From Armatimonadota bacterium (GTDB lineage: Bacteria; Armatimonadota; Fimbriimonadia; Fimbriimonadales; GBS-DC): a stretch of DNA of 53,477 nt. Location: assembly GCA_023511915.1 (NCBI GenBank), contig JAIMAN010000012.1:1-53477 (forward strand), read 5' to 3'. Of this stretch, positions 1 to 53,477 are shown piece after piece. The position numbers and the translations under genes were made by a program. The notes under the pieces were generated by a model. That model ran no database searches and had not been told where the DNA came from. It saw only the letters and a list, made by a program, of their open reading frames with translations. How positions within the stretch are numbered: position 1 is the first letter of the stretch; the number at the start of each line of letters is the position of its first letter.

Positions 1-1
1 T

Positions 2-70
2 TTGACCGACCATATTTGGAGTTGGGAGGAGTTTCTGACCTATAGGCATTATCACTACCAGAAGGGGTGA
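2..70 (+). CDS. Possible transposase C-terminal tail (partial, cut by window edge)
   Basis: An open frame enters from the left edge and stops with TGA at 68-70. The visible 22 residues include DHIWSWEEFL followed by an aromatic tail. This is reminiscent of C-terminal tails of DDE transposases, but that is recollection and not an alignment. Bases 1-185 are clearly more AT-rich than the following genes. From 71 to 185 I see no gene and no recognisable inverted repeat. The call is weak because so little of the protein is present. Confidence 0.25.
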   Translation: MTDHIWSWEEFLTYRHYHYQKG

Positions 71-185
71 CTACCGAATAGTGGCTGGCTCTGTGCTATG
101 AGAAACCGTGCTTGACGAAAGGCTTTGAGCACATGTTGTTTGTACCCTGCGCTCTGTAAAAACGCTCCATGCGTTGGATGAGTGC

Positions 186-1052
186 CTACCCCTCGCGCAC
201 CTCAATTTGCACGCCTTTGTAGTGCCTCTGCAGGCGGGGGATGCCCGCTGCGCCCAGCACGGCGGCGGCGGTGGCGAGGCTGTCGGCGGTGATGCCGTCC
301 CGCGCCCGCGCCCGCGCCAAGATGAGTTGGGTCAGCCCAAGCCCCGTGCGCGGGTCGATGATGTGCGCGTACCGCACGCCGCCGATTTCCACGAACTGCT
401 CCGTGCTGCCCGAAGTGGAGAGCGCGCCGCGCACGAGGGTCGTCTCGCCGCCTTCGGCGAGTGCGATGCGCCATGCAGGGGCGTCGGGCGGCGGGTCGCC
501 CGTTACGATGTCGCCACCCATCTGAATCAGCGCGCGGGTCAGCCCGTAGCGGCGCAGCACGCGCAGCGCGTGGTCGCAGGCGTAGCCTTTGGCGATGCCG
601 CCGAGGTCTAACTGCACGCCTTCGGCGCGCAGGCGCACGGCGCGTCGGCGCGGGCAGAGTTCCATCAGGCGGTAGCCCGCGCGGGCGCGCGCCGCCTGTA
701 GGGTCTGGGGGTCGGGCAGGCGTTCGGTGCGCCGCGCCTCGCGCCACAGGCGCACCAGTGCGCCGACCGTCGGGTCAAACGCGCCGTCGGTCTGCTGCGC
801 CAGCCGATGCGCCCGCCACAGCACATAGAACAGCTCACGGCTCACCCGCCGCCACCGCCCGACCGCCTCCTTGCAGACCGCGTTCAACTCGCTATCGAGT
901 CGGTAGTCGCTCATTTGCTGCTCCAGCTGGCTGATGCGCGAATAAGCCGCGCGGCACGCCTCTATCGCTTGCGATTCGCTGGGGGCGTAGACGATAATCG
1001 GCGTGTCCACGCCCATCCGTATTTGCGAGAACTCGAAGCGTTCGAGGCGCAT
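186..1052 (-). CDS. apbE: FAD:protein FMN transferase (ApbE family)
   Basis: The 288-residue product has the ApbE landmarks: FDPTVGALVRLW near 92-103, LDLGGIAKGYACD at 148-160, GGDI at 179-182, HIIDPRTG at 230-237 and TADSLATA at 255-262. Family members use FAD to attach FMN covalently to a threonine of a target flavoprotein, usually on the outer face of the membrane. The ATG at 1052 was chosen because it precedes the conserved core and lies five bases after the stop of the upstream gene. Upstream in-frame codons belong to that gene in another frame. There is no signal peptide or lipobox, which is unusual for ApbE, so location and target are uncertain. It is the last gene of a three-gene minus-strand operon. 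Confidence 0.9.
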   Translation of the reverse strand: MRLERFEFSQIRMGVDTPIIVYAPSESQAIEACRAAYSRISQLEQQMSDYRLDSELNAVCKEAVGRWRRVSRELFYVLWRAHRLAQQTDGAFDPTVGALVRLWREARRTERLPDPQTLQAARARAGYRLMELCPRRRAVRLRAEGVQLDLGGIAKGYACDHALRVLRRYGLTRALIQMGGDIVTGDPPPDAPAWRIALAEGGETTLVRGALSTSGSTEQFVEIGGVRYAHIIDPRTGLGLTQLILARARARDGITADSLATAAAVLGAAGIPRLQRHYKGVQIEVREG

Positions 1053-1057
1053 AGCGC

Positions 1058-2644
1058 TTAGAACAAACTCGGCACGGTCGGGTCTATCGCGACATCGAGC
1101 AGCACGGGCTGGCGCATCTGCAGCGCACGGGGGATCGCCTCCTCTACGGCTTCGGGCGTGGTCAGCCGCTCGGCGTGGACGCCCATCCCCTGCGCGAGTT
1201 GCGCCAAGTCCAAGTGCGGCACATCCAGCCCCTGCACGCCGCTGCCAGGATAAAACGCCGCCGTGAAGCTCTTCAGGATATTGTACGCGCCGTTGTTCAG
1301 CACCAGGAACAGCACGGGCGCGTTCTCCTCGCGTGCGCTCCAGAGCGCCTGCACGGAATACATCACGGAGCCGTCGCCGATGACGCACACGACGGGACGG
1401 TCGGGCTGCGCCATCTGGACGCCTATAGACGCAGGCATCGCCCAGCCCAGCCCCCCGCTAGCGGAGGTGTAGTAGTCGTTGGTGGGCGCAAGGCGCACGA
1501 ACTCGCGCAGGCATAGGCTCGAGGAGACCGCCTCGTCCACCACGACGGCGTTATCGGGCAGGTAGCGCGCGAGTGTGTGCAGCACGAAAAACGCGCCCAT
1601 CTTGCTCCGTGCGCGGGTGGCTTCTGAGCGGCGGCGCGCCTCCTCCACAGTGCGCGAGGGCATCTGATACTCGCGGGCGGGCACGCGCTCCGCAAGTATT
1701 GCCAGCGCACGCCGTATGTCGCCCACGCATGCCCGCTCCACGGGCGCGCGCGACGCCTCCTGCGGGTCGTCGGTGATCAGCATTGCCCGCACGCCGGGCG
1801 GCAGCATCCCGCCGGGAAAGTACGGGTACAGCAGGAACACGGGCGCGCCGACCACCAGCACAAAATCGTGCTGGCTCAGCGCTTGCATCAGGCGCGGCGT
1901 AGCGGGCAGCAGCATCCCTTCGTACAGCGGGTGGCGCGTGGGGAAGCCCATTCGCGCGTTCAGCGGCGCGTGGTAGACCGCGCAGCCGAGTTTCTCGGCG
2001 AGGGCGACCGCTTCGGCGACTGCGCCTGCGCCCCCAACGCCCGCCCCGCACACCAGCGCGGGCTTCTGCGCCGACGCCAGCGCGTCCGCGACCGCTTCCA
2101 GACCCTGTGGCGCGTCGGGCGCGTGCAGCGTCTTCAGGCGCGGCGGCTCGGCGGGCGCGTCCCAGAAGTTCATCGGAATCGACACGAACACGGGTCCGCG
2201 CGGGGGCGTCATCGCTAAGTGGTACGCCTGCTCCAGCGCGTCGGGCACATCGGCGGCGTGCTTGACCTCGTATGCCCACTTCGTCACAGGGCGCGCCATG
2301 CCCACCAAGTCGCCCGACAGCAGCGGCTCGTGAAAAATGTGGCGCGTGTCCTGCTGCCCGCAGGTGACCATCAGCGGCGCGCGGTTTTTCAGCGCGGTGA
2401 ACAGCACGCCCATCGCGTTGCCCAGCCCTGGCGCGACATGCAGGTTGATCAGCGCGGGCTGCCCACTCGCCTGCGCGTAGCCGTCCGCCATCGCCAGCGC
2501 GATGCTCTCCTGCAACGCCAGCACATAGCGCACGCCGTCGGGCAGGTTCACCAGAAAAGGCAACTCGGTCGAGCCAGGGTTGCCGAAGATATAGCGGATG
2601 CCGCGCGCCCGCATCCACTCGAAGGTCGCCTCGCGGATGTTCAT
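1058..2644 (-). CDS. Thiamine-diphosphate enzyme, benzoylformate-decarboxylase-like
   Basis: The 528-residue protein has the three-domain layout of ThDP decarboxylases. It matches benzoylformate decarboxylase closely at NPGSTELPF (Ser25), the ThDP-activating Glu46 in LALQES, NLH (His69), and the cofactor motif GDGS at 423-426 with NN at 450-451. At the place of the family's second catalytic histidine (His281 of the Pseudomonas enzyme, in FRYHQYDPG) this protein has FLLYPYFPG, so the histidine is Tyr273. The substrate may therefore differ, and acetolactate-synthase-like or carboligase activity cannot be excluded. The gene lies between a TMEM14 gene and apbE on the same strand. Nothing nearby suggests a mandelate pathway. 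Confidence 0.82.
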   Translation of the reverse strand: MNIREATFEWMRARGIRYIFGNPGSTELPFLVNLPDGVRYVLALQESIALAMADGYAQASGQPALINLHVAPGLGNAMGVLFTALKNRAPLMVTCGQQDTRHIFHEPLLSGDLVGMARPVTKWAYEVKHAADVPDALEQAYHLAMTPPRGPVFVSIPMNFWDAPAEPPRLKTLHAPDAPQGLEAVADALASAQKPALVCGAGVGGAGAVAEAVALAEKLGCAVYHAPLNARMGFPTRHPLYEGMLLPATPRLMQALSQHDFVLVVGAPVFLLYPYFPGGMLPPGVRAMLITDDPQEASRAPVERACVGDIRRALAILAERVPAREYQMPSRTVEEARRRSEATRARSKMGAFFVLHTLARYLPDNAVVVDEAVSSSLCLREFVRLAPTNDYYTSASGGLGWAMPASIGVQMAQPDRPVVCVIGDGSVMYSVQALWSAREENAPVLFLVLNNGAYNILKSFTAAFYPGSGVQGLDVPHLDLAQLAQGMGVHAERLTTPEAVEEAIPRALQMRQPVLLDVAIDPTVPSLF

Positions 2645-2672
2645 AGGCAGGGGGATTCGAACAGCGGGTCAG

Positions 2673-2681
2673 GATTCCTGC
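2673..2681 (-). promoter_or_regulatory. GCAGGAATC element upstream of the ThDP enzyme gene
   Basis: On the minus strand GCAGGAATC begins 37 nt before the ATG at 2644. It is followed 13 nt later by CGAATC, which ends 9 nt before the start. It sits in the 42-nt gap after the TMEM14 stop. No TATAAT-type box is present here. The same element recurs at several other loci in the window. Confidence 0.5.
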
Positions 2682-2686
2682 CGCGC

Positions 2687-3007
2687 TCAGGGCTTGCGCA
2701 ACGCCGCTAACAGCATCAACACGAACGCGACCGCGCTCAAAATCATCGTGACGCCGCCGGGCATCCACTTGCCCGTGGTGAAAAAGCGATAGGCGAAGAA
2801 GACGCCCAGCGCCAGCGCGACCACCGCGCTCAAGCCGAAGCCCGCTGTAGGGTTCTTGAAGCTTATCGCCAGCCCCACCAGCAACAGCACCGCCGCAATC
2901 AGCCCGTTCACCAGCGAGACCATGCTCTGGGCGGAGACATAGCCCATGATGCCGCCCGCAGCGATCACCACCGCGTACAACAACAGCGCAATCTGGAAGG
3001 CGTTCAT
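2687..3007 (-). CDS. TMEM14 family small membrane protein
   Basis: The 106-residue protein has four hydrophobic segments with small-residue-rich turns, as in the TMEM14 family of small integral membrane proteins. The family is found in eukaryotes and bacteria, and the role of bacterial members is not established. The ATG at 3007 is preceded by a TACAAT box only 9 nt away, with no ribosome-binding site, so the message is probably leaderless. It is the first gene of the minus-strand group TMEM14, ThDP enzyme, apbE. Confidence 0.8.
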   Translation of the reverse strand: MNAFQIALLLYAVVIAAGGIMGYVSAQSMVSLVNGLIAAVLLLVGLAISFKNPTAGFGLSAVVALALGVFFAYRFFTTGKWMPGGVTMILSAVAFVLMLLAALRKP

Positions 3008-3016
3008 AACGAGGCA

Positions 3017-3022
3017 ATTGTA
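3017..3022 (-). promoter_or_regulatory. -10 box of TMEM14 gene (leaderless type)
   Basis: GGGTACAAT on the minus strand ends 9 nt before the ATG at 3007. There is no Shine-Dalgarno sequence between them. Confidence 0.6.
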
Positions 3023-3056
3023 CCCGACGGAGATCGTGGCGGTTCAGTGATAAATT

Positions 3057-3298
3057 CTACACACCGCTCAGCCACTTTTCTACAACGATTCCATCGATTC
3101 GACTAAAGTGACGAACATTTCCGGTCGCTACGGCAATGCCGATGACTCGCGCCGTTGCGCCAATTATCACATCGGCGTCATCGAGGCGCTCACCGCGCGC
3201 AGCAAGTTGACCTGCGATTTCTGAGGCTTCGCGCGCTACTTCTTGGTTCACTTCCCACAGAAAGACAACACATCTGTATCCAGCAGACAGCGCCTCAC
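3057..3298 (-). pseudogene. Decayed VapC-like PIN toxin (central deletion plus frameshift)
   Basis: A GTG at 3298 overlaps the antitoxin stop (GTGA). It opens a typical PIN N-terminus, RRCLLDTDVLSF, that stops after 16 codons at 3248-3250. In another frame, directly adjoining, is a typical PIN C-terminus: EIAGQL, LDDADVIIGATA, VATGNVRHFSRIDG. Intact VapC proteins have roughly 50 further residues between these two parts, including a conserved glutamate. The sequence is thus the two ends of a vapC with the middle deleted and the frame lost. The C-terminal 64-residue frame on its own would lack the first catalytic aspartate and should be inactive. Confidence 0.75.
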
Positions 3299-3522
3299 TC
3301 TGCCTCTCCTCCTATGCGAACGCCCTCAGACAACGCTTGCTGTATCGCGCGCCACTCTTCATCGGACATATCCGCCCAAATGCCTGCGAACAGCAGGGTC
3401 GCTAACTGCTGCTCTTCAGGCTGCGTGGGAATCAGCACCACTACCTCCTGCTCGTGCAGTTCTGGCGCTGGCTCTACAAGTTGTACAGTATCCCCGATAA
3501 TCCGTCCCTTGACAGCTCGCAT
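3295..3522 (-). CDS. Antitoxin of a PIN-toxin pair (AF2212/DUF104-like)
   Basis: The 75-residue protein starts AVKGRIIGDTVQLVEP, the short beta-rich N-terminus typical of AF2212-like antitoxins. An acidic helical tail that would wrap a PIN toxin follows. It is the same type as the antitoxin at 18858-19109. The start at 3522 is preceded by GGTGAGGGAAAG and lies 17 nt after the argD stop, so it is probably co-transcribed with argD. Its stop overlaps the start of the broken toxin. The antitoxin frame is intact although its toxin is not. Confidence 0.65.
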   Translation of the reverse strand: MRAVKGRIIGDTVQLVEPAPELHEQEVVVLIPTQPEEQQLATLLFAGIWADMSDEEWRAIQQALSEGVRIGGEAE

Positions 3523-3539
3523 AGCTTTCCCTCACCATC

Positions 3540-4751
3540 TTATGTTTCTGAAAACACCTGCCGCAGGGTCTCTATCGCCTCGTCGACATCGGCGGGGGTG
3601 ATGACCAGCGGCGGTACGATGCGCAGAATCGTCTCGCCGACGGCGTTGAGGATCAGGCGTCGCTCCAGTGCCTTTTGGACGACGGTGCGGGCAATCGGTT
3701 GGCTGAGTTCCGCGCCGACCATCAGCCCGCGCCCGCGCACTTCGGCGATTGGCGCGCCTTCGGCTTGCAGCGCACGCAGTTGCGCCTGCAAATAATCGCC
3801 GACGCGCTGGGCGTTCTCCAGCAGCCCCTCCTCCTCGATGATTTCGATGACCGCCAGCGCCGCGCTGCACGCCAGCGGGTTGCCCCCGTAGGTCGTGCCG
3901 TGTTCGCCCGGCTGCAGCACTTCGGCGGCAACGCCACGCAGCAGGCACGCGCCAATCGGGAAGCCGCCGCCCAGCCCCTTCGCCGTCGCCACAATATCGG
4001 GCATCACCCCCGCGTGCTGATAGGCGTACCAGCGTCCCGTGCGCCCGAAGCCCGCCTGCACCTCGTCGACAATCAGCAGCGCGTTGTAGCGGTCGCACAG
4101 CGCACGCGCCGCGCGCAGGTACTCGTCCGCAAGCGGATAGACGCCCCCCTCGCCCTGAATCGGCTCCAGCAGGATTGCCGCCGTGCGCTCGCTGAACGCC
4201 GCGTGCAGCGCGTCTATGTCGTTGCGGGGCAGAGCGCGAAAGCCAGGCAGCAGCGGTTGGAACGGCGTCTGGTACTTGGGTTGCATCGTCGCCGACAGCG
4301 CGCCCATCGTGCGCCCGTGAAAACTGCCTTCTATCGCCAGAATCTCGTGGTCGGGCACGCGCTTGACGGCGTTGGCGTACTTGCGGGCGACCTTGACGCT
4401 CATCTCGCACGCCTCCGCGCCGCTGTTGGCGAAAAACGCCTTCTCCATGCCCGACAGCTCGCACAGCCGCTGCGCCAGACGCGCCTGCGGCTCGGTCAGG
4501 AAAAAGTTGCTTACATGCATCAGTTGCGCCGCCTGCTCCGCGATGCGTTGCGCTAACTTCGGGTGGCTATGCCCGACATTGCACACGGCGATTCCCGCCA
4601 GGAAGTCCAAGTAGGCGTTGCCGTACTCGTCATACAGGCGCGCGCCTTCCCCGCGCACGAACAGAATCGGCTGGCGACGGTACACAGGCAACACATAGCG
4701 CTGATCCAGCGCGGCTATCGTCTCCGTTAGGCTCGCATGCGCTGCGGTCAT
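3540..4751 (-). CDS. argD: Acetylornithine aminotransferase
   Basis: The 403-residue class-III PLP aminotransferase contains ANSGAEACE near 108-116, SFHGRTMGALS near 143-153, the VDEVQAGFGRTG block at 228-239 and the PLP lysine K258 in ATAKGLGGGFPIG. Full-length agreement with ArgD points to transfer of an amino group from glutamate in arginine biosynthesis. Some family members also act on succinyl-diaminopimelate or succinylornithine. No other arg genes are adjacent. The ATG at 4751 lies 7 nt from a TATACT box, indicating a leaderless message. Confidence 0.9.
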   Translation of the reverse strand: MTAAHASLTETIAALDQRYVLPVYRRQPILFVRGEGARLYDEYGNAYLDFLAGIAVCNVGHSHPKLAQRIAEQAAQLMHVSNFFLTEPQARLAQRLCELSGMEKAFFANSGAEACEMSVKVARKYANAVKRVPDHEILAIEGSFHGRTMGALSATMQPKYQTPFQPLLPGFRALPRNDIDALHAAFSERTAAILLEPIQGEGGVYPLADEYLRAARALCDRYNALLIVDEVQAGFGRTGRWYAYQHAGVMPDIVATAKGLGGGFPIGACLLRGVAAEVLQPGEHGTTYGGNPLACSAALAVIEIIEEEGLLENAQRVGDYLQAQLRALQAEGAPIAEVRGRGLMVGAELSQPIARTVVQKALERRLILNAVGETILRIVPPLVITPADVDEAIETLRQVFSET

Positions 4752-4789
4752 ACGCTTCAGTATACCCCGCGCGGGTATAATGCCCGCCG
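4752..4789. promoter_or_regulatory. Overlapping divergent promoters of argD and a glycosyltransferase gene
   Basis: In the 38-bp gap the minus-strand box TATACT (4759-4764) ends 7 nt before the argD ATG. The plus-strand box TATAAT (4776-4781) ends 8 nt before the ATG at 4790. The two boxes flank a GC core and read almost the same on both strands (TATACCCCGCGCGGGTATA). Both messages should start at or next to the start codon. No -35 hexamer is visible for either. Confidence 0.7.
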
Positions 4790-5701
4790 ATGACGCCCAG
4801 AGTCAGCGTGCTGATACCCAGCTACAATCACGCGCCGTACCTGCCCGCCGCCCTGCAAAGCGTGTTCGACCAGACCTACCGCGACTACGAAATCGTGGTC
4901 GTGGACGACGGCAGCACGGACGGCTCGGTAGAAATCCTGCGCGGCTACGGCGACCGCATACGGCTCTTCGTGCAGGCGAATCGGGGCACTTACCCGACGC
5001 TGAACCGCTGCATCGCCGAGTCGCAGGGTGCGTATCTGGCGATTCTGAACTCGGACGACCTGTGGGCGCCGACGAAGCTCGAAAAGCAGGTCGCCCTGCT
5101 GGAGGCGCATCCCGAAGTGGGGCTGGTGCATACGGGCGGCTATTTCATCGACGGCAAGGGCGACATCCAGCCAGGCAACCCGCTGGGGTTCGAATGGCCC
5201 CGCACGCCGACGGGCAACATCATCGAGGCGCTTGTGCGCTGCAACAAGATTATCGCCTCGTCGGTGCTGGTGCGACGCGAGTGTTTCGAGCGGCTGGGCG
5301 GCTTCCGCGAAGATTTGTTCGGCTCGGGCGACTGGGAGATGTGGTTTCGGATTGCGCTGGAGTGGGACATCGGCTACATTGATGAACCGCTGACGATGTA
5401 CCGCGTGCATGGAGCGAACGCTTCGTTTCAGCATCGGCGCGTCTACGAGGACGATGTGAAGGTGCGCACAGAGACGATTCACGCGAATGAGTCGCGCTTG
5501 TGGCAGCGGGCAACCGACGCGCGGGCGATGCGCCTTGCGCTGGCGCACTCCTATGCGTGCTTGGGCACGGAGTACGCGCTGCTGGGCGACCGCGCGCAGG
5601 CGCGTCGGGCGTACCTGCGTTCGCTGCGGCTCTACCCGCTGCGCTTCAAAAGCGTGCTGCGCCTCATGCTCACCTTTCTGCCCGTCAAGCCGCCGCTTTA
5701 G
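4790..5701 (+). CDS. Family 2 glycosyltransferase
   Basis: The 303-residue protein opens with VSVLIPSYNHAPYLPAAL, then VVVDDGSTDGS near 36-46 and LNSDDLW near 84-90. These are the nucleotide-binding and DXD features of GT-A fold inverting transferases. GDWEMWFRIA is the downstream motif expected for the catalytic base region. There is no membrane segment, so it probably acts at the cytoplasmic face on a lipid-linked or cell-surface glycan. Donor and acceptor cannot be inferred. It is a single gene divergent from argD, and its stop overlaps the convergent DivIVA-like gene by 4 nt. Confidence 0.88.
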   Translation: MTPRVSVLIPSYNHAPYLPAALQSVFDQTYRDYEIVVVDDGSTDGSVEILRGYGDRIRLFVQANRGTYPTLNRCIAESQGAYLAILNSDDLWAPTKLEKQVALLEAHPEVGLVHTGGYFIDGKGDIQPGNPLGFEWPRTPTGNIIEALVRCNKIIASSVLVRRECFERLGGFREDLFGSGDWEMWFRIALEWDIGYIDEPLTMYRVHGANASFQHRRVYEDDVKVRTETIHANESRLWQRATDARAMRLALAHSYACLGTEYALLGDRAQARRAYLRSLRLYPLRFKSVLRLMLTFLPVKPPL

Positions 5702-6249
5702 CGCCGCGTGCCGACCCGCTGCTTGAGGTAGTCCTCCAGCAGCACCTTGCCGTTCTGCACAGTGTTCATCACCTTCGCCAGCGCGCCTTCCAGTTGCGTC
5801 AGCACCTCGTAGGCGTACTCGTCCGCGCCTTGCCGAATCTGCTGCGCCTTCTCCCGCGCCGACTCCAGAATCTCCTGTGCCTGCGTCTGCGCGAGTTGGT
5901 AGACTTCGGTCTGGCTCAGCATGCGCTGTTGTTCGGCGTGGGCGCGTTCGAGAATCTGCTCGGCTTCGCGCCGCGCTTGGTCGATAATCCGACGGGCTTC
6001 CTCCTGCGCTTGGGCAATCGTCATCTGCGCTTCGGTCTGCGCGCCGCCAATCAAGCGATCCGACTCGCGCAGCACCCGCTCCGCCTTATCGAAATCGCTC
6101 GGTAGGTTCGCCAGGATCTGCTGTACTCGGTTATGACACTCGCCTTTGTCCAAACCGACGACAACAGGTCCGACGCTTCGTGCGCGTTCGAACGCGTGAT
6201 CCAGTTCGCGCAGCCATTTCCTAATGGTTGAGACATCCGTGTGCATCAT
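5698..6249 (-). CDS. DivIVA/ATPase-like coiled-coil protein next to coaD
   Basis: The 183-residue protein is largely a charged, heptad-rich coiled coil with repeated EEARRIIDQARREAEQIL-type segments from about residue 75 to 150. Such proteins are often annotated as DivIVA-like or as ATP synthase b-like, and in several phyla one follows coaD. The start at 6249 (ATGATG) has a good ribosome-binding site, GGGGAGG, ten bases upstream. It lies just downstream of coaD on the same strand, and a GCAGGAACC element lies inside the end of coaD. Its function is not known. I infer a structural or membrane-associated role only. Confidence 0.7.
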   Translation of the reverse strand: MMHTDVSTIRKWLRELDHAFERARSVGPVVVGLDKGECHNRVQQILANLPSDFDKAERVLRESDRLIGGAQTEAQMTIAQAQEEARRIIDQARREAEQILERAHAEQQRMLSQTEVYQLAQTQAQEILESAREKAQQIRQGADEYAYEVLTQLEGALAKVMNTVQNGKVLLEDYLKQRVGTRR

Positions 6250-6275
6250 CGTTCGTGCCTCCCCTAAGTGTGGCT

Positions 6276-6806
6276 TCAAGTAGATTCGCCCGGTGGGTGG
6301 GGGGTTCCTGCCGTTTGGGGGGCGAATCGCTCCCTTAGTTTGTGGGCGACATTTGGGGGCACGAGGGTTTCGATAGCGCCGCCCAGCCGCGCCACCTCCT
6401 TGACAATCGACGACGACAGGAACGCATACTGCTGATGGGTCATCAGGAAGCAGGTGTCCACTTCGGGGGCGAGTTGGCGGTTCATGGTCGCCATCTGGAA
6501 CTCGTACTCGAAGTCGGAGACAGCGCGCAGCCCGCGCACAATCGCGCACGCGCCGACCTGCTGGGCAAAGCGCGCCAGCAAGCCCTCCAGCGACGCGATG
6601 CGCACATTCGGCAAGTGTTCGCAGCACGCCTGAAGCATCTGCACGCGCTCGTCGAGGCTGAACAGCGACTGTTTTTGGGAGTTGACCGCGACGGCGACGA
6701 TGAGTTCGTCGAACAGCCGCGCCGCCCGCTGAATAATGTCCAGATGCCCCATCGTCGGCGGGTCAAAACTGCCTGGATAGACCGCCCGCCGTACCTGCTC
6801 GCCCAT
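6276..6806 (-). CDS. coaD: Phosphopantetheine adenylyltransferase
   Basis: The 176-residue enzyme catalyses the fourth step of coenzyme A synthesis, joining ATP and 4'-phosphopantetheine to give dephospho-CoA. The nucleotidyltransferase motif YPGSFDPPTMGHLDII at 9-24 carries the TxGH signature. IVRGLRAVSDFEYEFQMA and LSSSIVKEVA are the other family blocks. The ATG at 6806 is preceded by TACACT at 8 nt with no ribosome-binding site. The proline-rich last 15 residues are longer than usual and overlap a promoter-like element for the next gene. Confidence 0.95.
   Translation of the reverse strand: MGEQVRRAVYPGSFDPPTMGHLDIIQRAARLFDELIVAVAVNSQKQSLFSLDERVQMLQACCEHLPNVRIASLEGLLARFAQQVGACAIVRGLRAVSDFEYEFQMATMNRQLAPEVDTCFLMTHQQYAFLSSSIVKEVARLGGAIETLVPPNVAHKLRERFAPQTAGTPHPPGEST
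6303..6311 (-). promoter_or_regulatory. GCAGGAACC variant element upstream of the DivIVA-like gene
   Basis: A one-base variant of the recurrent GCAGGA(A/G)TC element sits in the last codons of coaD. CGAATC follows 14 nt later and the ATG at 6249 lies 53 nt after the end of the element. The spacing to CGAATC matches the copies at 2673 and 18297. The leader downstream contains a real Shine-Dalgarno sequence. Confidence 0.35.
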
Positions 6807-6814
6807 CGGGGGGA

Positions 6815-6820
6815 AGTGTA
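6815..6820 (-). promoter_or_regulatory. -10 box of coaD (leaderless type)
   Basis: AGGTACACT on the minus strand ends 8 nt before the coaD ATG. The box lies within the Uma2 remnant on the opposite strand. Confidence 0.5.
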
Positions 6821-6980
6821 CCTCATGAACCTACCTGATCTGCCCGACGAGGGCTTCTGCCCGATTGCGCCCGACTTGGTGGTGGAGGTGCTTTCGCCCA
6901 ACGAGTCGCTCGCAGCAGCGCACGAGAAGGCGCGACGCTCGTCAGGATTCGCGTTCCCCGTGCGCGAGTTGTGGGGGTAG
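6819..6980 (+). pseudogene. Uma2 (DUF820) nuclease-fold fragment
   Basis: The plus-strand frame reads PDEGFCPIAPDLVVEVLSP, the core of Uma2-family proteins of the PD-(D/E)XK superfamily. It ends with VRELWG, which resembles the GVREVW element. The usual N-terminal 80-odd residues are missing, the segment between the two motifs is shortened, and the frame stops at 6980 before the normal C-terminus. No ribosome-binding site or plausible full gene exists here, so it is a relic. It overlaps the promoter of coaD on the other strand. Confidence 0.6.
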
Positions 6981-6988
6981 GCGCAGGG

Positions 6989-7585
6989 CTACTCAACCCT
7001 TAGTACCCGAGGCTGCCCACGAGTGTCAAATATCTCGGTTCCCGACTCAGGATGCTCGATTCGCTGGCGCACCGCACGATACAATGCCTCAACGAACGCC
7101 AAGCGGAATTCAGAAAACTCCGCTTGGAACCAGAAGGTATCCTTCTCGCCTTCGCCAGGATACTCCAATCGCCCGCTTGCAGCAATCTTGAACTTGTCTC
7201 CCAGAAGACCTGAGGTGCGACAGCGATACGCTACCTTCCCTTGAGTGATAAACTCTGCGGAGCGTACTAACAGGGTCTGTGGCTCGATTGTAAGCCGCCA
7301 CTCGCCGTGCTCCTCTGGTTCCAGCCAGCCTTCGGCGCGCAGGTGCAACAGACCGTCCTTCGAGCGTTTCTGTTCCAGCACGCGCTGCAGGTAGCGTCCA
7401 TAGCCTCGCCCAGCCACATGGAGTATCTCACCTTCATCCATCGCGAAGCTGTCGATGTCCATCGGGTAGTGCATCAGCGTCGCGCCTCCACGCGCCTGTT
7501 CAATAATCTCGCCCGACGCGGTTGTCGTGAGGGCTTCCCATTCGGTGTAGTTGGCGTTGAGCTGGGTGTGCAAGTCTTTGAGCAT
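6989..7585 (-). CDS. Conserved-looking hypothetical protein
   Basis: The product is 198 residues from the ATG at 7585; a GTG at 7597 would add four. It has no signal peptide or membrane segment and is rich in charged and aromatic residues. Regular beta-like stretches such as WRLTIEPQTLLVRSAEF and KIAASGRLEYPG suggest a soluble beta-rich fold. I do not recognise the family. Upstream is an unusually long, pyrimidine-rich and AT-richer leader of about 100 nt with a GCAGGAATC element and a CATACTTT box. No strong ribosome-binding site is visible, so the start is uncertain. Confidence 0.65.
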   Translation of the reverse strand: MLKDLHTQLNANYTEWEALTTTASGEIIEQARGGATLMHYPMDIDSFAMDEGEILHVAGRGYGRYLQRVLEQKRSKDGLLHLRAEGWLEPEEHGEWRLTIEPQTLLVRSAEFITQGKVAYRCRTSGLLGDKFKIAASGRLEYPGEGEKDTFWFQAEFSEFRLAFVEALYRAVRQRIEHPESGTEIFDTRGQPRVLRVE

Positions 7586-7700
7586 GTAGTCCTGCACGGG
7601 GCGCGAGTTCAGCGATGTCCCTTTCTGGAAGGGCGAGTTCGGGACAAATGGTGGTAGAGTTAGATAGGTGAATTGAGATAAAGTATGCCGTTGCAGGGGG

Positions 7701-7709
7701 GATTCCTGC
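7701..7709 (-). promoter_or_regulatory. GCAGGAATC element upstream of the hypothetical gene
   Basis: GCAGGAATC on the minus strand is followed 13 nt later by CATACTTT, a plausible -10. It faces the gene ending at 6989, with 124 nt between the start of the element and the chosen ATG at 7585. It lies just outside the hrcA promoter on the other strand. Confidence 0.45.
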
Positions 7710-7731
7710 CGCCCTCTGCCCCCCGACAGGG

Positions 7732-7737
7732 TACAAT
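7732..7737 (+). promoter_or_regulatory. -10 box of hrcA
   Basis: GGGTACAAT lies 17 nt before the TTG at 7755, predicting a leader of about ten bases. No CIRCE inverted repeat is visible near it. Confidence 0.55.
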
Positions 7738-7754
7738 TAGTGTGGTGATCGCGC

Positions 7755-8816
7755 TTGGCTCGCAGACGCACAGTGCAGACGGAGATGTTGGACACACGCA
7801 AAGCCGCCATTTTGCGGGCGGTGGCGCGTGAACACATCCGCACGGGCGAACCTGTCGGCTCGCAGGCGATTGTGCAGCGGTACGCGCTGGGGGTCAAGCC
7901 CGCTACGGTGCGCAACGAGATGGCGGCGATGACCGAGTACGGCTACCTCGCGCAGCCGCACACCAGCGCGGGTAGAGTGCCCACCACGCGCGGCTACCGC
8001 TACTATGTGGAACACCTGATGGGCGGAACCACGACGCTGCGCATCGAGAGCTACTTCCGACGCCTGCCCGAACCGGGCGAAAGCTTGACCGAGCTACTGC
8101 AGGCGACCTTGCAACTGCTCGCGCGCGCGGCACAGTCGGTCGCGTTTGCCGCCACCGCGCGCGACGAGACGATGCGCGTGCTGCGCTGCGTGCTGACGCC
8201 CTGCGCCCCGCGCCGCGTGCTGTCGGTCGTGGTGATGGAACACGGCGAGGTGGACAACCGCCTCATTGACCTGCAGTATGCGCCCTCGCAACGCGCCTTG
8301 AACCGTATCCAGAGCGTGCTGGCGATGATGATTGAGGGGCAAACCGTGCGCGCAGTGCTGACGCTTGACCCCGCCCACGCGCCCGCGCTCGAATCGCCCG
8401 CCGAACGCGAGACGCTCGTGAGCCTGCTGCGCGCCGTCCAACAGCAGGTGCAGGACATCACCGAGGGCGAGCTGCTCTACGATGGGATGGTCTACCTGCT
8501 GCGCCTGCCCGAATTTCAGCGCGAGGTGCGCCAGCTGGAGGCGGTGCTGCGCGTGCTGGAGGCGCGCAAACCGCTCTACCGCCTGCTCCAACAAGGCGGC
8601 GACGCTGAACTGCACATCACCATCGGCGAGGAGAACCCCATCGACGCGCTGCGCAGCTGCACGCTGGTCTACGCCCGCTATTATGCAGGCGGGCGACCCG
8701 CAGGCATGATCGGGCTGATGGGACCCGTGCGCATGGACTACGACCACGCGCTGCCCGCTGTGCGCCACGCCGCGAACGCGCTGAGCGACCTGCTCACGCG
8801 CACACTCTACTCGTAA
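7755..8816 (+). CDS. hrcA: Heat-inducible transcription repressor HrcA
   Basis: The product is 353 residues from a TTG start. The N-terminal winged helix contains [20 protein letters not shown] and [13 protein letters not shown], followed by the HrcA hallmark [17 protein letters not shown] near 74-88. The rest is the GAF-like and dimerisation region. HrcA normally represses groESL and dnaK operons by binding CIRCE. Here it is alone, without grpE or dnaK, and is followed after 14 nt by trpG/pabA. An ATG at 7785 ([10 protein letters not shown]) looks like the usual HrcA start but leaves a longer leader. TTG fits the promoter position. The start is therefore uncertain while the family is clear. 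Confidence 0.9.
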
Positions 8817-8830
8817 ACAGGAGCTATGCC

Positions 8831-9406
8831 GTGAAGGTATTGATGATTGACAACTACGATAGCTTTACCTACAATTTGGTGCAATATTTAGGCGAGCTGG
8901 GCGCGGAGCTGACCGTCGTGCGCAACGACGAGCTGACCGTCGAGCAGGCGCTCGCGCTGCAGCCCGACCGCATCGTGATTTCGCCCGGTCCCTGCACGCC
9001 GAACGAGGCGGGTATTAGCGTCCCGCTGATTCAGGCGGCGGCGGGCAAGGTTCCGATTCTGGGCGTGTGCTTGGGGCATCAGGCGATTGGCGCGGCGTTC
9101 GGGGGCAACATCGTTCGCGCGAAACGCCCCATGCACGGCAAGGAGTCGCCTGTGCGCCACACGAACGCGGGCGTCTTTCGCGGCGCGCCCAACCCGCTGC
9201 GCGCCATCCGCTACCACTCGCTGGTGATTGAACGCGCGACCCTCCCCGACTGCCTCGAAATCACCGCCGAAAGCGACGACGACCACGAAATCATGGGCGT
9301 GCGCCACAAACACCATCCCATCGAAGGCGTGCAGTTCCACCCCGAATCGATCCTCAGCGAGGCGGGGATGCAGATTTTGCGCAACTTTCTCGATGCGCCC
9401 CGTTGA
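8831..9406 (+). CDS. Glutamine amidotransferase, anthranilate/aminodeoxychorismate synthase component II
   Basis: The 191-residue class-I amidotransferase has the oxyanion-hole [12 protein letters not shown] motif near 57-68, the nucleophile cysteine in [11 protein letters not shown] near 79-84, and the His-Glu pair in [10 protein letters not shown] near 170. It supplies ammonia from glutamine to TrpE or PabB. The trpG and pabA forms cannot be separated without the partner, which is not in the window. The GTG at 8831 is supported by AGGAG seven bases upstream. It follows hrcA by 14 nt and probably shares its message. Confidence 0.9.
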
Positions 9407-9453
9407 TATAAGACTTTGCGCTCGCGCCTCAGAATACGATTTCTGAATTGGGG

Positions 9454-9459
9454 TATAAT
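9454..9459 (+). promoter_or_regulatory. -10 box of the dockerin-type secreted protein
   Basis: GGGGTATAAT is followed by a leader of about 30 nt containing a strong AAAGGAGG ribosome-binding site. This gene is therefore leadered, unlike many neighbours with the same box. Confidence 0.65.
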
Positions 9460-9495
9460 AGGGCATCCCCTATGGGGAAAGGAGGTATATCAACG

Positions 9496-10536
9496 ATGAG
9501 ACGACCGATGATGGTACTCGGTGGGTTATTGGCGCTGGCAGCGCTGGCGCATGCGCAAGCTGACGGGCGCAACATCCCCAGCAAGTACGGCGCGCCCCTC
9601 GCCTCGCAGACCAACTACACGGGCTTCGGCGACCGTGTGAGCAACGACCAAGCATGGGGCTCCGAACTGAACCAGCTCTTCGCCAAGTGTGTCAACGGCG
9701 TGCTGTATATTGCGGTCACGGGCAACCTGGAGGGCAACGGCAACTCGATACACCTCTACATCGACACAGGGCGCAGCCAAAGCAACACCTTCAACCTAAC
9801 GACGGACTGCATCAACTGCTCCGTGCAGGGGATGAGCGGTGTGCTGTTTGACCACAACCCCGACTATGTGCTGGGCGTCAACCGCTTCGACGACGGGCAG
9901 GGCAACGACAACATCTACATCGACTTGCACGATGTGGTGGGCAACCAGTCCACCTATCTGGGGGCGGTTGCCGTCGGTTCAGGCGAGGGTACGGTCGATC
10001 AAGGCGTCAAGGCGGGTTTCGACAACTCGAACCTGCAGGGCGTCACGAGCGCCCCGAACAACATCGGCGACCCTGCAACCGCCACGACGGGGCTGGAGGT
10101 CGCGATTCCGCTGAGCGCGCTGGGCAACCCGCAGGGCGAGATTCGGATTCTGGCGGTGCTGACGGGCGGTGCAGACTTGAGCGACCCGTGCCGCGGCACT
10201 TACCTGTCCAACCAGTCGCTGCCCGCGATGAACATCGGCGATACCAGCCAGCAGTTGCCGAACGGGGCGTGGTCGCGCTGTCCCGACCCGCCGTTCGATA
10301 GCTTCCCGTTCAGCTTCGTCGCGCTGGCGGGCGACCACTTCGTGTCGGTGCAGCCGTGTCCTGCGGGACCCGAGGGCGATGTGAACGGCGACGGCTGCGT
10401 CGATGACGCCGACCTGCTGATTGTGCTGTTCAACTTCGGCAACGCGGGCGGTCAGGGCGATGTGAACAACGACAGCATCGTTGACGACGCCGACCTGCTG
10501 ATTGTGCTGTTCAACTTCGGCGCAGGGTGCCAGTAA
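9496..10536 (+). CDS. Secreted protein with two C-terminal dockerin-type EF-hands
   Basis: The product is 346 residues from the ATG at 9496, preceded by AAAGGAGG. An N-terminal Sec signal peptide (RRPMMVLGGLLALAALAHAQA) is followed by about 270 residues with many Asn, Gly and Asp residues and beta-type patterns. The C-terminus carries two calcium-binding loops, DVNGDGCVDDADL and DVNNDSIVDDADL, each followed by LIVLFNFG. Dockerin repeats bind cohesins in cellulosomes. In Armatimonadota-like genomes such tails occur on many exported proteins without a cellulosome, so here they may act as a sorting or attachment tag. No cohesin is in the window and the main domain is not recognised. Confidence 0.85.
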   Translation: MRRPMMVLGGLLALAALAHAQADGRNIPSKYGAPLASQTNYTGFGDRVSNDQAWGSELNQLFAKCVNGVLYIAVTGNLEGNGNSIHLYIDTGRSQSNTFNLTTDCINCSVQGMSGVLFDHNPDYVLGVNRFDDGQGNDNIYIDLHDVVGNQSTYLGAVAVGSGEGTVDQGVKAGFDNSNLQGVTSAPNNIGDPATATTGLEVAIPLSALGNPQGEIRILAVLTGGADLSDPCRGTYLSNQSLPAMNIGDTSQQLPNGAWSRCPDPPFDSFPFSFVALAGDHFVSVQPCPAGPEGDVNGDGCVDDADLLIVLFNFGNAGGQGDVNNDSIVDDADLLIVLFNFGAGCQ

Positions 10537-10550
10537 GCCCTCACCCCCTT

Positions 10551-10577
10551 CCCCTCTCCCACAGCGTGGGAGAGGGG
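10551..10577. repeat. CCCCTCTCCCAC palindrome after the dockerin-type gene
   Basis: A perfect 12-bp stem (CCCCTCTCCCAC / GTGGGAGAGGGG) with an AGC loop lies 14 nt past the stop codon. No T-run follows, so it is at best a weak terminator. A close copy occurs at 15819-15845, and related GC-rich palindromes lie inside the gene at 12112-13332, which suggests a dispersed repeat family. Confidence 0.7.
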
Positions 10578-10627
10578 GTACTGCCCACCGCCAAGAGGCT
10601 TTCCGCGCTTTATAACCCCCCCAAATA

Positions 10628-10636
10628 GCAGGAATC
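10628..10636 (+). promoter_or_regulatory. GCAGGAATC element upstream of the broken lipoprotein gene
   Basis: GCAGGAATC lies 15 nt before TACAAT (10652-10657) and begins 48 nt before the ATG at 10676. The orientation is sense. Confidence 0.5.
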
Positions 10637-10651
10637 CCTTCCCACGCACGC

Positions 10652-10657
10652 TACAAT
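10652..10657 (+). promoter_or_regulatory. -10 box of the broken lipoprotein gene
   Basis: TACAAT is preceded by GC and not by the GG seen at most other boxes. It ends 18 nt before the ATG, leaving room for the ribosome-binding site AGGTGA. Confidence 0.5.
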
Positions 10658-10675
10658 TATGCACAGGTGATCCGC

Positions 10676-12093
10676 ATGAGGAAACTGTGTGCGTTGTTGG
10701 GGCTTGCAACTGCAGTGTGTTTGTTGGCGTGAGGCTGGCTGCGCCAACCCGACGAGAAGTTCACGACCAACCTGCCCGTCGCCGTGCTGATTGGCGAGCA
10801 GAGCGGCTACCTGTTGACCCCGCCTGAGTTTGTGGCGCAGCCGTTCATTCGGCGCATCGAGTGGTCGCCCGACGGCAACTATGCCGTGCTGTTCCAGACC
10901 GCCCTGCGCGCGGAGACGCCGACGCTCGACGATGCCGTGATGCGCCACCGCGTGCTGCTCTGGAGCCGTAGGACGCGCCGCCTGAGCGTGCTGTGGGAAT
11001 CGGCGCAAACCGACCGTGAGGTGAACCCGAACCGCGAGTTCCAAGTCGCGTTTGTTGGCAAGGCGCCGCTTTGCCTATTCGCGGTGCGCGTGTGGGACGA
11101 GGCGAAGCAAGATGACCCGTGGCAGGCGTATGCAGCGGTTTTGGGCGGGCGCACGATTCCGTTGGGCGCGTATCGCGAAGCGTGGCTGCTCGCGCCACCC
11201 GCCGAAGACATCGGCTACATCCTCGTCGCCGAGTCGGAGAACCTGCTCTACAAGCGTAAGTACGCGCCCGTCGGCGCCAACGGAATGCTCGCCAATTTCC
11301 AGCCCGTGTCCGAGGAGTTGGACATCACCGCTTGTACGCCTACTCCACGCGCAGGGGCAACCCTGACCTGTGGTACGAGGACGGCAAGCAGATGCTGCTC
11401 TCCTCGTTCGGTCCGCCGATTGCCGTACCAGAAACCGATGGCGCTGAGCACCGCGTGGAGCCTGTCTACTTGCTTTGGAACCTACGCACGAATCAGGTAC
11501 AGCCGATTGACAACGCGCGGGCGCGCTACTACCGCGTGAACCAAGAAACGCAGCTTCACGCCCGTTCGGAGCGGCATTCCCTCCAGCACGCGGGCAACCC
11601 TGCCGAGACCGCCGCGACTTGGCTTTCTGAGGGCGAGCGCGCCGTGCTGGTGGCGTCCGATTCTGCGCTGGCGGAGGTCGCGCCGCAGGGCGATGCGATT
11701 CTGTATATGGCGCACGGCGCGGCGTTCTACCGCGAGATTCGGCGCACGAGCGCGGACGCCATTCGCGAGATGCAGGATCGCGCCGACCGCGAGCAATACC
11801 TGAAAAACGCGAAACAGATTGCTGTCGCACTGCTGATGTATGTGCAAGACTATGACGAGATGTTCCCCCCGAACTTCGGCGACGACGGGGTGTCGCAGGT
11901 GCTGCTGCCCTACCTCAAGGATCCGGGCGTCTTCGAGGTTAACGGCGCGTTCGCCTTCCGCTACCAGATGGACGGGCAGTGGTTGGGCAATATCGAGAAT
12001 CCTGTTGAGACAGTTGCTGGCTACCTAGAGTTGCCGAACGGGCGCATGGTGATTTACGCCGATGGGCATGTGAAGTGGCAGCCGTATCGGTAG
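10676..12093 (+). pseudogene. Lipoprotein gene with WD40/TolB-like and H-X9-DG-type regions, broken by a TGA and a frameshift
   Basis: A lipoprotein signal begins at 10676 (RKLCALLGLATAVCLLA). TGA at 10730-10732 then falls exactly where the lipobox cysteine (TGC or TGT) should be, after which the frame continues as GWLRQPDEKF. A beta-propeller-like part (RRIEWSPDGNYAVLF) follows. Near 11326-11332 the sensible reading changes frame and resumes at LYAYSTRRGNPDLW. The last 110 residues (NAKQIAVALLMYVQDYDE, YADGHVKW) resemble the C-terminal part of DUF1559/H-X9-DG proteins but lack a prepilin leader. Two independent lesions favour a pseudogene, but sequencing errors are possible. The promoter and ribosome-binding site look intact. 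Confidence 0.7.
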
Positions 12094-12097
12094 CAGG

Positions 12098-12103
12098 TAC
12101 AAT
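12098..12103 (+). promoter_or_regulatory. -10 box of the membrane protein gene (leaderless type)
   Basis: AGGTACAAT ends 8 nt before the GTG at 12112, with no ribosome-binding site in between. Confidence 0.6.
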
Positions 12104-12111
12104 CGGGCGTT

Positions 12112-13332
12112 GTGGCGGGCGTCGTTTGGGCGTTGTGGCTCGCGCTGGGCGTGTGGGACCTGATGCGCATCTGGCGGATAGCGCCGAATGTGCATACAGA
12201 GTCTCCCCCCCTCCAGTCGGTTCCCCTCGCTTCGCGAGGGGAACCGAGCGGAGCGCCTGTGCAGTTTCCCCCGCGTGTAGGGGAGCTGAGCGGGGCGCGC
12301 GTTCGGTTCCCCCTGCCCGCAGGGGGAACCTTAAGGAGGGGGTTCTCGACTTTTCAGGTGCATCTCCGCTGGCTGGGCGATGGGCGTGGGTGGGCGCTTG
12401 CGCTCAGCGTGGCGAGTTTCGCGCCTGCTGTTGCGCCTGACGCGAGCCTGCTCGTGCAAGCTGCGCTGACCGTGCTGGTGGGCGTGGGGCTACTGCGTCT
12501 GATGCACGCGCTCGATTCGCGAGCCGTTGGGCAAGGCGTGATTGCGGGTCTGGGGCTGATTGCGCTCGTGCTGGATTCGCTGAGCGGCGGCGCGTGGGCG
12601 CGACACGGCGCGCTGGGGCACGGCACAGAGGCGCACGGCGTCGGCGTGCAATACGGCGCGCTCGCGCTGCTGTGGGGGTTGCTCGTGGTTCGCGCGTGGC
12701 GGCGCATCGAGGGCAATCCGCTCGGCGCGGTGGTCGGGCTAGGCGCGCTGGCATGCTGGCTCGGCTGGGCGGGGCTGACGCCTGCCGTCGGCTGGGGCGC
12801 GGCGACGACCGCGCTTGCGCTGGGGCTTGGGCAGCTGCGCCGCGAACGCGACGAACGCAAGCGCGTGCGCCTGACGCTCCAGAACCGCGTGGTGCGCGTC
12901 GTGCGTCGCGCCTCGAACGCCGACCTCGCGCTGGCAGGAGGCGCGCTGGTCGGGCTGTGCCTGCTCGCGCTTGGGCTGAGCGGTGCGCCTCTCCCTGAAA
13001 CGCCACGGCTTGGGGCGCACGCAGGCTGGCAGGCGGGGGTGGTAGGCGTGCTTACGTTGGGGATGGGGATTGAATTGCCCCCACCCCGTCCCTCCCCGCA
13101 CGCGGGGAGGGCGCGAGGATTCCTCCCCCGTGTACGGGGGAGGTTAGGAGGGGGGCAACAACTGTACCTCTCGGCGATTCTCGGACTCGCCCCCCTGACC
13201 CTGCTCGGCGGCGAGCCACTGGCGACGCTCGCGCTTGTTATGCTCATGGTATGGGCAAGCCGCGACGAGAACCTGCAGGAATACCCCACTCGCGCGTCGA
13301 ACCTACCGACCCGTACAGGAGGCAACGAATGA
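12112..13332 (+). CDS. Polytopic membrane protein of unknown function interrupted by palindromic repeats
   Basis: The 406-residue product starts at GTG 12112. It has about ten hydrophobic segments rich in Ala, Leu, Gly and Trp. Two stretches, about residues 32-77 and 322-349, are not membrane-like. They are rich in Pro, Arg, Gly and Ser and are encoded by clusters of GC-rich hairpins. Both clusters keep the reading frame open. I do not recognise the family. The stop overlaps the ATG of the SurA-like gene (ATGA), so the two are translationally coupled. This may hint at a role in envelope biogenesis. Confidence 0.7.
   Translation: MAGVVWALWLALGVWDLMRIWRIAPNVHTESPPLQSVPLASRGEPSGAPVQFPPRVGELSGARVRFPLPAGGTLRRGFSTFQVHLRWLGDGRGWALALSVASFAPAVAPDASLLVQAALTVLVGVGLLRLMHALDSRAVGQGVIAGLGLIALVLDSLSGGAWARHGALGHGTEAHGVGVQYGALALLWGLLVVRAWRRIEGNPLGAVVGLGALACWLGWAGLTPAVGWGAATTALALGLGQLRRERDERKRVRLTLQNRVVRVVRRASNADLALAGGALVGLCLLALGLSGAPLPETPRLGAHAGWQAGVVGVLTLGMGIELPPPRPSPHAGRARGFLPRVRGRLGGGQQLYLSAILGLAPLTLLGGEPLATLALVMLMVWASRDENLQEYPTRASNLPTRTGGNE
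12205..12342. repeat. Palindromic repeat cluster inside a coding region, copy 1
   Basis: Three hairpins stand in tandem: GGTTCCCCTCGC...GCGAGGGGAACC at 12219-12245, a weaker one around 12255-12275, and GGTTCCCCCTG...CAGGGGGAACC at 12305-12330. They are separated by similar spacers (GAGCGGAGCGCCTG, GAGCGGGGCGCGCG). The cluster is bounded by CCCCCTCC and GGAGGGGG in inverted orientation. This looks like a mobile palindromic element that inserted and partly duplicated. Confidence 0.7.
13075..13159. repeat. Palindromic repeat cluster inside a coding region, copy 2
   Basis: Two hairpins, CCCTCCCC...GGGGAGGG (13090-13111) and the near-perfect CCTCCCCCGT/ACGGGGGAGG (13122-13143), are enclosed by TTGCCCCC at the left and GGGGGCAA at the right. 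The inverted outer ends suggest a discrete inserted unit. The reading frame of the membrane protein passes through it. Confidence 0.7.
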
Positions 13333-14486
13333 AATCGACGACTGGTTTAGCGAGCATGCTTGGAATCGTGCTTGCGCTCAGCCCGCTTGCGGGCGGCGCG
13401 TTGCAAACGCAACCGAAGCAGGAACCGAAACAACAACCGCAGAAGCAGCAGCAACCGAAGCAGGAACCGAAACAACAACCGCAGAAGCAGCAACAGCCGA
13501 AGCAGGGTCAGCAACAGCAGAAGCAGACCCAGCAGCGACAACAACAACGCCAGCAGACTCAACAGCGGCAGGGTCAGCAGGCGCAGCGCCCGCAAACGCC
13601 CCAGCAGTATCGCCCCAAGCCGCTGCCCGCAGGCGATACCGTTGTGGCGACCGTGAACGGCGAGCCGATCCGCGCCAGCGAACTCATCCAAGCCAGCTAC
13701 GAGTGGTTCGCCGCGACCGCTATCGAGGAGCTAATCCTGGAGCGCGTCATCGAGCAGGAGGCGCGCGCACAGCGCGTCACCGTCTCCAACGCCGAAGTGG
13801 AAGCCCGCTACAAGCAGCAACTCCAAAACGCCGAGTCACAGGTTCCCCCCGGCATGAGCCTCGACGACTTCCTCAAGCGCAACCAGTTCCCGCCCAGCCG
13901 ACTGTTCGCCCGAATCCGCAGCCAGTTGCTGGTGGAAAAACTCGTCGAGCGACAGGTGAACCTCGACGACTTCGTGGAATACAGCCAACTCGTGATTCGC
14001 ATTCAGGGCAACACGCCCGAACAGCAAGAGGAGAACACCCCTGCTGCTGAAGCCAAAGCGCAGGAAGCCTACCAGAAAATCAAAGAGGGGCTGGACTTCG
14101 CCGAGGCGGTCAAGGAATACTCCGAAGACCCGTTCAGCAAAGATCGTGGCGGCAAGATGAACTGGCAGAACCTCAACTTCATCGTGCCCGACCTGCGCCA
14201 GAAACTGCAGGCGATGCAACCGGGCGAAATCTCCGAGCCGTTCAAAATGATGGGCAGCATCGTGATTATCCGCAAGGAGCGCACGGGGTCGCAAGCCTCG
14301 CCCGAAGAGCAGCAGGAGCTGCGCGAGCAAGCCGTGCGCCTGCAGATTGGCGAGTATGTGCGCCAGCTGCAAGCGAAGGCGAAGATCACGAACACTATCG
14401 TGCAGCCGTTCGACCCGACGACCGCCGCGCCGCCCGGCGGACCGAACGCGCCGCGTCCGCCCGCTGCGCGTCCCGTGCCGCGCTAA
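13329..14486 (+). CDS. SurA/PpiC-type peptidyl-prolyl isomerase with Gln-rich linker
   Basis: The 385-residue protein begins with a signal peptide (TTGLASMLGIVLALSPLAGG). An unusual Lys/Gln/Pro-rich stretch with two copies of a 14-residue repeat fills about residues 28-95. A SurA-N-like chaperone helix region (VVATVNGEPIRASELIQ onward) and a parvulin domain follow (YQKIKEGLDFAEAVKEYS, DRGGKMNW, near 240-340), then a Pro-rich end. It should fold exported proteins outside the cytoplasmic membrane. The start at 13329 has an AGGAGG site and overlaps the upstream stop. Confidence 0.88.
   Translation: MKSTTGLASMLGIVLALSPLAGGALQTQPKQEPKQQPQKQQQPKQEPKQQPQKQQQPKQGQQQQKQTQQRQQQRQQTQQRQGQQAQRPQTPQQYRPKPLPAGDTVVATVNGEPIRASELIQASYEWFAATAIEELILERVIEQEARAQRVTVSNAEVEARYKQQLQNAESQVPPGMSLDDFLKRNQFPPSRLFARIRSQLLVEKLVERQVNLDDFVEYSQLVIRIQGNTPEQQEENTPAAEAKAQEAYQKIKEGLDFAEAVKEYSEDPFSKDRGGKMNWQNLNFIVPDLRQKLQAMQPGEISEPFKMMGSIVIIRKERTGSQASPEEQQELREQAVRLQIGEYVRQLQAKAKITNTIVQPFDPTTAAPPGGPNAPRPPAARPVPR
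13412..13495 (+). repeat. 42-bp tandem repeat, two copies, in the SurA-like gene
   Basis: The unit begins ACCGAAGCAGGAACCGAAAC and repeats after exactly 42 bp, encoding PKQEPKQQPQKQQQ twice. The copies are nearly identical at DNA level, which suggests recent duplication or slippage. A degenerate Gln-rich continuation follows. Confidence 0.85.
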
Positions 14487-14497
14487 GCAACCAATTT

Positions 14498-14524
14498 CGG
14501 CTGGGGCGAACCCCGCCTCAGCCG
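14498..14524 (+). terminator. Hairpin between the SurA-like and oxidoreductase genes
   Basis: The arms CGGCTG and CAGCCG enclose a GGGG-CGAA-CCCC hairpin. It sits 11 nt after the upstream stop and 4 nt before the AAGGAGG site of the next gene. There is no T-run, so it may be an mRNA-stabilising or processing structure and not a terminator. Confidence 0.35.
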
Positions 14525-14540
14525 CTAAAGGAGGCAACCC

Positions 14541-15704
14541 ATGGCGAAACGCAAACTGAATGTCGCGCTCATCGGCTACCAATTCATGGGCAAGGCGCAT
14601 AGCAACGCCTACCGCCAAGTGAGCCGCTTCTTCCACGAGCTGGAGTACGAACCCGTGCTGAAGGTGATTTGCGGGCGCAACGAGGCGCGCGTGCGCGACG
14701 CCGCCCACAAATACGGCTTCGAAGAGTACGCGACCGACTGGCAACAGGTTGTCGCCCGCGAGGACATCGACCTCGTCGATGTGTCCACACCGGGCAACCT
14801 GCACGCGCCCATCTCCATCGAGGCTGCCAAGCACGGCAAAATCGTGCTGTGCGAGAAGCCCCTCGCGAACAACCTCGCCGAAGCCCGCGCGATGGTGCAA
14901 GCCGTCGAGCAAAACGGCGTCAAGCACGGCGTCTTCTTCAACTACCGCAAAGCGCCCGCCGTCGCCTACGCCAAGCAACTCATCGACGCAGGCGTCATCG
15001 GACAGGTCTACCACTTCCGCGCGACCTACCTGCAGGACTGGATTGTCGACCCGAACTTCCCGCTCGTGTGGCGGCTGCAGAAGCCCATCGCTGGCTCAGG
15101 CGTGCACGGCGACCTGAACGCGCACATCATCGACCTCGCGCATATGCTCGTGGGCGACATCAGCGAAGTATGCGGCATGATGCACACCTTCATCAGGCAA
15201 CGCCCGCTGCAAGCCGAGTCGGACGACCGTCTGGGTGGAACCGCCAGCACGGAGATGGGCGAGGTCACGGTCGACGACGCGGCGATGTTCCTCGCGCGGT
15301 TCAAAAACGGCGCGTTGGGCACCTTTGAAGCCACCCGCTTCGCGCTTGGGCGCAAGAACTACAACCGCTTCGAGATCAATGGCTCCAAAGGCAGCCTCGT
15401 GTTCAACTTGGAGCGGATGAACGAGCTGGAACTCTACTTGGAGACCGACCCAGCGGGCACGCGCGGCTTCCGCACGATTCAGGTGACCGAGAGCGTGCAT
15501 CCGTACATCAGCGCGTGGTGGCCGCCCGGACACATCATCGGCTACGAGCATACCTTCACGCACCTGGTGCGCGACGCGCTGGATGCCATCAGCAAGGGCG
15601 AGCAGCCCTCGCCAAGCTTCCACGACGGGCTGCGCTGCCAAGCGGTGCTGGAAGCCGTCGAACTCTCTGCTAACGAGCGGCGCTGGGTGGAAGTGCCGTA
15701 CTAA
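14541..15704 (+). CDS. Gfo/Idh/MocA family oxidoreductase
   Basis: The 387-residue protein has an N-terminal Rossmann region (VALIGYQFMGKAHSNAY, near 8-24) and the family motif VLCEKPLANN near 97-106. The C-terminal substrate domain has the GSGVHGDLNAHIIDLAHML block, in which the histidine and aspartate typical of the catalytic triad are present. Members oxidise or reduce sugars, inositols and related polyols with NAD(P). The substrate cannot be read from sequence alone. A strong AAAGGAGG site supports the ATG at 14541. It is followed by a repeat-rich gap. Confidence 0.88.
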   Translation: MAKRKLNVALIGYQFMGKAHSNAYRQVSRFFHELEYEPVLKVICGRNEARVRDAAHKYGFEEYATDWQQVVAREDIDLVDVSTPGNLHAPISIEAAKHGKIVLCEKPLANNLAEARAMVQAVEQNGVKHGVFFNYRKAPAVAYAKQLIDAGVIGQVYHFRATYLQDWIVDPNFPLVWRLQKPIAGSGVHGDLNAHIIDLAHMLVGDISEVCGMMHTFIRQRPLQAESDDRLGGTASTEMGEVTVDDAAMFLARFKNGALGTFEATRFALGRKNYNRFEINGSKGSLVFNLERMNELELYLETDPAGTRGFRTIQVTESVHPYISAWWPPGHIIGYEHTFTHLVRDALDAISKGEQPSPSFHDGLRCQAVLEAVELSANERRWVEVPY

Positions 15705-15712
15705 TCTTGTCC

Positions 15713-15845
15713 CCCTTGCCCGCGCGGCGGGCGAGGGAGCTTGTGGAGTGCGGAAGCGAAGCTTCCGCGAATGGCTGAAGCTGACGCTTCAGCACTCCAT
15801 AGAGTCGGCGCGCTGAGTCCCCTCTCCTAAGCAGTGGGAGAGGGG
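15713..15845. repeat. Structured intergenic repeat with nested hairpins
   Basis: The segment between two convergent genes holds four inverted repeats: GCCCGC/GCGGGC near 15718-15731, GCGGAAGC/GCTTCCGC (15750-15768), GCTGAAGC/GCTTCAGC (15774-15793) and CCCCTCTCC/GGAGAGGGG (15819-15845). The middle two are enclosed by TGGAGTGC (15744-15751) and GCACTCCA (15792-15799), so the unit could fold into a three-way junction. The last palindrome matches the one at 10551-10577. No open frame with a start signal is present. Confidence 0.7.
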
Positions 15846-15859
15846 CAGTGCTGACTGGC

Positions 15860-17059
15860 TCACCAAGTATCCGCGCTGCCCGATGAGTCGGGCTGAATCG
15901 GCGCGCCCAGCCACGAGAACGGATAGTTCGGGTCTTCCAGCTCCAACGCGGCTTTGGCGACCTGCAGAGGGCGGAAAGTGTCCATCATGACCGCCATCTC
16001 CTCCGTGCGCGTTGCGCCGAGACTCGCCTCCACTGCGCCGGGCTGCGGACCGTGCGGAATGCCCGACGGGTGCAGCGTAATCGAGCCGACCTCGATCCCG
16101 CGCCGACTACCAAACTTTTTGTTGACATAATACAGCACCTCATCGCTGTCGAGGTTGCTGTGATTGTAGGGCACGGGAACCGCCTGCGGGTGGTAGTCCA
16201 GCATGCGCGGGCAGAACGAACAGACCACGAAGCCTGGTCCCTCGAAGGTCTGGTGGATCGGCGGCGGCATATGGATGCGCCCCGTGATTGGCTCAAAGTC
16301 ATTGATATTAAACGCCCACGGGTAGACATAGCCGTCCCAACCGACCACATCGAACGGGTGGTGTTCGTAGTGGTAGGCGTAGACGCGCCCGCGACGGTGG
16401 ATACGCACCTCGAAGTCGCCGATGTCCGTGCGCGTTTCGAGCGTTTCGGGCGTACGGATGTCGCGCTCGCAATACGGCGAATGCTCCATCAGTTGCCCGT
16501 ACTCGTTGCGGTAGCGTTTGGGCGTCTCGATTTGTCCGCCGATGGCTTCGATCCAGACCAGCTTCGCGGGCAGCGCGTCGAACTGTAGCCGCCAGATGGT
16601 TCCGTGCGGGATAATCAGGTAGTCGCCCTCACGGAAGCGCAGATGCCCAAACTGCGTTTCGAGCGTGCCTGTGCCTTCGTGGACGAAAATCAGGTCGTCG
16701 CCGTCGGCGTTTTTGTAGAAGTAGTCCATCTGCTCGGCGGGGCGCGACACGGAGAAGATGACATTCTCGTTGAACATCAGCTCCACGCGCCCTGTGACCG
16801 CGTCGCCTGCAGGGGGCAGCTCGCCCGTGCGGAAGTGGCGGTGCTGCAAGACGGGTTCGTCTATCGGCTCGATGCGTCGCTCGTAGCAGGTGTGGAACTC
16901 TTTGACGCGCGTCGGCGGGTAGTAGTGATACAGAATCGACTGAATGCCCGAAAAGCCCTCTGTGCCCAGCACCTCTTCGGCGTACAGCCCGCCGTCAGGT
17001 CGGCGGAACTGGATATGCCGCTTCGGCGGCACCTGTCCCATGCGTACATACCACGGCAT
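15860..17059 (-). CDS. hmgA: Homogentisate 1,2-dioxygenase
   Basis: The 399-residue non-haem iron enzyme of the cupin superfamily opens the ring of homogentisate to maleylacetoacetate in tyrosine breakdown. Recognisable blocks are the N-terminal GFSGIQSILYH, FVHEGTGTLETQFG, the central VVGWDGYVYPWAFNINDFEPI and the metal-site region TLHPSGIPHGPQPGA. The ATG at 17059 has a GGGAGGT ribosome-binding site and a TATAAT box 31 nt upstream. Partner genes (maleylacetoacetate isomerase, fumarylacetoacetase, 4-hydroxyphenylpyruvate dioxygenase) are not in the window. A related cupin dioxygenase with another substrate remains possible. Confidence 0.85.
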   Translation of the reverse strand: MPWYVRMGQVPPKRHIQFRRPDGGLYAEEVLGTEGFSGIQSILYHYYPPTRVKEFHTCYERRIEPIDEPVLQHRHFRTGELPPAGDAVTGRVELMFNENVIFSVSRPAEQMDYFYKNADGDDLIFVHEGTGTLETQFGHLRFREGDYLIIPHGTIWRLQFDALPAKLVWIEAIGGQIETPKRYRNEYGQLMEHSPYCERDIRTPETLETRTDIGDFEVRIHRRGRVYAYHYEHHPFDVVGWDGYVYPWAFNINDFEPITGRIHMPPPIHQTFEGPGFVVCSFCPRMLDYHPQAVPVPYNHSNLDSDEVLYYVNKKFGSRRGIEVGSITLHPSGIPHGPQPGAVEASLGATRTEEMAVMMDTFRPLQVAKAALELEDPNYPFSWLGAPIQPDSSGSADTW

Positions 17060-17090
17060 CGTGGAATACCTCCCTATCGTGTGATACAGA

Positions 17091-17096
17091 ATTATA
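17091..17096 (-). promoter_or_regulatory. -10 box of hmgA
   Basis: CTATAAT on the minus strand lies 31 nt before the ATG at 17059. The leader carries GGGAGGT. This box lacks the upstream GG seen at most other promoters here. Confidence 0.6.
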
Positions 17097-17150
17097 GCAT
17101 GCGCGGGCGGTCGGAAAGGGGTATCTACGAATATGCCCGCGCATCTTGCA

Positions 17151-18266
17151 TCAGCCGATTTCGAACGCCTCAATCGGCGTGTTGTCCACGCGGTAGGCTT
17201 CCACGCGCAGCGCGCCGCGCACAGGCACGCGCACCTTGAGATAGCAGTAGATGCGCTCGCGCTTGGCGGTCCACGGCGTCGGTTCGGGCGCAAGGTCGTA
17301 CAGCGAGACGCCGCCGCCCCCGCAGGTCACATAGACCACGCCCGCGCCCTGTTTGTAGCGATTGCCCTGCTTGACCACCGCCGTGTTGTTGCGCATCGGG
17401 TACATCCGCTCGTACACATGGTCGTGCCCGTGGATCACCAAGTCCACGCGGTAGCGGTCAAACAAGGGCTGGAATCGGCGGATCATCCCTTCGTTGTTGC
17501 CGCGCCGTTGGGTGGAGCCGTACAGCGGGTGGTGCGCGAACACAATCAGCCAGCGCACATCGCGGTCGCGACGGGCGTTCTGCAGCGTGCGCTCCAGCCA
17601 CTGATACTGCGCTTCACTGTCGCGCTCGTTGCTGTTGAACGCCACGAACCGCGCGTTGCTAAGCGTGAAGTCGTAGTATTGCCCCTTATTGGGCATCGCG
17701 AAGCGCGTCTCGGCGGCGATGTAGCCGATGCGCTGCTCGCCGATGCGCTCGTTCTCGTGGTTGCCGAAGGAGACCATCACGGGCACGCGCGCCGCCAGCA
17801 CCTCCAACTGCTCCAGATAGGTGTCCCAGATAGGCTGGCGTCCGTTGGCATACGAGAGGTCGCCTGCGATGAAGTGGAAGGTCGGGTTCAGCGCCGCCAC
17901 ATTGCGCGAGTTCTGGATGCTGAATCGGGTCGTGCCGTGGTCGGCGAAGGCGGTGAAGGTGAAGTCGTGCAGTCCCTGCTGCGGCGTGCGGAACGCATAC
18001 GCCCGCGAGTAGCCGCCCTGCGCGCTGCCCACACGGTAGTAGTAGCGTTGTCCAGGTTTCAGGTCGCTCATCAACGCGCGGTAGACAACGCCCGTCTCGT
18101 AGGGATAACTCACCCGCTCGGCAGCCGCGCGCCTGCCCAACGCGGGCGTCTCCCCAAACTCCACCACAGGGCTGTCTACAGGCTGCTGTGTCTGCCAGGT
18201 GATGCTCATCTGCGTATGCACATCCGCGCCGAACGCTAACCGCAACTGCTTCGGTTCCGTAGCCAT
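17151..18266 (-). CDS. Purple-acid-phosphatase-like metallophosphoesterase
   Basis: The 371-residue protein has an N-terminal fibronectin-III-like domain (ITWQTQQPVDSPVVEFG, YYYRVG). A calcineurin-type catalytic domain follows, with the metal-binding motifs ADHGT, GDLSYANG, GNHE, FAHHPLYGS and HGHDHVYER in order. These are the dinuclear-metal ligands of purple acid phosphatases. Such enzymes are usually exported, yet no signal peptide precedes ATEPKQLRLAFG, and upstream in-frame codons do not supply one. The substrate is unknown. The ATG at 18266 lies 39 nt after the start of a GCAGGAGTC element. Confidence 0.85.
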   Translation of the reverse strand: MATEPKQLRLAFGADVHTQMSITWQTQQPVDSPVVEFGETPALGRRAAAERVSYPYETGVVYRALMSDLKPGQRYYYRVGSAQGGYSRAYAFRTPQQGLHDFTFTAFADHGTTRFSIQNSRNVAALNPTFHFIAGDLSYANGRQPIWDTYLEQLEVLAARVPVMVSFGNHENERIGEQRIGYIAAETRFAMPNKGQYYDFTLSNARFVAFNSNERDSEAQYQWLERTLQNARRDRDVRWLIVFAHHPLYGSTQRRGNNEGMIRRFQPLFDRYRVDLVIHGHDHVYERMYPMRNNTAVVKQGNRYKQGAGVVYVTCGGGGVSLYDLAPEPTPWTAKRERIYCYLKVRVPVRGALRVEAYRVDNTPIEAFEIG

Positions 18267-18296
18267 AGCATGACCCCGATTCGCAGTCGCGCGGGG

Positions 18297-18305
18297 GACT
18301 CCTGC
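18297..18305 (-). promoter_or_regulatory. GCAGGAGTC element upstream of the phosphoesterase gene
   Basis: GCAGGAGTC begins 39 nt before the ATG at 18266. It is followed 13 nt later by CGAATC, the same arrangement as at 2673-2681. No TATAAT-type box is present. Confidence 0.5.
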
Positions 18306-18363
18306 CGCGCCTATGCCTCTTGGAACGCCTTGCTGATTGCCCATCCCAGTGGAGCAGCACACC

Positions 18364-18861
18364 TCAGTCTGATCCTAATAGCTCCTGTAGCTGCGCCCAA
18401 TCTCCTCGCTCCACATCGAACTCTGCCAACCCTTCACGGTGCGCTGCACGCAATAACCGCCTATCGGCGCTCACGAACACTATCGGATTGCCACCCAACT
18501 CCGCTCTCCAACTCAACGCTGCCTGCAAGTGAACTGCATCCGCTGCCGTCAAACTATGTCGCGCCACCAACTCCACTACACCCGCCCAGTCTGCTTCTCC
18601 CAGACTCAGCAGTCGCACGAATCGCCTATCTGCTGCCAACTGCTGCACCAAACGTGCTAAGGCTGCCCTCCCCAGCTCACCCCGATTTGCCAGCCGATGC
18701 AGCACCGCAACGACCTCTGCCAAACCCAGCCAAGCACTGCCTATCAGCTGCTCTGATTGAGCTTGGGCATACTCCAGAAGTGCGTGCAGAACTGCGGAAC
18801 CTGGCTCGGCAACATAGCGCTTGACCCACGCGCTTGACTCCAGATAGGCCGCTTGGTTCAT
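18364..18861 (-). CDS. PIN-domain ribonuclease toxin (VapC-like)
   Basis: The 165-residue protein shows the PIN layout: YLESSAWVKRYV near 6-17 with Glu/Ser in place of the more common Asp-Thr-Ser, a middle acidic WLGLAEVVA, LTAADAVHLQAA near 110-121 and VFVSADRRLL near 134-143. These acidic residues coordinate the metal used to cut RNA. The ATG overlaps the antitoxin stop (ATGA at 18858-18861), a typical toxin-antitoxin operon. In this window it is the only one of three PIN genes that is intact. Confidence 0.85.
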   Translation of the reverse strand: MNQAAYLESSAWVKRYVAEPGSAVLHALLEYAQAQSEQLIGSAWLGLAEVVAVLHRLANRGELGRAALARLVQQLAADRRFVRLLSLGEADWAGVVELVARHSLTAADAVHLQAALSWRAELGGNPIVFVSADRRLLRAAHREGLAEFDVERGDWAQLQELLGSD

Positions 18862-19109
18862 TTCTGGCGCATGGCTTGGATGAGACGGCTCGCTCGCTTG
18901 GGGGCGAGGGCTTGGGCAGCTTGCTGCGACGCCTCTTCAAGGGAGGGAAGCGGTTCAGTGGCAGTCAGTTGCCAGAGGGCGTAGAGACGCTCAAAGAGTG
19001 CATCCGTTGGACAGAGGCGCACCTCCACTTCCACCTGCGTGCCATCGGGCAGGTGGGGGTCGGCTTCCAACTCAATCGTGCGTCCCCGAACAACACCGCG
19101 CAGGCTCAT
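18858..19109 (-). CDS. Antitoxin of PIN toxin (AF2212/DUF104-like)
   Basis: The 83-residue protein begins LRGVVRGRTIELEADPHLPDG. This is the short AF2212-type N-terminus also seen at 3295-3522, and a basic helical tail follows. It should bind and block the PIN toxin encoded immediately downstream and probably represses the operon. The ATG at 19109 has an AGGTGA ribosome-binding site. A TATACT box lies 19 nt upstream. Confidence 0.72.
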   Translation of the reverse strand: MSLRGVVRGRTIELEADPHLPDGTQVEVEVRLCPTDALFERLYALWQLTATEPLPSLEEASQQAAQALAPKRASRLIQAMRQK

Positions 19110-19128
19110 CGCTATTCACCTAAGTTGG

Positions 19129-19134
19129 AGTATA
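19129..19134 (-). promoter_or_regulatory. -10 box of the toxin-antitoxin operon
   Basis: GGGTATACT on the minus strand lies 19 nt before the antitoxin ATG. The short leader contains AGGTGA. Confidence 0.55.
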
Positions 19135-19190
19135 CCCGCGCCGCGATCTGTACGGTTCGCCGAACGCGACGACAGGGTTGTCTCGTGGAC

Positions 19191-19199
19191 GACTCCTGC
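19191..19199 (-). promoter_or_regulatory. GCAGGAGTC element upstream of the toxin-antitoxin operon
   Basis: GCAGGAGTC overlaps the last base of the permease stop codon and is followed by GTCCACGAGAC. It lies about 57 nt before the GGGTATACT box, further from the start than other copies, so its role here may differ. Confidence 0.4.
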
Positions 19200-20083
19200 T
19201 ACGCCTCCTGAAACGCCTTGCTAAGCGTCAGTTTCCACACCCCATAGGTCGCCAACAGCGTAATCAAAAACAACAGCCACGCCATCGCGCACGCATGCCC
19301 AAAGCGGAAAAACTCAAAGGCGTTCTGGAACAGATACAGCGCGTAAAATAGCGTGCTGTTTTCGGGACCGCCGCGCGTGGCGATGAAGGTCTGCGTGAAG
19401 TATTGGAACGCGCCAATCACACCGATAATCAGCATATACTGAATTACAGGCGCAATCTGGGGCAGGGTCACATGGCGCACCAGTTGCCAGCCGCATGCGC
19501 CGTCGAGGCGCGCCGCCTCGTACAGATGCACAGGCACGCCTTGCAACGCCGCAAGGTAAATCACCATCACCCCGCCGATTGCCCACAGGTCCATCACGAT
19601 AAAGCCCCACTTGGCGGTTGCGGGGTCGGTGAACCAGTTGAGGGCGGGCAGCCCCAGCCGATTCAGCCCTGCGTTCAAGGGCGCGGCTAACCCGTTCTGC
19701 GGGTTCAGCACCCACACCCACAAAAACGCCGTCGCCACCGCAGGCACGACCGACGGCAGGTAAAACAGCGCGCGATACACCGCCTGCCCGCGCAACGGCA
19801 GATTCAGCAGCAGCGCGAGACCAATCCCCACCACAATACTGAGCGGCACGCCGATCATAATAAACAGCGTGTTACCGACCGACTTCCAGAAGTAGTCGCG
19901 GTCGGCGAGCAGGCTGGCGTAGTTCTGCAGCCCCACCCAGCGCGGCGCACCCAGCACATTATAGTCCGTGAAACTGAAGTAGAGCGTCGCCAAGATGGGG
20001 TACAGCGTGAACAGCAGGAACCCCGCCAGCCACGGCAGGATGAACAGATGCCCGTAGAGTGTGCGCTGCAGTTCGCGAGACAC
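19199..20083 (-). CDS. ABC sugar transporter permease, MalF type (orphan)
   Basis: The 294-residue protein has six predicted membrane helices, beginning LYGHLFILPWLAGFLLFTLYP. It carries the EAA loop EAARLDGACGWQLVRHVTLP near 191-210 that docks on the ATPase. This is the class of permeases partnering with MalG-type subunits and a lipoprotein sugar-binding protein. Neither partner nor an ATPase gene is adjacent; the neighbours are a toxin-antitoxin pair and a divergent uvrA fragment. The start is GTG 20083, with TTCGAATC 9 nt upstream. The transported sugar is unknown. Confidence 0.85.
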   Translation of the reverse strand: MSRELQRTLYGHLFILPWLAGFLLFTLYPILATLYFSFTDYNVLGAPRWVGLQNYASLLADRDYFWKSVGNTLFIMIGVPLSIVVGIGLALLLNLPLRGQAVYRALFYLPSVVPAVATAFLWVWVLNPQNGLAAPLNAGLNRLGLPALNWFTDPATAKWGFIVMDLWAIGGVMVIYLAALQGVPVHLYEAARLDGACGWQLVRHVTLPQIAPVIQYMLIIGVIGAFQYFTQTFIATRGGPENSTLFYALYLFQNAFEFFRFGHACAMAWLLFLITLLATYGVWKLTLSKAFQEA

Positions 20084-20092
20084 GGGAGGGGA

Positions 20093-20118
20093 GATTCGAA
20101 GGCAGTGCAGATTCTCCT
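20093..20118 (-). promoter_or_regulatory. AGGAGAATC...TTCGAATC element upstream of the orphan permease
   Basis: On the minus strand AGGAGAATC is followed 9 nt later by TTCGAATC, which ends 9 nt before the GTG. The downstream half is at the same distance from the start as in the ThDP gene (2644), so this may be a degenerate copy of the same element. From 20119 to 20316 I see only a short CGTTGC/GCAACG hairpin near 20198-20215 and no gene. Confidence 0.35.
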
Positions 20119-20316
20119 ATCACCCCGCCGTGCCGTGCGCCGTTGGGGTCGCGAACCCCAGGTTCCTTTTTGGGAGGTCTGACCCGCTTCGCGATTCGTT
20201 GCCTGCGCAACGCTGCCACTCAGCCAAGCCATCACTCCCTGCCAAGTTAGGCGACGGTTCGATCCACCGCGGGCGTCACGCACACGGCAGGATACATGAT
20301 TATACCCGACGAGGGG

Positions 20317-20322
20317 TATAAT
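20317..20322 (+). promoter_or_regulatory. -10 box directly in front of the truncated uvrA
   Basis: GGGGTATAAT ends 6 nt before the ATG at 20329, matching the leaderless pattern of other genes in the window. It supports expression of the shortened frame. Confidence 0.6.
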
Positions 20323-20328
20323 TTCGTT

Positions 20329-22500
20329 ATGCCGCACGCGCCCATCGTTGCAGGAGAGCCAATCGCGCCCGATACCGAACTGCACTTTTCCGAGCATTTC
20401 GCCTGCCCCGACTGCGGGGTGAGCTTAGGCGAGTTGGAGCCGCGCAACTTCTCGTTCAACAGTCCCTACGGCGCATGCCCCGAATGCACAGGGCTGGGCA
20501 CAAAGACCGAGTTCGACCCCGACCTGATTGCGCCCGACCGCAGCCTCTCGATACGGCAGGGCGCGCTGCGTCCGTTCGTCAAGCGCGACGGCGAGATGAC
20601 CGACTGGCGGATGGCAATGCTGAAAGGCGTCGCCAAGCGGCTGGGCTTCACGCTCGACGCGCCCCTGCAAGACCTCGCGCCCGAACAGTTCCACGCCCTG
20701 ATGTTCGGCGCGGACGGCAATGTGACGGTCGCCTTCCGCAACCGCTGGGGACGCACCCGCTACATCGACACCGAGTTCGAAGGCATCATCAACATCCTGA
20801 AGCGTCGCTACGAGGAAACCGAGAGCGAATACATCAAGCAGGAGTTGGAGCAATACATGGCGACGCGCCCGTGCCCTGCGTGCGGGGGCAAGCGTCTCAA
20901 GCCCGAAAGCCTCGCCGTGACGGTTGGAGGCAAGACCATCGCGGAGGTCACGGCGATGAGCATCGAGGCAGCGGCGCGCTGGTTCGCCGACCTGGAGGCG
21001 CAACTCACGCCCCGCGAGCGCACGATTGCCGAACGCATCCTCAAGGAGGTGCGCGCGCGGCTGAACTTCCTGCTTGATGTCGGGCTGGGCTACCTGACGC
21101 TCGATCGCGCGGCGACCACGCTGTCGGGCGGCGAGGCGCAACGCATCCGACTCGCTACGCAAATCGGGTCGGGGCTGATGGGCGTGCTGTATGTGCTGGA
21201 CGAGCCGAGCATCGGACTGCACCAGCGCGACAACCAGAAACTCATCCGCACGCTGCAACGCCTACGCGACTTGGGCAACACGGTGCTGGTCGTAGAACAT
21301 GACGAAGAGACCATCCGCGCCGCCGACTATGTGATTGACCTCGGACCAGGCGCGGGCGAACACGGCGGAGAAGTCGTCGTCGCGGGCACGGTCGAAGAAG
21401 TCATGCGCTGCCCCGACAGCCTCACGGGGCAGTACCTGTCGGGCAAGCGGCGCATCGAAGTCCCCGCGATGCATCGACCGCCCCGCCCCGACCGCTGGCT
21501 GACCCTCCGCGGCGCACGCGCGAACAACCTCAAGAATATCACCGTGCGCATCCCGCTGGGGCTGTTCGTGTGCGTCACGGGCGTGTCGGGGTCGGGCAAA
21601 AGCACGCTGATTCAGGAGACCCTCTATCCCCGCCTGATGTACCATGTGTACGGCGCGCGGCGCGTGTGGGGCGAACACGACGCCATCGAAGGGCTGGAGC
21701 ATGTCGACAAGGTCATCGCCATCGACCAGTCGCCGATTGGGCGCACGCCGCGCAGCAACCCTGCGACCTACACGGGGGTGTTTGACCCCATCCGCGAGTT
21801 GTTCGCGGGCACACCCGAAGCGCGGGCGCGCGGCTACGCGCCCGGCAGGTTCAGCTTCAATGTCAAGGGCGGACGCTGCGAAGCCTGCCGCGGCGACGGG
21901 ATGATTAAGATCGAGATGCAGTTCCTGCCCGATGTCTATGTGCCGTGCGAGGTGTGCAAAGGGCAGCGCTACAACCGTGAGACGCTGGAGGTCAAGTTCA
22001 AGGATAAGACCATCGCCGATGTGCTGAACATGACCGTCGAGGAGGCGTTGGCGTTTTTCGCGCCGTTCCCTGCGATTGCCCGCAAACTGCAGACGCTGTA
22101 CGATGTCGGGCTGGACTACATCCGCTTGGGTCAGCCCGCGCCGACGCTGTCGGGCGGCGAGGCGCAGCGCGTCAAACTTGCCACCGAACTCAGCAAGCGC
22201 GCCACGGGCAACACCATCTACATCCTCGACGAGCCGACCACAGGCTTGCACTTCGAGGATGTGCGCAAGTTGCTGGGCGTGCTACACCGCCTCGTGGACG
22301 CAGGCAACACGGTGCTGGTGATTGAGCATAACCTCGATGTCATCAAGACGGCGGACTGGATTATCGACTTGGGTCCCGAAGGGGGCGACGCAGGCGGTTG
22401 GGTGGTCGCCGAGGGCACGCCCGAAGCGGTCGCCCACTGCGAGCGCAGTTATACGGGGCAGTTTCTGAAGGCGGTTTTGGGAGTGTGGACTAATCGATAG
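20329..22500 (+). CDS. uvrA: UvrA lacking its N-terminal region (first Walker A and UvrB-binding domain)
   Basis: The 723-residue frame begins just before the first zinc module ([12 protein letters not shown], Cys26 and Cys29; the equivalent cysteine is near residue 253 in E. coli). About 230 residues are absent, including the first Walker A and most of the UvrB-interacting domain. The rest is complete: the second zinc pair [11 protein letters not shown] signature [14 protein letters not shown] near 265, Walker B LYVLDEPS, the second Walker [10 protein letters not shown] near 418, the [15 protein letters not shown] zinc module, signature [15 protein letters not shown] near 606 and [12 protein letters not shown]. 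No missing part is found upstream. It could be a paralogue, a UvrA2-like derivative or a rearrangement relic. Confidence 0.85.
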
Positions 22501-22503
22501 CGA

Positions 22504-25500
22504 TTAGCGCGCGCTGGGTTCACGGCTGTCCACAATCGCGGCGCGGGCGGCGTCGACGCCGTTGCCCAGCAGCGATTCGGGCGGGGTGTAGGGCACGATG
22601 CGCGACACGCCCCCCGTCATCGACACACCCAGCCACTGGCGCGCCACAGCGGTCGTGATCGGGTTGTGCGTGACGATGAGTATTTGCGACTGCCCTGCCA
22701 TCTGCTGCAGGTAGTCGGCGAAGCGTTGCACATTGCGCCCGTCCAGCGCGGCGTCCACCTCGTCCAGCACCATCAGCGGGCTGGGCTTGACCGTGCTGAA
22801 GGCGAACAGCAGCGCTATCGCCGTCAGCGCGCGCTCGCCGCCTGAGAGCAGTTCCAGCCGCTGGCGTCGCTTGCCAGGCGGCTGCGCCTCAATCAGCACG
22901 CCTGCCGACAGCGGGTCGCTTGCGTCGGTCAGGATGAGTTCCGCCTGCCCGCCTTCGAACAGTTGCTGGAAGCGCGTCTGGAATGCGGCGCGCACCGCCT
23001 CGAAGGTCTGCAGGAACTGCTCGCGGGCGTGCGCATCGATTTCGCGCAGTTGCTGCAGTAGCCGTTCGCAGGTCTGTTCGAGGTCGCTGCGCTGGCGTTC
23101 GAGGTGTTCGAATCGCTCGCTAAGGCGCGCGTACTCGTCGGCGGCGGCGAGGTTCACTTCGCCCATCTCGGCGAGGGCGCGGCGCAGGCGTTCCAGTTCC
23201 GCGCGGGCGACAGGCGGCTTGTCGGGGAGGGGGGCGTCGTCGGCGTCGGGCAGCGGTTCGTCGGGCGCGAGTTGCCTCCAGCGCTCCGCAAGTTCCGTCA
23301 GGCGCACCTCGGCGCGGGCGTGCTGCAGGTCGAGGGCGCGCTCGCGCTCGGCGAGTTGGTTCAGTTCGGCGCGTAGGGCGCGGACGCGGTCGTTGACGGC
23401 GAAACTCTGCTCCAGCAGGCGTTGGCGTTCAGCGCGGCGGGCGTCCAGTTCCGCCTGCGCGTGCTGGATCTGTGCGCGGACGCGCTCCAGTTCGGCGTCT
23501 ATCGCGGCGCGCTGGGTCGCTATCTGCGCCTGCTCTTGCTGTAGGGCGTTCAGTCTGTCCGCGCGGCTGTGCTGGCGCTGTCGGAGTTGCTCAAGGGCGC
23601 GCGTCTCCGCTTCCTGCTGGCGGTGCAGTTCGCGCTGGCGGTGTTGCAGGTGCTGCAGGCGGGCGCGTCCGTCGGCGAGGGCGCGCGTGCGGGCGTCCAG
23701 CGCACGCTGGAGTTGCTCCTGCTCGGCTTCCAGCGCGGCGAGGTCGGTTGCGGGGTGCGCCTGTAGGGTCGCCTGCAGCGCGGCGAGTTGCGCGTGGGCG
23801 CGTTGCAGCAGCGTCTCGTAGTGCTGGATTTCGCGTCGCTTCTGCTGGAGGTCGCTTTCGAGGCGGGCGCGCTGTTGGCTCGCCTCGCGCAGTTGACGGC
23901 GCAGGCTCTCCAGCGTCTGTTGGCGTTCGGCGTGCTGGGCGCGGTGGGCGTCCAGCGCGGCTTCGGCGTGGCGCAGGCGCGTCTCTGCCTGCTGCAGGTC
24001 GGCGCGGGCGCGCTCCAGTTCCGCCTTGAGACTCAGCAGGCTGTTGCGCTCGTTGGCATACGCGCCGCCTGTGATTGCACCGCTGAGTTGCACGACCGCG
24101 CCGTCCAGCGTGGCGATTCGCGTGAACGCGCTTGCCCCGCGCCCCTGACGCAGTTGGCGCACGAGGCGCGTTGCCGTCTCCAGCGCGTCCACCACCAGCA
24201 CGCGCCCCAGTAGGTGGCGCACGGCAGGCTCGAAGCGCGGGTCGTACCCCACGAGGTCAGCAGCGATGCCCAGCACGCCCGCCTCGCGAGGCACAGCGTC
24301 GCGCGGCGGGTCGGCGGGGCGCACCAAGTCCAGCGGCAGGAAGGTGAGTCGCCCTGCGCGCTGGGTGCGTAGCCACTCCACAGCCGCGCGCGCCTCCACT
24401 TCGGTCGGCGTGATGATGTCGTTCACTGCGCCGCCAAGTGCCGCGCCAATCGCCGCTTGGTACTCGTCGGGCACGGTCAGCGCCGCGCCGACGGGCAGGT
24501 ATTCGCCCTGCAGGTCGCCGCGTTGCACGGCGTGCAGCAGCGCACGCACGGCGGGGCTTGCGCCCTCGCCCGCCTGCAGGCTCGCGTCCAGCGCACGCAC
24601 GCGGGCGCGCAGCGTCTCCACCGTGCGCTGCTCGCGTTGCATCTCGCGCAGCATCGCCTGCAGCGACTGCTCGCTCGCCTGCTGTTCGGCGTCCAGCGCA
24701 TCGTGCTGGGTCTGCAGGGCGGCTTCGTGCGCCTGCGCGTCGGTCAGGGCGCGTTGCAGCGTGTCGGCGTCGGCGTGCAGTCTGCGGAGTTGCTCCTGCG
24801 CTTGCGCCGCGTCCTGTTGTAGTCGTTCCGCCTGCTGGCGCGCCTGTTCGTGTTCGGCGCGTTGGCGCAGGGCGGCTTGGTAGGCGCGTTCGATGTCGCG
24901 CAGGCGCGCCCGCAGTTGCTCCGCGTCGGCTTCGGCGCGTTGCACTTCGGGCGCGAGGCGCGCCGCGTCGGCGTCCACCTGTTGCCGTTCGCGTTCGAGG
25001 GCGTCCAGCGCGGCGAGTCGCTCCTGCTCTTGCTGGCGCAGGCTCTCGGCTTCCTCCTGCAGCGTTTGGCGGAGTTCGGCAAGGGCGCGCTCGCGCTCGT
25101 CCAGCCGATTGCGTTCGCCCAGCGCGCGCTCTTCGGCGGTCAGTTGGCTCTGTAGCACCGTGCGCAGGGTGTCCATCTCGCTCTCTAACTGGGCGATGTC
25201 GCGTCCGTAGGCGTCGGCGTGCGCTTCCTGCTCGGCAATGGCTAACTCGGTCTGCACAATCTGCGCGTGCAGGGCGTCGCGTTCGGCGTGCGCCTCGCGG
25301 GCGCGCTGGGTCAGCGTGCGGTACTCGTACCGCAGGGACGCGCGTTCCAATTGCGCAAGTTGGCGTTGCAGTTCGCGGTACACGAGGGCGCGTTCCGCCT
25401 CGCGGCGCATCGGTTCGCGCTGGCGCTCCAATTCGCGTAGCACATCTTCCACGCGCGTTAGGTGCATGCGCGCCGATTCGAGGTCGCGCAGGGCGTCCTT

Positions 25501-26028
25501 GCGTCGGGCGCGGTACAGCGCGACGCCTGCGACCTCTTCGAGCCAGCGGCGTCGCTCGTCGGGCGGGGCGGTCAGCAGCGCGTCGATGTCGCCCTGCCCG
25601 ACAATCGCGTAGCCTCCGCGCCCTAGCCCCGTGCCTGCGAACAAATCGGCAAGATCGCGCAGGCGGGCGGGCGCGCGGTTAATCCAGCACTCCCACTCGC
25701 CCGAACGGTACAGACGGCGCGTGATTTGCACCTCGTCGGCGTCCAGCGGCAGCCAGCGCGTCTCGTTGTTGAACCACAGCGACACCTCCGCCAGCCCCAG
25801 CGGCTTGTGCGCCGCCGAACCGCTAAACAGCACTTCCGTTGGCGTCTGCGCCCGCAGCGTGCGCACATTTGCCTCGCCCAGCGCCCACACCAGCGCGTCC
25901 ACTAAGTTGCTCTTGCCGCACCCGTTGGGACCGACCACCGCCGTCAGCGACGCGCCGAGTTCAATCTCCACGCGCTGCGCGAAGGTCTTGAACCCGTGCA
26001 GGCGGATGCGGGTCAAGGCAAGGCTCAT
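22504..26028 (-). CDS. smc: Chromosome segregation protein SMC
   Basis: The 1174-residue protein has the full SMC architecture. The N-terminal Walker A VVGPNGCGKSNLVDALVWALGE near 31-50 is followed by a long Gln/Glu/Arg-rich coiled coil, a hinge around residues 490-640 (VPDEYQAAIGAALGGAVNDI, GGAYANE), and a second coiled coil. The C-terminal head carries LSGGERALTAIALLFAF and LDEVDAALD. It works as a homodimer with ScpA and ScpB to organise the chromosome. The gene is convergent with uvrA (3 nt gap). Its upstream gap holds a GCAGGACTC element 81 nt from the start but no clear -10. Confidence 0.95.
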   Translation of the reverse strand: MSLALTRIRLHGFKTFAQRVEIELGASLTAVVGPNGCGKSNLVDALVWALGEANVRTLRAQTPTEVLFSGSAAHKPLGLAEVSLWFNNETRWLPLDADEVQITRRLYRSGEWECWINRAPARLRDLADLFAGTGLGRGGYAIVGQGDIDALLTAPPDERRRWLEEVAGVALYRARRKDALRDLESARMHLTRVEDVLRELERQREPMRREAERALVYRELQRQLAQLERASLRYEYRTLTQRAREAHAERDALHAQIVQTELAIAEQEAHADAYGRDIAQLESEMDTLRTVLQSQLTAEERALGERNRLDERERALAELRQTLQEEAESLRQQEQERLAALDALERERQQVDADAARLAPEVQRAEADAEQLRARLRDIERAYQAALRQRAEHEQARQQAERLQQDAAQAQEQLRRLHADADTLQRALTDAQAHEAALQTQHDALDAEQQASEQSLQAMLREMQREQRTVETLRARVRALDASLQAGEGASPAVRALLHAVQRGDLQGEYLPVGAALTVPDEYQAAIGAALGGAVNDIITPTEVEARAAVEWLRTQRAGRLTFLPLDLVRPADPPRDAVPREAGVLGIAADLVGYDPRFEPAVRHLLGRVLVVDALETATRLVRQLRQGRGASAFTRIATLDGAVVQLSGAITGGAYANERNSLLSLKAELERARADLQQAETRLRHAEAALDAHRAQHAERQQTLESLRRQLREASQQRARLESDLQQKRREIQHYETLLQRAHAQLAALQATLQAHPATDLAALEAEQEQLQRALDARTRALADGRARLQHLQHRQRELHRQQEAETRALEQLRQRQHSRADRLNALQQEQAQIATQRAAIDAELERVRAQIQHAQAELDARRAERQRLLEQSFAVNDRVRALRAELNQLAERERALDLQHARAEVRLTELAERWRQLAPDEPLPDADDAPLPDKPPVARAELERLRRALAEMGEVNLAAADEYARLSERFEHLERQRSDLEQTCERLLQQLREIDAHAREQFLQTFEAVRAAFQTRFQQLFEGGQAELILTDASDPLSAGVLIEAQPPGKRRQRLELLSGGERALTAIALLFAFSTVKPSPLMVLDEVDAALDGRNVQRFADYLQQMAGQSQILIVTHNPITTAVARQWLGVSMTGGVSRIVPYTPPESLLGNGVDAARAAIVDSREPSAR

Positions 26029-26101
26029 CGGGCGCGCTCCCTGCGCCTGTGGCTTCGTTCCTCGCTATGCACAAAGGTCATCAGTTCGCGGCAGAGGCGA
26101 C

Positions 26102-26110
26102 GAGTCCTGC
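26102..26110 (-). promoter_or_regulatory. GCAGGACTC variant element upstream of smc
   Basis: A variant of the recurrent element begins about 82 nt before the smc ATG and just past the permease stop. Spacing to the start is longer than at most other copies and no -10 is obvious. Confidence 0.3.
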
Positions 26111-26124
26111 CTGTCAGTCGTTGC

Positions 26125-27066
26125 TCACCCCCGCAACGCCCCGCTCAGGCGCAACTGCAGCAGGCTCACCGCCAACAGCCCCAACGCAAGTGTCCACCCC
26201 ACCGCCGACGCATAGCCCAAATCGCCCGACACATAGCCGTTGATATACAGATACATCACAATCGTCAGCCCCGCCGCGTCGGGACCAGGCGAACGACCCA
26301 GCATCACCCACGGCAGTTCAAAGAGTTGGAACGAGCCGATCGTGCTGATAATCACCACGAAAATCAGCACATGGCGGATGCCAGGCAGCGTCACATGCCA
26401 GAACTGTCCCCAACTGTTTGCGCCGTCGAGTTGCGCCGCCTCGTAGAGTTCGCGCTCCACCGTCTGCAGCCCCGCCAGAAAGTAGACCATGTGCATGCCC
26501 GCGTACATCCACAGGCTGGTCAGAATCAGCGCGGGCATAATCAGGCTCGGCTCGCTCAGCCAGCGCGTGTCGAGCGGCGCGCCCACCGTCGCGTGCAGGA
26601 ACCGATTCACCAGCCCGTACTGGGGCACAAACAGCACGCTGAACAGCACGCCCACGAACACCTGCCCGACCAAGTTCGGCGAGAAGAACGCCAAGCGGAA
26701 AAACTCGCGCCCCTTGACCCAGCGCGAGTTCAGCAGGACTGCCAGCCCCAGCCCCAGCGGAATCTGCAGCGCAAGCGACCAGACGGTGTAGACCACCGTG
26801 TTGCGCACCGCCTTCCAGAAGTCGGGGTCGGTCAGCAGGAAGCGGAAGTTCTCCAGCCCGACGAACACCTGATCGCGCGGACCGCTGGTGATGTAGAACG
26901 CCAGGATAACGCTTTTGATTAGGGGGTACGCGCCGAACACCAGAAACAGGATCAGGAACGGCGCGACAAACAGGTACGGCGCGAGTTTGTCGCGTCGCGG
27001 GGGTCGTCGGCGGCGCGTGTCGGGGCGCGCAGCGGCGTGGTCGGCAAGCGTGTCAGGCGTTTTCAT
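26125..27066 (-). CDS. ABC sugar transporter permease, MalF type
   Basis: The 313-residue protein has a charged N-terminus (DTRRRRPPRRDKLAPY) and six predicted helices. The EAA loop YEAAQLDGANSWGQFWHVTLPG lies near 213-234. The ATG at 27066 overlaps the end of the binding-protein gene by 14 nt, indicating coupled translation. It would pair with that binding protein to import a sugar. The MalG-type second permease and the ATPase are not found downstream; smc follows instead. Confidence 0.88.
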   Translation of the reverse strand: MKTPDTLADHAAARPDTRRRRPPRRDKLAPYLFVAPFLILFLVFGAYPLIKSVILAFYITSGPRDQVFVGLENFRFLLTDPDFWKAVRNTVVYTVWSLALQIPLGLGLAVLLNSRWVKGREFFRLAFFSPNLVGQVFVGVLFSVLFVPQYGLVNRFLHATVGAPLDTRWLSEPSLIMPALILTSLWMYAGMHMVYFLAGLQTVERELYEAAQLDGANSWGQFWHVTLPGIRHVLIFVVIISTIGSFQLFELPWVMLGRSPGPDAAGLTIVMYLYINGYVSGDLGYASAVGWTLALGLLAVSLLQLRLSGALRG

Positions 27067-28396
27067 GGAGGTACGGGTTGCGACGCATCTGGCGGCGCAC
27101 TTCGGCGGCGGCGCGCGCCATCTGCTGGCGCACAAAGCCGTCGAACCCGCGCGCGCCGTAGCGGTCATAGTAGCGCACGCAGGCGATCAGCGCCTCGCTA
27201 AGTTTCGCCTTCGCCAGCCCGATGTAGGGGCTGGTGTATTGCGGCGGCGTTTCGGGCGCAAGGTTCGCGTACAGCCTGCCCAGCGGCTGGTTGCTCCAGA
27301 ACGGGCGCGGCTCGTCGTAGGCGGGGTGATCCCACAAATCGCGCGCGGGGGGCAAAATGTTCGTGCCCCGAAACTGCTCAGCGAGCGCCTCCTTGTTCAG
27401 GTACAGGTGCATGATGAGTTCCCACGCGAGGTCGGGGTCGGCGCAGCGCTTGGTAATCCCGATCATCGTGCCGCCCCAAGTGCTGGTGCGCCGCCCGCCA
27501 GGATGGAACGCAGGCAGCGGCATCAGCGCCATCCTACCCGCTACTTTGGGCACATCCTGCTCGATGCTCTTCGTGCGCCAGTCGGGGGCGACCATAAACA
27601 GGTAGTAGCCGTCTTCGAGCGCGCGGGTGAAAATCTGCCCGCCGCCGAGGTCGTTGCCGATTCGGTGCTTGCCTGCCACCAACGGCGCGTAGTAGCGCAT
27701 CGTCTCGATAGCAATCTCGTTGTCCAGCGTGCAGTTGCCCTGTGCATCGAAGTAGCCGCCGCCGCGCTGGAACAGCATCACCTCCAGCGCCGACAGCCCT
27801 TCGGGAGGCAACTCCATCATAAACCGCTTGCCTGGAACCGTGACGCGCCTGCCGACCTCCACGAACTCGTCCCAAGTGCGCAGGCGTTCCACATCGATGC
27901 CGAGTTTTTCGACCAAGTCGCGTCGGTACGCCAGCATCACGGGATGCACATCGTGCGGGATGCCGAAGATGCGCCCGCGCGTGGTGTAAGGGGCAAAGCG
28001 CGCTTGCACGATGCGCTCCCACAGCCCCGTCTGATGGATGCGCTCGGTCAGGTCGCGGAAGCCGATGCTCTCCAGCCTGCCGCGAAAGAAGCTGCCCGCC
28101 CAGCTGATTTCCACCTCCGCGAGGTCGGGCACATCGAGGTTCGACCAGAACGCCGCCTGCAGGCGCGAGGTGACCGCCTCGCCCGCCACGATTTGGATGT
28201 CCACCGACTTGCCCGGATGCTTGCGCAGGAAGTCGGGCAACATCTTGAGGTAGGCGTCGGCGTGCGGTTTGGCGAAAGTCCACAGGCGCAGGTCGTAGCG
28301 GGGCTTGTGGGCGCGCCGCGCGGCAAGGTACGCGCCGCTGGCGACCGCCAGCCCCGCCATCACCGCCGCCGACGCGCCGTAAGGGAACCGCGCCAT
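27053..28396 (-). CDS. Extracellular solute-binding protein, family 1 (sugar)
   Basis: The 447-residue protein starts with a short hydrophobic segment (GASAAVMAGLAVASGAYLAA) that could be an uncleaved signal anchor; no lipobox cysteine is seen. The body has features of family-1 sugar-binding proteins: GRIFGIPHDVHPVMLAYRRD near 140-160, the TWDEFVEVGRR helix, and W-rich hinge positions. It captures a sugar or oligosaccharide for the overlapping permease gene. A GCAGGAATC element begins 38 nt before the ATG. Confidence 0.88.
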   Translation of the reverse strand: MARFPYGASAAVMAGLAVASGAYLAARRAHKPRYDLRLWTFAKPHADAYLKMLPDFLRKHPGKSVDIQIVAGEAVTSRLQAAFWSNLDVPDLAEVEISWAGSFFRGRLESIGFRDLTERIHQTGLWERIVQARFAPYTTRGRIFGIPHDVHPVMLAYRRDLVEKLGIDVERLRTWDEFVEVGRRVTVPGKRFMMELPPEGLSALEVMLFQRGGGYFDAQGNCTLDNEIAIETMRYYAPLVAGKHRIGNDLGGGQIFTRALEDGYYLFMVAPDWRTKSIEQDVPKVAGRMALMPLPAFHPGGRRTSTWGGTMIGITKRCADPDLAWELIMHLYLNKEALAEQFRGTNILPPARDLWDHPAYDEPRPFWSNQPLGRLYANLAPETPPQYTSPYIGLAKAKLSEALIACVRYYDRYGARGFDGFVRQQMARAAAEVRRQMRRNPYLHENA

Positions 28397-28425
28397 AACA
28401 CCCTGTTAATCTACGCGCCCGCGCC

Positions 28426-28434
28426 GATTCCTGC
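28426..28434 (-). promoter_or_regulatory. GCAGGAATC element upstream of the sugar-binding protein gene
   Basis: GCAGGAATC begins 38 nt before the ATG at 28396. TAGATT follows 12 nt later as a possible -10. It lies 13 nt from the oppositely oriented GGGTAGAAT box of the acyl-CoA dehydrogenase gene. Confidence 0.5.
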
Positions 28435-28447
28435 TTTTGGAAACGGG

Positions 28448-28453
28448 TAGAAT
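28448..28453 (+). promoter_or_regulatory. -10 box of the acyl-CoA dehydrogenase gene (leaderless type)
   Basis: GGGTAGAAT ends 6 nt before the ATG at 28460, and no ribosome-binding site is present. Confidence 0.6.
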
Positions 28454-28459
28454 CCCGCT

Positions 28460-29893
28460 ATGACGCCGCTTGCGTACCTGAAGCAGCAACTCGGCGCGCC
28501 GCCGTGCGAAGACGCGCTGACCGCCTACCAACAGTGGTGGGCGACCACGGGGCGCGCACTGTCGGAGACCATCGACCGCTGGGGCACGCCGACCCTGCGC
28601 CAACACGACCGCTACGGACAGCGCGTCGACGAGATTCTGCTGCCCGCAGGCTACACCGAACTGGTGCAGGAGGGCTACAAACATGGCGTCGTGTGGCGCG
28701 TGATCGAGCAACAGGATTGGGCAGCCAGTTTCGCGCTGGGCTACCTCACGGCGTACTACGATTCAGGGCTGTATTGCCCGCACACGGTGAGCCTTTCGAC
28801 TGCCGTGCCGCTGCTGAAGTATGGGACGCCCGCGCTGCAGGAACGCTACCTGACGCCGATGTTGCGTCGGGACGGCGCAGCATGGCAAGGCGCGACTTGG
28901 ATGACCGAGGTCGGCGGGGGGTCAGACCTCGGCGCGAATGTGCAGACGGTCGCTGTGCCCGACGGCGACGCCTACCGCCTCACGGGCGCGAAATACTTCT
29001 GCAGCAATGTGCGGGCGGAGTTGGCGGTGGTCGCGGCGCGTCCGCAGGGCGCGCCCAGCGGCGTGCGCGGGCTTGCCTTGTTCCTCGCGCCCCGCTACCG
29101 CGAGGACGGCAGCCTGAACTTCACCATCCGCCGCATCAAAGACAAAATCGGCACGCGCGCCGTCATCACAGGCGAAGTCGACCTGCACGAGAGCGTCGGC
29201 TACCTGCTGGGCAGCGCGGAGACGGGCGTCTACCTGATTCTGGAGGTGCTGAACATCTCGCGCGTGGCAAACAGCGTCGGCAGCGTCGCGCTGATTCAGC
29301 GTGCGCTGGACGAGGCGGAGTCGTTCGCGCAGGGGCGCATCGTGTTCGGCAAGCCGCTGGCGGAGCAGCCGCTGATGCGCACGCAACTTGCCCGCTGGCG
29401 CGACACGCTTGAGTGCGCGTTCGCCCTCGCGTGGGCGCCTGTGCGCCTGCTTGCCGAAGTGTGGGCGCAGACGCCGCCCTACAGCCCGCGCTACCACCTG
29501 TTCCGCCTGCTGACCCACCTCGCGAAATACTGGACGGCGGAGCAGGCGGTGCAAGCCGCCAAGTGGTGCATGGAGGCGCACGGCGGCGCGGGCGTGCTGG
29601 AAGAGTACGGCGTCGAACGGCTGCTGCGCGAGGCGATGGTGCTGCCCATCTGGGAAGGCGGCAGCCACCGCCAGATGCTCGACGCGCTGGAGGCAATCCA
29701 ACGGCGCAACGCGGGCGCCCTGCTGCTGGAACACCTCGCGCCGTATGCTGACCCCGCCGAACTGAACGAGTGGCGCGCGCGCCTCGACGCCTACCTGCAG
29801 CAGCCGCCCGACGCGCAGGAAGCCCACCTGGAGACGCTCATCCCGCCGCTGGCGGAGTGGGTCGCCCGCACACTGCGTAGGCGCGCTGTGTAA
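28460..29893 (+). CDS. Acyl-CoA dehydrogenase family protein
   Basis: The 477-residue flavoprotein shows the family blocks GATWMTEVGGGSDLGANVQT (FAD/substrate region, near 137-156), LTGAKYFCSNV, IKDKIGTRA, the GRIVFGKPLAEQPLMRTQLA helix near 291-310, and AAKWCMEAHGGAGVLEEYGVERLLREA near 363-389. The arrangement resembles the AidB/long-chain subgroup in which the catalytic base position varies. Substrate and physiological role are unknown. The gene is single, with its own promoter, and is followed 18 nt later by ileS. Confidence 0.88.
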   Translation: MTPLAYLKQQLGAPPCEDALTAYQQWWATTGRALSETIDRWGTPTLRQHDRYGQRVDEILLPAGYTELVQEGYKHGVVWRVIEQQDWAASFALGYLTAYYDSGLYCPHTVSLSTAVPLLKYGTPALQERYLTPMLRRDGAAWQGATWMTEVGGGSDLGANVQTVAVPDGDAYRLTGAKYFCSNVRAELAVVAARPQGAPSGVRGLALFLAPRYREDGSLNFTIRRIKDKIGTRAVITGEVDLHESVGYLLGSAETGVYLILEVLNISRVANSVGSVALIQRALDEAESFAQGRIVFGKPLAEQPLMRTQLARWRDTLECAFALAWAPVRLLAEVWAQTPPYSPRYHLFRLLTHLAKYWTAEQAVQAAKWCMEAHGGAGVLEEYGVERLLREAMVLPIWEGGSHRQMLDALEAIQRRNAGALLLEHLAPYADPAELNEWRARLDAYLQQPPDAQEAHLETLIPPLAEWVARTLRRRAV

Positions 29894-29895
29894 GG

Positions 29896-29901
29896 TATAA
29901 T
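29896..29901 (+). promoter_or_regulatory. -10 box of ileS (leaderless type)
   Basis: AGGTATAAT overlaps the end of the upstream gene by its position and ends 10 nt before the ileS ATG. There is no room for a T-box leader. Confidence 0.6.
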
Positions 29902-29911
29902 CGGCGCACCT

Positions 29912-32680
29912 ATGGCGCACAACTACCGAGACACACTCCACCTACCGAAGGATGAGCAGACCATCCCGATGCGGGCGAACCTGCCCGAACAGGAGCCGCG
30001 CTGGCAAGCCTTCTGGCGCGAGATAGACCTGTACGGCAAGATGCTCGCCAAGCCCGCCCCCAACGGCGACTTTATTCTGCACGACGGACCGCCCTACTCC
30101 AACGGCGACATCCATATCGGGCACGCGCTCAACAAGACGCTCAAGGACATCGTGGTGCGCTCCTACTGCATGCGCGGCTACCGCACGCCGTTTGTGCCCG
30201 GCTGGGATAATCACGGCATGCCCATCGAGAACGCCGTGAGCAAGGAGTTCCTCGCGCGGGGCGAGAAGCCCGACAAGGCGACCCTGCGCCGCGCATGCCG
30301 CGAATACGCCCAGCACTTCGTGCAGGTGCAACGCGAGCAGTTCGAACGCTTGGGGCTCGTCGGCGAGTGGGACAACCCCTACCTCACGATGGACTACGCC
30401 CTCGAAGCGGGGATTGTGCGCATCTTCGGCGAGTTAGCGCGGCGCGGCTACATCTATCGCGGGCTGCGCCCCACGCTCTGGTGCCCCACTTGCCAGACCG
30501 CGCTCGCCGACGCGGAGGTGGAGTACGAACCGAAGGTCTCCGACTCGATCTATGGGGCGTTCCCTGTGGTCAAGCCGCCCGCCGACGCGCCCGCGACGGA
30601 GAACCTGCGCATCCTGATTTGGACGACCACGCCGTGGACGATTCCCGCGAACCTCGCGCTGGCGGTGCATCCCGAACTGGAGTACGCCTATGTGCAGGCG
30701 GATGGCGCGGTGTACCTGCTGGCGCATCGGCTGGTCGCCCCGACGATGGAGGTGTTCGGCGTTCGCGACTACACTGTGCTGGGCACGACGACGGGCGCGC
30801 ACCTGGAAGGCGCGGTCGCCCGCCATCCGATTTTCGAGCGCGAGTCGCCCGTCGTGCTGGCGGACTATGTGTCGGCGGACGAGGGCACGGGCGTGGTGCA
30901 TACCGCGCCGGGGCACGGTGCAGAGGACTTTGCGACAGGCAAAAAGTACGGGCTGCCCGTGCTGTGCCCTGTGGATGCGGCGGGCGTGTTCACCGACGAG
31001 GCAGGCGAGTTCCGTGGGTTGCCCATCACGCCCGACGGCAACCGCGCCGTCATCGAGCGGCTGAAGTCCGTCGGCGCGCTGCTGCATTACGAGCCGTACC
31101 ACCACAACTACCCGCACTGCTGGCGGTGCGACACCCCGCTGATCTTCCGCGCCACCGTGCAGTGGTTCATGAGTATCGACCACGCGGGGCACCGCGAACG
31201 CGCCCTTGAAGCGATTCGCGGCGTGCGCTGTATCCCCCCCGAAGGCGCTGCACGACTCATGGCGATGGTGCAGAACCGACCTGACTGGACGCTGAGCCGT
31301 CAGCGGGCGTGGGGCGTCGGTATCCCCGCCTTCTACTGCGAGGCGTGCGGCGAGGCGATCCTGCAGCCCGACTTGATTGAGCGCGTGGCACAAATCATCG
31401 AGCGCGAAGGCTCCGATGTGTGGTTCACGCACCCCGCCGACTACTTCCTGCCCGACGGCTTCGCGTGTCCCAAGTGCGGCGCAACCACCTTCCGCAAGGA
31501 GACCGATGTGCTGGATGTGTGGTTCGATTCGGGCAGCACGAATCGGCTGGTGCTGGAGACGCGCCCGAACCTGCGCTGGCCCGCCGACCTCTACTTGGAA
31601 GGCTCCGACCAGTATCGCGGCTGGTTCAACTCCAGCCTGATGATTGCCATCGGCACGCGCGACGCTGCGCCCTATCGCGCTGTGCTGACGCACGGCTTCG
31701 TGCTGGACGGCGAGGGACGCAAGATGAGCAAAAGCGAAGGCAATGTCGTCAGCCCGCTGGAGGTCACCCAAACGATGGGCGCGGATGTGCTGCGCCTATG
31801 GGTCGCCTCGTGCGAATACTTCGAGGATGTGCGCCTCTCGGACGAGATTCTCAAGTATGTCGCCGACGCCTATCGCCAGATTCGCAACACGCTGCGCTTT
31901 ATGATTGGCAACCTCGCCGATTTTGACCCCGCGCGCGACGCCGTACCCTATGACCAACTCAACGACCTTGACCGCTGGATGCTGGCGCGCCTGCAGGCGT
32001 ACCTGCGCTACGCCCTGAACGCCTACGAATCGTTCGAGTACCACCGCTTCTACCACGAGACGCGGCGGTTCTGTAATGTGGAGTTGAGCGCGTTCTACTT
32101 GGATGTCATCAAAGACCGCCTGTACGCGGAGGCGCGGGGTTCAGCGGCGCGGCGCGGGGCGCAGACCGTGCTGTATGAGCTGGCGAGCGCGCTGGTGCGC
32201 CTGCTCGCGCCGATGATCCCGCACACAGCCGAAGAGGTCTGGCAGCGGCTGCCCGTGCCCGACAAGCCCGTCAGCGTCCACTTGGCGGACTTCCCGACCG
32301 TGCGCGACGACTGGCGCGACGACGCACTGCTACAGCGCTGGGAGCAGATACTGGAGGCGCGCGAGGCGGTCAACCGCGCCGTCGAGGAGGCGAAAAACGC
32401 GAAGCGCATCCCTAACCCGATGAGCGCACAGGTGGTCGTGCGTGCGCCTGACCCGCTGTATGCGATTCTCAGCGCGTATCCGACGCCGCCCGCACCCGAC
32501 AACCTGCTTGCGCGCGTGTTCGGCGTCTCGCAGGCGCAGGTCGTCCCCACCGACGGCGACCTGCAGGTGGAGGTCAGCCCTGCCTCTGGGCGAAAGTGCG
32601 CCCGCTGCTGGCTCGTGCTGCCCGATGTGGACGCCGAAACGGAACTGTGCACCCGATGCAAGGCAGTCATCGGGGTATAA
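29912..32680 (+). CDS. ileS: Isoleucyl-tRNA synthetase
   Basis: The 922-residue class-I synthetase carries the HIGH motif at 68-71 (GDIHIGHALNK) and the KMSKS motif near 603 (GRKMSKSEGN). The editing domain includes TTTPWTIPANLALAVHP and DEGTGVVHTAPGHGAEDF. An anticodon-binding domain follows, and a C-terminal zinc finger (CARCW...CTRCK) marks the bacterial type. It charges tRNA-Ile and hydrolyses mischarged valine. No T-box precedes it. The downstream gap holds a strong terminator shared with the convergent gene. Confidence 0.97.
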   Translation: MAHNYRDTLHLPKDEQTIPMRANLPEQEPRWQAFWREIDLYGKMLAKPAPNGDFILHDGPPYSNGDIHIGHALNKTLKDIVVRSYCMRGYRTPFVPGWDNHGMPIENAVSKEFLARGEKPDKATLRRACREYAQHFVQVQREQFERLGLVGEWDNPYLTMDYALEAGIVRIFGELARRGYIYRGLRPTLWCPTCQTALADAEVEYEPKVSDSIYGAFPVVKPPADAPATENLRILIWTTTPWTIPANLALAVHPELEYAYVQADGAVYLLAHRLVAPTMEVFGVRDYTVLGTTTGAHLEGAVARHPIFERESPVVLADYVSADEGTGVVHTAPGHGAEDFATGKKYGLPVLCPVDAAGVFTDEAGEFRGLPITPDGNRAVIERLKSVGALLHYEPYHHNYPHCWRCDTPLIFRATVQWFMSIDHAGHRERALEAIRGVRCIPPEGAARLMAMVQNRPDWTLSRQRAWGVGIPAFYCEACGEAILQPDLIERVAQIIEREGSDVWFTHPADYFLPDGFACPKCGATTFRKETDVLDVWFDSGSTNRLVLETRPNLRWPADLYLEGSDQYRGWFNSSLMIAIGTRDAAPYRAVLTHGFVLDGEGRKMSKSEGNVVSPLEVTQTMGADVLRLWVASCEYFEDVRLSDEILKYVADAYRQIRNTLRFMIGNLADFDPARDAVPYDQLNDLDRWMLARLQAYLRYALNAYESFEYHRFYHETRRFCNVELSAFYLDVIKDRLYAEARGSAARRGAQTVLYELASALVRLLAPMIPHTAEEVWQRLPVPDKPVSVHLADFPTVRDDWRDDALLQRWEQILEAREAVNRAVEEAKNAKRIPNPMSAQVVVRAPDPLYAILSAYPTPPAPDNLLARVFGVSQAQVVPTDGDLQVEVSPASGRKCARCWLVLPDVDAETELCTRCKAVIGV

Positions 32681-32685
32681 CGCAA

Positions 32686-32719
32686 AAGCCCTCCCCCACC
32701 ACACAGCAGGGGAGGGCTT
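32686..32719. terminator. Bidirectional terminator between ileS and a convergent gene
   Basis: An 11-bp stem (AAGCCCTCCCC / GGGGAGGGCTT) with a 12-nt loop lies 5 nt past the ileS stop. Read on the minus strand it is followed by TTTTGCG, so it is best as terminator of the gene at 32741-33142. On the plus strand it probably still slows polymerase. Confidence 0.75.
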
Positions 32720-32740
32720 GGGGATACAGGCGACTGGACA

Positions 32741-33142
32741 CTACGCCGCTTCGATGTTGAACTGGTTCAGGATGTTGCGCACCTGGGTAATGAACTCGGA
32801 CGGCGTCGCGTTCGGGTTCCAAATCACATAGCCCGACGCGCCCGTCTCGCGCTGCCACTGGGTCGCATAGGTCTCGTACTGGCTCGGAATAATCAGGAAG
32901 AACGGGGGGTGCGTGTTCGACGAGGTTATCTGGTTCACGAAGGTCTGCGCGTTGAAGTTGTCCACTTGTCCTGTCGGGGTCGCCCAGAACACGAAGGTTG
33001 CGCTCCAGTTGCCTGTCTGGAACTCGTTCACCGTGCGGGTCGTGTCGGGTACGGTGCAAACATACCAGTTGGTTGGCGTCGTGGCGTCAAAGGAGCGCGT
33101 CAGCTCCGTACCGCCCGTTGCAAAGAACACTCGACTCATCAT
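32741..33142 (-). CDS. Small protein of unknown function
   Basis: The 133-residue protein starts ATGATG at 33142 after a very strong site, AAGGAGGACTGA. It has no signal peptide or membrane segment. It is rich in Thr, Asn, Phe and Trp and less Ala/Arg-rich than its neighbours, suggesting different codon use. Regular alternation (FATGGTELTRSFDA, YATQWQRETGASGYVIW) suggests a compact alpha/beta fold. I do not recognise the family. A possible GATAAT box lies at 33191-33196, giving a leader of about 40 nt. The strong ribosome-binding site and dedicated terminator suggest high expression. Confidence 0.75.
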   Translation of the reverse strand: MMSRVFFATGGTELTRSFDATTPTNWYVCTVPDTTRTVNEFQTGNWSATFVFWATPTGQVDNFNAQTFVNQITSSNTHPPFFLIIPSQYETYATQWQRETGASGYVIWNPNATPSEFITQVRNILNQFNIEAA

Positions 33143-33287
33143 TCAGTCCTCCTTCGTTGTGTGTTTGGTTCCGCGCGCGAACCTACGAAAATTATCGGCT
33201 GGAGGGCGCAGAATCTTTAGGGGGTCAGCCCGCAAACCCTGCGAAGGGGCGATCCGAAGCCGTTCACGCTGCCCTGCACGGTTGGGG

Positions 33288-33293
33288 TACACT
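33288..33293 (+). promoter_or_regulatory. -10 box of trxB (leaderless type)
   Basis: GGGGTACACT ends 10 nt before the ATG at 33304, and the stretch between has no ribosome-binding site. Confidence 0.55.
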
Positions 33294-33303
33294 TTGGGGC
33301 GAT

Positions 33304-34239
33304 ATGGACGGCGTCGAGAAACTGATTATCGTCGGGTCGGGACCTGCGGGCTACACGGCGGCGATTTACGCCGCGCGCGCGAGTTTGCAGCCGCTGCTGT
33401 TTGCGGGCATCCAGCCTGGCGGGCAGCTGATGATTACGACCGATGTGGAGAACTACCCCGGCTTCCCCGACGGCATTCAGGGACCTGAGCTGATGGAGCT
33501 GTTCCGCAAGCAGGCGGAGCGGTTCGACACGCGCATCTTGTACGAGACGATTGCGCAGGTGGACTTCAGCGGGCATCCGTTCCGTCTGTGGAGCGACGCG
33601 GGCAAGGAGTACCGCGCACAGGCAGTGATTGTCTCGACGGGCGCGTCCGCCAAGTGGCTGGGGCTGGAGAGCGAGGCGAAACTGCAGGGCAGGGGCGTGT
33701 CGGCGTGCGCCACCTGCGACGGGTTCTTTTTCAGGGGCAAGCGCGTGATTGTGGTCGGCGGGGGCGACACCGCGATGGAAGAGGCGACCTACCTCACTAA
33801 CCACTGCGAGCGGGTCTATGTGGTTCACCGCCGCGACGTACTGCGCGCCTCCAAAATCATGCAAGAGCGCGCCTTCCGCAACCCCAAGATCGAATTCATC
33901 TGGAACACTGTCGTGCGCGACATCTACGATGTGAACGCGGGCAAGGTCACGGGCGTGCGCCTGCACAACCTCAAAACCGACGAGGAGTACGACTTCCCGA
34001 TTGACGGCGTGTTCATCGCGATTGGGCACACCCCGAACACCCAAATCTTTCAGGGCGTTTTGGAGATGGACGAGCAGGGCTACATCATCACCCGCAACGG
34101 CACTTACACCAGCGTCGAGGGCGTGTTTGCCTGCGGCGATGTGATGGACAAAGTGTATCGGCAGGCGGTCACGGCGGCGGGCACAGGCTGTATGGCGGCG
34201 CTGGACGCCGAACGCTGGCTCGCAGCGAAGTTTCACTGA
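33304..34239 (+). CDS. trxB: Thioredoxin-disulfide reductase
   Basis: The 311-residue flavoprotein has the FAD motif VGSGPAGYTAAIYAAR near 10-25 and GGQLMITTDVENYPGF. The redox-active pair is in CATCDG near 138-143, the NADPH motif is VGGGDTAMEEA near 155-165, and the C-terminal FACGDVMDKVYRQ. It passes electrons from NADPH to thioredoxin in the cytoplasm. The ATG at 33304 directly follows the promoter, whereas longer upstream frames lack start signals. Thioredoxin itself is not in the window. Confidence 0.95.
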   Translation: MDGVEKLIIVGSGPAGYTAAIYAARASLQPLLFAGIQPGGQLMITTDVENYPGFPDGIQGPELMELFRKQAERFDTRILYETIAQVDFSGHPFRLWSDAGKEYRAQAVIVSTGASAKWLGLESEAKLQGRGVSACATCDGFFFRGKRVIVVGGGDTAMEEATYLTNHCERVYVVHRRDVLRASKIMQERAFRNPKIEFIWNTVVRDIYDVNAGKVTGVRLHNLKTDEEYDFPIDGVFIAIGHTPNTQIFQGVLEMDEQGYIITRNGTYTSVEGVFACGDVMDKVYRQAVTAAGTGCMAALDAERWLAAKFH

Positions 34240-34242
34240 GGG

Positions 34243-34248
34243 TAAAAT
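34243..34248 (+). promoter_or_regulatory. -10 box of the UPF0175 antitoxin gene (leaderless type)
   Basis: GGGTAAAAT ends 6 nt before the ATG at 34255 and starts 4 nt after the trxB stop. Confidence 0.5.
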
Positions 34249-34254
34249 CAACCG

Positions 34255-34539
34255 ATGGCACTCCTACTTGAGGTAGTGATACCAGAACAGCTGAAGACCA
34301 CACTGGAATTGGCGGGCTACTCTGCCGAAACGCTGGAGATGGAAGCGCGTCGGATGCTCGCTGCGTCTCTCTACACGCGCAACATCCTCTCGTTGGCTCA
34401 AGCCGCGCAGTTAGCCGCGATGCCTATGCGCGAGTTTATTCCCTTTCTGGCAAGCCTCGGACTACCCACACTAAACTATCCTGCAGGGGAGCTTGCCCAC
34501 GACATAGAGTCTATAGAATGGCAGATTCACGAAAGGTAG
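34255..34539 (+). CDS. UPF0175 family antitoxin-like protein
   Basis: The 94-residue protein matches UPF0175: an N-terminal strand and acidic helix (LLLEVVIPEQL, EMEARRMLAASLYTRNILSLAQAA) and then MREFIPFLASLGLPTLNYP. UPF0175 genes commonly sit in front of DUF3368 PIN genes as putative antitoxins. Here the following PIN gene overlaps by 22 nt but is broken. Codon use and GC are lower than in the housekeeping genes, which fits horizontal acquisition. Confidence 0.8.
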   Translation: MALLLEVVIPEQLKTTLELAGYSAETLEMEARRMLAASLYTRNILSLAQAAQLAAMPMREFIPFLASLGLPTLNYPAGELAHDIESIEWQIHER

Positions 34540-34855
34540 AAGCCGTTGCGGATACATCAGTCCTGATTGCCTTGCAGTGGCTGGAACTCCTTCAGACGCT
34601 TGAGGCGGTTCACTCAAGGGTGCTGGTTCCCAATCGGGTCTGGCAAGAGTTTACCGCAGGCGCAAGCGAGTCTGAACTGGCTACGGTCGCCCAGATTCCC
34701 GTGCTGCAAGCGGAACGCTTGGACACTTGCTCTTGCTTAAGCAAATGGGCATAATTCCCGCAGTTGGAGACTATCTCAAAACTCTTATGGAGAGAGGTTT
34801 TTTCCTAAGCGCGGATTTAGTCAACGAGGTACTATTGCTTGCGGGTGAGCGTTAA
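34518..34855 (+). pseudogene. Decayed DUF3368 PIN-domain toxin (central deletion plus frameshift)
   Basis: The first frame (34518-34754) gives a PIN N-terminus (VADTSVLIALQWLELLQTL, RVLVPNRVWQEF) and runs into stop TAA after CSCLSKWA. From about 34731 another frame gives the typical DUF3368 C-terminus, QMGIIPAVGDYLKTLMERG and FFLSADLVNEVLLLAGE. The middle of the domain with GEAEAI and the LLIDE-type catalytic region is missing. The architecture of the damage (both ends kept, centre lost, frames offset) mirrors the vapC relic at 3057-3298. Confidence 0.75.
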
Positions 34856-34866
34856 CTCATCTCACA

Positions 34867-35643
34867 CTACACATCACCAAAAGCATTCGCCACATGTGTT
34901 CGAGTGCGACGCCGCGCCAAAATCCAATACAGCGCAATTCCTATTCCCGTCACCACTGCGGCGACCAGATGCCCGTAGGTGAACGCGCCGAGCATCAGCG
35001 CGGAGGTCGCCCCAGCACGGAAAAACTCGTTGATGAAACGGTACAGCCCGTGCAACACGAGAAACAGCGCGAACAGTTGCCCTTCGAACCGTCGGCGCGG
35101 CTCCAGCCACGATAGCCCCGCGAAAATCAGCAGGTTCATCCCCGTCGCATAGAGTTGCGTTGGGTGAGCGGGGTGCGTGTGTCCAGGAAACAGCACGCCC
35201 CACGGCAGGTCGGTCGGCGCGCCGTAGCAGCAGCCCGCCGCGAAGCAGCCGATGCGTGCAATCCCATAGCCCAGCGCGAGCGACGGCGCCGCCAAATCGC
35301 CCAACTGCCAAATCGGGACGCGCCGCGCCCGAATCAGGTAAATCGCCGTCGCAATCGCCAGCCCGAAGCCCCCAAAGTAGGACATCCCGCCCTCCCACAC
35401 GCGCAGCACACTCAGCGGGTCAGGCGCGTACTGCGACCAGTTGGTCAGGACGAACGCCACACGCCCGCCCAAAATCCCTGTCAGGATGCTCCAGAAGGCG
35501 ATGTCGAGCGCATCGTCAGGCGCGACTCTGTAGCGTGGCGTGCGGCGCAGCCCCCACCACACCGCCAGCCAGATGCCCACCACCCACATGAACCCGTAGG
35601 TGTAGAGCGTCAGCCCGCCGATTCGCACCAGTTCGGGCATCAT
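34867..35643 (-). CDS. lgt: Prolipoprotein diacylglyceryl transferase
   Basis: The 258-residue polytopic enzyme adds diacylglycerol from phosphatidylglycerol to the lipobox cysteine of prolipoproteins. Visible motifs are GGRVAFVLTNW, the Lgt signature GIARIGCFAAGCCYGAPT near 125-142, HPTQLYATG, and FINEFFR near the C-terminus. Seven hydrophobic segments are predicted. The ATG at 35643 overlaps the lspA stop (ATGA), so lspA and lgt, which act on the same substrates, are translated together. Confidence 0.95.
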   Translation of the reverse strand: MMPELVRIGGLTLYTYGFMWVVGIWLAVWWGLRRTPRYRVAPDDALDIAFWSILTGILGGRVAFVLTNWSQYAPDPLSVLRVWEGGMSYFGGFGLAIATAIYLIRARRVPIWQLGDLAAPSLALGYGIARIGCFAAGCCYGAPTDLPWGVLFPGHTHPAHPTQLYATGMNLLIFAGLSWLEPRRRFEGQLFALFLVLHGLYRFINEFFRAGATSALMLGAFTYGHLVAAVVTGIGIALYWILARRRTRTHVANAFGDV

Positions 35644-36116
35644 CGCGGCGGCTCCTCGGAGGCGCCTGCAGCGGTCGGCGTCTCAGGCGCACGCGCCCCC
35701 ACAAACTGCAGCGCCATCAGCCCCAGCAGCGAGCAGGTAATCGCCATATCCGCCACATTGAACACGGGCCAGACCACGAAGTCGAACATGTCCACCACAT
35801 AGCCGAGCCGCAGACGATCAACGAAGTTGCCCATCGCGCCGCCCAGCAGCAGCCCTGTCAGCAGTTGCACGCTGCGCGACGGCGTGTGCCGACACTGATA
35901 CCACACCAGCCCGCCCGCCACGCACAGCGTCAGCGGGATGGTCAGCCAGCCGCGCCCCTCCAATAGCCCGAACGCGATCCCCGTGTTGTGCGTCAGCGTC
36001 AGATAGAAATACGGGGGCAGCACAGGCACAGACTGATCCAGCGTCAGACCGTGAGTCGCCCACCACTTGACCACCTGATCGACCAAGAACACCAATACCG
36101 CCGCGCGCCAGAACAT
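35640..36116 (-). CDS. lspA: Lipoprotein signal peptidase (signal peptidase II)
   Basis: The 158-residue membrane aspartyl protease cleaves prolipoprotein signal peptides after lipid attachment. Motifs are VDQVVKWW near 12-19, LTHNTGIAFGLL, GGAMGNFVDRLRLGYVVDMFDF with the first catalytic Asp, and FNVADMAI with the second. The C-terminal tail is Pro/Glu-rich. The ATG at 36116 is preceded by TATCCT at 8 nt; a GTG one codon upstream is an alternative. Transcription is divergent from the DUF503-rbfA group. Confidence 0.95.
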   Translation of the reverse strand: MFWRAAVLVFLVDQVVKWWATHGLTLDQSVPVLPPYFYLTLTHNTGIAFGLLEGRGWLTIPLTLCVAGGLVWYQCRHTPSRSVQLLTGLLLGGAMGNFVDRLRLGYVVDMFDFVVWPVFNVADMAITCSLLGLMALQFVGARAPETPTAAGASEEPPR

Positions 36117-36167
36117 CACGCATGAGGATACCCGTTTTCGCCCCCCCACACGGGTATACTTTCCTCG
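36117..36167. promoter_or_regulatory. Divergent leaderless promoters of lspA-lgt and DUF503-rbfA
   Basis: In a 51-bp gap the minus-strand GGGTATCCT (box 36125-36130) ends 8 nt before the lspA ATG. The plus-strand GGGTATACT (box 36155-36160) ends 7 nt before the DUF503 ATG. No ribosome-binding site or -35 hexamer is visible on either side. Confidence 0.6.
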
Positions 36168-36455
36168 ATGGCGGCACGAATCGGCGTCTTGACCGTCGAA
36201 CTGCATATTGGCGGTTGTCGCTCGCTGAAGGAGAAGCGACAGGTTGTGCAGAGCCTGATTGCGCGCCTGCGCAACGACTTCAACCTGTCGGTCGCCGAAG
36301 TCGACCACCACGACCTCCATCAGCGGGCGTGCTTGGCGATGGCGTGCGTCGGCAATCAGACCGATTTCGTCAATCGCGTGCTGGACTCCGTGCTGCAACG
36401 CTTAGAGACCGAAGGGCGTATTATGCTCTTGGAGAGCCATTTAGAGCTCTTGTGA
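36168..36455 (+). CDS. DUF503 family protein
   Basis: The 95-residue protein matches DUF503: VLTVELHIGGCRSLKEKRQVVQSLIARLRNDFNLSVAEV near the N-terminus and a C-terminal helix ending LESHLELL. In many bacteria the gene sits between infB and rbfA. Here it precedes rbfA but infB is elsewhere, presumably after ylxR beyond the right edge. Its molecular role is not established; the context suggests ribosome maturation. Confidence 0.85.
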   Translation: MAARIGVLTVELHIGGCRSLKEKRQVVQSLIARLRNDFNLSVAEVDHHDLHQRACLAMACVGNQTDFVNRVLDSVLQRLETEGRIMLLESHLELL

Positions 36456-36525
36456 ACACACGGCGAGGCGCGCATCCGCAAGGACGCGGACGCAAAAGAC
36501 ACCCGCCTACAGAAGGAGGACGCCA

Positions 36526-36858
36526 ATGGGCGGACGCATGGAACGATTGGAATCGCTCCTGACTGCAGAGATCAGTCAGGTGCTGTTGAAAGACCTTGCA
36601 GGACAGGACTTGGGCTTGGCGACGATTACGAGCGTGAAGGTCGCCCGCGATCTCTCGCAGGCGACGGTCTATGTGAGCGTGTTGGGCGACGAACGTCGAC
36701 GCGCCCAAACCTTGGAACGGCTGCAGCATTCCGCAGGCTACATCAAGGGTCTGTTGGGCAAGCGGTTGCACCTGAAGCGCATCCCGCGACTCATCTTCGT
36801 GGACGATCCGTCGCTGCGCGACGCTGACCGCATCAATCGCTTGCTCAAAGATGGCTAA
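36526..36858 (+). CDS. rbfA: Ribosome-binding factor A
   Basis: The 110-residue single-KH-domain protein assists late maturation of the 30S subunit and cold adaptation. It has the family order: RLESLLTAEISQVLLKDL, LATITSVKVARDLSQATVYVSVLG, and RLHLKRIPRLIFVDDPSL. A strong AGAAGGAGG site precedes the ATG. Its end overlaps the next gene by 8 nt. Confidence 0.93.
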   Translation: MGGRMERLESLLTAEISQVLLKDLAGQDLGLATITSVKVARDLSQATVYVSVLGDERRRAQTLERLQHSAGYIKGLLGKRLHLKRIPRLIFVDDPSLRDADRINRLLKDG

Positions 36859-37681
36859 GCCGACGATTGCTTGGATGCCCGTGCGCCACATTCACCCTGT
36901 GCTGCAGGGGCAGATGACCCTGTGGGACTGGCTGCGCCAGGCGCCCGCGTTCGGCGTGCAGGCGGTGGAGATCTATCACGCTTTTCTCAGCGACGCGATG
37001 CTGCCCGCGCTCAAGGCGGAGTTGAACGCGCTTGGGCTGCGCGTGAGCCAAGTCACCTGCGCACCCGACTTCACGCACCCTGACCCCGCCGTGCGCCAAG
37101 CGGAACTGGACGCGATGCGCCAACGGGTGGACTGGGCGGCGGAACTCGGCGCGGACGCCGTGCGCACCACCGCAGGCATGCTCCACGACGGCATCGAACC
37201 CGACGACGCCGCCCGCTACGCCGCCGACTGCATGGTCGCGCTGGCGGAGTACGCTATCCCCCGCGGTGTCTACCCCTGCTACGAAAACCACTACAAAGAT
37301 CGCCTGTGGACGCGCGAGGACTTCTCGTTCCAGACCGAGCGGTTCCTGCAGGTGTTCGTGCTGATTGAGCAGACGCCCGTGCGCGTGAACTTCGATTTCG
37401 CCAACCCGCTGATGACGGGCGCCGACCCCGTCGCGCTGCTGCAGCGGGTGGCGCACAAGGTACACCATGTGCATGCGGGCGACCGCTTGCCCGGCGAGTA
37501 TCAGCACAGCGTGCTGGGCGAGGGGGCAGTTCCGTTCGAGCCGCTGCTGCGCATACTCAAGGAACGCGGCTACGCAGGGTATCTGAGCATCGAGGACGGG
37601 CAGGCGCAGGGCGACGAAGGCTTCCGCAGGTCGCTGGCGTTCCTGCAGGCGCAAGTAGATAGGGTTTGGCAGACACAGTAG
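36851..37681 (+). CDS. Sugar phosphate isomerase/epimerase (AP endonuclease 2 TIM barrel)
   Basis: The 276-residue protein follows the xylose-isomerase-like TIM-barrel pattern: AFGVQAVEIYHAF, LGADAVRTTAG, YPCYENHYKD with a metal-ligand glutamate, VNFDFANPL, VHHVHAGDRL and YAGYLSIEDG with the last glutamate. Members are divalent-metal isomerases or epimerases of sugars. The substrate is unknown. The start overlaps rbfA by 8 nt, so it is in the same operon despite the unrelated role. Confidence 0.85.
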   Translation: MAKPTIAWMPVRHIHPVLQGQMTLWDWLRQAPAFGVQAVEIYHAFLSDAMLPALKAELNALGLRVSQVTCAPDFTHPDPAVRQAELDAMRQRVDWAAELGADAVRTTAGMLHDGIEPDDAARYAADCMVALAEYAIPRGVYPCYENHYKDRLWTREDFSFQTERFLQVFVLIEQTPVRVNFDFANPLMTGADPVALLQRVAHKVHHVHAGDRLPGEYQHSVLGEGAVPFEPLLRILKERGYAGYLSIEDGQAQGDEGFRRSLAFLQAQVDRVWQTQ

Positions 37682-37741
37682 GACTCTGCGCGGCTATGCA
37701 GAACTACATCGCCCGTGAGAAGACGCCGCGCAACGGAACGC

Positions 37742-38746
37742 ATGGACTATGACAGCCCGTGGAAGGAGTTCATTACGGTCTTCTTCCGCGACCTGATTCG
37801 CCTGCTCTTACCCGAACTTCATAGGATGATTGACTGGAGTCGAGAGCCTCAGTTCCTCGACACCGAACTGCGTCGCATCTCGCCCCGCAGCGAAACGGGC
37901 AGATTGCATGTAGACCGCCTCGTGCGCGTGTGGCTCACGAACGGCGCGACCTACTGCATCCATATCCTGATTGAAGCGCAGTCCCAGTTTGTGGTTGATT
38001 TGGGCAAGCGCGTGTTCACCTACTTCGCGCGCGGATGGCTGGAGCTGAACACAGACATTGTGTGCATCGTGATATTGGCGGATAAGAACCCGAACTGGGA
38101 GCCGCGTCGCTACACGCGCGATTTGCCAGGCACGCGGTTGGAGTTCGAGTACCATACCGTGAAGTTGCTCAAGATGGATGTTGCGCAGCTGGAAGCACAA
38201 GCGAAGGAGCGGAACGCCGCCGCGCTCATGCTTTTGGCGTTCCGCCGATCGATGGAGACCGAGCAGGATGCCGATGCGCGTCTCGATGCACGAAAACAGC
38301 TCACGCGCCTGCTATGGGAATATGGGTATAATGAAGATGACAAGGCGCAAATCTTGCGTCTGATGGAGTGGGTACTGATGCTGCCAGAGACATACGAACA
38401 GCAGCTCGAGGAGTTTATCGAGCAGTATAAGCGCGAGCGCGGGACGACCTTCGTGTCCCGCATAGAGCGGCGGGCGATCGAGCGCGGCTTGCTCCAAGGG
38501 ATTGAACAGGGTACCCAGCAGGGTATTCAGCAGGGTATCCAGCAAGGGCGCGTTGAATCGCTGAAGTGGGCGATTGTGCGCGTGCTCACGAGCCGCTTTG
38601 GCGAGGCTGCGGAGCGTGCGCGTGCGCTCGTGGAGCAGTTATCAACCCCAGAAACGCTGGAACTGCTTCACGATGCTGCCTTAAGTGCGCCAGACCTTGA
38701 GGCGTTTATTGAGCAGGCTCGCGCCTACTTGCCGCCCCAAAGTTAG
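37742..38746 (+). CDS. Rpn family recombination-promoting nuclease / putative transposase
   Basis: The 334-residue protein opens DSPWKEFITVFFRDLIRLL, followed by FLDTELRRISP and a PD-(D/E)XK-like core with HILIEAQSQ, as in Rpn/DUF4351-type proteins. Near residues 248-270 is a Gln-Gly repeat region (GIEQGTQQGIQQGIQQG) typical of this family. Such nucleases promote recombination and may act in defence; genomes often carry many copies. The start at 37742 has only a weak upstream site, and GTG 37715 is an alternative. Its end overlaps convergent surE by 4 nt. Confidence 0.82.
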   Translation: MDYDSPWKEFITVFFRDLIRLLLPELHRMIDWSREPQFLDTELRRISPRSETGRLHVDRLVRVWLTNGATYCIHILIEAQSQFVVDLGKRVFTYFARGWLELNTDIVCIVILADKNPNWEPRRYTRDLPGTRLEFEYHTVKLLKMDVAQLEAQAKERNAAALMLLAFRRSMETEQDADARLDARKQLTRLLWEYGYNEDDKAQILRLMEWVLMLPETYEQQLEEFIEQYKRERGTTFVSRIERRAIERGLLQGIEQGTQQGIQQGIQQGRVESLKWAIVRVLTSRFGEAAERARALVEQLSTPETLELLHDAALSAPDLEAFIEQARAYLPPQS

Positions 38747-39585
38747 CCCTGCGCCCCGTCGGTAATCAGGCGCAGTTTGCTCAGCCACTCCTGCATCGGC
38801 TCGAGCAGGTTGTACGCCGTGAAGTCCAGATGCACGGGCGTGATCGACACATAGCCGTGCGCAACGGCGTACACATCGGTGCCGGGTTGGTCGCGCTCTT
38901 CCACAAGGCTGCCGCTGAGCCAGTAGTAGGGGCGTCCTGCAGGGTCGACGCGCGACTCGATACGGTCAGCGTACTGGCGCTTGCCCAGCGCGGTGATTTG
39001 GTAGCCGCGAATCTCGTGAATGGGCAGGTTGGGCACATTCACATTCAGGAAGGTGTGCGGGGGCAGGGGGTGTTCGCGCAGCAGGCGGGCGATGTTCAGC
39101 GCGGCAAGCGCGGCGGTCTCGTAGTGCATCGGGGGTAGCTCGCTCTGGAACGGTTCGTTGGTCGCTTCCGCGCGCGCCAGCGGCAGCACCTCCTCCGCCG
39201 CCAGCGACACGGCGAAAGCGTTGATGCCGTGAATCGCGCCCTCAATCGCGGCGGCAATCGTGCCCGAATAGGTCAAGTCCCAGCCCAGGTTCGGTCCCGC
39301 GTTGATGCCCGACGCCACGAGATCGACGCGATGGTTCAACACGGCGTGCGCGCCCAGAGTCACGCAGTCGGTCGGTGTGCCGTTGGTGGCGTAGGCAACG
39401 CTGCCATCGGGTAGGTGGATGCGATGCAGGCGCAGCGGCTTGTGCAGTGTGATTGAGTGCCCCGTCGCGCTGCGCGGGCGGTCAGGCGCGACCACAAACA
39501 CTTCGCCGAGAGGCTCCAGACGCTTCGCCAGCGTCCGAATCCCCTCGGCGTAGACTCCATCGTCGTTGGTGACCAAGATTCGCAT
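38743..39585 (-). CDS. surE: 5'/3'-nucleotidase SurE
   Basis: The 280-residue enzyme dephosphorylates nucleoside monophosphates and short polyphosphates with a metal centre. The N-terminal ILVTNDDGVYAEGI holds the Asp-Asp ligands at 8-9. APDRPRSATGHSIT and LVASGINAGPNLGWDLTYSGTIAAA hold the Ser and Asn ligands. The start was set at 39585 because TGATG joins it to the sdhB stop and the conserved motif follows at once. It is likely translated by re-initiation after sdhB. Confidence 0.95.
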   Translation of the reverse strand: MRILVTNDDGVYAEGIRTLAKRLEPLGEVFVVAPDRPRSATGHSITLHKPLRLHRIHLPDGSVAYATNGTPTDCVTLGAHAVLNHRVDLVASGINAGPNLGWDLTYSGTIAAAIEGAIHGINAFAVSLAAEEVLPLARAEATNEPFQSELPPMHYETAALAALNIARLLREHPLPPHTFLNVNVPNLPIHEIRGYQITALGKRQYADRIESRVDPAGRPYYWLSGSLVEERDQPGTDVYAVAHGYVSITPVHLDFTAYNLLEPMQEWLSKLRLITDGAQG

Positions 39586-40400
39586 CACTCCGCGCCCTCG
39601 CCGACCAGTTTGTCGGGGATGATGCCCAGCCACTTCTTCAGGCGGTAGATGGTCGTGTCGCGGTTCAGTTCGGCAATTGCGCGGGTGAGCGGGATGCCTT
39701 TGGGGCACACCTTGACGCAGTTCTGGGCGTTGCCGCAGCCTGTGATGCCCTCAGGTCCCGACAGCACCTCCAGTCGCTCGTTGGCTAAGGTCGCCCCTGC
39801 GTAGTGCAAGTTGAACAGGCGCGCTTGTGCAATCGGCGCGGGACCGATAAACGCCGAATGCTCGCCGTACTGCGGGCACGCCTCCATACAGCAGCCGCAG
39901 GTCATGCAGCGCGCGAACGCATAACGCAACTCGCGCGTCGCGTCGTCCACGCGCGGTCCCGGACCCAAGTCGTGGTAGCCGTCCATCGGCACCCACGCCT
40001 GCACCTTTTTGAGCGCCTCGAACATCCGCGAGCGATCCACAATCAGGTCGCGCACAACGGGGAACTTGCTCATCGGCTCCAGAGTCACTTCGAGGGTATC
40101 CCCCTTGTGCACGCCCACCTGATCGACAAGCGCGGCGCACGATTGCTGCACGACGCCGTTGACCACCATCGTGCAGGTGCCGCATACCTGCTCCAAGCAC
40201 GCCGCCTCCCACGCGGGGGGCGAGATGGCTTGCCCGCTGCTATCCACAGGGTTGCGCTGAATCTCCATCAAGCAGGAGATGACATTCATGTTGGGTCGGT
40301 AGGGCAGCGTGAACTCTTGCCAATACGGCTTCTGGTTCGGACCGTCCTGCCGACGGATTTTGAGACGGATGTTTCGGATAGAGCCGTTGCCGTTTTTCAT
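39585..40400 (-). CDS. sdhB: Succinate dehydrogenase/fumarate reductase iron-sulfur subunit
   Basis: The 271-residue protein has an N-terminal 2Fe-2S domain (CLEQVCGTCTM near 68-78, with the last cysteine in QQSC). The C-terminal ferredoxin-like domain has CMTCGCCMEACPQYG and CGNAQNCVKVCPKG, ligands for the 4Fe-4S and 3Fe-4S clusters. It carries electrons between the flavoprotein and quinone in the membrane complex. The flavoprotein and anchor genes are not adjacent. A TATAAT box lies 20 nt upstream and the leader contains CGGAGG. Confidence 0.9.
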   Translation of the reverse strand: MKNGNGSIRNIRLKIRRQDGPNQKPYWQEFTLPYRPNMNVISCLMEIQRNPVDSSGQAISPPAWEAACLEQVCGTCTMVVNGVVQQSCAALVDQVGVHKGDTLEVTLEPMSKFPVVRDLIVDRSRMFEALKKVQAWVPMDGYHDLGPGPRVDDATRELRYAFARCMTCGCCMEACPQYGEHSAFIGPAPIAQARLFNLHYAGATLANERLEVLSGPEGITGCGNAQNCVKVCPKGIPLTRAIAELNRDTTIYRLKKWLGIIPDKLVGEGAE

Positions 40401-40420
40401 AGCGTGTCGCCTCCGAAGAT

Positions 40421-40426
40421 ATTATA
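40421..40426 (-). promoter_or_regulatory. -10 box of sdhB
   Basis: AGGTATAAT on the minus strand ends 20 nt before the ATG. The predicted start site falls near the CGGAGG ribosome-binding site, giving a very short leader. Confidence 0.55.
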
Positions 40427-40451
40427 CCTGCAACGGCGGCTCTGTGTGCAG

Positions 40452-40787
40452 TCAGAACTGGAACTGCCACTGTCCCCAAAACGGCGCGGCGCTTAGCCCG
40501 ATAATGCCTGCAATCGCGCCGCCGAGACAGCACAGCCCCAGCACGGATAGCACAACGGAGATGATGCCCATGATGTAGCCCGCGACCGCCATGCCGCGTT
40601 CGTTAGGGTTGCCAAAGCCCGCGTCGATGGCGTTCATGGCGTTTTTGCCGAAAATCCACGCCAGAATCCCCAAGATCAGCGGCAACGGCAGACAGCCCCA
40701 CCAGATGCCTGCTGTTAGCAGCGTCACTAACGCAACAATCCCCAATACGAGGCTCGCTATTGCGCTCGTGCCCGTCGTCTGTTGCAT
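40452..40787 (-). CDS. DUF4190-type small membrane protein
   Basis: The 111-residue protein follows the DUF4190 plan: TSAIASLVLGIVALVT, a second hydrophobic segment, the NERGMAVAGYIMGIISVVLSVLG motif and a final hydrophobic Cys/Gly-rich helix. It is probably an inner-membrane protein. The family has no established function. The ATG at 40787 is supported by AGGGGGG upstream and a TATACT box in the gap after hemW. Confidence 0.75.
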   Translation of the reverse strand: MQQTTGTSAIASLVLGIVALVTLLTAGIWWGCLPLPLILGILAWIFGKNAMNAIDAGFGNPNERGMAVAGYIMGIISVVLSVLGLCCLGGAIAGIIGLSAAPFWGQWQFQF

Positions 40788-40806
40788 ACTGTCCCCCCCT
40801 GCATGC

Positions 40807-40812
40807 AGTATA
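40807..40812 (-). promoter_or_regulatory. -10 box of the DUF4190 gene
   Basis: GGGGGTATACT on the minus strand starts just after the hemW stop and ends 19 nt before the ATG. The leader contains AGGGGGG. Confidence 0.55.
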
Positions 40813-40816
40813 CCCC

Positions 40817-41943
40817 CTACTTCTCGAAGAAGGCAAGCGCGACCTCGCTGTGCCAGAGTAAGCCCTTGTCGGTGAGGCGGATGATGTCGCCGTCGCGTTC
40901 GAGCCAGTCGCGCTGGGTCAGTTGCCCAAGTACGGGCGCGTAGTGCGCACGGATGGGCAGCCCGAAGCGCGTCTCCAGCACGGCGAGGTCTACACCCGCG
41001 CGCATGCGCAGCCCCAGCATCAGCGTCTCGGCGACGGCGTCCCACCCCGTCAGCCGCTCCCACTCCAGCTCCAGCGGCTCGCCCGCCTGCACACGGCGAA
41101 TATACTCGCGTGGGTGCTTGATGTTCGTCCACCGTCTGCCCTCCATATATGACACCGCGCCCGGTCCGAAGCCAAGGTACGGCGCGTTGCGCCAGTAGAC
41201 GAGGTTGTGCTGGCACTCGTAGCCAGGCAGCGCATAGTTGGAGATTTCGTACTGCTGGTAGCCCGCCTGCGCGGTGCGCTGCTGCGCGAGGCGGTACATG
41301 GCGACCTGCGTCTCGTCGTCGGGCAGGCGCAGTTTGCCCTTCTGGTACAGGTGATAGAAGCGCGTGTTCGGCTCCAGCATCAGCGCGTACAGCGACAGGT
41401 GTTCGGGCTGCAGGGCAATCGCTTGCTGTAGGCTTGCCGCCCAGCGTTCCAGCGTCTGTTGGGGTAGCGCGAAGATGAGGTCTAAGTTCAGGTTCGTAAA
41501 GCCCGCTGCCCGCGCCCACGCCACGCTTTGCACGACCTCTTCGGGCGTGTGGATGCGCTCCATGCGCCGCAGCTCGTCGGGGTGGAACGACTGCACGCCG
41601 AAGCTGAGGCGGTTGAAGCCCGCCTGCCGCAGCGTGCGCAGCTGTTCCAGCGAGACGCTGCCAGGGTTCGCCTCGCAGGTGATTTCGGCGTCCGACGGGA
41701 TGGCGAATCGCCGCGTGAGGTGTTCCAAAATGCCTGCCAGCGTTGCGCCGTCCAAGTAGGTGGGCGTGCCGCCGCCGAAAAAGACCGTGTCGAAGTGCGC
41801 GCCTGCGTAGGGCGACTGTTCAATCTCGCGGTGCAGCGCGTCCACGAACGGCGCGACCAGCGCGTCCAGCCTCGCGTAGCTATTGAAGTCGCAGTAGCCG
41901 CACTTGCGATGACAGAACGGAATGTGGATGTAGATGCCTTGCA

Positions 41944-41947
<4 letters not shown>
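40817..41947 (-). CDS. hemW: Radical SAM protein HemW (coproporphyrinogen III oxidase-like)
   Basis: The 376-residue protein has the radical SAM motif CHRKCGYCDF near 12-21, GGGTPTYL near 56-63, RLSFGVQSFHPDEL, and the NLDLIFALPQQT block. This is HemW and not HemN: it lacks the longer HemN N-terminus and has the IPFC...YCDF form. HemW is thought to deliver haem to target proteins. The ATG at 41947 overlaps the upstream stop (ATGA); the next codon is also ATG. Confidence 0.9.
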
Positions 41948-43536
<1,589 letters not shown>

Positions 43537-43545
43537 CGCAACGGG

Positions 43546-43551
43546 AGTATA
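43546..43551 (-). promoter_or_regulatory. -10 box of the FAD oxidoreductase-hemW operon (leaderless type)
   Basis: AGGTATACT on the minus strand ends 9 nt before the ATG at 43536, without a ribosome-binding site. Confidence 0.6.
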
Positions 43552-43567
43552 CCTGCATGCCCCAAAA

Positions 43568-43598
43568 CCGCGCCGACGCGGGTTAGGCGTCGGCGCGG
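43568..43598 (-). terminator. Rho-independent terminator after the chemoreceptor gene
   Basis: A 12-bp GC-rich stem (CCGCGCCGACGC / GCGTCGGCGCGG) with a 7-nt loop is followed on the minus strand by TTTTGGG. It lies 22 nt past the chemoreceptor stop. Confidence 0.8.
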
Positions 43599-43619
43599 TA
43601 GGTTCGGCGCAGGGCAGAG

Positions 43620-46076
43620 TTACGCCGCGCGCGGGGTCTCCACCACTTGCAGCGATGGCGTCTCGTTGTCTACCTTGAACAGGCTCAGTCGCTGCTCCAG
43701 TTCGCCAGAGAGCGCGTCCAGCTGCGCCGTCATCTGTTGCACCTGCTGGAGTGTCTGCAACTGCGCTTGAGATGCGTGCGCCGATTGCGTCGCGCGTTGC
43801 GTAATCGACATCCCAGCCTGTGCCACATCCTGCAGCGAATGCACAATCCCGCTGCTTTCGTGCGTGAGCATCTCTGACCGCTGCCCCAAGTCGCGTGCGA
43901 TGGACGCCACCTGCGCCATATTCTGGCTCGCGGTGGACATCTCGGCGTTCATCTCTTCGGTCGCTGCGCTGGTCTGCTCGGCGATTGCGGCGATGCTCTC
44001 GATGCGCTCCAGCGTGGAACGGCTGTCTTGGGCAACTGCCTGCATCGAGTTGACGGCTTGCTGCACTTGGGCGTCGATTTGTTGCACGGCGTTCAGCACT
44101 TGTTGGAGCTGCTGTTGCACGTCGTCGGCTTGTTGCACGCCTACACTGACCGACTGCGTGGTCGTCTCCAACGCGGTCAGCGAACTCTGCGTGCGCTCCA
44201 GCACCTGCTGAATGATGCGCTGGATGTCGCGCGTGGCGTTCGCGCTGCGCTCCGCCAGCCGACGCACCTCTTCGGCGACCACGGCGAAGCCGCGTCCCGC
44301 CTCGCCTGCGCGGGCAGCTTCAATCGCGGCGTTGAGTGCGAGCAGGTTCGTCTGGCGGGCGATTTCCTCAATCGTGCGCACGATTTCACTGATGGAGGTA
44401 GACATCGCTGCCAGCGCTTCCAGTTCCTGTCCGACCTGTTGCACATCGCTGGCGATGCGGCGCACGGCGTCGGTGGCTTGGGCGAGCGTCTGTGCGCCCG
44501 CTTCGGCGGCGTGGGCGACCTGTTGCGTGCGCTCGCTGGCGGAGCGGAGTTGGTTGGCGGCGTGCTGCACGCCCTGCTCCATCTGGCGTACCGATTCCAG
44601 TCCGTCGGAGGCGGTGTGGGCGGTCTGTTCCGCGCCTTGCGAGACCTCACTGACGACGCGCTGCAGTTCGGCGATAATCTGTGCGCCTTGCTGCACCAGT
44701 TGGGCGGTCTGTTCGGACTGGCGGGCGAATGCGGCGACCGTATTTTGGAACGCCTCCACCGCCCGCACATTCTGCTGCAGTTCGCCCACAAACTGCTGGC
44801 TGGCATGTTCGGTTTCGGTGGCGGCGCGGCTGACTTCGTGCGCCAGGTGTGCCAGTTCGTCAGTTGCGTGTTGGGTTTGTTGGTTCACAGACAGCAGTTG
44901 TTCGCTGGCGTGGCGGACTTGCAGAACCATCTCCTGCAGCCGATCCATGAAGCGGTTGAAGTAGCCTGCGAACTCGCCCAGCTCGTCTTCGCGGTGGATG
45001 GTCAGCCGCTGCGTGAGGTCGCCTTGTCCTTCACTGGCGCGTTTTGCCCACGCGGTCATCTCGCGCAACGGACGCAGGGCGCGATAGGTCAGCAGCCCTG
45101 CCAGTGCGCTCATCAGCGCGATTGCCAGCACGGTCGTGCCGATTGCTCGCGCCCGTAGCCCCGCTAACGGCGCCAAAATCGCGCCCTTGTCCACGCTCAC
45201 GATAAGTTTCCAGTTGGCAGTGGGCACGGTGTCCCAGAACAGGTAGCGCGGTTGTCCATCGATGACGGCGCGTTGAAAGCCGCTTTTGGTGTTGCCCACC
45301 ACTTTGCCTTCGGGGAGTTGGCTGAGTTTCGTGCCCTCGAAGTCCTTGCGCAGGAGGAGTTGTTTGTTGGGGTGGGCGATGATGGTGCCGCCCTCGCTGA
45401 CGAGCATCGCGAACTCGCGGTCTTTGAACTCCTCGCGCAGGATGCGCGCTCCCGCCGTGCGCTTTGCCAAACCGTCCAGCGTAATGTCCACACCTGCGAC
45501 CCCATAAAACTGCTTTTGAGGCGTGTACAGCGGCACAGTCACGCTCACCATCGTTGTGTTGACGGAACCAGCGTCGTAGTACGGTTCTGTGATGCTGAGC
45601 GCACCTGTCTTTTTGGGCTTTTGGTACCACTCTTGGTGGGCATCGTGTTGGTCGTAGTCAGCAGCCACTTTTTCAGCATTTGGGAAAGAGGAGCGCGTGA
45701 CTATGGGGATGCGCTTTGGATCAGGTGGAAACCGATGTTCGTAGGCGTAGTATGCGCTGACAATCTCTGCTGGCTGCGTTTGCAGCACGCTTGCTAAAAA
45801 GCGAATAATGTCTGGGTCAGGGTCTTTGCCGATTATTTGCTGGCGCTGTGCCATCACAGTCGGCACAGCGGCGAATTGCTTCAAGTAAATTCCCATCTCT
45901 GCGATGGTCTTTGCAGTAATCTGTTTGCCAAATGCTTCGGTTTCACGAATCAGCGTTTGTCGCGCCGAACTGTAGATGAGCCAGCTGTTCAGCGCAAGCA
46001 CGACAGCGGTTGCACAGCCAATCGTCAGCGCCAGTGTCCACACAATCGAACGGTTGATTTGGCGTCCCATCTGCAT
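43620..46076 (-). CDS. Methyl-accepting chemotaxis protein with dCache sensor
   Basis: The 818-residue receptor has an N-terminal transmembrane helix near 12-35 and a periplasmic double-Cache domain ([20 protein letters not shown] and GVAGVDITL). A second transmembrane helix lies near 310-330. A HAMP segment ([20 protein letters not shown]) is followed by a long signalling domain. The signalling tip [42 protein letters not shown] is conserved. dCache domains often bind amino acids or carboxylates. The start has CGGAGG 5 nt upstream. No che genes are adjacent. Confidence 0.93.
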
Positions 46077-46133
46077 AGTTGCCTCCGATTCTATAGCGGT
46101 ATTGTGGGATTAGACAGCCAAATCTTGAGGGGA

Positions 46134-46142
46134 GCAGGAATC
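46134..46142 (+). promoter_or_regulatory. GCAGGAATC element upstream of the YfcE-type gene
   Basis: GCAGGAATC begins 37 nt before the ATG at 46171 and continues GTGTACGAG. A weak CATACT lies 18 nt further on, only 4 nt before the start. Confidence 0.5.
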
Positions 46143-46170
46143 GTGTACGAGTAGCGAAACCATACTTGAC

Positions 46171-46659
46171 ATGCGCATCGGCGTCTTGTCGGACACGCAC
46201 GACCATCTGGGCTATCTGCGCCGCGCGGTGGACGCGCTCTGCGACCTGCAGGTGGAGCTGGCGCTGCACGCGGGCGACTATGTCGCGCCGTTCGTGGTGA
46301 ATGAACTGCAGCGGCTGCCGTGTCGGGTGCTGGGGATTTTCGGCAACAACGACGGCGAGCGCGTCGGACTCACGCGCCGACTGAGTGAAATCGGGCAGGT
46401 GCAGGTGCAACCGCTGTTTCTGGAGGTGGAGGGCTGCCGTATCGCGATGGTGCATGAGCCAGAGCCTGTGGAGGCGTTCGCACGCAGCGGGCTGTACGAC
46501 CTCGTGATCTACGGGCACACGCACCAGCAGGAGTTGCGCACGGTCGGCGCGTGCCTCGTGCTGAACCCTGGCGAGGTGTGCGGCTGGCTGACGGACACCC
46601 CCACCTGCGCCGTCATCACGCTGCCTGAACGCACGGTAGAGATTCTTTCGCTACGCTGA
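46171..46659 (+). CDS. YfcE/MJ0936-type metallophosphoesterase
   Basis: The 162-residue calcineurin-like phosphodiesterase carries GVLSDTHDHLG near 4-14, LHAGDYV near 32-38, GIFGNNDGE near 55-63, YGHTHQQ near 114-120 and NPGEV near 131-135, all metal-binding positions. Members hydrolyse small phosphodiesters in vitro, and their natural substrate is usually unknown. No ribosome-binding site is visible. It precedes the PBP1A-PBP2 operon, which has its own promoter. Confidence 0.88.
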   Translation: MRIGVLSDTHDHLGYLRRAVDALCDLQVELALHAGDYVAPFVVNELQRLPCRVLGIFGNNDGERVGLTRRLSEIGQVQVQPLFLEVEGCRIAMVHEPEPVEAFARSGLYDLVIYGHTHQQELRTVGACLVLNPGEVCGWLTDTPTCAVITLPERTVEILSLR

Positions 46660-46687
46660 GCGGCGCGCGCGTTGCGCTTGCAACAGG

Positions 46688-46693
46688 TATACT
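46688..46693 (+). promoter_or_regulatory. -10 box of the PBP1A-PBP2 operon (leaderless or near-leaderless)
   Basis: AGGTATACT ends 11 nt before the ATG at 46705; an in-frame GTG lies at 46699. No ribosome-binding site is present. Confidence 0.55.
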
Positions 46694-46704
46694 TTACTGT
46701 GTCG

Positions 46705-49086
46705 ATGCGCAAGTCGGTGTCGGCGGGTGGGCAGGTGCAGCCGCGCAAGCGCAAGCGTCGTCGCTGGTGGAAGCGGCTGCTGGCGTACCTGACGCTGCTC
46801 ATGCTGATACTCCTGCTGGGCGGGATGACCTTCGCAGGGGTGCTGTATTACCAAGTGGCGCAGATGATGCCCTCCGTGAGCGCGATCGAGACCTACCAGC
46901 CGCGCGAGGCGAGTTTCATCTACTCGGCGGACGGGGTGCAACTGGCGCGAATCGCCGAAGAGTATCGCGAACCCGCTGCGCTGGAGGAGATTCCCAAGCA
47001 CCTCATCAACGCCACGATTGCCAAAGAGGATCGCCGCTTCTGGCAGCATAGCGGAGTGGACTGGCGCGGCACGGCGCGCGCCTTGTGGGTGAACCTCACG
47101 GAAGGCGACATTCGACAGGGCGGCAGCACACTCACCCAGCAACTGGCGCGCAATGTGTTCCTGACGCAGCAGCGCACCTTCGCCCGCAAGATGCAGGAGA
47201 TTATCCTTGCGCAGGAGATGGAGCGTCGCCTGACCAAAGAGCGCATTCTGGAGCTGTATCTGAATCAGGTCTACTACGGCAACGGCGCGTATGGGGTCAA
47301 GGCGGCGGCGCGCGTCTACTTCAACAAGCCGTTGGAGCGGCTGACCTTAGCCGAGTGCGCCCTGCTGGCGTCGCTGCCGCAGCGACCGTCGGCGTATGAC
47401 CCGTTCAGCAACCCCGACGAGGCGATTTTCCAGCGCAACTTGACGCTGAACCTGATGGCGCGCGAGGGCTACATCACGCCCGACCAGCGCGACGCCGCCA
47501 AAGCCGAGCCGCTGCGCCTGGCGCGCAGCCGACCCCAGGCGCAGTTCCGCGCCCCCTATTTCGTGATGGATGTGCTACGCGAACTGGAGCGACTCTACGG
47601 GCGCGAACTGCTGCTGCAAGGCAACCTGAAGGTAACGACCACGCTGCACTGGGAGATGCAACGCGCGGCGGAGGACGCCCTGCTGCGCGGGGTGCAGGCG
47701 TTCTCGGCGCAGGGCGTCACGCAGGGCGCAGTCGTGCTGATTGACCTGCGCACGAGCGAGATCCGCGCGCTGGTCGGCGGGGTCAACTTCCGCAAGTCGC
47801 AATACAACACCATCACGCAGGGACGACGGCAGCCCGGTTCAGCATTCAAGCCCATCGTGTACGCGACTGCGTTTGAACTGGGCAAACTCACGCCGACTTC
47901 TGTGCTGTCGGACACGCCGATTAGCCTGCCCAGCGGCGTGCGCGGCAAGTATTGGCGTCCGCAGAACGCCGACGGCAGGTTCCGTGGGAGTGTCAGCGTC
48001 ACGCGCGCGCTGGCGTCGTCCATCAACATTCCTGCCGTGCGTGCGGCGCAACTGGTCGGCGCCGATAAGGTCGCTGAGTTCGCCCGCACGCGCTTCGGCA
48101 TCGAATCGCCGTTAGACCCCGTGCTGCCGCTGGCGCTGGGCGCGTCGGCGGTCAAGCCCATCGAACTCGCCCGCGCCTACAGCGTGTTCGCGCTGGGAGG
48201 CAACCGCAGCGAGCCGTACATGCTGCGCCGTGTCGTCGATCGCAACGGCGTTAAGCTGCTGGAGCAGCAGGGGCTGATGACGCCGAATGTGCTGTCGAAG
48301 CAGAGCGCGCAGTGGATGGACGAGATTCTGCGCCAAGCGGTCGTCAGCGGCACGGGCAAGGCGGCGGCGCGTATCCCCAACGCGCGGGGCAAAACGGGCA
48401 CCACCAGCGACTACCGCGATGCATGGTTCGTCGGCTACACCGACAGGTACCTGGCGGTCGTGTGGGTCGCCAGCGAGTATTACAACCCGCAGACGCAGCG
48501 TTGGGAGTACCGCCCGATGCGTCGCGTGTTCGGCGGGACGGTGTGCGCCCGTATCTGGGCGGACATGATGGAGCGCGTGAACGCGATTGATGCACGCATT
48601 CAGGAGCGTCAGCAGCGTCGGGCGACGCCTGCGCCTGCGCCCGAGCCGCCGCCTGCGGAGGTCAGCGAACCTGCGCCTGCTGATGACGCCAGCGACGACG
48701 CCCCGCCGCCGATTGCGCCTCCACCCGACGCGCTGCAGCCGCAGGAGCCGCCCGCTGTGCCCGACGCGCCCGCGACGCCGCGCCCATCGGAGACGACGGC
48801 TGCCCCGCCCAGCACTGCCAGTGCGCCGACCATGCCTGTCGCTACCGCGCCTGCTCCGCCCCGCTCGTCGGACGCAACGCCCGCCGCGCCCAGCAGCGCG
48901 CCGCGCGACGCCAAACCGCCCGCGCCGCCCCCACCCCCGCCGCCGCCAGAGTTCGTCACGGTCGCCATCTGCGCCGACACGGGGCTACTCGCCACCGACT
49001 ACTGCCCCGAAGTCGTGCGCAAACGCTTCGAGAAAGGCAAGGAACCCAAGCGCCGCTGCACCAAGCACGGCATCCGCGAGCGATGA
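46705..49086 (+). CDS. Class A penicillin-binding protein (PBP1A type)
   Basis: The 793-residue bifunctional peptidoglycan synthase has a basic N-terminus, one transmembrane helix near 25-50, and a GT51 glycosyltransferase (ATIAKEDRRFWQHSGVDW, GGSTLTQQLARN, RKMQEIILAQEMER). The transpeptidase has SxxK at Ser379 (GSAFKPIVY), SIN and KTGTT. After it comes about 110 residues of Pro/Ala-rich low complexity. The C-terminal Cys motif is CADTGLLATDYCPE. It polymerises and cross-links glycan strands. It shares an ATGA overlap with the class B PBP gene downstream. Confidence 0.93.
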   Translation: MRKSVSAGGQVQPRKRKRRRWWKRLLAYLTLLMLILLLGGMTFAGVLYYQVAQMMPSVSAIETYQPREASFIYSADGVQLARIAEEYREPAALEEIPKHLINATIAKEDRRFWQHSGVDWRGTARALWVNLTEGDIRQGGSTLTQQLARNVFLTQQRTFARKMQEIILAQEMERRLTKERILELYLNQVYYGNGAYGVKAAARVYFNKPLERLTLAECALLASLPQRPSAYDPFSNPDEAIFQRNLTLNLMAREGYITPDQRDAAKAEPLRLARSRPQAQFRAPYFVMDVLRELERLYGRELLLQGNLKVTTTLHWEMQRAAEDALLRGVQAFSAQGVTQGAVVLIDLRTSEIRALVGGVNFRKSQYNTITQGRRQPGSAFKPIVYATAFELGKLTPTSVLSDTPISLPSGVRGKYWRPQNADGRFRGSVSVTRALASSINIPAVRAAQLVGADKVAEFARTRFGIESPLDPVLPLALGASAVKPIELARAYSVFALGGNRSEPYMLRRVVDRNGVKLLEQQGLMTPNVLSKQSAQWMDEILRQAVVSGTGKAAARIPNARGKTGTTSDYRDAWFVGYTDRYLAVVWVASEYYNPQTQRWEYRPMRRVFGGTVCARIWADMMERVNAIDARIQERQQRRATPAPAPEPPPAEVSEPAPADDASDDAPPPIAPPPDALQPQEPPAVPDAPATPRPSETTAAPPSTASAPTMPVATAPAPPRSSDATPAAPSSAPRDAKPPAPPPPPPPPEFVTVAICADTGLLATDYCPEVVRKRFEKGKEPKRRCTKHGIRER

Positions 49087-50903
49087 TCGAGCGTCCGAAA
49101 CGGTATCTGGGCATCCGTCGTGAGGAGAAGCGCGTCATCACGGCGCGCGAGTGGGGGATGCTTGCGCTGGTCGCCGTCGTGCTAAGCGTGCTGACCGCGC
49201 GGCTGTGGTACCTGCAGATTCTGCACGGCGCGGAACTGAGCGCACGCGCCGAGTTGGTACGCACGCGCCTATTGCGCACCCCGCCCCCGCGCGGCTTGAT
49301 CGTTGACCGCAACCAGCGCGTGCTGGCGACCAATCGCGCCCAGATTGTGGTGAGCGTTATCCCCGATATGCTGCGCCGCAATCCTGAGCGCATCCCACTG
49401 GTCGCCCAACGGCTGGGCATCGCCCCCGACGAATTGCGCCAACTCATCGAGAACCCGCGCATCAACCCGTTCACGCCGCTGGTGGTGCAGCGCGGCGCGG
49501 CGTTCGACCAAGCGGTAGACCTGCTGGAGAGCCAATACAACCTGCCCGAAGTGGAGGTCTCGCTGCTGGCGATGCGCCGCTACCCGCACGGCAAACTGTT
49601 CGCGCACCTGCTGGGCTATGTCGGGCAGATTTCGCAGGAGGAACTCAAGGCGTACAGCGCGCGCGCCCAAGAGGACGCCGCCGACTGGCTGCAGATGCGC
49701 CTGTACGACGGGCAAGACTTCGTGGGCAAAAACGGCGTCGAACGCACCTACGAGGCGTACCTGCACGGCAAGCCTGGCGGCGAGCAGGTGGAGGTCACCC
49801 CGCTGGGCAGGCGCGTGCGCACCCTGCAGGAGTTCGAACCGACGGCGGGCGACCGCGTCGTGCTGAGCGTTGACCTGCGCCTGCAACAGAAGGCATACGA
49901 ACTGCTGCAGGGGCACACAGGCGCGCTGGTCGCGTTAGACCCCCGCACGGGCGAGGTGCTGGCGATGGTCAGCCAGCCGTCGTTTGACCCGAACCTGTTT
50001 GTGCCGCGCATCCCCGAAGCGGTCTGGCGCCCGCTGATGAACGACCCGCGCGCGCCGCTCAACAACCGCGCGATCCAGTCCGCCTACGCGCCCGGCTCGA
50101 TTTTCAAGCCCATCGTCGCGCTGGAGGGACTCAAGCGCGGACTGATTACCACGCGCACAGGCGTCTCCTGTACGGGCGGCTATCGAGCGGGCACGCGCAC
50201 CTTCCGCTGCTGGAAACGGCACGGCTCGGTGGACTTCTACGAGTCGATAGCCTTCTCGTGTGATGTGTTTTACTATCAGCTGGCGCAGCGGCTCGGTCCC
50301 GACGCCTTAGCGCAACTCTCGCGGGCGTTCGGGCTGGGGCAACGCACGGGGATTGACCTGCCGCACGAGCGCAGCGGGCTGGTGCCCGACCCGCAGTGGA
50401 AGCGCGAGCGGTTCAACCAGCCGTGGTTCGGCGGCGAGACGCTCAACTACGGCATCGGGCAGGGCTACCTGACGATTACCCCGCTGCAGGGCGCGGTGCT
50501 GACGATGGGGCTGGCGAATCGCGGCGTGATGTACCGTCCGCACTTGGTGAAAGCGATTCGCAGCGAGGACGGCGCGCGGGTGCAGACCATCGAGCCTGAG
50601 GTGATTCACCGCTACGAGGCGTCGCCCCAGCACTGGGACGCCGTGATCGAGGGCATGGTGCGCGTGGTGGAACGCGGCACGGCGGGCGCGGCGCGGGTGC
50701 CTGGCGTGCGCGTCGCAGGCAAAACGGGCTCTGCCGAGTTTCGCAAGGGGGGCAAGACACACGCGTGGTTCATCGCGTTTGCGCCCGCCGAGAACCCGCG
50801 CGTGGCGATTTGCGTGCTGGCGGAAGAGGCGGGCGGCGGGGGCGCAATCGCCGCGCCCATCGCGGGGCAGTGGCTGCGCTACTTCTTCGAACTCGGCTAC
50901 TGA
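49083..50903 (+). CDS. mrdA: Class B penicillin-binding protein 2 (elongation transpeptidase)
   Basis: The 606-residue protein has a single N-terminal membrane helix near 25-45 and a PBP dimerisation domain (RGLIVDRNQRVLATN, LLGYVGQIS, DFVGKNGVERTYE). The transpeptidase domain has Ser339 in GSIFKP, the SCD motif in FSCDVFYYQLAQRLG, and KTGSAE near 546. These motifs match the PBP2 of the elongasome more than the division PBP3. RodA and MreBCD are not adjacent. Co-translation with a class A PBP is notable. Confidence 0.9.
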   Translation: MIERPKRYLGIRREEKRVITAREWGMLALVAVVLSVLTARLWYLQILHGAELSARAELVRTRLLRTPPPRGLIVDRNQRVLATNRAQIVVSVIPDMLRRNPERIPLVAQRLGIAPDELRQLIENPRINPFTPLVVQRGAAFDQAVDLLESQYNLPEVEVSLLAMRRYPHGKLFAHLLGYVGQISQEELKAYSARAQEDAADWLQMRLYDGQDFVGKNGVERTYEAYLHGKPGGEQVEVTPLGRRVRTLQEFEPTAGDRVVLSVDLRLQQKAYELLQGHTGALVALDPRTGEVLAMVSQPSFDPNLFVPRIPEAVWRPLMNDPRAPLNNRAIQSAYAPGSIFKPIVALEGLKRGLITTRTGVSCTGGYRAGTRTFRCWKRHGSVDFYESIAFSCDVFYYQLAQRLGPDALAQLSRAFGLGQRTGIDLPHERSGLVPDPQWKRERFNQPWFGGETLNYGIGQGYLTITPLQGAVLTMGLANRGVMYRPHLVKAIRSEDGARVQTIEPEVIHRYEASPQHWDAVIEGMVRVVERGTAGAARVPGVRVAGKTGSAEFRKGGKTHAWFIAFAPAENPRVAICVLAEEAGGGGAIAAPIAGQWLRYFFELGY

Positions 50904-50910
50904 ACCGCGC

Positions 50911-51978
50911 TTACCGCCTGCGGTTCGGTTGGCGCGGGGCGGGTCGCGCGGGCTGTTTGGGCGGCGCGGCGGGCGTCGTCTCCTCTGCCAGCGTCTGGCG
51001 GAAGGTCGCCTGCGCCTCCCACTCCGCCCACTCTTCAATCGGTTCCCACTCGCGGATGGTCTGCGGGTCGTACTCGGCGCGGAGTTTGAGCTTCTCGTAG
51101 CCCGACGCCTGCACCAGCGAGCCGTCCGAGAGCGCGTAGTAGTAGTCGATCTCGCCCTTGATGGCGCCCTTGATTCTGCCGCGCGGGATGTTGCGGTCGC
51201 GCAGGCGCGAGATTTCAATCAGCAGGTCGTCCAAGCGGATGTCGATCTCGGCGTCGGTGATTTGCTTGACATGCAGCACGGGACGCCCCTTGATTTCGGT
51301 CGCGCCGACCACGCGCACGGTAGCAGGGTAGGTGTAGAGCGTCGCCTGCTCCAGCGAGAGTTTGCCCCCACGCGTGTCGATAAACGGCGTCGGGTAGCGC
51401 ACCTGCCATTCGTCGCCCTCGCGCACCGAGCCGGGGGGCAGCGGCGCAAAGGGACCGGGCACCACATTCAGCCCAATCAACTGCAGGAAGTAGGACGGCG
51501 GCAGCAGGAAGTCCAAGCCAGGGAAGTTCGGCTCCTCGCGTTGTTGTTCCTGCTCTTTCTGATCGCCGCGCTTGACCCGTTGCACGACGCGCTCGGCGTC
51601 GTCCTCGCTGGGGAAGCCCGACGGGGTGACCTTGACGGTCTCGGTGTAGGGGGGCGGCAGCTCGGTCTCGGCGAAGTAGTCCACGCTCTGCTTGACATAG
51701 CGGGTGGCGACGCGCATGCGCGCCTGCCCGTTCTCCAGCACCTGTAGCACTTCGGTATCGAAGCGCAGTTGGGCATCGACGGCGATGGGCAGGCTCTGCT
51801 CAAAAGTGGACGAGCGCGTGTCGCCCCGCAGCGTATAGACGGCGTTGAAGCGTTGCTTCTGCCCCTGCTCATACAGTCGGCGCACCACATAACTGCGCAC
51901 GCCCGCCTGCGCCCATGCAGACGCCACGCACGCCCAGCAGACGATTAGCAGTCCCCAAAGTAGCATCCATCGGCTCAT
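50911..51978 (-). CDS. Secreted protein of unknown function
   Basis: The 355-residue protein has a Sec signal peptide (RWMLLWGLLIVCWACVASAWAQA). A beta-rich middle follows, with a Glu/Gln/Lys-rich loop (RVVQRVKRGDQKEQEQQREE) near 132-151, and then a basic Pro-rich tail. The pattern of repeated strands ending GREGDEWQVRYP-like recalls DUF6263-type secreted proteins, but I cannot confirm that. It is convergent with the PBP operon (7 nt gap). A GCAGGAGTC element starts 47 nt upstream. Confidence 0.75.
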   Translation of the reverse strand: MSRWMLLWGLLIVCWACVASAWAQAGVRSYVVRRLYEQGQKQRFNAVYTLRGDTRSSTFEQSLPIAVDAQLRFDTEVLQVLENGQARMRVATRYVKQSVDYFAETELPPPYTETVKVTPSGFPSEDDAERVVQRVKRGDQKEQEQQREEPNFPGLDFLLPPSYFLQLIGLNVVPGPFAPLPPGSVREGDEWQVRYPTPFIDTRGGKLSLEQATLYTYPATVRVVGATEIKGRPVLHVKQITDAEIDIRLDDLLIEISRLRDRNIPRGRIKGAIKGEIDYYYALSDGSLVQASGYEKLKLRAEYDPQTIREWEPIEEWAEWEAQATFRQTLAEETTPAAPPKQPARPAPRQPNRRR

Positions 51979-52016
51979 AACGGCTCACCTACCCATAGAT
52001 ACGGCGTCCCGTGCGC

Positions 52017-52025
52017 GACTCCTGC
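52017..52025 (-). promoter_or_regulatory. GCAGGAGTC element upstream of the secreted protein gene
   Basis: GCAGGAGTC begins 47 nt before the ATG at 51978, followed by GCGCACGG. A GTATCTA box follows 14-15 nt later. The element lies 29 nt from the oppositely oriented nusA promoter. Confidence 0.5.
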
Positions 52026-52053
52026 CGCCGCCCCAAAACTTTTCGCGGTGGGG

Positions 52054-52059
52054 TATACT
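52054..52059 (+). promoter_or_regulatory. -10 box of the nusA operon
   Basis: GGGGTATACT lies 88 nt before the nusA ATG, giving a leader of about 80 nt that contains two hairpins. No -35 hexamer is visible. Confidence 0.65.
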
Positions 52060-52083
52060 CTCAGCGGGCGGCGCGGATGAGAG

Positions 52084-52113
52084 AAGAGTGGGGTTCTGCC
52101 CACTCTTTTCTTT
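52084..52113 (+). terminator. Terminator-like hairpin in the nusA leader (possible attenuator)
   Basis: A 9-bp stem (AAGAGTGGG / CCCACTCTT) with a 6-nt loop is followed by TTCTTT. No gene precedes it on this strand, so it would terminate only leader transcripts starting at 52054-52059. That fits attenuation of the nusA operon. A NusA feedback role is an inference. Confidence 0.7.
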
Positions 52114-52121
52114 AACACCCG

Positions 52122-52142
52122 ATACGCCCCCAAAGGGGGTAT
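52122..52142 (+). promoter_or_regulatory. Hairpin masking the nusA ribosome-binding site
   Basis: ATAC-G-CCCCC pairs with GGGGGTAT across an AAA loop. The GGGGG arm is the only Shine-Dalgarno-like sequence, 8 nt before the ATG at 52148. Pairing would hide it and reduce initiation. Confidence 0.5.
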
Positions 52143-52147
52143 GCGCG

Positions 52148-53245
52148 ATGATTTGCAACGAAATTGTGGAGGTACTGAAGCAGTTGGAACGCGAGCGTGG
52201 GATTCCCTACGCGGACTTGTTGGCGACTCTGGAGGGCGCGTTCGCGAATGCGTATCGCAAGCAGATGCACCTGCCCCAGAACGCGCGGGTGCACGCCAAA
52301 TTCACGCCCGACCAGCCGAACTGTTTCCGCATCTTTGTGGAGAAGGAGGTGGTCGGCATCGTCACGGACGAGAGTGTGCAGATTCCGCTGGAGGAGGCGC
52401 AGAAGTTGAACCCCGCGCTGGAGGTGGGCGACACCGTGCAGATCGAGGCGTCCATCGAGCAGTTCGGGCGCATCGCCGTGCAGAACGCTTTTCAGGTGCT
52501 GACGCAGCGGCTGCGCGAGTTGGAGCGCGAACACGCCATGCGCGAGTTGAACGCCAGCGTCGGCGATGTGATTACCGCGCGGATTGAACGCTTCATCGGT
52601 CCGAAGGTGCTGCTTTCGTATGGGCGCATCGAGGTGGTGCTGCCCGAAAAGCACCAAAGCCCGCGCGACACCTACGAAATCGGGCAGCCGCTGAAGGTGC
52701 TGGTGCTGGAGGTCAAAGCCCCGCCGACCGAGCGGGGGCGCGAGCCGCGCCTGCGCGACATGAAGGTCATCGCCTCGCGCACGGAGCCGCTGCTGGTGGC
52801 GCGCCTGCTGGCGCAGGAAGCCCCCGAAGTCGCCAGCGGCGATGTGGAGATCAAAGCCATCGCCCGCGAACCCGGCGAGCGCTCTAAAATCGCCGTGCAT
52901 TCCAAAAACCCGCTCATCGACGCCGTCGGCGCATGCTTGGGGCAGCGCGGCATGCGCGTGCAAGCCATCACGAACGAACTGTTCGGCGAGCATATCGATG
53001 TCATCGAGTGGAGCAGCGACCCCGTGCAGTTCATTCGCGACGCGCTGAACCCCGCGCGAGTGAACCGCGTGATTCTGGACAAGGCGAACAAGAGCGCGCT
53101 GGTGGTCGTGCCCAACAACCAACTGCGTCAGGCGGTGGGGCGCGGCGGCGTGAATGTGCGCCTGGCGGAGCAACTCACGGGCTGGAGCCTCGAAGTGCGC
53201 TCGGAGGAGGAGATTGCCAAAGCCGAGAAAGAGAAGTCCGCATGA
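52148..53245 (+). CDS. nusA: Transcription termination/antitermination factor NusA
   Basis: The 365-residue protein has the NusA N-terminal RNA-polymerase-binding domain (EIVEVLKQLERERGI, FANAYRKQ). An S1 domain follows (GDVITARIERFIGPKVLLSYGRIEVVLPEKHQ), then KH1 (EVASGDVEIKAIAREPGERSKIAV, VGACLGQRGMRVQAI) and KH2 (NQLRQAVGRGGVNVRLAEQLTGW). There are no C-terminal acidic repeats. It modulates pausing and termination. rimP, which usually precedes nusA, is absent, and ylxR follows as usual. The ATG at 52148 begins the conserved domain. Confidence 0.95.
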   Translation: MICNEIVEVLKQLERERGIPYADLLATLEGAFANAYRKQMHLPQNARVHAKFTPDQPNCFRIFVEKEVVGIVTDESVQIPLEEAQKLNPALEVGDTVQIEASIEQFGRIAVQNAFQVLTQRLRELEREHAMRELNASVGDVITARIERFIGPKVLLSYGRIEVVLPEKHQSPRDTYEIGQPLKVLVLEVKAPPTERGREPRLRDMKVIASRTEPLLVARLLAQEAPEVASGDVEIKAIAREPGERSKIAVHSKNPLIDAVGACLGQRGMRVQAITNELFGEHIDVIEWSSDPVQFIRDALNPARVNRVILDKANKSALVVVPNNQLRQAVGRGGVNVRLAEQLTGWSLEVRSEEEIAKAEKEKSA

Positions 53246-53477
53246 CCCGATACGGCGGTGCGCTGCGTGTCGGCGCGCCGCCTCCAAGTCCAGTCTCCTG
53301 CGCTTCGCCCGCGACCCCCACACCCGCCAAGTCGCCTTCGACCCCGACCAGCGCATGCCGGGGCGCGGCGCGTACCTATGCCCCAGCGCGGCATGCTTTC
53401 AAACTGCCCGCAAGCGCAACAGCCTCGCCCGCGCCTTGAAAACGCCCGTCGACCCCAGCGTGCTGGATGAGGCGCAG
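53214..53477 (+). CDS. ylxR: YlxR (DUF448) RNA-binding protein, partial at right edge
   Basis: Eighty-eight codons run to the window edge with no stop. The family motifs are clear: RRCAACRRAASKSSLLRFAR and PGRGAYLCPSAACFQTARKR. No ATG or GTG is in frame upstream of the motif. A TTG at 53214, inside the end of nusA and right after GGAGGAGA, yields PKPRKRSPHDPIRRC, a normal YlxR N-terminus. The gene then overlaps nusA by 32 nt. infB is expected next, beyond the window. Confidence 0.82.
   Translation, partial: MPKPRKRSPHDPIRRCAACRRAASKSSLLRFARDPHTRQVAFDPDQRMPGRGAYLCPSAACFQTARKRNSLARALKTPVDPSVLDEAQ

Follow-up and report, generated by a model that had tools for sequence, protein, structure and literature searches.

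Two clusters of GC-rich hairpins that lie within a functional membrane-protein gene of an Armatimonadota bacterium are, with high probability, dispersed, non-autonomous mobile elements of the REP/MITE kind—members of two families, P1 and P2—that inserted into the gene in this lineage. Sequence comparisons, on which all of this rests, show that the clusters are repetitive elements, that the gene is real, and that relatives possess the gene without the inserts; they show, too, that P1, P2 and a third family, P3, occur in frame in some 13 other genes. The window, as we call the whole 53,477-nucleotide stretch of DNA analysed, had been described as containing two GC-rich hairpin clusters with inverted outer ends inside one open frame, and inspection of the sequence and repeat searches agree:

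12112–13332, + strand: host gene, a multi-pass membrane protein of 406 aa; a single open frame carrying both inserts
12207–12342, no strand assigned: insert 1, a P1-family triple hairpin encoding residues ~33–77
12217–12247, no strand assigned: P1 hairpin 1, of GGTTCCCCTCGC/GCGAGGGGAACC type; perfect 14-bp stem
12305–12330, no strand assigned: P1 hairpin 3, GGTTCCCCCTGC/GCAGGGGGAACC; perfect 12-bp stem
13075–13158, no strand assigned: insert 2, a P2-family double hairpin of exactly 84 nt (28 codons), residues 322–349
13090–13111, no strand assigned: P2 hairpin 1; 10-bp stem
13122–13143, no strand assigned: P2 hairpin 2; 10-bp stem

Insert 1 begins with CCCCCTCC (12207–12214) and ends with GGAGGGGG (12335–12342); between its two perfect hairpins, 1 and 3, lies a decayed middle one. 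Insert 2 is bounded by TTGCCCCC (13075–13082) and GGGGGCAA (13151–13158). Neither insert carries terminal arms; these short outer inverted repeats form their ends. Hairpin number alone is weak evidence—the window contains 10 with stems of at least 9 bp, versus 5 in one mononucleotide shuffle—and it is the repetition of the elements, together with the evidence from relatives, that makes the case.

The open frame itself is, on comparative grounds, a real gene. No Pfam family matched it, and an Rfam search of the window gave no match. Relatives of the gene occur in 11 of the 12 other members of the genus; five more come from related genera of its family. Orthologues had been put forward as the place to look for uninterrupted versions of the protein, and this proved to be so: neither insert is present in any of the seven aligned, which are 48–71% identical. 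Named records that contain the neighbouring gene place the group in the Fimbriimonadales, and the closest relative among the genomes compared is a sister species, G010, represented by the complete metagenome-assembled genome KatS3mg018 (AP024673.1). When the coding flanks are compared with G010 DNA, mismatches pile up at third codon positions. The insert-1 region differs from G010 by a net gain of 171 nt (57 codons), a multiple of three; at the insert-2 site G010 has a shorter, different loop, some nine loop residues having been replaced or lost alongside the insertion. The first membrane helix is common to all aligned orthologues, and hence the gene starts upstream of insert 1. Insert 1 occupies the loop between predicted helices 1 and 2, and insert 2 a later loop; a structure model made from eight sequences, poor in quality (mean pLDDT 52.5), likewise places residues 24–79 and ~320–345 in coil between helices.

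The neighborhood of the gene has peculiarities of its own. Upstream, what appears to be a single gene with a lipoprotein-type start and a DUF1559-like tail (10680–12093) contains a TGA at ~10731 and a change of frame near 11330, so that it reads as two open frames, 10784–11539 and 11332–12093; it is either a pseudogene or an assembly error. Downstream, a Gln/Lys/Pro-rich repeat (13409–13600) starts a PPIC-type rotamase gene.

Elements of these kinds are abundant. The genome to which the window belongs, G000 (C-numbers denote its contigs), was surveyed with nhmmer (E≤1e-3) over 968 kb, or 35%, and counting copies, as originally proposed, established that the clusters are not unique: 101 element loci were found, a density to be read as an upper estimate since the stretches surveyed were chosen partly for carrying elements and not at random. 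Three main families account for these loci—P1, typified by 12207–12342, P2 by 13075–13158, and P3 by 10537–10577—with ~37 loci containing P1, 12 P2, and ~52 P3 and/or P4, a repeat that forms the spacer within many P3 elements. A P5 query by itself gave no nhmmer match at the same threshold. The P3-type core pattern has 62 exact matches genome-wide; the reversed pattern, as a control, has none. Three further elements lie between genes in the window:

10537–10577, no strand assigned: P3-family element, GCCCTCACCCCC..CCCCTCTCCC..GGGAGAGGGG; intergenic, straight after a TAA stop at 10534–10536
15744–15800, no strand assigned: P4-family palindromes, GGAGTGCGGAAGC..CAGCACTCC; intergenic, by direct reading of the sequence
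15819–15845, no strand assigned: diverged P3-like hairpin; intergenic, 9-bp stem, 82% identical to the 10550–10577 copy

The palindromes at 10551 and 15819 had been described as intergenic and similar to those inside the gene. Intergenic they are, but they belong to P3, unlike the in-gene P1 and P2. The gene just upstream of the P3 element closes with two dockerin-like repeats (DVNGDGCVDDADLLIVLFNFG; 10373–10521), and dockerin-like motifs also end several other genes that abut elements (on contigs C13, C37, C54 and C34).

The families differ in distribution. The 1.6 Mb of G010 contain 115 loci, almost all of them P3/P4, and just six P1. Across the phylum a P3 24-mer (≤2 mismatches) has a patchy distribution: 84 of 291 genomes contain it, with tens of copies in some distant families. 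From these two observations it seems likely that the P1 expansion is largely specific to this lineage, and that P3 is old or has been transferred.

The suggestion that these palindromes invade genes while keeping the frame, as those of Rickettsia do, holds well beyond the window. At least 15 copies lie in frame in 14 genes, the window gene with its two included; such cases were found partly by way of open frames, a procedure biased against detecting insertions that break the frame. In seven of the genes, the first seven listed here, the G010 flanks continue in the same frame and third-position mismatches are in excess on both sides. The names GlcE-like, GT39/ArnT-like, TamB-like and ApbE come from reading the sequences and not from a family search.

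C111: membrane protein, P1
C14: GlcE-like FAD protein, P1
C26: GT39/ArnT-like protein, P2
C61: TamB-like protein, P3
C69: LpxC, P3; Pfam domain
C74: GT39-like protein, P1; empty sites in relatives
C85: ApbE, P3; whole segment missing in G010
C47: YbeY, P3; G010 flanks in the same frame, but third-position pattern mixed; Pfam domain
C6: alanine racemase (Alr), P1; Pfam domain, empty sites, split structure match
C68: DapF, P3; conserved domain, empty sites in relatives
C107: TrpF, P3; Pfam domain
C16: lipoate ligase (LplA), P3; Pfam domain
C22: membrane protein, P1; the weakest case, a long open hydrophobic frame only

Several of these genes are normally essential. Matches of Alr and YbeY to solved structures split around the insert. 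Four other candidates, at C79, C106, C47:33402 and C85:8862, were set aside, as they are probably antisense frames or intergenic insertions. A cross-check over 54% of G010 yielded no clear case of a frame-breaking insertion within a gene.

Empty sites had been sought as a sign of insertion, and relatives have them, for the window gene and for Alr, DapF and ApbE among others; beyond G010, relatives of these other genes were compared by match coordinates. Alr residues 4–154 and 206–422 match nearly abutting stretches of one open frame in relatives, and so ~51 residues are missing there. At least 10 other genus members in which a single contig carries both parts of the gene show this empty site, as do genomes further afield. 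For DapF the match breaks at about residue 126–129 in G001, G005 and G012, and resumes at about 163–168, with short DNA between.

The inserts in YbeY and LpxC tell us something about age. Both P3 inserts are present in G010 at the same place and in frame, and both are missing from other genus members: in G001 and G004 the matches to YbeY residues 1–103 and 130–211 nearly abut, and several genomes show near-abutting LpxC matches without the insert. Being common to the two species but missing elsewhere, these inserts arose within the genus; judging from this distribution, they have outlived at least one species split and have long been tolerated. In the YbeY gene of G010 (C1:1561568–1562341) the insert has since expanded, a unit containing GEGLGVRATADFAPAANLDTPNHAA having been duplicated in tandem and in frame. 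In another genome (G009:C28:2383–3714), a YbeY match lies inside a 471-aa open frame, which suggests several in-frame insertions.

Many extragenic copies form the centre of a longer, armed element, with arms of the sequence ATACCAATCGC.. for P1, AATAAGTGTCTTTGCG.. for P2 and TGATAAGGGTACA.. for P3. A recognizable arm accompanies one of the 15 intragenic copies versus 37 of the 86 others (Fisher p = 0.008; background <1%), those 86 being not purely intergenic, as unverified intragenic copies may be among them. The arm sequences have stops in one to four of the six frames; each of the four cores tested has four or five of its frames open. The exception lies in frame in the 1602-aa TamB-like gene (L094, contig C61, ~9250–9460): a P3 element that is complete, with its two terminal arms. 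Decayed arms may also be present in the GlcE-like insert, by our reading by eye.

Target duplications, the other sign of insertion looked for, could not be established: by eye, no consistent duplication was seen around P1 terminal inverted repeat pairs or intragenic copies, and the short flanks of the ApbE and GT39-like inserts, seemingly similar, are too diverged for target duplication to be claimed. A search for a parent transposon with the same ends, over 0.97 Mb of G000 and 1.6 Mb of G010, found only MITE-sized pairs, and one 2.4 kb pair enclosing a separate MITE.

What might move these elements? A gene for a Y1 transposase-like protein is present in all 13 members of the genus, and was considered for this role. 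The motif of active HUH enzymes contains two histidines; the main protein of this type reads NQVHL instead of the expected NHVHL in each of the eight copies examined, and it carries an added, C-terminal helix-turn-helix-like region (L106:7552–8280, contig C111). As an HUH nuclease it is probably inactive, its loci lack strong GC hairpins, and we rejected it as the mobilizer; its motif and architecture make it, probably, a domesticated transposase. A second gene, of RAYT type (L106:19186–19973, same contig), has an intact NHYH motif and a conserved tyrosine region. In both G000 and G010 this gene lies between P4 repeats, and a RAYT gene between repeats is the classical RAYT arrangement. The positional link is to P4 only: P1, P2 and P3 were not found adjoining any RAYT gene, and at the loci examined in the two genomes no enzyme could be tied to P1, to P2 or to the arms of P3.

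Could the clusters be ordinary intergenic REPs or terminators, and the frame that spans them a by-product of GC-richness, spurious or belonging to a split gene? An ORF does run across more than half of the elements (54 of 101), in many cases simply as a consequence of the GC-richness of the genome, and those at C79 and C106 are probably the antisense or intergenic artefacts already mentioned. In the verified cases, however, both flanks show coding-type substitutions in the same frame, orthologues of the host gene are 48–71% identical, and conserved domains stand on either side of inserts; for the window gene this explanation is largely refuted, and overall we consider it most improbable. Equally hard to credit is local growth of GC-rich loop sequence, or recombination between intergenic repeats, with no movement of elements at all. 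Growth after insertion evidently does occur, as the duplication within the YbeY insert of G010 attests, and the failure to see target duplications would fit. Against this, there are families across the genome that the inserts match, hairpins and defined outer ends included, and the element in the TamB-like gene is complete with both its arms.

A little less improbable, although still very unlikely, is that the inserts are functional coding modules like PARCELs, in which selection acts on the peptide itself and has spread it as a segment of proteins. Five genes—LplA, LpxC, YbeY, TrpF and ApbE—read P3 in one and the same frame (ALTPSPSPT..WERG type), and the YbeY and LpxC inserts have been kept across species. 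But P1 occurs in at least three frames or orientations (one in the window gene and C14; another in C74, C22 and C111; a third in Alr), P3 in at least two, the majority of copies lie outside verified genes, and the host proteins are unrelated enzymes.

The best reading, in our opinion, is of selfish elements, MITE/REP-like, that persist in protein loops by way of cores almost free of stops. The GC-rich cores would be tolerated for two reasons: stops are absent from most of their reading frames, and the loops that they add between helices or strands, rich in proline, glycine and arginine, are probably unstructured. Frame-shifting insertions, and those in which the stop-bearing arms persist, would be purged by selection, and it is for this reason that in-frame cores, and rarely whole elements, would remain in genes. 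Least certain is how the elements move; we infer that a transposase supplied in trans moves them, whether an HUH enzyme of RAYT type or one that recognizes the arms. It is possible, if rather unlikely, that mobility resides in the GC-rich cores, which a RAYT-type enzyme would move in trans as single-stranded hairpins, independently of the arms. Were that so, the genus would have a standing source of new in-frame loops with which to remodel essential enzymes.

Most accounts of gene invasion of the kind seen with Rickettsia palindromic elements (RPEs) concern intracellular Alphaproteobacteria; elsewhere there are scattered REP cases. Here it is frequent, in a deep-branching phylum and a genus with a dozen sequenced sister species, so that a tree can be used to locate filled and empty sites. 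What selfish DNA in essential proteins costs, how old it is and what structural limits it meets thereby become directly measurable. There is a warning for annotation, too: recurring peptides such as ALTPSPSPT.WERG or PLSR.AGEG.GVRA signify mobile DNA, not domains. Palindromes in frame are already known as a kind; families P1–P3, and an Armatimonadota host, appear to be undescribed in the non-subscription literature searched, in which we found no report of in-gene palindromic repeats in this phylum, nor the peptide LTPSPSP.

Among known systems, PARCELs are palindromic repeats in coding sequence that reportedly encode a conserved amphipathic repeat (PMC2996958). A single conserved amphipathic frame is not what we find, P1 occurring in at least three frames or orientations and P3 in at least two. 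The terminal inverted repeats of MITEs are present on many extragenic copies, but not on the two in the window gene. As for the REP/RAYT system (REPtron), an intact RAYT-type Y1 gene is flanked by P4 in G000 and G010; no copy of P1–P3 was found beside a RAYT gene. Intragenic GTAG/CGTC REPs, in Opitutus terrae, Thauera and Thioalkalivibrio for example, encode 20–82 residues (PMC3733652). Like the elements here, they are short, palindromic and located in genuine genes, frequently as dimers or clusters; DNA repair genes are stressed in that account (PMC3733652), whereas the genes invaded here serve the cell wall, lipid A, RNA processing and the membrane. Read by eye, the hairpin feet of the listed P1–P3 copies show neither GTAG nor CGTC, the latter being the foot described for RPE-4 and RPE-6 (PMC3733652). 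The Correia/NEMIS elements of Neisseria come in two forms: a short one, free of stops, that abounds within genes, and a long one, containing stops, that is confined almost entirely to intergenic DNA (PMC2229807). This split parallels that between cores and armed elements, although the sequences differ, and here it is the core alone that is found in genes, along with one complete, armed intragenic copy.

Closest in behavior are the RPEs and their Wolbachia counterparts (WPE), palindromic repeats of ~100–150 bp, with several families per genome, that occur both between genes and in frame; RPE inserts lie in solvent-exposed parts of proteins, and some are common to several species (PMC3767692, PMC2229807). 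Here, too, dispersed palindromes are found in frame in conserved genes as well as between genes, with some inserts common to species, and the P1 core, at 136 nt, fits the size range; P2, at 84 nt, is somewhat shorter. Unlike RPEs, these elements have unrelated sequences, GC-rich multi-hairpin cores, three separate families and an Armatimonadota host, and many of their extragenic copies bear long, MITE-type terminal arms. By sequence and by tag they are not RPEs, and the likeness, as far as such comparison reaches, is one of behavior rather than kinship.
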